Positions 1 through 34,017 of a stretch of 34,017 nucleotides of DNA are shown piece by piece; position 1 is the first letter of the stretch; every line of letters begins with the position of its first letter. The notes beneath the pieces are model-generated. The model was not told where the DNA came from and ran no database searches. It saw only the letters and a program-made list of their open reading frames with translations. The stretch comes from Spirochaetota bacterium (GTDB lineage: Bacteria > Spirochaetota > UBA4802 > JAGODF01). A program made the position numbers and the translations under genes. The stretch lies in NCBI GenBank assembly GCA_026419015.1, contig JAOAAF010000022.1, positions 1 to 34,017 of the forward strand, in the 5' to 3' direction.

Positions 1-19
1 AGATGTGTATAAGAGACAG
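1..19 (+). other. Nextera/Tn5 transposase adapter (mosaic end) remnant at contig edge
   Basis: Window begins AGATGTGTATAAGAGACAG, identical to the Nextera Tn5 mosaic-end adapter. Confidence 0.95.
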
Positions 20-224
20 CTTTTACTGTTAAAAGGTCAATCGGTGCATTTTTTCTGTCGAGTTCTAAGATTGCTTCGTAGATTGAGCGATGTCCTTCAA
101 GATAGAAATCCTCCGGTTGGAGGATTCCTATAACTTTTAAAAGAGCTTCTTTGCTCAGCAAAATTGCAGCTAAACACGAAGCTTCCGTTTCGATGTCTTG
201 TGGGGGTACATGTTGAGGTACCAT
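20..224 (-). CDS. dnaB: Replicative DNA helicase DnaB, N-terminal fragment (truncated by contig end)
   Basis: Minus-strand reading MVPQHVPPQDIETEASCLAAILLSKEALLKVIGILQPEDFYLEGHRSIYEAILELDRKNAPIDLLTV resembles the DnaB N-terminal domain; located directly after rplI, the usual neighbour. Confidence 0.88.
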
Positions 225-227
225 GTA

Positions 228-671
228 CTAATCCTTTTCGACAATAATTGAAAGATCTGCATGTAAACCGTCTTCAAGTTTGATTGTTGCTTTAAAGGTA
301 CCCAATTCCTTTATTGGGGAATCTAATTGAATTTTGCGCTTGTCAATTTCAAATCCCATTTCGCGCAGCTTTTTAGCAATGTCCATTGAAGTGATAGATC
401 CATAGAGCTTGCCCTCTTCGCCGGCAAGGGCGGTAAATTTCAATTCTCTGCCATTTAGAGTGTTTGCCAATTTTTCGCTTTCTTTGCGGCGCTTTTCTTT
501 TTTAATTTTAATTAATCGCTTTTGGTGTTCAATAGCTTTTTTGCTGGCTTCATTTGCCACAATAACCAATTTTTTTGGTATGAGATAATTGCGTGCGTAC
601 CCATCCGAAACTTCTTTAAGATCGCCGGCTTCGCCGAGGTTTGCAATGTCTTTTTGTAGAATTACTTTCAT
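228..671 (-). CDS. rplI: 50S ribosomal protein L9
   Basis: MKVILQKDIANLGEAGDLKEVSDGYARNYLIPKKLV is the L9 signature; gene order agrees. Confidence 0.97.
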   Translation of the reverse strand: MKVILQKDIANLGEAGDLKEVSDGYARNYLIPKKLVIVANEASKKAIEHQKRLIKIKKEKRRKESEKLANTLNGRELKFTALAGEEGKLYGSITSMDIAKKLREMGFEIDKRKIQLDSPIKELGTFKATIKLEDGLHADLSIIVEKD

Positions 672-717
672 AGTTTATTCTCCTTATGCGAAAAAATACG
701 AGAAATTCATTTACTTA

Positions 718-1608
718 CTACCATAGGTTGTTGGCATTTTCTGAATCTTCAAGTTTACGAAAATCTGCCCAAAAGTCAATAGCACCAATGCTTGCGAGAA
801 TGATGAACAAAAGGATTAACATTTCATTAAAAAATATTACTAACATTGCAAGCATTGCAAATATAATTTTTACAGAAAAGCCTTTTTTTAGCGCAAAGTA
901 TTTTATTATCCCTATTGCCTGCACAGTGTATAAATTCGTAAATACGAGTGCCGTGTTCAAACATATTGCATGAATAATTGGATATGATACCGCATCGATG
1001 AGGAGCGTTCCCAACCACCCAGCAATTAAACAATAAATTAAATAGTCGTTTAATTTGAAAAATTCAACTCCTTTTGTAAGTTTTACATCTTTTGATATAA
1101 AGATTTTAATGAAAATTCGGACAATTGAAAAGCCAAATGCGGCAAACAACATTGCGTTTAAGAAGTACGAAAATGGTATGATAGTCCTAATAAGCACATT
1201 TGCGGCATCGAATGTCGTTTTTAATTCGTTTTTTTTATCGATGGGCATATCAGAGTTTTGGAGATATTCCATAAACTGCATCCGCGATTGTTCGTATAAA
1301 TCGATTCCTTTTAAAAATTTTAATAAATAAAAATTTGCTAATAACACAATGCATACTGCCAAAGTAGCATATATCAGGTAAAATTGATATGGTTTGTTAT
1401 ACTTCAATGAGAAGGCGCTGAATATACCGATGATAATTGCTATGACCAGCATGGGAAAAAATTCAGCACTTATTTTATATAGAAAAAAACCTGCGACAAG
1501 AATACCTGCACTTACCAAAAGGGTTTTCGCTCCCCATTTGTAAAAGCACATGGCCGTAGCAACCATAATCGATGCGCCAATTAATGATGCAAAAAGTATC
1601 GAATACAA
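718..1608 (-). CDS. Multi-pass membrane protein, DUF2232 (YybS)-like
   Basis: Several hydrophobic segments, 296 aa, between rpsR and rplI where DUF2232 proteins commonly occur. Confidence 0.65.
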   Translation of the reverse strand: MYSILFASLIGASIMVATAMCFYKWGAKTLLVSAGILVAGFFLYKISAEFFPMLVIAIIIGIFSAFSLKYNKPYQFYLIYATLAVCIVLLANFYLLKFLKGIDLYEQSRMQFMEYLQNSDMPIDKKNELKTTFDAANVLIRTIIPFSYFLNAMLFAAFGFSIVRIFIKIFISKDVKLTKGVEFFKLNDYLIYCLIAGWLGTLLIDAVSYPIIHAICLNTALVFTNLYTVQAIGIIKYFALKKGFSVKIIFAMLAMLVIFFNEMLILLFIILASIGAIDFWADFRKLEDSENANNLW

Positions 1609-1615
1609 AACTCGT

Positions 1616-1996
1616 TTACTTTACAACGAATGGTAAAAGAGCAATGATACGTGCTCTCTTAATTTGCTGTGCAACAATGCGCTGGTGTTTGGCACAATTT
1701 CCTGTAATTCTTCGGGGAAGAATTTTCCCGCGGTCTGTGATAAACTTGCTAAGCAGTTCCACATTTTTATAATCAATCACTAAATCCTTGTTCGCACAAA
1801 ACCTGCACGTTTTTCGTTTAAACCTTGTTACTTTTTTCAGCGCATCTCCTTCTTCTTTTTCAGTTTGCTGACGACTTTTCGCATCGACATTTACCTCTTT
1901 CAATATTGTTTCGTTTTGTTTTGACGGTGCTGCTTCTGATGTGAGATGCTCATTTGATGCATGTGAATTTTCTTGAGAAATTATTTCATCTGACAT
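1616..1996 (-). CDS. rpsR: 30S ribosomal protein S18 with N-terminal extension
   Basis: C-terminal ~75 aa ([63 protein letters not shown]) is S18; GAGGAG RBS fits the internal ATG (MSDEII...) better than the ORF-track start at 2011. Confidence 0.95.
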
Positions 1997-2123
1997 TTGG
2001 TTTCTCCTCATACATGGTTTTATTCTTCCTTGTAAAATTTAAATTTGCAAACTATAAATAGCGCGAATATTCTTTAATGATCGATAACAATATAAAAACA
2101 ACATCGTTTTTATTGCGTAATTT

Positions 2124-2552
2124 TCAAAAAGGAATATCATCGTCAGAAAACGGGTGATCTGGTTCGTAACTCGTTTCGGGAGTTTGTGATGGTATATCTG
2201 CATTAGTTGTTTCTTGCAATTGCTTGGGTGAAAGGAATTGAAAATTTTCAATCACGACTTCTACCGCTGAGCGTTTTTGTCCATTTTGATCATCCCACGA
2301 ACGCTGTTGAAGTCTTCCCTCGATGCCTATTCGATGGCCTTTTTTGCAATATTGGGCAATCGCTTCGCCGAGTTTTCCCCATGCGATGCAATTAAAAAAC
2401 GACGTGTATTCCTTTTTTTCTCCAGAAACAGAATAATTGCGCGTATTTGCAATTGTGAAATTAGTAACTGAAGATCCACCTTGTGTGTAACGAAGTTCGG
2501 GATCTTTTACGATTCTTCCAATCAAAATTACCCTGTTGATGTCGCTCGCCAT
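2124..2552 (-). CDS. ssb: Single-stranded DNA-binding protein
   Basis: MASDINRVILIGRIVKDPELRYTQGGSSVTNFTIA...; acidic C-terminal tip DDDIPF. Confidence 0.97.
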   Translation of the reverse strand: MASDINRVILIGRIVKDPELRYTQGGSSVTNFTIANTRNYSVSGEKKEYTSFFNCIAWGKLGEAIAQYCKKGHRIGIEGRLQQRSWDDQNGQKRSAVEVVIENFQFLSPKQLQETTNADIPSQTPETSYEPDHPFSDDDIPF

Positions 2553-2568
2553 TGGTATAGAATTTCCT

Positions 2569-2859
2569 TTATGCAGATTTTGCTTCTTCTATTTTTACAA
2601 ATAAAAATCGGAGAATATCTATCATCAATCTAAATTCAGATGTAAGATTTTTTACTCCTTCAGGGGCAACCTCGATGTGATAAATCAAATAAAAACCTTC
2701 TACGTTGCGATCGATTGGATAGGCGAGTTTTCTTCGCCCCCATTCGTTCACCGATTTTATGTTTGCCCCATGTTTTTGAAAAATTTTTTCTACCATTCCC
2801 CGCGTTTCATTGAGGGTTTCGTTTGGTCGAAGAATGATGGTAAGTTCGTAGCTGTTCAT
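2569..2859 (-). CDS. rpsF: 30S ribosomal protein S6
   Basis: MNSYELTIILRPNET...WGRRKLAYPIDRNVEGFYLIYHIE; AAGGAAGG RBS. Confidence 0.96.
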   Translation of the reverse strand: MNSYELTIILRPNETLNETRGMVEKIFQKHGANIKSVNEWGRRKLAYPIDRNVEGFYLIYHIEVAPEGVKNLTSEFRLMIDILRFLFVKIEEAKSA

Positions 2860-3031
2860 AATACCTTCCTTTGGAAAATTAGAATTTGCTAAAATGCATC
2901 TCGCTTTTAGCAGAAAGGCAGTACAACGATATAAAAAGTGGCATTTTTTGCAAGAAATTTTTCACGCACTCAGTGGCAAATTCATTCAGATTATTGGATT
3001 TAAGTGGAAGACATAAAGACAAAAAAAATGA

Positions 3032-3064
3032 AAATACCTGCCGCAAAAGGGCAGGTATTTTTTT
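3032..3064 (-). terminator. Rho-independent (bidirectional) terminator downstream of the acyl-CoA dehydrogenase
   Basis: AAATACCTGCC-gcaaaag-GGCAGGTATTT, 11-bp perfect stem with T/A tracts on both sides. Confidence 0.85.
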
Positions 3065-3090
3065 GATGAAGTATTTGTGAACTACGAATG

Positions 3091-4239
3091 CTAACCTTTT
3101 AATTCGTTATTCGCAATCACAAGCCGTTGGATTTCAGACGTTCCTTCGTATATTTCAGTAATGCGCGCATCACGGTAATATCGTTCAACGGGATAGTCTT
3201 TTATATAGCCGTATCCGCCGAATATTTGCAGCGCTTTGTGCGTTACCCGATGTGAGGTTTCTGAGGCAAAAAGTTTTGCCATGGCCGAATATTTTGAATA
3301 ACGCTGTCGCTCGCCAGTATTCAAAAATGTTGCTGCCTGATATACCAAAAGACGGGCAGCTTCAATTTCGGTTGCCATATCTGCAATCATCCATTGAATA
3401 GCTTGGAAACTCGATATGGATTTCCCAAACTGTTTTCGCTCCATGGCATATTGCTTCGCAGCTTCAAATGCTGCTTGTGCGATTCCTACTGCTTGTGCAG
3501 CGATACCTACTCTTCCACCATCGAGAGTATGCATCGCAATTTTAAAACCTTCGCCTTTTTTGCCGAGTAGGTTTTCTTCGGGAATTTCGCAATTATCAAA
3601 CACAAGCTCTGTTGTTGAAGAAGCGCATATTCCAAGCTTGTTTTCTGTTTTCCCAACGCTAAAGCCCGGCGTTCCTTTTTCGACAATGAAAAAAGACAAA
3701 CCTTTATGGCCAAGGCCTTTTTCTGTTACTGCTGTGATAACTGCGACATCTGCCACGCCACCGTTTGTAATGAAGTTTTTTGTGCCATTGAGAATCCATT
3801 TGCCATTCTTGAATTCAGCAGTTGTTTTCGTTCCTGCTGCATCCGAACCTGCTTCTGGCTCTGTGATGCCGAAACAGCCAATCCATTCTCCTGTACATAG
3901 TTTTGGGAGATATTTCATTTTTTGTTCTTCAGTTCCGAAATAGTAAATGGGAGAAAGGCATAATGAATTGTGCGCGGAACAAATAACACCTGTCGAAGCA
4001 CATCCGCGCGAAAGTTCTTCTATCGCAATCGCATACGAAAGGTAATCCATTCCTGCACCGTTATATTTTTCAGGATATACAATGCCCATCAATCCCATTT
4101 CGCCCATTTTCTTTACGTGTTCCCATGGAAATTCATGGGTGCGATCGTAATGTTCAGCTTTTGGTTTAAGTTCGTTTTCAGCGAAACTTCTGCACATGTC
4201 TTTTAGCATTTGCTGTTCATCTGTTAATTTGAAGTCCAT
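3091..4239 (-). CDS. Acyl-CoA dehydrogenase (short-chain/butyryl-type)
   Basis: MDFKLTDEQQMLKDMCRSFAENELKP..., CFGITEPEAGSDA, FGGYGYIKDYPVERYYRDARITEIYEGTSEIQRLVI are diagnostic. Confidence 0.95.
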   Translation of the reverse strand: MDFKLTDEQQMLKDMCRSFAENELKPKAEHYDRTHEFPWEHVKKMGEMGLMGIVYPEKYNGAGMDYLSYAIAIEELSRGCASTGVICSAHNSLCLSPIYYFGTEEQKMKYLPKLCTGEWIGCFGITEPEAGSDAAGTKTTAEFKNGKWILNGTKNFITNGGVADVAVITAVTEKGLGHKGLSFFIVEKGTPGFSVGKTENKLGICASSTTELVFDNCEIPEENLLGKKGEGFKIAMHTLDGGRVGIAAQAVGIAQAAFEAAKQYAMERKQFGKSISSFQAIQWMIADMATEIEAARLLVYQAATFLNTGERQRYSKYSAMAKLFASETSHRVTHKALQIFGGYGYIKDYPVERYYRDARITEIYEGTSEIQRLVIANNELKG

Positions 4240-4497
4240 AAGTTGCTCCTTATCTCAAAAGTTTTTTGTTTACATCTGCTCACATGTTGGTAATAAAACC
4301 ACTCTCCTTGTAGCGACCGATGCGGTGTTATTCGTGAATTGTCATAAATATGGACGCACATAAGGGCACTTTTTGTCAAGGCAATTCAGCGAAAAAATAG
4401 TTGTTGCCATGCGAAAATACAAATGCACCATAGCAACAATTACATCGGAGGGTAACCACTTTTGTGTAGTATTGATTTTTTATTTTTATGGGGGATT

Positions 4498-5559
4498 ATG
4501 AGAAAGAAGTGTGCGATTTTTATATGTGGCTTGATTTTTGTATTTGCCTGTGGTTCTTGGAAAATAACCACCTACACAAGCAGTGTTCTTTGTGCCATTG
4601 AAAATGGTATTGAACCAGGCAAGGTGAAGCTTGTATTTGGCGATGATGGCATTTTCGATCTCACATTTGGGATTAAGGTTTTTCGCGGGAGAATTTACCT
4701 TACTGACAATGCGTTAAAGCGCCTGCAGGTATTCGCTCGTGATGGGTCGTTGGAATTATTCATTGGTCCTAAGGGATCTGCGCTGCCAAAATCGAGCGAT
4801 GTGAGGAGTTCTTATTTTAATTTTAGCGTAATGGGGAATTTGGTTATTGATTCGAAAGATAGGTTATATGTACAAAATCGAATCGTCCCTTCTGAGTCTT
4901 CAGGAAGCGATGAACTCGATTTTTCTCCTTCATACATTCTCGCATTCGATAAATCGGGTGCATTGCAATATACGCTTGGCCGTCATGGAGCACCAAATAT
5001 CCCATTCGATTTTATCGAAAGCATTGAAGTGGATAGATCCGATCGCCTTTTTGTCGTTTCGAGAAAATTCAACAACTGGACGGTAAGCCGTTTTCACGAG
5101 CAAAAGCTGACATTTAGCGAGAGCTTTTCGAATTCCAATTTCGTCGATCAGGAACACGACAAAACTAATGAGGGGAAAATCGATTGCATCAAGATTTTAA
5201 GCGATGGTGAAGATTTTTTGATATCTGTTGCATATTACCACGGATTGCGTTTTAAATATCGAAAAATTTATCACTATTCAATTAAAGATCGTAAAATCAC
5301 GCGAACGTTAGTAGATTTGCCAGATCCGAAAAATGAGATATTTGCTGTAGTTGAGGATTCCCAACTTTACCTGTGGAATGTGGAAGAACGGCGCACACGG
5401 TTTATGGTGCTGAATTTTTCGGGAAATATCGATCACAATATTTTGTTGAAATTTGACGAACGGCGATATTTCTATCAGGATATTCTTCTCGATGATTCTG
5501 CGGCGTTTTATTCTTTTCGGGTGAACAAAAACAATGTGGAAGTTCTGGAGTGGAAGTGA
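4498..5559 (+). CDS. Putative lipoprotein with NHL/6-bladed beta-propeller-like repeats
   Basis: MRKKCAIFICGLIFVFACGSW has a lipobox-like Cys; LTFGIKVFRGRIYLTDNALKRLQVFARDGSL, NLVIDSKDRLYVQ and FDKSGAL repeats. Start chosen at the ATG preceding the signal peptide. Confidence 0.72.
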   Translation: MRKKCAIFICGLIFVFACGSWKITTYTSSVLCAIENGIEPGKVKLVFGDDGIFDLTFGIKVFRGRIYLTDNALKRLQVFARDGSLELFIGPKGSALPKSSDVRSSYFNFSVMGNLVIDSKDRLYVQNRIVPSESSGSDELDFSPSYILAFDKSGALQYTLGRHGAPNIPFDFIESIEVDRSDRLFVVSRKFNNWTVSRFHEQKLTFSESFSNSNFVDQEHDKTNEGKIDCIKILSDGEDFLISVAYYHGLRFKYRKIYHYSIKDRKITRTLVDLPDPKNEIFAVVEDSQLYLWNVEERRTRFMVLNFSGNIDHNILLKFDERRYFYQDILLDDSAAFYSFRVNKNNVEVLEWK

Positions 5560-7163
5560 TGAAAGTGGTCACAGCTGAACAGATGCGCCACATCGATGCA
5601 GAAACGATACACCGTTTTGGGATTCCCCCCGAAGTGCTCATGGCGTATGCGGGAAGGGTTGCGGCAAACTATATCCTGGATGAATATGCGCAGATCGTGG
5701 ATATTGCCGTCGTGTGCGGTTCAGGTAACAATGGAGGAGATGGATTTGTCATCGCATATTTGCTTTCAAATAGCGGAAAGAATGTTAAAGTTTTTTTTGT
5801 TGGCGAAGAAGAAAAGCTATCGGAAAGCGCACGCATATATTGTCGCCTCTGCAAAAATGCAGGAATATCAGTTGTGCCATTTTCCGAAGAAAATGTCGAC
5901 GAAATTATAAAAAGTCCATTGGTCGTCGATGCTATCGTGGGAACAGGATTTTGCGGAAGCGCACGTGGAAACGTGGCGCGCGCAATCGCAGCAATCAACA
6001 AAAGCGATGGTATTGTCATTTCAATTGATGTGCCAAGTGGCTTACCTGCTGATGGAGAGGCTCCAAACGGTGAAGCAGTGTATGCTGATGTTACCATCAC
6101 CATTGGCCTTCCAAAAATTTCCCTTGTGACTTATCCAGGAAAGCAATATGCGGGAAAATTGGTTCTTGCAGATATTGGTTTCCCGCGTTCGCTGTGTGAA
6201 TCGAGCGAATTGAAGTCGGAATTAATTGACGAACAATACATCGCAACGCAATTCCCATATTCGCGCGATCCCGACGCGCACAAACGCTCGTGGGCACATG
6301 TGCTGTTTGTCGGGGGATTCGATGGCATGGAAGGTGCCCTTCTGCTTGCAACAACGGCTTTTTTTGAAACAGGGGGAAGTATCGCAACAGCCCTTACCAC
6401 AGCAAGTGCGAGAAATGTCATTGCAGGCAAAATACCTGAACTAATGACAGCGGCAATTGCGCCCAACAAAGCGCTGAATGAAATCATTGAAAAACGTGAT
6501 CACATTAATTTCAACGATAACATTTTAAATGACGTCAAATCCGCGTTGAACGATTTTTTTTCTCAACAAAAACAGTTTGGAATTGTTGTCATAGGACCTG
6601 GGATGGGACGCGGAGTTTTTTCGAAAGTTGTATTTGAAGTGCTTGTTGAAGAAGTCTGGCGTTTTGGAATAACAGGCATGATTATCGACGGCGATGGGCT
6701 ATTTCATCTTGCGAACTTTATTAACGAAAAGAAATCGGTAAACGGCAATGTCCTCATCACACCGCATTTCCTTGAAGCATCGCGAATTTATGGGAAAACG
6801 GTCGAAGAAATAAAAAGAAATCGATTTCAGGCTGCGCTTGAGCTTTCAAGGCACTGCAATTCGGTAGTTCTTTTGAAAGGTCCAGCCACAATTGTGACAA
6901 ACGGAATTGAAAGTTTAATCAACACGACGGGAAATCAGGCGTTAGCAACAGCAGGTTCTGGAGATGTGCTCTGTGGGATTATCGCCGCGCTTGCAAGCAG
7001 AGGGATCACGCTTATGGAAGCAGCTGCGCTTGGCGCATGGATTCATGGTCGCGCAGCAGATCTTTATGTTCGCGCGACGGGGAAAAATGCCATGAGAGCA
7101 ACAGATATTGTGAAGTACATTGGCGAGGTGTTGCGAAGCATTCATGAACGTCGCTTCTGTTAG
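5559..7163 (+). CDS. nnr: Bifunctional NAD(P)H-hydrate epimerase / ADP-dependent (S)-NAD(P)H-hydrate dehydratase
   Basis: VVCGSGNNGGDGFVIAYLL (YjeF_N) and LLKGPATIVTNG...NTTGNQALATAGSGDVLCGIIAAL (carbohydrate-kinase-like domain). ATG at 5559 with TGATG overlap. Confidence 0.95.
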   Translation: MKVVTAEQMRHIDAETIHRFGIPPEVLMAYAGRVAANYILDEYAQIVDIAVVCGSGNNGGDGFVIAYLLSNSGKNVKVFFVGEEEKLSESARIYCRLCKNAGISVVPFSEENVDEIIKSPLVVDAIVGTGFCGSARGNVARAIAAINKSDGIVISIDVPSGLPADGEAPNGEAVYADVTITIGLPKISLVTYPGKQYAGKLVLADIGFPRSLCESSELKSELIDEQYIATQFPYSRDPDAHKRSWAHVLFVGGFDGMEGALLLATTAFFETGGSIATALTTASARNVIAGKIPELMTAAIAPNKALNEIIEKRDHINFNDNILNDVKSALNDFFSQQKQFGIVVIGPGMGRGVFSKVVFEVLVEEVWRFGITGMIIDGDGLFHLANFINEKKSVNGNVLITPHFLEASRIYGKTVEEIKRNRFQAALELSRHCNSVVLLKGPATIVTNGIESLINTTGNQALATAGSGDVLCGIIAALASRGITLMEAAALGAWIHGRAADLYVRATGKNAMRATDIVKYIGEVLRSIHERRFC

Positions 7164-7201
7164 TAAAGTAGGAGTTAAGATTAAGTGGTATGTGTTAGAT
7201 A

Positions 7202-7555
7202 ATGAGTAAAGCGAGATGGGTAAAAATATTTTCTTTTATACTTATTTTCGTTTTTGTAGTGAATGCAGTTCGAGATTCGTTGTTCTCTATTGCATTTCTT
7301 TCGCGAGTTTATGCGCAAGACAAAAAGGATCGTTGTCACAATTGCGATGAGGACAAAAAAAGTAAAAATCCCATTTGCGCATTTACATATATTGCCTTGT
7401 TTTTTTGGTATTCGATGATGGCCATCGCCTGTGCGGTTGCAATTGTGATGGATCTTACAACAGGTTTTACGCAAGGGTTCACTGCATCGTTTATCGAGTG
7501 GTTTATTGATTCAACGAACAAACTATCGCGTTTTTTTCGTTCTATTGGGTGTTGA
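7202..7555 (+). CDS. Small membrane protein with CxxC-like segment, unknown function
   Basis: 117 aa, two hydrophobic segments flanking KKDRCHNCDEDKKSKNPIC; fills the gap between nnr and the AsmA-like gene. Confidence 0.6.
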   Translation: MSKARWVKIFSFILIFVFVVNAVRDSLFSIAFLSRVYAQDKKDRCHNCDEDKKSKNPICAFTYIALFFWYSMMAIACAVAIVMDLTTGFTQGFTASFIEWFIDSTNKLSRFFRSIGC

Positions 7556-7573
7556 GGATTTGCGAAAAAATGC

Positions 7574-7601
7574 TTGTCATTAATTGTTAAAACTGTATAC
7601 T
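7574..7601 (+). promoter_or_regulatory. Candidate sigma70-type promoter upstream of the AsmA-like gene
   Basis: TTGTCA (7574-7579), 16-nt spacer, TATACT (7596-7601), 32 nt before ATG 7633. Confidence 0.5.
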
Positions 7602-7632
7602 GAATATCCCATTACAGTAGGGGATAGTTGTC

Positions 7633-10554
7633 ATGATACGAAAGAAAGAAACTGAAAAAAAACAGAAGGGAAAGATAGTTCGAAAAGATGAAACAATTCA
7701 AAAAAATGCTGCCCAGGCACATTTAAGCCCCGATGAAGAAAAAGGGGAAAGTTCGGTTGGCATTTCTCCGCCACGTCGCGTAAAAAAAAGCCGCATTGTG
7801 TTTAAAGTTGCAAAAATACTTTTGTTGTATGTTCCTCTTTGCGTGCTCTTTTTCGCAATTATTGGCATTGCAGGCCTTTCCATTTATCTTACTCCACAGC
7901 GCGCAGAGAAGCTTATTGTGGAACAATTCAATGCGCGCTCGTATGGCGACATTACTTTAAAGGTAAAGCGGTTTGGCCTTTTTAGAGGTTTTGAAATCGA
8001 AGATGTAATAATCCGCAATGGGGAAGAATTTGGCAGAACGCCTTTTGTGGAAATAAAAAGAATTGTGTGCGATTATCGGATTCTCCCAATGTTGGTGGGC
8101 AATGTGAGGATCAATGAAATCGGGATCTACCAGCCCCGAATCTATCTCAAAGAAAGAAACGGTGTGTGGAATGCCGCGCGTCTCATGAAACCAGGAGAGC
8201 CTCGCAAAGAAGAAGAGAAGCCAGAACCTGAAGAAGAGCCAAGAAAGGAATCGAGAGAAGAAATTTCTCTTCCGATTTCTGTTGAATTTTTGTTTAAATT
8301 CGTCTTGGAGGATTTGCGCGTTTATGCAGAAGGAAGTGGCATGAAAACATCGCTTGAGGGATTTTCGTGTGGGGTAGACGTTTATGTGCCTCCTTTTAAG
8401 AAAATACCTCTTTCGTCCATGGCGGTTTCGATATTCGAACGCATGAAGATTGAACTCAATCCCAAAGAAGAACTCAATCTGCATTTTGTGTCTGAGACGG
8501 CTGAAGTAAGCCCACCGTTGATATTGTTTTGGAAACTTGTGTACAAAAAACCACATACACCTGAAGAAGCTCCGCATTTTGAGAGTAGCCTGAAATTGGG
8601 TACTTATCGCACTCCGGTGCGATTTAAACGTGCACATTTAGCACCGCTTTCTTTTCTTGTATCGTACGATATGCTTTACAATCCAGCAAATGATCTTTTG
8701 AATCTTAATCATTTTACTATTTCTTTCTCCGGGAAAAAGCTTATAAGCCTTAGCGGGGAAGTGCGTGAAGTGACAACGCGTCAACGTTTCAACATCCGCA
8801 TGCTCGAAAGCAATATTTCGCTTACCGATTTATATCCGTACTACCGTAGCATTACAGGCGATACGGCGATGCGATTTGCCGGTAGCGTTTCTTTATATCC
8901 TTTCATTGTGAAAGGTGATCCAAAAAATATCGATGTCGATGGACAGCTTCGGATTGGGAACCTATATTTTAGAAATCCTGCAATCGAAGCGCGCGTCCCT
9001 GCTATGATGCTTGGCTATTCCGTGCGCATGCGCGGAAATGACGTCGCACTCCTTTCCGATTTAAAAATACCGCATTTTGATTATGTGCTCAACCGTGGGA
9101 AATCGGGTGACAATGGCCTTTTACTTTCCTTAAATGCGCAGTACAATTTAAAAAACCAATATTTGCTTTTAAACGATATCTCTATGAGATTTTATAGCCC
9201 GGCAAGTGGCAGGGATGCGCTAAAACTTGGGCTTAACGGAAAAGTCTCCCTTGCGCCCGTGATGGTTGGAAATGTGCGCATGGCGACGTTTCAATTCATG
9301 AAAGATCCCCTTTTGGAGATGGTGCCAAAGCCAATGGCGAGGGATTTGGGAACCGCTCTGGGTGCATTGAAGAATCCTGTAAATCTCGATCTTTCTACTG
9401 GGTTTCGTATGGACACGCGTACCATTGCTGCCGATGTGTTGCTTGCCTGTAAAATACCTGATTTTAAGATCAACGATTTGGTACTTACGGCAAATATAGA
9501 ACAAAACGCACTTCGAAAGATGCTGTTTATTCGGAAAGTGAATCTCTCAAGCAAGGAAAGGAATTTGAGCGTTGATGTCGGTGGTCAATTGGATTTGGAA
9601 AATCCACCGGGTAAGAATACCGATGTAGGGCTGCGTATTTCGCTTAATATGCCCGAGATGAAAGAGGTATTTGAGAAATGGGCTCTTTCCGGCAATGTAG
9701 AAATTACTGCTCGCCAAAAAGGGGATATTAAAACGGGAGTTGCTTTGGGAGCAGTGAAAATTGCTCATCTGAATGTAAAGAATCCAGAAAAAAAAGTGCA
9801 CATTGAGGATTTTAATTTGAATTTTCCATTTGAATACAATCACAAAATTCGGTTAAGCGAGTCGAGGATTGCCGTCGATAAAAGCACCTTGCTCGAAACT
9901 GCGTTTTTCCGAGACAGGGACAATTTTACCATCAAGTCCATTTCCATAAAACATCCTGCGCGGGACATTTCTTTTCAAATAATTAAAGATTTTTCGGCAA
10001 CGATGTTTTTCCGCGACAACACCTTTGAAATTCCTACCATGAAGGCGTATGTGATGGGAGGCGGTTTTTATGGGCGCAATATCCTCTTCGCTCTTCGCGA
10101 TTTTAAAACCGATAATATGGAATATAGCCTTACATTGGATGTGACAAATGTCGACATTGGGCTATTGGATGAGCCAAATCCTCAGAAAAGGACTCGCGAT
10201 GCTGAGCTTTCATTAAACGCGCAGTTTAAAGGGCGAGGCGTGGATGTCAAAAAAGAACTGACGCCCGTCGGTTACATTAATATTCATAAAATTGGAGATA
10301 AATTTGCTAATCGGTTGTTGAAAGGGCTTTCAAGCGAGAAAGGAAGATCGAAATTGGGAATTGCCCAATATCCAGTTGATAACTCAATGATGGTGAGCGG
10401 TTTTAATTTCAATCTCGATAAGGGATTGGTCTATACTACTGTAACGTTCAATCGCAAAGCGATTGGGTGGTTGGTGGGCATTGAACAAAATAAGGTTCAG
10501 TTTGAAAGAATAAAGTTGCAAGAATATCTTCGCAACATATTAGGAGGAGATTGA
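7633..10554 (+). CDS. AsmA-like / YdbH-type large envelope protein (putative intermembrane lipid transport)
   Basis: 973 aa, cytosolic basic N-terminus, one TM (ILLLYVPLCVLFFAIIGIAGLSIYL), long beta-rich AsmA/DUF748-style body; adjacent DUF1318 gene. Confidence 0.65.
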   Translation: MIRKKETEKKQKGKIVRKDETIQKNAAQAHLSPDEEKGESSVGISPPRRVKKSRIVFKVAKILLLYVPLCVLFFAIIGIAGLSIYLTPQRAEKLIVEQFNARSYGDITLKVKRFGLFRGFEIEDVIIRNGEEFGRTPFVEIKRIVCDYRILPMLVGNVRINEIGIYQPRIYLKERNGVWNAARLMKPGEPRKEEEKPEPEEEPRKESREEISLPISVEFLFKFVLEDLRVYAEGSGMKTSLEGFSCGVDVYVPPFKKIPLSSMAVSIFERMKIELNPKEELNLHFVSETAEVSPPLILFWKLVYKKPHTPEEAPHFESSLKLGTYRTPVRFKRAHLAPLSFLVSYDMLYNPANDLLNLNHFTISFSGKKLISLSGEVREVTTRQRFNIRMLESNISLTDLYPYYRSITGDTAMRFAGSVSLYPFIVKGDPKNIDVDGQLRIGNLYFRNPAIEARVPAMMLGYSVRMRGNDVALLSDLKIPHFDYVLNRGKSGDNGLLLSLNAQYNLKNQYLLLNDISMRFYSPASGRDALKLGLNGKVSLAPVMVGNVRMATFQFMKDPLLEMVPKPMARDLGTALGALKNPVNLDLSTGFRMDTRTIAADVLLACKIPDFKINDLVLTANIEQNALRKMLFIRKVNLSSKERNLSVDVGGQLDLENPPGKNTDVGLRISLNMPEMKEVFEKWALSGNVEITARQKGDIKTGVALGAVKIAHLNVKNPEKKVHIEDFNLNFPFEYNHKIRLSESRIAVDKSTLLETAFFRDRDNFTIKSISIKHPARDISFQIIKDFSATMFFRDNTFEIPTMKAYVMGGGFYGRNILFALRDFKTDNMEYSLTLDVTNVDIGLLDEPNPQKRTRDAELSLNAQFKGRGVDVKKELTPVGYINIHKIGDKFANRLLKGLSSEKGRSKLGIAQYPVDNSMMVSGFNFNLDKGLVYTTVTFNRKAIGWLVGIEQNKVQFERIKLQEYLRNILGGD

Positions 10555-11141
10555 TGCGCATCGGAATAATTATTCTTTTTTTGATAATTTCTATGTGGGT
10601 ACTCGTTGGGTGTACCTCGATGAGTGAAATCCCAAGTTGTTGTTGGATTGCGCCTCCAGATATTCACCTCACAGGACAGAAGACAGCAATAGAACGTCAA
10701 ATTGTGGGCGATTTTAGGGAAATCGAAAAGGAAGCATGGATTGTTTCATCTGTTCAAACAGGAATTTCGCCAGGAAAGTTGCAAAGAGATGAAGAAATGT
10801 TTAACGCATTTAAGGTAAGAAATGAACTCGCTGCTGAAATACGGAGATTGAAAGACGAGGGAGCAATCGGTGAAGCGAATAGCGGTTATCTTGCCTATAT
10901 AGGTACGGCGGAATATGAGAACGACACTACCAGAAAGAAAGCATTGCAGTCAATAATTGCGAAGGAAAACGATGCGCGAAAAATAATATTTACACGAAGC
11001 CTCGTGAGAGCAGGGATTGCTAATCCTACGGTTGAGCAAATTAACGCATTTGGGAAAAAGTTCGCTGAAGAACAGCGGGCATTTGCGAAGGAAAACGATT
11101 GGATTCAGGAGGCTGGAGGGCGATGGATACGAAAAAAATAA
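10554..11141 (+). CDS. Lipoprotein, DUF1318 (YdbL)-like
   Basis: Lipobox WVLVGCTSM; PPDIHLTGQKTAIERQIVGDFREIEKEAWIVSSV, and GAIGEANSGYL...IIAKENDARKIIF resembling YdbL 'GEqrNGYLg...N..R...Y..iA'. ATG follows the AsmA stop (TGATG overlap). Confidence 0.7.
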   Translation: MRIGIIILFLIISMWVLVGCTSMSEIPSCCWIAPPDIHLTGQKTAIERQIVGDFREIEKEAWIVSSVQTGISPGKLQRDEEMFNAFKVRNELAAEIRRLKDEGAIGEANSGYLAYIGTAEYENDTTRKKALQSIIAKENDARKIIFTRSLVRAGIANPTVEQINAFGKKFAEEQRAFAKENDWIQEAGGRWIRKK

Positions 11142-14100
11142 CCGCAGCTGTTGCGTTTTGTAGCGTTGCAGTTGTGCTGATAATCTTACTTGCATCGTGT
11201 GGGGGGAGAACGCGACGAGAGGTCCGTTTTAGTTATGGGACAATTCTTCGCAACGAATTCATTTATAATGTGGGGAAAGTGGTACCAGTTACAATTGAAC
11301 AAACAATCGAGTTTGATGGCATTTTCTCTGAAGATGGTCAGTATTTATTTTACGCATCGGATAAACAGCAAGGAAATTTCGATATATACCTTCGCGCTCT
11401 CGACGATATCACAATGGTGAGAATTACCTCGCACCCTGCGAAAGATTATTCCCCCGCGATTTCGCCCGACGGGAAGCGGCTCGCATTTGTGAGTTTGCGA
11501 GAAGATCCCGAAGGGGATATCTTTGTTGTTGACATCAATCCAACTGCGTTGTTAGACAAGGCGGCGCAATCTCCTACCGATGTTCCATCGCTTGATGGGA
11601 AATCGAAAAACCTCACGCAATATCAGGATCCCGTCACAAAGGATATTCGAATCATTCGCGATGCATCGCCTTCATGGTCACCCGATAGCCAGTGGATTGC
11701 CTTTTCTTCAAATCGCGATGGCATCGATAACGTATGGATGATTCAGCGCAACGGGAAAAATCTCACCCAAATTACAAAAAAAGGCGGCCTTTTCCCGCGG
11801 TTTTCGCCGGATGGAAAGAAGCTCATTTACATTTCGTATGAGGACGAGAAAGGGAAGGGGGATATTTACATTAAAGATCTCATTACCGGAAAGGAACAGC
11901 GCATTACTGCAACCCCGCATATTGAATTGCATCCCTGTTTTATGAGCAACAACGACGAGATTGTATATACATTTATCGATCGAGATACAAACGGAGATGG
12001 AAAAATTAACTTAAAGGATGCTTCGCTGATAATGTATAAGAATCTCAAAAGCGGCTTGGAATATCCCCTTACGCTGAGATCGCAGAACTCGTTTATGCCG
12101 CGCTTTAGCCAGGCGTTAAAAAAACTCAATGAGCGATTTTTCAATGTAATCATTTTTTCCGACCAAATTGGGGAAAACATTAACATTAACATTATCCCCG
12201 AAGAAGGGGTAATTCCCAAAAAAAGCAATGCGCAAACGCAATACGAATTAGCACAGACATATCTTACCGAGTATGATGATAAAGAACGGTATCTGCTATG
12301 CCTCGAGAGAGCATATCATTTCTTTGGCGATAAAAAGGATAATGCCTCAGTTATTTTCGTTGGAAAGTCGCTCGTGGAAGCAGCAAAAGCATTCCGCGAT
12401 GTAAAGAATTTAAGCGAAGCTGAAAGAATTGAAAAATTATTATCTTCTATTTCTAAAGATGTTTATGATTACCGTTCTGTCATGGCACGGTATTTGAATG
12501 CAGTGTCGAAAGGCATATCGGGAGAGAAGGTTCTTTTGGATGCGATTGCGGTTACTGCGCGCGAGGCAAAGTATTCTGAATATTTGCCGTATTTGCTTGA
12601 AGAATTGGGCGATGAACAAAAGCGATTGGGGAAAAGAGATGCTGCGTTGGAAACGTATAAAAAAGTGTTATTGGAAAATCCGAAATATGGCCGGACGGAA
12701 ATTATAAATTTTAAAATTGCCGATTTACAATACCAAATTGTGTTGCCTGAATTGCCAGAGGCATACGAAAGAGCAATAAACTCTGAACGCGAATATATTA
12801 AAATCGCTGCAGCGAAACAAATAATCAAAATTTTTTCAGCGGAGCCAAATATTAGCAAGCGCATACGCGTTGCTGAAGGCATATTGTCGAAAGTAGCAAA
12901 GAAGGAATCCGACAACATTATTCCCCTCATGCAATATATATTGGGCGAAGCGTATGTGGCGAATAGCGATTATGCAAAGGCGAAAACGTATCTTCAAAAT
13001 GCTGTGTCAAAAGTGAGCAAAACAAATTATTTATTCTATAAAGCGAATAAACTCTTAGGGGATATTGCGCACCGCCAATCGGATTTTGAATCGATGGAAA
13101 AATATTATTATCAAAATCTCAAAAATTACCTTTTCCGCTGGAAGCAATCGGATTTTCGCGATATCCTCACAAGGCTTGTTGATTACTATGAAGATCAAGG
13201 GGCGCGCTATCTTGCTGAAAAGAAAGAAGCGCGTGCTGCTGAAATATATGAAAAGTACATTGAGGTTGTTACAACCGCACATTTGTTGCGCGAATTCGAC
13301 GATATATATCAAGCGTACGGTTCGCGCGCCCACGTGTTGTACATAGATTCATTTGCGAGGACATCTGAAAAAGAAAAACTTTTATCCCTTGAAGCGAAGT
13401 ACACCGACAAGCTTTCGATTGCCCGGTTAAATTACGACAAAGCATATCTATATGGCCTTGGTTATATTTACACAAAACTCGGATTGCTATACGATGAAGG
13501 AACAGGTGAGAGTTTAGAAAAATCGCTTGAGTCTTTTAAGAAAAGCCTCGACCAACTCGCATGGGCGCTTTTTATGGACGATACGTATGTGGAACCATAC
13601 ATACTTCGTGGGTGGATTAGTCAATATATCGATTTGCGCCGAAAGGAACTTGGCGAAAGCAAACAATCCGTATTTGATAAATTCTTTCCGCGATTCTTGT
13701 GGGAAGCAAATGTCCCCTTGTATGAGCGCGCCCTCGCTGCAAACGATGAAACAAAAAATCCAGAAGGCGAAGGAAATATTCACCTAAATTTAGCAAATAC
13801 ATATTTTCTGCTGAATAATTATCCACAGGCGCTTCGACATTTTGAAAAAGCGAAAGAGTATAAGAGGGAATTCGCTTCGCCAATCCAGGAAGCGCTTTTC
13901 CATTTTCATATGGGCGTATGTTACTGGCAAAACGATAAAATCGAAGAAGCGCGCGAACAAATGCGAAGAACGCTTTTGATATATAATTCGCTTGCACAAA
14001 AATATGGATACGATCGCTTTAAAGAACAAGTTTATACGCTCTATCGGTATTTTGCACTTTTTGATAGAGTTGAAAGAAATTTTCATCATGCAATACATTG

Positions 14101-16453
14101 GTACAATGAACTTCTTGCCCATGCAGAAAAGAATAAAATTTCAATCGATAGATCTCGCATCTATCAAGAGATTGCACATTGTTATAGAGAATTGGGAAAT
14201 CGCCAGAAATCTCTCGAATATCTCGATCGTGCTGATGAACTAATAGCGCATGAGACTGATAAGGAAAAAACATACAAATTGCGATTTAAGGTATTGGGTA
14301 TTGGCCCAATAAGCTTTATCGATTTAGGCCCCGATACGGTAGTGATTGGCGATAATCGCTTATACGAAGAGTTGACCGCAGAGTATAAAAATATCTTAAG
14401 CCTTTCCATGCGAGAAGAATTGCACTACGATGCAGGCGATTATGCTTCAGCGATAAACTATTTAAAGAAAAAGCTTGCTTGCTGGGAGAAAAAAAATCAC
14501 CGCCTAAATAAAATCGGCAAAGTGCGCACCTTGAATAATATTGGCTTTTGTTACTACAAAATGGGTTATTTCGATAAAGCTCTCGAATATTTCAAAAGTG
14601 GGTGGGATTATGCTTCGCGCGATGATGTAAATGATCTCGAAGGTGTTTTTAATACAATTTTAAATTACTCAAATCTTTGCACAATACTTTTCGAACGGGG
14701 AAAAGATGTGCTGGGGAATTCATTTGATGTTGTAATTCGAGAAATTTCGAGATACAGGGACAATTATGAAAATCAAAAATTCGAGACCGATTTAGCGACA
14801 AAGCAAAAAGAGATGAAACTAAAAAAACAAGAGCTTACGCGCGAAGATGTTGATGCGATCCGCAGGAATGCAAAAACCGCTGCAGATGAGATTTATCATC
14901 AATTGGAAGTAGCACTCGGTTCGTTAAAATTTGCAAAAGCAGAACTTTTAATTGAAGAGCATGAAGTTGAAGGAATCGATCCGCATCGCTATTATCGGCA
15001 AAATCAGAAAATATATGATCTTTACGCTGAAGCGCTTCAACATTTTCAAAAATCGCTCGAATATGCTGATAAACATAAAAACAGTAAAGTAAAGTGCAAA
15101 CTGTTGATGAATATCGCGTCGTGCCACCAAAAACTTGGAGCCTATGAAGACGCATATGATGCGCTCGGGCGAGCCGAAACGATTGCAAACACTTTTGCAT
15201 ATTCAGATCTCATATGGGTGGTGTACTATAAGCTAGCAGAATTTTTGCATCGATACGGAGTTCATGTCGAAAAAGCTGCAATGCAAATGGCACGCGAATA
15301 TTACAACAAAGCAATCGATGAGCTCATTGCATGCCCACAATGCAATGCATCGCAGGTACACTATGCACAAATGCTTTTCGATAGCTTCACGCGCTTTTTG
15401 CTCGAAGAAGGGCAATGGAAAGAAGCATTTGAAGTTATGGAGAAGGGGTACGCGGTTAAACGCGCGATGAGTATCTCGGGTGCTGGCTGGGATTTTTATG
15501 ATCGTTCCCATAAGGAAAAATTCGATGCACACAGAATGTTAATTCGTGAGTTATCCGATGCGCGCGCGAACTTTTCAGCACTTTTAGAAGCAGGAGAGTC
15601 GCGAGATTCGGAAAAGGCAAGGCGAGCCCAAAAAATAATTTCCGAAAAGATTAATCGACTTCGCGAACACGAGAACATGCTCAAGAAGGATTCTTCACTC
15701 TTTTCATCATTTTTGGCCGTAGGAAATCCACAGGTTTTTTCTCCAACAAATGCTGTTGTTGTTGGATTTTTTAGTCTAAAAGAAAAAATTGGCGCATGGA
15801 GATTGGATTCGAACCTTTCGTATACTGAATTGAAGGCGAAAAATGCACACGAGGGTGAAAAAAGTGTTCGCGACTATCTAATGTCATTGTGCGGGAATCA
15901 GACAAAACGATGTTTTGTAGTGTTAAATAGTACTGCACTTTCTGTTTTGTCTCCTTCATCGCTCCAGCAATTCCCAGCGTTTACCTTTGTGCCTTCATTC
16001 GAACGCGCGAGATATTTTGCGATGAATGATAAACCGTTTACTAATGCCGTGGTAGCGGGTGGGAAAAAATTAATATCAGTTCTTCGAGGCGATAAAGAGT
16101 TATCTGGCATTCATATCGATGAGTATCGCGATATCTCAACTGACCTTGCAACTTATTCGATAATCGTCGCAGGGGAAGATGAATTTTCCATAGAGCCTTC
16201 GATTCTCTTTAAAAGAAAGCATTCGCCAGGATTATATATCGCTCGCTTTATGCCGCAGTCATTTGAACGGATGATATTGTGTACCGAGGCTGCATTATAT
16301 GCGGGATGTAAGGGTATAATTTTTCATAATCTTTCCAATGAAGGGAAAATTGCGAAGCTAATTGCGACGTTGCGTACAAAATCCCTTTCTGATGCGATGC
16401 GCAATTTTACCGATGGAAATATCGTTCCCATCGGAAGAGGAATTATCGAATAA
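11123..16453 (+). CDS. Giant lipoprotein: TolB-like WD40/PD40 propeller + long TPR solenoid + possible CHAT-like C-terminal domain
   Basis: MDTKKITAAVAFCSVAVVLIILLASCGG (lipobox); PSWSPDSQWIAFSSNRDGIDNVWMIQRNGKNLTQIT and FPRFSPDGKKLIYIS PD40 repeats; numerous TPR-like motifs; C-terminal ~250 aa CHAT-like in spacing. Internal ATG 11123 preceded by GGAGG preferred over 11099. Confidence 0.8.
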   Translation: MDTKKITAAVAFCSVAVVLIILLASCGGRTRREVRFSYGTILRNEFIYNVGKVVPVTIEQTIEFDGIFSEDGQYLFYASDKQQGNFDIYLRALDDITMVRITSHPAKDYSPAISPDGKRLAFVSLREDPEGDIFVVDINPTALLDKAAQSPTDVPSLDGKSKNLTQYQDPVTKDIRIIRDASPSWSPDSQWIAFSSNRDGIDNVWMIQRNGKNLTQITKKGGLFPRFSPDGKKLIYISYEDEKGKGDIYIKDLITGKEQRITATPHIELHPCFMSNNDEIVYTFIDRDTNGDGKINLKDASLIMYKNLKSGLEYPLTLRSQNSFMPRFSQALKKLNERFFNVIIFSDQIGENININIIPEEGVIPKKSNAQTQYELAQTYLTEYDDKERYLLCLERAYHFFGDKKDNASVIFVGKSLVEAAKAFRDVKNLSEAERIEKLLSSISKDVYDYRSVMARYLNAVSKGISGEKVLLDAIAVTAREAKYSEYLPYLLEELGDEQKRLGKRDAALETYKKVLLENPKYGRTEIINFKIADLQYQIVLPELPEAYERAINSEREYIKIAAAKQIIKIFSAEPNISKRIRVAEGILSKVAKKESDNIIPLMQYILGEAYVANSDYAKAKTYLQNAVSKVSKTNYLFYKANKLLGDIAHRQSDFESMEKYYYQNLKNYLFRWKQSDFRDILTRLVDYYEDQGARYLAEKKEARAAEIYEKYIEVVTTAHLLREFDDIYQAYGSRAHVLYIDSFARTSEKEKLLSLEAKYTDKLSIARLNYDKAYLYGLGYIYTKLGLLYDEGTGESLEKSLESFKKSLDQLAWALFMDDTYVEPYILRGWISQYIDLRRKELGESKQSVFDKFFPRFLWEANVPLYERALAANDETKNPEGEGNIHLNLANTYFLLNNYPQALRHFEKAKEYKREFASPIQEALFHFHMGVCYWQNDKIEEAREQMRRTLLIYNSLAQKYGYDRFKEQVYTLYRYFALFDRVERNFHHAIHWYNELLAHAEKNKISIDRSRIYQEIAHCYRELGNRQKSLEYLDRADELIAHETDKEKTYKLRFKVLGIGPISFIDLGPDTVVIGDNRLYEELTAEYKNILSLSMREELHYDAGDYASAINYLKKKLACWEKKNHRLNKIGKVRTLNNIGFCYYKMGYFDKALEYFKSGWDYASRDDVNDLEGVFNTILNYSNLCTILFERGKDVLGNSFDVVIREISRYRDNYENQKFETDLATKQKEMKLKKQELTREDVDAIRRNAKTAADEIYHQLEVALGSLKFAKAELLIEEHEVEGIDPHRYYRQNQKIYDLYAEALQHFQKSLEYADKHKNSKVKCKLLMNIASCHQKLGAYEDAYDALGRAETIANTFAYSDLIWVVYYKLAEFLHRYGVHVEKAAMQMAREYYNKAIDELIACPQCNASQVHYAQMLFDSFTRFLLEEGQWKEAFEVMEKGYAVKRAMSISGAGWDFYDRSHKEKFDAHRMLIRELSDARANFSALLEAGESRDSEKARRAQKIISEKINRLREHENMLKKDSSLFSSFLAVGNPQVFSPTNAVVVGFFSLKEKIGAWRLDSNLSYTELKAKNAHEGEKSVRDYLMSLCGNQTKRCFVVLNSTALSVLSPSSLQQFPAFTFVPSFERARYFAMNDKPFTNAVVAGGKKLISVLRGDKELSGIHIDEYRDISTDLATYSIIVAGEDEFSIEPSILFKRKHSPGLYIARFMPQSFERMILCTEAALYAGCKGIIFHNLSNEGKIAKLIATLRTKSLSDAMRNFTDGNIVPIGRGIIE

Positions 16454-16884
16454 TTTTTTAACTTCGCGTTTGGGATGATTTTCATCACCATACTTTTCAG
16501 ATGCATGCAATAATCTAAAACGCTTATTCCTGGCATCGCAATACTCACCATTTTTTTGATTTCGCATTTCAGCAGTGAAGGTTCCCCCTTTATAATATAT
16601 TTCGCATTTTGACCATAATTTGCCCTATTGCACCATCGGAATGTGCCACATCAAACGTGACATTGCGACATTTTGCGCTTGATATCCACCATCTTGTGCT
16701 TGACGGAAAAGTGCCTGTTGAAAGAAATGTCGTAAAAACGTAAATCAATTGTTAATATTCATTTACGGGGATTGATGTTCATTATATTTTATAAAACATT
16801 ATTTATATTTAGTAAATATTAATAACCCATTTAAAACAGCGGGTGGTGTGCGAAGGGGATAATTTTTTGGGGAGGTGGAAAGTT

Positions 16885-17976
16885 ATGTATAATTACAACG
16901 GCGAAGCGTTAAAAAATCTTCGGATCGATGATACGTCAATTTTGGATCGGTTGGTGGACTTTGAATCGGCACGAAAAGCGCACCTTACAAAAGATCACTC
17001 GAAGCGCGACAAACGGATGTCGCTTACTGAAGCAATTGCAGAGTTTGTAAAGGATGACGATATTTGTACTGATTCTGGTTTTGCGTATGTGCGCACGCCG
17101 CATCAAGCATATTTTGAAATAATGCGGCAAGGCAAGAAGAATTTGCAGTTCATCGGATCCCCTAATACGAATCATAGCTACATGATCAACTTTGGGGTAT
17201 GCCGCTACTCGCATAATTCGTATGTGGGAGCAGAGATGCGCGGGACCGATCGCAATTATTCGCGGAATCTGAAGGAGGGGAAAGTAAAAATCCTTTCCGA
17301 GTGGAGCCATGGATCAATGGCGCAGGGATTTAAAGCCGCACAACTTGGAATGCCGGGTGTGTTTAGCAAGCAGCTTTTAGGTTCTGACATTGTGCGTTAC
17401 AATCCATATGTAAAGGTGATGCAAAATCCAGGAAGAAAAGATCACGATCCAGTGGTGTTCATTCCCGCTTTGTATCCGGATGTTACTATCATTCATGTAC
17501 ATGCTGCAGATCGCTATGGCAATGCACGCGTTTATGGTCCAACGGTCAACGATGCGGCGCTTGCCGCTGCGGCGCGTAAGGTGATTATCACTGCAGAAGA
17601 GATTGTTCCGGAAATCGATATTCGCTATAACAACAAGGGCGTGATCATTCCTTTTATGTATGTGGATGCGGTTGTAGAGTTGCCGTTTGGCGCTGTGCCA
17701 GGGAATATGCCGGGATTGTACTATTGGTCGCGCCAGTGGTGGGAAAAGTTTTTACGTTATGGGACACTTTCCGAGGAGAACCTGCGCTCTTTTATGGAGT
17801 ATTGGATATTCGATTGCAAAGATCAATTCGATTTCGTAAACAAACTCGGCGGTGCAAAATGGATTGCTGCTGCACGTCGGCTGACAAAAACCGTTGAGTA
17901 CGATAACGAAGATGCGGGTTATGACTATTCGTATGAAGAGTATCGGCCTGGCCATGACACCGGAATATATTACTAA
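16885..17976 (+). CDS. gctA: CoA-transferase subunit A, glutaconate-CoA-transferase type
   Basis: LTEAIAEFVKDDDICTDSGFAYVRTPHQAYFEIMRQGKKNLQFIGSPNT..., VTIIHVHAADRYGNARVYGP; GGAGG RBS before ATG 16885. Confidence 0.85.
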   Translation: MYNYNGEALKNLRIDDTSILDRLVDFESARKAHLTKDHSKRDKRMSLTEAIAEFVKDDDICTDSGFAYVRTPHQAYFEIMRQGKKNLQFIGSPNTNHSYMINFGVCRYSHNSYVGAEMRGTDRNYSRNLKEGKVKILSEWSHGSMAQGFKAAQLGMPGVFSKQLLGSDIVRYNPYVKVMQNPGRKDHDPVVFIPALYPDVTIIHVHAADRYGNARVYGPTVNDAALAAAARKVIITAEEIVPEIDIRYNNKGVIIPFMYVDAVVELPFGAVPGNMPGLYYWSRQWWEKFLRYGTLSEENLRSFMEYWIFDCKDQFDFVNKLGGAKWIAAARRLTKTVEYDNEDAGYDYSYEEYRPGHDTGIYY

Positions 17977-17994
17977 TCGCAAGCGAGGAGGAAT

Positions 17995-18783
17995 ATGATG
18001 ACAACACAACCTGCGAATCCTTTCGAAATGGTAGCATATGTGCTTTCGCGGCAGATAGAAGATCACATGATTGTGTATGTGGGGACCGGTCTTCCTATGG
18101 TCGCAGCAATTTTAGCGCGCAAAACACATGCGCCGCACATTACGTTAGTATATGAATCGGGTGGACAAGACCCAATTGCTGGCGATATGCCGTGGTCGGT
18201 AGGAGATCCATTTACATGGCGAAAATCGCCAATCATCCAGGAGATGGCATACTCGTTCGCGCAATGCTATAATGGTTATGTGGATATTGCATTTTTGGGT
18301 TTTGCACAAATCGATATGTATGGGAACATTAATACCCATATGATTGGCGATGATTTTCTTAATCCCAAAGCCAGGCTTACTGGAAGCGGTGGCAACAATG
18401 ATCTTTCGTCGTTAACAGAAAAAATGGTGTTGGTTGGATTGCAGACGCCTGAAAAATTTGTTAAGAAGGTGGATTTTATCACCTCGGTGGGACATCTCAC
18501 CGGGGGCAATAGCCGTAAAGAAGCAGGGCTTTTGGGACAGGGTCCAGTTGCAGTAGTTACCAATGCAGGTGTATATGATTTTGAGCCAGCAACAAAACGA
18601 ATGAGGGTAAAATCGTTGCACCCCGGGGTCTCATTCGACCTCGCGCAACTTGCGACCGGTTTTGAGCTTTTACGTCCCGAAGGTGAAATTCCCGTCACAG
18701 AGACACCATCCGCTGATGTACTTGAGATATTGAGAAAAGAAGTAGATCCCCGTGGTGTTTTTATTTCGTTCCCGCCAAAATAA
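17995..18783 (+). CDS. gctB: CoA-transferase subunit B, glutaconate-CoA-transferase type
   Basis: YVGTGLPMVAAILARKTHAPHITLVYESG..., MYGNINTHMIGD, GSGGNNDLSSL; directly downstream of subunit A. Confidence 0.85.
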   Translation: MMTTQPANPFEMVAYVLSRQIEDHMIVYVGTGLPMVAAILARKTHAPHITLVYESGGQDPIAGDMPWSVGDPFTWRKSPIIQEMAYSFAQCYNGYVDIAFLGFAQIDMYGNINTHMIGDDFLNPKARLTGSGGNNDLSSLTEKMVLVGLQTPEKFVKKVDFITSVGHLTGGNSRKEAGLLGQGPVAVVTNAGVYDFEPATKRMRVKSLHPGVSFDLAQLATGFELLRPEGEIPVTETPSADVLEILRKEVDPRGVFISFPPK

Positions 18784-18794
18784 TAACTATACAT

Positions 18795-18826
18795 ACCTTG
18801 CCTCTCATGCTTATGGGAGGCAAGGT
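18795..18826 (+). terminator. Hairpin downstream of gctB (weak or absent U-tract)
   Basis: ACCTTGCCTC-tcatgcttatgg-GAGGCAAGGT 10-bp stem right after the gctB stop. Confidence 0.6.
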
Positions 18827-18836
18827 TGTAGCGGCA

Positions 18837-19232
18837 TTAAAATGGCCGAAACCATACCGGCTGGGGCTTTCTTTTTGGTTTGAGGTATTTTGAAAATTTT
18901 TTCGATTCAGAAAGATACCACAAATATACACCCTTTTCAGTTTTACTTGGTACGCATTTACTAATTTTCACAGTGCCAACAATCACTCCTCGCGGCAATG
19001 AGTTGAGCTTTTGTATGGGATATCCTTTTATACCGGTTATATATTTTTTCGCCGCATAAATATAAACTGTTTCATTGATAATTTTCGTTGGGATTGTTCG
19101 ATACTCAATTACCTTCGTTTTATTAAAAATTTGGTCAACAAACGGTTGTCGTATGCTCAATGCCCTTGTAATGTTTTTCATTATACCTCTTTTTGTTTTG
19201 CTTGCCATATATCTCAAGATGCCTTTTGCCAA
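18837..19232 (-). CDS. ASCH-domain protein
   Basis: ALSIRQPFVDQIFNKTKVIEYRTIPT...VYIYAAKKYI...LPRGVIVGTVKI...PQPVWFRPF matches the ASCH layout. Confidence 0.75.
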   Translation of the reverse strand: MAKGILRYMASKTKRGIMKNITRALSIRQPFVDQIFNKTKVIEYRTIPTKIINETVYIYAAKKYITGIKGYPIQKLNSLPRGVIVGTVKISKCVPSKTEKGVYLWYLSESKKFSKYLKPKRKPQPVWFRPF

Positions 19233-19583
19233 TTGTTCAGTAGAAGCGCGATGATGGATTTCTCTAATTTATATTGCATTGTTGAACCTTCTATAAAAAC
19301 TTTTTATTTGTAAACTTTACTGTGATCAATTCGTAATTGCATGCATTAATTAAAATTATGAAAAGCAGTTTGTCAAATTATTTTTTCGAAGAGGTTCTAT
19401 ATTTTTATGTTGAGTACAGGAATTTCTTGGGCATTATGCTGTTTTTGTATAAAATAATTAACTCTTTGTTTCAAATGATTTTGGAATGAATGTTTGGTTT
19501 TATTATATTATTGCGTTCAAAAATTAAATTGTGAAAGCGCTTAAAGAAACGGAACAATTTTCATTTGATTGATAATATAAATA

Positions 19584-19669
19584 GTTTTGCGAAATCGATT
19601 AGTTGCGCTGCATATGCGTTTTTTATTTTAAAATTTTAAAATAAAAAGAATTTGCCAATATCGCAAAAC
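19584..19669. repeat. Nested inverted repeat: 28-bp perfect A/T palindrome inside a 9-bp GTTTTGCGA/TCGCAAAAC inverted pair
   Basis: TTTTTATTTTAAAATTTTAAAATAAAAA (19620-19647) is a perfect palindrome; GTTTTGCGA at 19584-19592 and TCGCAAAAC at 19661-19669. Confidence 0.85.
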
Positions 19670-19690
19670 GCTTAACTTATTCCATGGAAA

Positions 19691-19882
19691 TTATTGCTTT
19701 TTAATCAAACTTGCGATGGACACGCCAAGGACAATTCCATACACAATGCTCCAAAAGGGGTTTGAATTAATCGGACAACTTCCCATGTGGCAGCCAATGT
19801 TATAAAAATACAAAAAGCCAATAATTCCTCCCACCAATGCGCCAAAAGAAATTATTAAGGCCGATTTCGCATTAAGGGCGGA
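19691..19882 (-). pseudogene. DUF6132-like small membrane protein, apparently lacking its start codon
   Basis: Minus-strand reading KSALIISFGALVGGIIGFLYFYNIGCHMGSCPINSNPFWSIVYGIVLGVSIASLIKKQ* carries the G-C-x(3)-CPI-x-S-N-P motif; no in-frame ATG before the upstream stop (not in the ORF track). Confidence 0.6.
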
Positions 19883-20164
19883 TTAAGATTTGTGCTAAAA
19901 GAACATTTCTATATGGTGCCAAGCGTGATGTTCGGTGGGATGTATTTCAATGTGGATTATATCAATAAAATCCTACTTACAAACGCGATTGTTTCAAAAA
20001 ACAGTAACGGTATTGACACAATGGCACTTTTAGGTTTTGAAGCGGGTTATTGTGGTTCGGAATATTTCTTTATGGGCATCTTTGGTGGATTTGGAACTAT
20101 TTTCGAAAAGGATTCACTTCTTTATTTTGTTACCAGCGGTCTTGTGCTTGGCCTGAGATTCTAA
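19877..20164 (+). pseudogene. C-terminal remnant of an outer-membrane beta-barrel protein
   Basis: GGLRFVLKEHFYMVPSVMFGGMYFNVDYI...LGFEAGYCGSEYFFMGIFGGFG...FVTSGLVLGLRF* has alternating beta-barrel-like strands and terminal F; no signal peptide. Confidence 0.5.
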
Positions 20165-20300
20165 TGAAAAGAGGTGCAGGTGCACTTCTTTAGAATAATA
20201 GGATGTAAATTTTTTTATTAATATAGCGAGGAAATTCCACCTGCCTGTTTACTTTAAAATAAACCGACGCATAAAAAAACAATATATGGAGTTTACTCCT

Positions 20301-20987
20301 ATGAAAAAACTAATAATTTTCATAATGGTGGAAATAGTTAGTATTAATTGCAACAATCTTTTAATGGATGTGTATAATGAACGATGGAAATCTCAACAGG
20401 AGGGGCAAGAAAGCCCAAGAGTTTCAATTTGCAATGTAAGGGAAAAATGTACTATTTATTCGGGTTTTCTAACTGGCACAGCGTTTGATCGCGAGGGTAT
20501 TTCGAAAGTTGAGGTTTCATTGGACAATGGCCCTTACGTGGAGGCAAAGGGCTCAACCAATTGGAAGTTCCAGTTGCCCGTAGGCGTGAATACCTGGAAG
20601 ATTGGGACCTTACATACCGTGAAGGTGAGGGCTACTAATCTGAGGGGAAACATAAGTGAAGAAATTGTTCTCTCCATCCGAAAGGGAATGAATAAAGATA
20701 TCAATGGTGATGGATATGAGGACCTTGTGGTGGGGAATAAGTCTGGAAAAGTATTTATATTTCACTCTTCTGGCTCAGAAGGAATATTAGTTGAGAATGC
20801 AGCATCAGCCACAAAAATAATTAGTTCATCAGATGGTGTTTATTTTGGTTCTTCTGTTACAATGGGCGACCTAAACGGTGATGGCTATGCGGATGTGGTA
20901 GTAAGCGATTTTGGGTATTCTTCAGCTTCGGGAAGAGCGTATGTGTTCCATTCGTCGGGTGATAGCGGCATCACTATGGCGAGATAA
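20301..20987 (+). pseudogene. FG-GAP/integrin-alpha-type repeat protein, probably C-terminally truncated
   Basis: Ig-like segment (GTAFDREGISKVEVSLDNGPY) then FG-GAP repeats DINGDGYEDLVVGNKSGKVFIFHSSG and DLNGDGYADVVVSDFGYSSASGRAYVFHSSG; stops after two repeats. Confidence 0.65.
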
Positions 20988-20989
20988 TC

Positions 20990-21242
20990 AGAGATTCAAG
21001 AGATAGCAATGCAATTGCCTGCGATAATGCAGTTGCCAATTATTCCGCAAAGCGATTTCGCTTGCTTGCAGTTAACGAATGGGAACTTGCGGCGCGCTAT
21101 CGGGGAAATGATGCAACTTTGTCGTTTCGCATTAGTAAAACGCAGTGATTTTTTAGACAAGCTCGTACGGTTTTGTTTCTGTGAAAGAATGCGGTAGCGA
21201 TTGGTACACTCGTATTACGGCTTTGCAATTTGAAAAAATATA
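20990..21242 (+). pseudogene. Frameshifted and internally deleted remnant of a formylglycine-generating-enzyme (SUMF1)-like gene
   Basis: Frame from 20990: RDSRDSNAIACDNAVANYSAKRFRLLAVNEWELAARYRGNDATLSF (cf. YRLPTexEWExAAR); another frame from 21160: SSYGFVSVKECGSDW (cf. SxGFRxVRE terminus). Confidence 0.5.
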
Positions 21243-21360
21243 ATATTTTCGCAAATTCGATTATCTTAAAAAAATTCAAAATCGAGCTTTAAGAGCATAA
21301 TTATGGTAAAAGACAAAACGAGCATGGCTCAATAATTACAAAAATTTTTTGTTAAAATGC

Positions 21361-21390
21361 TTGACGGGCATTATTATTTTTTTATATATT
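21361..21390 (+). promoter_or_regulatory. Candidate promoter of the GntR-glpD-AGPS operon
   Basis: TTGACG (21361-21366), 18-nt spacer, TATATT (21385-21390). Confidence 0.5.
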
Positions 21391-21396
21391 GTATAT

Positions 21397-21407
21397 TGGT
21401 TGAACCA
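21397..21407. promoter_or_regulatory. Candidate FadR/FCD-type GntR operator
   Basis: TGGTTGAACCA, palindromic about a central base, fits the TNGTNNNACNA form recognised by many FCD-GntR regulators; lies where +1 is expected. Confidence 0.5.
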
Positions 21408-21569
21408 TTGAATGACTGTACCAATTAATGATAATTGCTTTTTTTGCACATTTTTACATGGAATGCGCGATGGGTCGAAACGTGAAGAAAATTGCAAAAT
21501 TGGGGTTAAGCTTTTTGGCGTTTCGTTATTGCCTGATGCGCCGTTAAAAATATTACATAAGGAAGGAAG

Positions 21570-22343
21570 ATGAGTACACCAAGTGAAATGGCCAATAAGG
21601 TGTTTTCAAAAAAAAATCAAATGGGAAATTCGACATCAAAAGTAGCGCTTCGTCCTGTGAACAGAAGTCGCCTTCATGAGGAGATTGTTTCACAAATCCA
21701 ACGGAAAATAATCTCAGGGGAGATCAAAGCAGGCGAAAAGCTTCCTGCGGAGCGCGAGCTTGCAGTAGAGCTTGGTGTGAATCGTGCAACTCTTCGTGAG
21801 GCGGTGAAAAAACTGGAAGCACAGGGTTTGGTGGAAGTTCGCCATGGCGATGGGGTGTATGTGAAAGACTTCCTCGAATCGGAGAATTTAGATGTGTTAA
21901 AAGCAATGATTTACCATGAGGGCGGTGTCGATTCAACGATAATCGACAGTTTGCTTATTGCCAGAATTGCACTGTTGCCAGAAATTGCCGCAGTGGCTGC
22001 GGTGAAGCGCAAAGACGAACATGTGCAGAAATTAAAGGAGATTGTAGAATTGGGGAAAAACATGCCCGCTCTTGAAGCGGATTTAGCTGTTCACCACACC
22101 ATTGCGAGAGCTTCTGAAAATTACCTCGTTATTTTTATTCTTAATTTTTTCAACAAGTTATTTCGTGAATATGGAAAATATTATTTTGATGATCCTCAAA
22201 ATGAAGAGCGCTCCCGAAAATTTCATCGGGAAATATTCAGCGCAATCGCACGCGGCGATGCACCGAGAGCAAAACGCATTATGCGGGATGTGCTCATTTA
22301 TGCGCGCGAGCGAACAATGAATGCGATGAGAAAAAGTTTATAA
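21570..22343 (+). CDS. GntR-family (FadR/FCD subfamily) transcriptional regulator
   Basis: LHEEIVSQIQRKIISGEIKAGEKLPAERELAVELGVNRATLREAVKKLEAQGLVEVRHGDGVYV wHTH; all-helical FCD-like C-terminus. Confidence 0.93.
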   Translation: MSTPSEMANKVFSKKNQMGNSTSKVALRPVNRSRLHEEIVSQIQRKIISGEIKAGEKLPAERELAVELGVNRATLREAVKKLEAQGLVEVRHGDGVYVKDFLESENLDVLKAMIYHEGGVDSTIIDSLLIARIALLPEIAAVAAVKRKDEHVQKLKEIVELGKNMPALEADLAVHHTIARASENYLVIFILNFFNKLFREYGKYYFDDPQNEERSRKFHREIFSAIARGDAPRAKRIMRDVLIYARERTMNAMRKSL

Positions 22344-22358
22344 ATTTGGAGAATCACA

Positions 22359-23999
22359 ATGAAGCGATTTATTGAAGATTACGATGGCAGTCAATTCGAT
22401 GTTATAATTATTGGAGGAGGAATTAGCGGTGCGGCGGTCGCGTATGAAGCCGCTTCCCGAGGCCTATCGGTTGCATTAGTTGAGAAAAGCGATTTTGGCG
22501 GTGCGACATCGGCAGCAACGTCTAAGCTCATTCACGGCGGTCTTCGATATCTTGCGACGGGAGAAATTTTGTTGGTGCGCGAATCGCTGCGCGAGCGTAG
22601 AATACTTGAAAATATTGCACCAAATTTTGTATATCCTGTCCCATTTATGTTTTTAACTGGGAATCGATTTCTTAGCCAACGGAGGTGGATAATTGAAATG
22701 GGCATGATCGTTTATGAAATGCTTTCGTTTGACAAGGGTTGGACATGGGATAAGAGTAAAAGAATTCCACGTCATTCGATAATTTCAGCGCGCAGAGTTT
22801 TGGAACTGGAGCCGCATGTGAAGCGAAAAGGGCTTACAGGTGCCGCAATATATTACGATTGCATGTCCATTTTTCCGGAGAGACTAACGCTCGCATTCAT
22901 CAAATCTGCGGTAAAATATGGGGCGAAAGTGGCAAATTATGCAAAAGTGGAAAGTTTTCTTTTTGATCACAACAAGCATGTCGCAGGTGTTGCCGTGCGC
23001 GATCTTCTTACTGGTAAAACGGTTGAGTTGCGAGGAAAACTCACCATCAATTGTGGCGGTCCATGGGCAGACATCATCCTTGGAATTGCACATAAAAAGC
23101 CGAAAGATGAAATTTTGCGGCGATCGGAAGGAATACATATTATAACGCGTAAACTGGTAAATAGCCATATTGTGACAGGTCCTACAAAAGATGGGAAACA
23201 CTTTTTTGTGATTCCCTGGCGCGATCACTCGCTCATAGGGACGACCGATAAGGAATACGTCGGTAGCCCCGATGAGTGGAGGGTCACGAAAAAATCTATC
23301 GAAGAGCTTCTTGATACGGTGAATGAAAACTTTGGGAATTTCGAAACTATTCGATACGGCGATGTGTTGTATGCGTATGGAGGGCTTCGGCCTCTTGTGG
23401 AAGATCAAACGAAAGACGTCTATGAAAGTTCTCGAAAATATGAAATTTATGATAACGCAAAGGATGGATTGGAAAATTTAATCACAGTGGAAGGGGGAAA
23501 GTATACCACAAGCCGCAATTTAGCTGTTAGTGTGATGAAGGTTGTGGCAAAAAAAATAAAAAAGCCGATTGGGAAATCGATTTCGCATTCGCAATACCTT
23601 GCAGGATGCGAAATTACCGATATAGAAGCGTTTGTGGAAAAATCGATTTCTGAAAACAGCGATTTCCCACCGCGTACGGTCGACTACCTCGCGCGAATTT
23701 ACGGGACAGAGCTTCCGAATGTGTTGGCAATTGCGCGTTCAAACAAAGGCCTTGCGCAACCGTTAAATCGCGATGGAGAGATGTTGGCGCAGGTAATGTA
23801 TGCTGTGCGCAATGAGATGGCAAAAACGTTAAAGGATATTGTGCTTCGAAGGACAGGCATTGCCACGTTAGGAAATCCAGGCGATGAGGTGCTTGCGAAG
23901 GTAGCACGAATTGCCGCGAAGGAACTTAAATGGGATGCATCGCGCCAAGCGAAGGAATTGGCAGAAACGAAAAGAGCACTTGAAGTGCCAAAAAATTAA
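22359..23999 (+). CDS. glpD: Glycerol-3-phosphate dehydrogenase (FAD-dependent)
   Basis: FDVIIIGGGISGAAVAYEAASRGLSVALVEKSDFGGATSAATSKLIHGGLRYL; EGIHIITRKL; VPWRDHSLIGTTD-like motif; C-terminal DAO_C-like domain. Confidence 0.9.
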   Translation: MKRFIEDYDGSQFDVIIIGGGISGAAVAYEAASRGLSVALVEKSDFGGATSAATSKLIHGGLRYLATGEILLVRESLRERRILENIAPNFVYPVPFMFLTGNRFLSQRRWIIEMGMIVYEMLSFDKGWTWDKSKRIPRHSIISARRVLELEPHVKRKGLTGAAIYYDCMSIFPERLTLAFIKSAVKYGAKVANYAKVESFLFDHNKHVAGVAVRDLLTGKTVELRGKLTINCGGPWADIILGIAHKKPKDEILRRSEGIHIITRKLVNSHIVTGPTKDGKHFFVIPWRDHSLIGTTDKEYVGSPDEWRVTKKSIEELLDTVNENFGNFETIRYGDVLYAYGGLRPLVEDQTKDVYESSRKYEIYDNAKDGLENLITVEGGKYTTSRNLAVSVMKVVAKKIKKPIGKSISHSQYLAGCEITDIEAFVEKSISENSDFPPRTVDYLARIYGTELPNVLAIARSNKGLAQPLNRDGEMLAQVMYAVRNEMAKTLKDIVLRRTGIATLGNPGDEVLAKVARIAAKELKWDASRQAKELAETKRALEVPKN

Positions 24000-24011
24000 T
24001 GGAGGAATGCT

Positions 24012-25733
24012 ATGTCGGATGCATGGAAAGGATTCAAGCCCCCGTGGTTCGAAGAACCTCCTGCGGAAAAATCATACCGTTCAATTTTTAAATGGGGCGA
24101 TCCATGTGGATTTAAGCATCCAAACGAGAAGCTGTACAAGGAAATTAAAAGTGCGTTTGGACTAACTGACGAAGATTTTCAAAGGCGAGTCAATGAAGGA
24201 AACGAACAAGTGCGGTTTACGAAACCTATTGGGTTGACACCAAGGCAGATTGCACAAATCGCAAAGATCGTCGGCGAGAAGAATATATCGACGGAACAGT
24301 ACGATCGCTTAAAATATTCTGTGGGGAAGACAATTGAAGAGGCGATGAAGCTTCGCAAAGGAATTGTAGAAAAGGTGACCGATGTAGTGGTTCATCCGCG
24401 CCACAAACAAGATGTAAAGGAACTGGTGAAATTTTGTAATCGCGCACGAATTCCCGTATATGTATATGGAGGGGGTTCATCGGTCAATTTTGGCCTACGG
24501 CCAGCGAAAGGGGGCATTACGCTGGTGCTTTCCACGCACATGAATAAAATTGTGCGCATCAGCGAATTGAATCAAACGGTAACAGTGGAAGCTGGTATTT
24601 TAGGGCCTGCCCTGGAAGATGCGCTTAACAATGCACCAGCGCGATTTGGAACAAAGCATCGCTACACGTGTGGGCATTTTCCACAATCGTTCGAATATTC
24701 ATCGGCGGGCGGATGGGTGGTAACGTTAGGATCAGGACAGGCATCGAGCTATTATGGCGATGCATATCATTTGGTTATCAGCCAGGAGTATGTCACGCCC
24801 GTTGGAACTTTCGTTACAAAAGAATATCCCGCCACTGCCACGGGTCCAAAAGTAAACGACATTATGAAAGGGAGCGAAGGGACATTTGGAGTGTTGGTGG
24901 AACTTACGCTGAAGATATATCGATATATGCCCGAAAACCGAAAATATTTTGGCTTTATTTTCCCCACATGGGAATCAGCAGTAAATGCTTCGCGGGAAAT
25001 TTCCCAAGGCGAGTTTGGTATGCCTGCGGTGTTTCGCATTTCCGATGCAGAGGAAACGCATTTTGGGCTCAAGCTATATGGCATCGACGGCACCATTTTC
25101 GATCGCGCAATGCAACTGCGCGGATTCAAGCCCATGCAACGCTGCCTCATGTTGGGAACAACGGAAGGGCATGCAGGCTTTACTGCGAACGTGAAAAAAA
25201 ATGTAAAACGAATCTGCAAAGAGTTTGGCGCAATGTACCTTACGGGATTTCCTGCAAGGAAATGGGAAGAGGGTAGATTTCGCGATCCCTACTTGCGAGA
25301 GGATTTGCAGGATTTTGGTATCATAACCGATACGTTGGAAACAAGCGTGACGTGGGAAAATATTCATCATGTCCATCAAAAGGTGCGGGAGGTGGTGAAA
25401 GCTCGTCCGCGCACGCTGTGCTTAACGCACGCGTCGCACTTTTATCCGCAAGGAACAAATCTCTATTTCATTTTTTTTGCACGAATGGATGATGTGCGCG
25501 AATATATTAAATTTCAAAGTGGAATTATCGATGCAATTGCCAAAAGCGGTGGATCGCTGAGCCATCATCATGGAGTGGGGCGAATGATAGCTCCCTGGAT
25601 GGAAGAACATTTGGGTAAAGAGCAAATGGCAGTGCTTCGTGCGCTAAAAAAACATTTCGATCCGCACAACATCATGAATCCAGGTGGACAGTTGGGTTTG
25701 GATTTAAAAGGTCGCGATTGGAGGAAAATATAG
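24012..25733 (+). CDS. FAD-binding oxidase, alkyldihydroxyacetonephosphate synthase (AGPS)-like
   Basis: VYVYGGGSSVNFGLRPAKGGITLVLSTHMNKI (FAD_binding_4), SLSHHHGVGRMIAPWMEEHLG and FDPHNIMNPGGQLGL AGPS-type C-terminus. Confidence 0.82.
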   Translation: MSDAWKGFKPPWFEEPPAEKSYRSIFKWGDPCGFKHPNEKLYKEIKSAFGLTDEDFQRRVNEGNEQVRFTKPIGLTPRQIAQIAKIVGEKNISTEQYDRLKYSVGKTIEEAMKLRKGIVEKVTDVVVHPRHKQDVKELVKFCNRARIPVYVYGGGSSVNFGLRPAKGGITLVLSTHMNKIVRISELNQTVTVEAGILGPALEDALNNAPARFGTKHRYTCGHFPQSFEYSSAGGWVVTLGSGQASSYYGDAYHLVISQEYVTPVGTFVTKEYPATATGPKVNDIMKGSEGTFGVLVELTLKIYRYMPENRKYFGFIFPTWESAVNASREISQGEFGMPAVFRISDAEETHFGLKLYGIDGTIFDRAMQLRGFKPMQRCLMLGTTEGHAGFTANVKKNVKRICKEFGAMYLTGFPARKWEEGRFRDPYLREDLQDFGIITDTLETSVTWENIHHVHQKVREVVKARPRTLCLTHASHFYPQGTNLYFIFFARMDDVREYIKFQSGIIDAIAKSGGSLSHHHGVGRMIAPWMEEHLGKEQMAVLRALKKHFDPHNIMNPGGQLGLDLKGRDWRKI

Positions 25734-25794
25734 ATCAATGAATTAAAATCTCCTACGATGCCTTGCTTTTGTAAATGTTAGTTGAGGCAATAAC

Positions 25795-25817
25795 AAAGGC
25801 GCCGCAGCGGCGCCTTT
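25795..25817. terminator. Bidirectional intrinsic terminator between AGPS-like gene and 5S rRNA
   Basis: AAAGGCGCCGC-A-GCGGCGCCTTT perfect 11-bp arms between convergent transcription units. Confidence 0.8.
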
Positions 25818-25837
25818 CTATTTACAAATGAGTGCAA

Positions 25838-25955
25838 TTCCCGGCAGCGACCTACTCTCCCACACCGTTACCAGTGCAGTACCATCGGCGATGAGGGGCT
25901 TAACTTCTGTGTTCGGAATGGAAACAGGTGTTTCCCCCTCTCTATAGCCACCGGA
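25838..25955 (-). rRNA. rrf: 5S ribosomal RNA
   Basis: Reverse complement GGTGGCTATAGAGAGGGGGAAACACCTGTTTCCATTCCGAACACAGAAGTTAAGCCCCTCATCGCCGATGGTACTGC...GGGAGAGTAGGTCGCTGCCGGG is a canonical 5S. Confidence 0.96.
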
Positions 25956-26104
25956 ATGCGTCCAATAAAACAATACCCTTTTTTTTGTCAAGAATCTTGC
26001 GAAAATTTTTTTACGATTGTCGCACTTTCCGCTTTTTTTTTATTGATGAAAATGTGCAGCAACAATGAGTTTTTTTATAAATTAGCATGTTTTCACGGTT
26101 TGCC

Positions 26105-27424
26105 TTATTTTGTCGATCTTCCTTCGATTTCAAAAAAAATGGGAAGTCCAGTGAGATCAAACGTTTCTTTAAATACTTTTTCCACAAAGCGTATCAAATC
26201 CTTTCTTTTGAGGGTTTTTGGATCGTTTGTAAATAGGCGGAATTTCGGCGGGGATGTTGCGGTTTGCGTTGCGTAGTAAATCTTTACGGTATTTCCAATT
26301 ACAGGATGGCGATGTTTTTTAAATGCGCGTTCTATCGCACGATTGAGTTCTGATGTTTGAATATGCATTTGTGATTTTTCATATATCGCAAGTGCAGTCT
26401 CAAGAAGTTTGTGAATGCGCAGTTTTTCTTTTGCCGAAATTGAAATGATTGAAAAATCGGTTGCGCGATAGAATTTGAAACGAATTTTTTCTTTGAATTG
26501 CTCAAAAGTTTTGTCGTTTTTTTCAATTGCGTCCCATTTGTTGATCGCGATGATGGGACACTTTCTCCATTTAAGTATTTCATCGGAAATTTTTTTATCG
26601 TTTTCCGTAAGGCCTACCGTTGCATCCACAAGGTGAATAACCACATCACTTCGTTTGATCGCATTAATTGTCCGCGCGATTGAATAGTATTCGAGTGGGT
26701 TGTCAATATTGCGCTTTCGTCTCATTCCTGCGGTGTCGATAAATCGGATGTTTTTGCCATGAAATCGAATGTCTTCGTCAATCGCATCGCGGGTTGTTCC
26801 TGGAATTTCGGATACCACAACTCGTTCGTATCCAGCAAATGCATTCAGCAATGTTGATTTGCCAGAGTTTGGTCTGCCCACGATCGAAATTCGAATATCT
26901 GGTTCGTTGTTCGGTGAGCTTTTTTTCGGTAAAAGCGATGTAAGTTTTTCAAGCAAGAGTGATATATTTTTTTTTGAAAGTGCTGAAAGAGGAAGAATTT
27001 CGCCGATACCCATTTCGTAAAAATTTGTAAGGTTTTGATAATCTTCATCTTTATCCATTTTATTGACAGCAATGATTGCAGGAATGTTAGATTTTCGAAC
27101 GAGATTTACCAATTCAAAATCAAACGGTTCTGGTGCAGGATTCTCAAGGAGCAAAATGATCGCGGAAGAGGATGCAATTTGATTGTGGGTAATAGTTAGA
27201 ATTTTTTGAGAAAGTTCGTCGTGTGGGACAACATCGAGTCCTGGTGTATCGCTCAAAAGGAATGCCTGTTCACCAATGACAATTTCCTGCAAGATTACAT
27301 CGCGCGTGAGCCCAGGGTGTGAATCAACTATCGCATGCCTTTTTCCAATTATCGCGTTAAAAAGGGTAGATTTGCCAACATTTTGGCGGCCAATAATTGC
27401 TACAAGTGGAAGCTTTTTTTTCAT
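26105..27424 (-). CDS. der: Ribosome-associated GTPase Der (EngA)
   Basis: Two G domains: GRQNVGKSTLFNAIIGKRHAIVDSHPGLTRD and GRPNSGKSTLLNAFAGYERVVVSEIPGTTRDAID; KH-like C-terminus. Confidence 0.97.
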   Translation of the reverse strand: MKKKLPLVAIIGRQNVGKSTLFNAIIGKRHAIVDSHPGLTRDVILQEIVIGEQAFLLSDTPGLDVVPHDELSQKILTITHNQIASSSAIILLLENPAPEPFDFELVNLVRKSNIPAIIAVNKMDKDEDYQNLTNFYEMGIGEILPLSALSKKNISLLLEKLTSLLPKKSSPNNEPDIRISIVGRPNSGKSTLLNAFAGYERVVVSEIPGTTRDAIDEDIRFHGKNIRFIDTAGMRRKRNIDNPLEYYSIARTINAIKRSDVVIHLVDATVGLTENDKKISDEILKWRKCPIIAINKWDAIEKNDKTFEQFKEKIRFKFYRATDFSIISISAKEKLRIHKLLETALAIYEKSQMHIQTSELNRAIERAFKKHRHPVIGNTVKIYYATQTATSPPKFRLFTNDPKTLKRKDLIRFVEKVFKETFDLTGLPIFFEIEGRSTK

Positions 27425-27603
27425 GTATTCTCCATAACACTCTATTTAAGCTGTACAATTAAATTTGTTAGCATGGGAGTTAGATGCAAGAAAAAAACTA
27501 GCGTGCGGGTAGAGATTGAAACCGCGCAACAACTCAAGAAATGTAATATGATAAAAAATTTTTTATGAAGGCAAAAAAATCGTGATTAAAAATAATTTTT
27601 TGC

Positions 27604-27632
27604 TTGCAATTATTGCTATGGTAATTTATATT
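27604..27632 (+). promoter_or_regulatory. Candidate promoter of the H1-like gene
   Basis: TTGCAA, 17-nt spacer, TATATT, ~90 nt before ATG 27721. Confidence 0.4.
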
Positions 27633-27720
27633 AAAATTAAGAATGGTACATTTCTGGAATTACGTGTTCTATGCAAGGTCTAATTTTTTAGACAAACCAC
27701 AATAGCGAGGTGCACTTCAA

Positions 27721-27933
27721 ATGGCAGGGAAAAGTGTTAAACAACTGCTCGCAGAAAAAAAGAGAAGAGAGGCGAAGGTCAAAAGGCTTCAAAAAGAGCT
27801 TGCAGCTGAGCAAGCTGCTTTAAAGAAGCTTGCACCTGCGATTAAAAAAGCGCAGGAAGATGCCAAGAAGGCTGCAGCAAAACCTAAACCAAAAAAGAAG
27901 AAGGCAGCGTGCGCAACAGCTGCAGCAATGTGA
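27721..27933 (+). CDS. Small Lys/Ala-rich histone H1-like or coiled-coil protein
   Basis: 70 aa: MAGKSVKQLLAEKKRREAKVKRLQKELAAEQAALKKLAPAIKKAQEDAKKAAAKPKPKKKKAACATAAAM; coiled-coil N-terminus, basic AK/PK tail; own terminator. Confidence 0.7.
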   Translation: MAGKSVKQLLAEKKRREAKVKRLQKELAAEQAALKKLAPAIKKAQEDAKKAAAKPKPKKKKAACATAAAM

Positions 27934-27962
27934 CACCAGCGAAATTTGGTATTCTGTAACGA

Positions 27963-27998
27963 AAGGGGTTGTCGAAAAAAATGGCAACCCCTTCTTTC
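27963..27998 (+). terminator. Intrinsic terminator of the H1-like gene
   Basis: AAGGGGTTG...CAACCCCTT stem followed by TTCTTTC. Confidence 0.75.
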
Positions 27999-28168
27999 AT
28001 TAATAGGTAGTTCAAAACAGTTATTGCGGTTAGTGTTGGTGAAAGGGGGTTTTTTTGAAATTGTTATGAAGTTTTCGTTCAATGTATGACGATAATTAAT
28101 ACAAAAAGTGTTTCACTTTTTTTTCGACGATTTGTAGTTTAATATGGGTGTTTATAATAATTTAAAAT

Positions 28169-29347
28169 ATGCCTTTATTAGCAGTAAAACAACGCAAAGA
28201 ACGGCCTTTTGCACCAATTGAGCCCATTTCAGAAGCAATTGAGCTTTTAAAAAATGAATTTGGGCGAAGGCGCATTTATGTAAAAAATTCATTTCCACGG
28301 TTGGAAGTTCAAATAAATGAAGTTCTCCCCGATGACACCTTTATGATAATTACCGATCCAGAATTTCAACCGCCTTCAAATACCCTTATAGTTTACGGGC
28401 TTTTAGATAAGTATATTGAATTCGATTTGCTAATACAAGAAATTAAAGGACCAGGATATTTTCATTGCCAGTGCGTTGGTGCGAGAAAAGCGCTAACTGG
28501 CAGGCGCGATGTGCGGTTTAAAATGGCTCCAGAAGATGTGGTTGCAACAAATTTTAAATTTTCGAAATATACCCTTGAACTTACAGGTCTCACTGTTCCT
28601 ACGGGTATTAAGGTGATTCTCGACCAATTCCATACTACCCACACTCATTTGGGAGATATTGTGAAAGTAGATGTTTTTCCACATGGCGATCCCTTACTCG
28701 ATGTGGTAAAAAAGACGGGCAATTCCGTTTTTGTTGAAGATATGGCGAATATTGAATCGTACCGCGCACAGATACCAGATATGGTGGATTTGGTGGAATT
28801 TTACGGGGATGAGATAAAAGAACAGATCAAGCGCAATGTGGAGCGCGGTTACAAATCGATGATCATTTGTCCTATTATATATTTGGACGAATCGGAAAAA
28901 TCCATTCCTTTTGCGTATATTCAAGTGATTTCTCTTAAGGAAAAGCTTGGGATCGATAAGCTTTTGGAATTGAAAGACCATGCATTTAAACTGGTAGATA
29001 GAATTCGAGATGCAAATACGGTACTTCTTCCCGTTCATCAGCAAATTCTCGATCTAAGCCGTGGAGGTGCAAAACTTAAAATTACCGATGATAACTTAAA
29101 AAAGTCCCTTGTAAAAGCGCGGGGTTTTATTTTTGACATAGTATTTAAACTACAGGCACCCATAACGATTTATGGCGAAATTAAATTTACCAGTACCGAT
29201 AAGGATGGCAACATGTATGTCGGCGTTGATTTTGCGGGAAATTCTTCGCGGAAAAATGAAATGAAGCGGTATTTGGATATGATACGTCCCATGGAAGTCG
29301 AGTACAAAAGGAAGCTCATGAAAGAAATGAAACATAAAAGCCAATAG
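28169..29347 (+). CDS. DUF1577/PilZ-like protein
   Basis: 392 aa soluble protein; LDLSRGGAKLKITDDNL resembles the PilZ [D/N]xSxxG element; overall resembles the Leptospira DUF1577 family. Confidence 0.6.
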   Translation: MPLLAVKQRKERPFAPIEPISEAIELLKNEFGRRRIYVKNSFPRLEVQINEVLPDDTFMIITDPEFQPPSNTLIVYGLLDKYIEFDLLIQEIKGPGYFHCQCVGARKALTGRRDVRFKMAPEDVVATNFKFSKYTLELTGLTVPTGIKVILDQFHTTHTHLGDIVKVDVFPHGDPLLDVVKKTGNSVFVEDMANIESYRAQIPDMVDLVEFYGDEIKEQIKRNVERGYKSMIICPIIYLDESEKSIPFAYIQVISLKEKLGIDKLLELKDHAFKLVDRIRDANTVLLPVHQQILDLSRGGAKLKITDDNLKKSLVKARGFIFDIVFKLQAPITIYGEIKFTSTDKDGNMYVGVDFAGNSSRKNEMKRYLDMIRPMEVEYKRKLMKEMKHKSQ

Positions 29348-29394
29348 ATTCGTATCGGAAATTACGGTACAATTGTCAAAAAATTTGAGGGAGA

Positions 29395-32025
29395 TTATTT
29401 GATCATGCGTTCGGCCATCCGCGCAGCTTCTTGAAGCGCATGTTCTAATTTGTCAGGATTTTTCCCCCCAGCCTGAGCCATTTCCTTTCTGCCACCACCC
29501 CCACCGCCGACCAATTTCGATGTTTCCTTGATAATTGCACCGCAATCGATGCCTTTTTCGACAGCGCTTTTTGTTGCAGCAAAAAGAAGCAAGGGTTTTC
29601 CCTGATGCTGGGAACCTAACAGCACTACTGAGGAGTTCTCCTTTGCGCGGATGAGATCCGAAAGTTTCCGAAGTTCATCGATAGCAGCATCACCCATATT
29701 GTGTAAAATGATTTTAACGCCATTTTTGTTGCGCGCATTCTGTAGTATTGAATCGATATTTGTCGCAAGAGCGCGAAAACGCATTTTTTCGAGTTCTTTT
29801 TCAAGGGCATTCACGCGCGCAAGGAGTTCTTCTGTTTTTTTTACAATTCCATCTTCGGTGATGTTTAAATCCATCATAATTGTACTAATAATTGAGCTAT
29901 ACGAATTATATCGTTCTAAAAGTCCTTTGAGGGTAACTGCTTCAATTCTTCTCAGCCCCGCACCTGGAGATGCTTCGCGAATAATTTTAAATACGCCTAT
30001 TTTTGCGGTGTTATCGACATGAGTGCCGCCGCACAGTTCCTTGCTAAAATTTGGCACGCTTACCACGCGCACGGTGTTTTCGTATTTTTCATCGAAAACC
30101 GCAAACGCTCCGGTTTGCAGTGCCTTTTCCAGTTCCATGATTTCGGTGATCACTGGATGTGCTTCCCATATCTTTAAATTGACAATCCGTTCCACTTCTT
30201 CAATTTCTTCAGTTGTCATTGGGTTAAAGTGGGTAAAATCGAATCGCAATCGTGCTGGATCAACTACCGATCCCGATTGTTTTACGTGGTTTCCTAACAC
30301 TGCATGCAATGCTGCGTTTAAAAGGTGCGTTGCGGTGTGATTTGCGCGGATGAGGTTTCGGCGCACCGCGTCGATTTCAGTTATTGCATTTTTACCAGTT
30401 GTTATTGTACCATGTGTCACTTTCCCAAGATGAATGATTGTTCCGTTTTCCTTTATGGTATCCATCACTTCAAATCGGGCACCATCGGCCTGGACGATGT
30501 GCCCCGTATCGCCTACTTGACCGCCGGATTCTCCATAAAACGCCGTTTCGCGGGTTACCACCATCCCTTCGCTGCCTTCAGCGAGAAAATCGCACAGGCC
30601 GGCATTGTTGGCAAGAGCGACAATAGTGGTATTGATGCTGTTGTGCTCATATCCAAGGAAAACGGTTTCACCTGCTGTGCGGTGAAGCATGTCGATGAGC
30701 GTTTCTCGGTTTGCGTTTGCCATTTTCCAGCTTTTTTTTCCTCGCTCGCGCTGCGCAGACATTTCCATTTCAAATCCATTAACATCCACGGTTAAGCCTT
30801 CTTCGTGTGCAATTTCCACTGTCATTTCAAGGGGAAATCCATAGGTGTCATAAAGGACAAATGCTTCCGTGCCAGGGATGGTAGTGTTTCCTTTTATCTT
30901 CAGATCCGCGATTATTTCATTTAATCGGTCCATGCCATTTTCTAATGTCTCGAGAAATCGTTTCTCTTCGCCTTCAAGAATGTTTTTTATGTGCGATGAC
31001 GCAGAAATTATTTCGGGATAAAAATTACCCATGATATTGACAATTGGTTCGACCATCCTGTATAAGAATGGCTCCTGAATGCCAATGAGGCGAGCAAAAC
31101 GCAAAGCTCTGCGAATAAGCCTGCGAAGTACATATCCCCGCCCTTCATTGGAAGGATAGGCACCATCAGCGATGAGGAATGTCAATGCACGGGCGTGTTC
31201 GACCATCGTGTTGATGCTGACCGTTGCAGTGCCAGAATATGGTGTTTTTGTTGTATGAGTTACGAATTCAACAATTTGTTTAAGCTCATCCGTGTCGTAA
31301 ATGGAATCGACGTTTTGAACTAATGTGGCGAGTCTCTCAAGTCCCATCCCAGTATCGATGCCTGTGCGAGGGAGCGGGCGTTGGGTGCCATCGACTTCTT
31401 GAAAAAATTGATTAAAGACCAAGTTCCAGTATTCAAGAAAGCGTTCGCAGTCGCAACCTGGTTTACAATCGTGTGAGCCGCAACCAAACGCAGGACCTCG
31501 ATCGAGATAGAGTTCAGAGCATGGGCCGCAGGCTCCCGAATCGCCCGCTGGGCCCCAAAAGTTGTCTTCTTTGCCGAGCCGTACGATTTTTCGTTCTGGT
31601 ATGCCAATGCGCTTGTTCCAGATTTCAAATGCTTCATCGTCGAGTTCGAAAATAGAAACCCAGATATCTTCTTTGGGAAATCCGATAACTTGGGTGGAAT
31701 ACTCCCATGCATATTCGATGGCTTCCTTTTTAAAGTAATCGCCAAAAGAAAAATTCCCAAGCATTTCAAAAAATGTACAATGACGTTTGGTTTTCCCCAC
31801 TCGTTCAAGATCGCTGGTGCGAAAGCATTTTTGTATTGAAGCGGCACGGGTGTATTCGAGTTTTACGGTGCCGGCAAACATCGGTTTAAATTGCACCATT
31901 CCCGCAGTGGTGAAAAGCAGTGTGGGATCATCCTTTGGAATAAGGGAACTGGAAGGAACAATTGTGTGATCCCTTTCCCGAAAAAATTCAATGAATGAGT
32001 TTCGCAAATCCTTCACGCTATGCAT
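29395..32025 (-). CDS. alaS: Alanyl-tRNA synthetase
   Basis: MHSVKDLRNSFIEFFRERDHTIVPSSSLIPKDDPTLLFTTAGMVQFKPMFAG; ANHTATHLLNAALH; KELCGGTHV; GGGGGGRKEMAQAGG. ATG 32025 preferred to ORF-track start at 32070. Confidence 0.97.
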   Translation of the reverse strand: MHSVKDLRNSFIEFFRERDHTIVPSSSLIPKDDPTLLFTTAGMVQFKPMFAGTVKLEYTRAASIQKCFRTSDLERVGKTKRHCTFFEMLGNFSFGDYFKKEAIEYAWEYSTQVIGFPKEDIWVSIFELDDEAFEIWNKRIGIPERKIVRLGKEDNFWGPAGDSGACGPCSELYLDRGPAFGCGSHDCKPGCDCERFLEYWNLVFNQFFQEVDGTQRPLPRTGIDTGMGLERLATLVQNVDSIYDTDELKQIVEFVTHTTKTPYSGTATVSINTMVEHARALTFLIADGAYPSNEGRGYVLRRLIRRALRFARLIGIQEPFLYRMVEPIVNIMGNFYPEIISASSHIKNILEGEEKRFLETLENGMDRLNEIIADLKIKGNTTIPGTEAFVLYDTYGFPLEMTVEIAHEEGLTVDVNGFEMEMSAQRERGKKSWKMANANRETLIDMLHRTAGETVFLGYEHNSINTTIVALANNAGLCDFLAEGSEGMVVTRETAFYGESGGQVGDTGHIVQADGARFEVMDTIKENGTIIHLGKVTHGTITTGKNAITEIDAVRRNLIRANHTATHLLNAALHAVLGNHVKQSGSVVDPARLRFDFTHFNPMTTEEIEEVERIVNLKIWEAHPVITEIMELEKALQTGAFAVFDEKYENTVRVVSVPNFSKELCGGTHVDNTAKIGVFKIIREASPGAGLRRIEAVTLKGLLERYNSYSSIISTIMMDLNITEDGIVKKTEELLARVNALEKELEKMRFRALATNIDSILQNARNKNGVKIILHNMGDAAIDELRKLSDLIRAKENSSVVLLGSQHQGKPLLLFAATKSAVEKGIDCGAIIKETSKLVGGGGGGRKEMAQAGGKNPDKLEHALQEAARMAERMIK

Positions 32026-32671
32026 CGCGTACTCCTTCGCGCTTTTGTTCTTCGTGTTGTAATTGTTCAATTACTTTCTGGATGAGTTCATATTCAAATC
32101 CCCTCTGGCTAAGGAAAAAACTCACTTTGCGCAGAGCATTTTTTTTCATGCCAATTGCGCGGAACTTTTTCCGTGCAAGCTCTATCACTTCTTCAATCTG
32201 TGCTTCGGAATAATTGCTTTCCTCAAGGGCTTTTCGAATCGCTGCATTAGGTAGCCCTTTTTGTTTTAGTTCGCTTTGAATGAGGCGTTTGCCCACGAGC
32301 TTTTTGTTTTTGCGCATCCGCGCGTATTCAATAGCGTATTTTATATCGTCGACAATTTTTGCATCAGTGAGTTCCATAGTAACTTCAGCTATGATATCTG
32401 CGGAAAATCCTTTTTTCAATAAGTATTTTCTTAGTTCATGAGAGGTTCTATTTTTGATGGATAAATAATCAAGCGCTTTTTGTTTGCACTGGTAGCGTTC
32501 CGATTCGAGTTTAAGCTGGCGATATTCTTCGTTTTCAAGGATTTTCCCTTCAGTGAATTGAAACTGCTTTGCAATCCGATGGGGGATTGCTAAGCATTCT
32601 CCCGTATCGAGTTCAATTGAAATATGGTTTTTTGCTTTTTTGATTTGTTGTATCGCGCTCATGGTAACCAT
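32018..32671 (-). CDS. recX: Regulatory protein RecX
   Basis: Repeated ALDYLSIKNRTSHELRKYLLKKGF... and RLIQSELKQKGLPNAAIRKAL three-helix repeats; overlaps alaS start. Confidence 0.88.
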   Translation of the reverse strand: MVTMSAIQQIKKAKNHISIELDTGECLAIPHRIAKQFQFTEGKILENEEYRQLKLESERYQCKQKALDYLSIKNRTSHELRKYLLKKGFSADIIAEVTMELTDAKIVDDIKYAIEYARMRKNKKLVGKRLIQSELKQKGLPNAAIRKALEESNYSEAQIEEVIELARKKFRAIGMKKNALRKVSFFLSQRGFEYELIQKVIEQLQHEEQKREGVRDA

Positions 32672-32864
32672 TGTGAGAACATGGTTTCCAGAAGAAAATA
32701 AAAATTTTTGGGAAAATTAATAATATCGCAATCGCGATAGCAAGGCGCAATGATGTTATAATGCGTGCCTATCGGGATATTATAGGGGTCAAAGCCTTTT
32801 CGCATTGACAAAGACATTATGGATAGTAAACTTATAAAGAAATTGCGAACGTAAGGAGGAAATT

Positions 32865-33641
32865 ATGCCGAAGTTTATTGATCTTTCCATCGCCATAGAA
32901 CCAGATTTACCATCGGATCCACCAATGATGATTCCAAAAATTCAGTACTGCACCCATGATGAAGGTGCCGAACAGATGAAACTGTTTTTCCCTGGCATCG
33001 AACCTTCCAAAGATCTTCCAAACGGCAAGGGGTGGGCAGTGGAGTTTGTGACGCTTTCCACACACTCCGGGACTCACTTGGATGCGCCATGGCACTATCA
33101 TCCCACTATGGATGGTGGAAAGAAAGCGCTCTCTATTGATGAAATCCCTCTCGAGTGGTGTGTTGGCAATGGGGTGAAGCTCGATTTTCGAGATTTTCCT
33201 GATGGCTATCAAGTTAGTGCGGTAGAAATGGAAGAAGCTTTTCGAAAGCTTAACTACGATTTACGAGAAGGCGATATAGTGTTAATCAATACCGGTGCTG
33301 ATAAATGGTGGGGCACTCCAGAATATCTCGTGAAAGGATGTGGTATGGGGCGCGATGCAACGCTGTGGCTTTTGCGCAGAGGCGTTCGGGTGGTGGGCAC
33401 TGATGCCTGGAGTTGGGATAGGCCGTTGCCCTTTACCGCGGAGGAATTTTCTAAAACGCGTAATGCCTCAATAATATGGGAAGGGCACTTTGCAGGAATA
33501 GAAAAAGGGTATTGTCATATTGAAAAACTCACTAATCTAGATAAACTTCCGCCCTTTGGGTTCACTTTCTACTGTTTCCCGATAAAAATAAAAGGAGCAA
33601 GCGCAGGGTGGATTCGGGCAGTTGCCCAGGTGGGGGAATAA
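32865..33641 (+). CDS. Cyclase-family (kynurenine formamidase-like) metal-dependent hydrolase
   Basis: FIDLSIAIEPDLPSDPP; THSGTHLDAPWHYHPTMDGG metal-binding motif; GDIVLINTGAD; VGTDAWSWDRP. Confidence 0.9.
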   Translation: MPKFIDLSIAIEPDLPSDPPMMIPKIQYCTHDEGAEQMKLFFPGIEPSKDLPNGKGWAVEFVTLSTHSGTHLDAPWHYHPTMDGGKKALSIDEIPLEWCVGNGVKLDFRDFPDGYQVSAVEMEEAFRKLNYDLREGDIVLINTGADKWWGTPEYLVKGCGMGRDATLWLLRRGVRVVGTDAWSWDRPLPFTAEEFSKTRNASIIWEGHFAGIEKGYCHIEKLTNLDKLPPFGFTFYCFPIKIKGASAGWIRAVAQVGE

Positions 33642-33692
33642 TTTTGGACGGTTGGCGAAGGAAAGTTTTAGATTATGTCTCATAAAAATTGC

Positions 33693-33721
33693 TTGACAAA
33701 TTGCGATAAATTTGATATTAA
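33693..33721 (+). promoter_or_regulatory. Strong sigma70-like promoter upstream of the terminal partial ORF
   Basis: TTGACA (33693-33698), 17-nt spacer, TATTAA (33716-33721). Confidence 0.6.
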
Positions 33722-33772
33722 CCGTTCATTGCATGGAAGTGTGCGAACGATAGAGCGCTAAGGAGGGTGCGA

Positions 33773-34017
33773 TTGAAAATATCGATTGAAAGCATTATTG
33801 GTTCCGCACGGCGCATACAGAGCTTGCGCGAGGAATATCACAAAGGTGAAAAAGAAGAAGGGGCGCGGGTACGGGTTGATGTTGTCTCGCTTGAACGTAA
33901 AGCGAATATGCGTTTATCCGAAATAGAATCGGAGCTTCGCGGAATCCAAAATTCCCTTACCCGAAATCAAGTGATTGAAGACGGAATCCAGCGCATTCGC
34001 GATGACCTAACCAGAGG
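33773..34017 (+). CDS. Partial hypothetical protein, N-terminal helical region (truncated by window end)
   Basis: TTG start after AGGAGG: MKISIESIIGSARRIQSLREEYHKGEKEEGARVRVDVVSLERKANMRLSEIESELRGIQNSLTRNQVIEDGIQRIRDDLTRG, open to the end; absent from the ORF track. Confidence 0.65.
   Translation, partial: MKISIESIIGSARRIQSLREEYHKGEKEEGARVRVDVVSLERKANMRLSEIESELRGIQNSLTRNQVIEDGIQRIRDDLTR

What the first reader, a model, noticed from the sequence alone, without database searches (positions are those of the whole stretch)
7633..16453. AsmA/YdbH-like + DUF1318/YdbL-like + giant sensor-type lipoprotein: candidate undescribed envelope module
Three tightly packed genes (overlapping stop/start at 10554 and a 19-nt overlap at 11123). 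The first two parallel the E. coli ydbH-(ynbE)-ydbL operon, whose AsmA-like YdbH is implicated in phospholipid transport between membranes. Here a ~1776-aa propeller/TPR lipoprotein follows, and the DUF1318 protein is itself a lipoprotein, possibly combining YnbE and YdbL roles. I am not aware of a described system with this combination.
Basis: partly seen in the sequence, partly recalled or inferred. Interest (0 to 1): 0.8.

Follow-up and report, generated by a model that had tools for sequence, protein, structure and literature searches.

The report
Spirochaete envelope-bridge module with giant lipoprotein
Three neighbouring genes, found together across much of the spirochaete phylum, very probably make a protein bridge that carries lipids between the two membranes; two of them resemble a known E. 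coli system, the third is a giant lipoprotein with no known counterpart, and most of the genera that have the set lack the usual alternative bridge, TamB.

Summary
In detail: three same-strand, overlapping genes encode an inner-membrane-anchored AsmA-like protein (973 aa), a DUF1318 lipoprotein (195 aa) and a 1776-aa propeller/TPR lipoprotein. The DUF1318 protein is a true YdbL relative (Pfam above cut-off; its model matches the E. coli YdbL crystal structure, prob 1.00). The AsmA protein belongs to the uncharacterised NCBI family LIC_11026 (Leptospira-type) and is predicted as a long beta structure; specific YdbH homology and YnbE homology were not detectable. The trio is contiguous in all 19 own-order loci read. 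Across 393 Spirochaetota genomes the families co-occur almost all-or-none, even where the genes lie at separate places. In 84 of 108 trio genomes no TamB is found, whereas 223 of 285 trio-less genomes have it; within the own order, two members of a trio-less genus carry TamB. Best explanation: a YdbH-YnbE-YdbL-like intermembrane lipid bridge with a giant lipoprotein as added subunit, standing in for TamB in much of the phylum. Function, outer-membrane location and physical contact are inferred. The 'sensor' label is not supported. Some relatives carry a degenerate CHAT domain that is not detectable in the window's shorter protein. New variant of a known kind.

The parts
7633..10554 (+). AsmA-like protein, 973 aa, LIC_11026 family; N-terminal membrane helix then about 48 beta strands
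7789..7887 (+). inner-membrane anchor helix (residues 53-85)
   Evidence: AlphaFold2 secondary structure; hydrophobic stretch visible
9913..10551 (+). best-conserved C-terminal part (residues 761-973), the end expected near the outer membrane
   Evidence: phylum-wide conservation profile
10554..11141 (+). DUF1318 (YdbL-type) lipoprotein, 195 aa
10554..10613 (+). lipoprotein signal peptide with lipobox LVGC (lipid Cys20)
   Evidence: sequence; conserved pattern
10644..10763 (+). conserved N-terminal segment (residues 31-70, PP.I.LTG.KT..E+QI.G...E.E.D.W), predicted unfolded alone; candidate partner-binding strand
10827..11135 (+). DUF1318 / YdbL domain (residues 92-194)
   Evidence: Pfam; Foldseek to 28oj
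11123..16453 (+). giant lipoprotein, 1776 aa
11123..11200 (+). lipoprotein signal peptide, lipobox LASC (lipid Cys26)
   Evidence: sequence
11306..12142 (+). TolB-like beta-propeller (PD40 repeats, about residues 62-340)
   Evidence: PD40; TolB model, below its cut-off; TolB structures
12500..15442 (+). TPR solenoid (about residues 460-1440)

Best explanation
The three genes encode one envelope-spanning machine that works like E. coli YdbH-YnbE-YdbL. The AsmA-like protein is anchored in the inner membrane by one helix and reaches across the periplasm as a long beta groove along which phospholipids move (anchor and beta structure predicted; transport inferred). At its conserved C-terminal end it is met by the lipoprotein, which sits in the outer membrane by its lipid and offers a short, highly conserved segment that has no predicted fold of its own and would dock onto the groove, as YnbE does on YdbH; the attached YdbL-type domain controls that docking (contact and role inferred). 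The giant lipoprotein is a third, phylum-specific subunit: its propeller and TPR solenoid would hold or place the bridge at the outer membrane (inferred). The module stands in for TamB in the many spirochaete lineages that lack TamB (inferred from distribution).
For: Domain identities. YdbL fold match E 4.4e-5, prob 1.00, TM-score 0.82 on the target and hhalign to YdbL prob 93. AsmA model: membrane helix 53-85, then about 48 strands, mean pLDDT 83. Trio contiguous in 19/19 own-order loci and in the f34 and most f11 loci read. All-or-none in the own order: the same 36 of 46 genomes by all three families. Phylum-wide, DUF1318 and giant share 90 genomes, 14 and 4 have one only, 285 neither, also where the three genes are unlinked (f22, f41). 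Congruent trees. Flanking genes differ between clades, so only these three stay together. Conservation peaks in the AsmA C-terminus and the lipoprotein N-terminal segment, and the latter is predicted unfolded alone. No TamB in any of the 36 own-order trio genomes; TamB in two genomes of a genus that lost the trio.
Against: No experiment and no contact prediction. YdbH-specific and YnbE homology not detectable. Foldseek of the AsmA model against the PDB gave nothing with E <= 0.001. The distribution statistics are not corrected for shared ancestry. Brachyspira-like f15 and G049 appear to have both systems, and 62 genomes show neither.
Confidence: 0.55

Rival explanations
1. The AsmA protein and the DUF1318 lipoprotein form a lipid bridge, but the giant lipoprotein is an independent envelope scaffold that is only co-inherited with them.
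For: In f15 the AsmA and DUF1318 genes are adjacent while the giant lies about 0.5 Mb away (G139). In E. coli the system works without such a protein.
Against: Contiguous overlapping genes in several deep clades, joint absence in the trio-less genomes of the own order, and retention as a set where unlinked.
Confidence: 0.2
2. The module assembles or exports proteins (outer-membrane barrels or surface lipoproteins) in the manner proposed for TamB or GspN, rather than moving bulk phospholipid.
For: It is distributed almost complementarily to TamB, which has a barrel-assembly role (PMC11341756, PMC11014939). A GspN-Lepto model gives a weak hit to a Brachyspira-like member (E 5e-4). GspN is AsmA-like and acts in lipoprotein surface transport (PMC12802150).
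Against: The YdbL partner is specific to the E. coli lipid-bridge operon, and no barrel protein or secretion gene lies beside the trio.
Confidence: 0.15
3. An ordinary operon of envelope genes with no joint mechanism; the TamB pattern is only phylogeny.
For: Both systems follow deep clades; only the g13 swap is clearly a recent, separate event in these data.
Against: The unlinked-but-co-occurring pattern and the joint absences.
Confidence: 0.1

Closest known systems
E. coli YdbH-YnbE-YdbL (ydbH-ynbE-ydbL operon)
   Same: IM-anchored AsmA-like protein, then a lipoprotein, then a DUF1318/YdbL domain; overlapping genes in the same order; YdbL fold confirmed.
   Different: YdbL is here fused behind a lipid anchor and a conserved segment; there is no separate YnbE; AsmA part not detectably YdbH by sequence; extra giant lipoprotein.
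NCBIfam NF047499, LIC_11026 family protein
   Same: The AsmA gene product is a member or near-member (314 bits, cut-off 325; f11 orthologue 1004 bits).
   Different: The family is only named 'hypothetical equivalog'; neighbours and function are not described.
TamB (TAM)
   Same: Long AsmA-superfamily envelope bridge, as predicted.
   Different: No PF04357 match; near-complementary distribution; no Omp85 partner beside the trio.
TolB, and T9SS PorE-type TPR/propeller lipoproteins
   Same: TolB-like propeller; a lipoprotein with TPR and propeller is also known from PorE (own knowledge).
   Different: Far larger; TPR follows the propeller; no OmpA-like domain was found; not in a tol or T9SS locus.
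CHAT-domain TPR proteins
   Same: C-terminal CHAT hits in some relatives (L024 1.2e-8, L034 4e-7, L104 1.5e-11).
   Different: In the own-order relatives the usual His and Cys positions look lost by eye; not detectable in the window protein.

Membership tests
YdbL / DUF1318 (PF07027) | profile match above the curated cut-off | tested here: met
   40.6 bits against 27; all 20 orthologues match
YdbL / DUF1318 (PF07027) | YdbL fold | tested here: met
   Foldseek to 28oj E 4.4e-5, prob 1.00
AsmA-like superfamily | AsmA or DUF748 N-terminal profile match | tested here: met
   as a family: AsmA 17/20 members, DUF748 15/20; the window protein alone is below the Pfam cut-off (26.4 vs 29.8)
AsmA-like superfamily | N-terminal IM helix and long beta groove | tested here: inconclusive
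   helix and about 48 strands predicted, but no PDB fold match with E <= 0.001
YdbH (PF11739) | YdbH-specific profile or sequence match | tested here: not met
   1 of 20 orthologues, E 0.019; hhalign not significant
YnbE (PF13617) | YnbE profile match | tested here: not met
   no member of the alignment hits it; no match over the cut-off in 10 genomes; hhalign no better than shuffled
YnbE (PF13617) | binds the C-terminus of the AsmA protein by strand addition | not testable with these tools
   no complex prediction available
LIC_11026 family (NF047499) | score above 325 bits | tested here: inconclusive
   window protein 313.9 bits; orthologues 435-1004 bits in f34, f22 and f11
TamB (PF04357) | TamB C-terminal domain | tested here: not met
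   G000 has no match
CHAT peptidase (PF12770) | CHAT domain with His-Cys dyad | tested here: not met
   not detectable in the window protein; the dyad looks lost in relatives that have the domain
Two-component or other sensor protein | kinase, receiver or other signalling output domain | tested here: not met

The most novel reading that the evidence does not exclude
In the TamB-less part of the Spirochaetota, including Leptospira-type lineages, this three-protein module is the main route by which phospholipid reaches the outer membrane, with the giant lipoprotein as an obligatory subunit that no other phylum is known to use, and TamB and this module have replaced one another during evolution.
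Probability: 0.35. Interest if true: 0.85.

Novelty: new variant of a known kind. Interest (0 to 1): 0.68.

Why it matters
How phospholipids reach the outer membrane has been worked out mainly in Enterobacteria, where three AsmA proteins are redundant, and a 2024 review calls it unknown how glycolipids reach the spirochaete surface (PMC11784454). A phylum-wide, single-copy module in TamB-less spirochaetes would give a system in which one bridge can be tested without redundancy, and a natural case in which the YnbE-type contact and YdbL are joined in one lipoprotein. It also puts a candidate function on LIC_11026 and on a 2500-aa lipoprotein family for which no description was found.

Tried and rejected
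YnbE homology of the lipoprotein N-terminus looked convincing by eye but failed hhalign against column shuffles (153 of 300 shuffles scored as high), so it is kept only as an idea. YdbH-specific homology: not significant. CHAT domain in the window protein: looked alignable by eye but a profile of the relatives' C-termini does not find it. Foldseek of the AsmA model: best hits are apolipoprotein B and LptD, E above 0.001, low TM-scores, not used. An apparent 11,060-aa open frame in G196 is a masked run of N. LipL32 as a marker for Leptospira gave nothing, controls included, so Leptospira itself was not identified among the held genomes. The genome-contig scan used two short patterns and finds close relatives only, so restriction to Spirochaetota is not proven. 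A read-through fusion of AsmA and DUF1318 for structure prediction was considered and dropped, since no coordinates or contact scores are returned.

Full report
The window is contig 124 of a draft Spirochaetota genome: it equals G000:C124, and all but one of its relatives in the named collection are titled as spirochaete MAGs or as an uncultured bacterium, the exception being one labelled Hydrogenedentota, whose genome matches G175 of the same phylum.

What the proteins are. The first has a membrane helix at residues 53-85 and then almost only beta strands in a confident model. It scores 314 bits against the NCBI family LIC_11026 (cut-off 325), and its orthologues in Leptospira-like family f11 score up to 1004 bits over the full length. 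AsmA and DUF748 profiles hit most members, YdbH's own profile hardly. The second is a lipoprotein whose C-terminal domain is DUF1318. Sequence and fold (E. coli YdbL crystal structure 28oj) agree that it is YdbL-type. Between lipid anchor and domain lies a segment absent from YdbL, the best-conserved part of the protein across the phylum (residues 31-70), which AlphaFold leaves unfolded (pLDDT about 45-60). The third is a lipoprotein with a TolB-like propeller and a long TPR region. It is 1776 aa in the window and 1787 aa in a sister genus, but about 2250-3070 aa in most full-length relatives elsewhere, some of which end in a CHAT domain; the window's C-terminal 250 residues remain unassigned.

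Conservation of the set. All 19 own-order loci read in full carry the three genes in this order. In the own order, 36 of 46 genomes have all three families at strong score and the other ten lack the DUF1318 and giant families entirely and have at most weak AsmA hits. Phylum-wide (393 genomes), DUF1318 is found in 104 and the giant in 94, with 90 in common. Most of the 14 DUF-only genomes are f15 members just under the giant's cut-off, or f34 genomes, two of which proved on reading to carry a giant. The trio is contiguous in f34 and in most f11 loci. In f22 and f41 the three genes lie at three places, in f15 the giant is elsewhere, and all are kept. Trees of the three proteins are congruent (AsmA and giant share 18 of 23 splits). 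Flanking genes change from clade to clade. G088 and G139 have the replicon lengths of Turneriella parva and Brachyspira murdochii; this rests on memory, not on a tool.

TamB. The TamB profile hits none of the 36 own-order trio genomes, but hits G014 and G026, two members of a genus that lacks the trio, where TamB lies beside an Omp85-type gene. Phylum-wide, 24 genomes have both, 84 the trio only, 223 TamB only and 62 neither. All but one of the 24 are f15 (Brachyspira-like) genomes with weak TamB hits. The counts are not corrected for descent, and four members of the trio-less genus show neither system. TamB in spirochaetes beside BamA is known (PMC4494059); a complementary AsmA system was not found described. 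G000 has no YhdP match either, but has MCE proteins, as do all 46 genomes of the order.

How it most likely works. By analogy with YdbH-YnbE, where the OM lipoprotein meets the C-terminus of the bridge (PMC12977461, PMC12045153), the AsmA protein would span the periplasm, and the DUF1318 lipoprotein would close the gap to the outer membrane with its conserved unfolded segment while its own YdbL domain limits or guides that contact. YdbL as a chaperone-like protein follows the depositors' name of 28oj and own knowledge. The giant would scaffold or place the bridge. Shown here: domain identities, YdbL fold, co-conservation, congruent trees, complementary distribution. Inferred: outer-membrane location, contact, lipid as cargo, role of the giant.

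Limits. No YnbE homology could be shown, no YdbH-specific homology and no fold match of the AsmA model in the PDB. Whether the set exists outside Spirochaetota was not tested properly.

Noticed in passing
window 21570-25733: GntR/FadR-type regulator, glycerol-3-phosphate-dehydrogenase-like flavoprotein (DAO) and an FAD-linked oxidase that by eye resembles alkyl-dihydroxyacetonephosphate synthase: a candidate ether-lipid gene group (Pfam families).
   Followed up: partly
window 10638-10640 (Cys29 of the DUF1318 lipoprotein): A cysteine a few residues before the PP.I motif is invariant in all 53 orthologues aligned. In members without the N-terminal insertion it is the lipid cysteine; in others, the window's included, it follows a separate lipobox cysteine. 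Unexplained.
   Followed up: partly
L075 and L076 (G125), L077 and L078 (G186): f11 genomes carry two AsmA-DUF1318 pairs and a second giant gene elsewhere: paralogous copies of the module.
   Followed up: no
L130 (G014): TamB next to an Omp85-type gene in a genus of the own order that lacks the trio; four other members of that genus show neither trio nor TamB.
   Followed up: partly
window 4462-5559 and 5550-7163: A secreted protein without Pfam match overlaps the NAD(P)H-hydrate repair gene; the pair is conserved in the sister genus locus L021.
   Followed up: no
window 7202-7555: 117-aa hydrophobic protein directly upstream of the trio, without a Pfam match and not found at the related loci.
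   Followed up: no
window 28169-29347: DUF1577 protein with a C-terminal PilZ match.
   Followed up: no
L132-L133 (G196 contig 81): Bases 1-32000 of this contig read N, which makes an apparent 11,060-aa open frame in the giant gene; an artefact of masking.
   Followed up: yes
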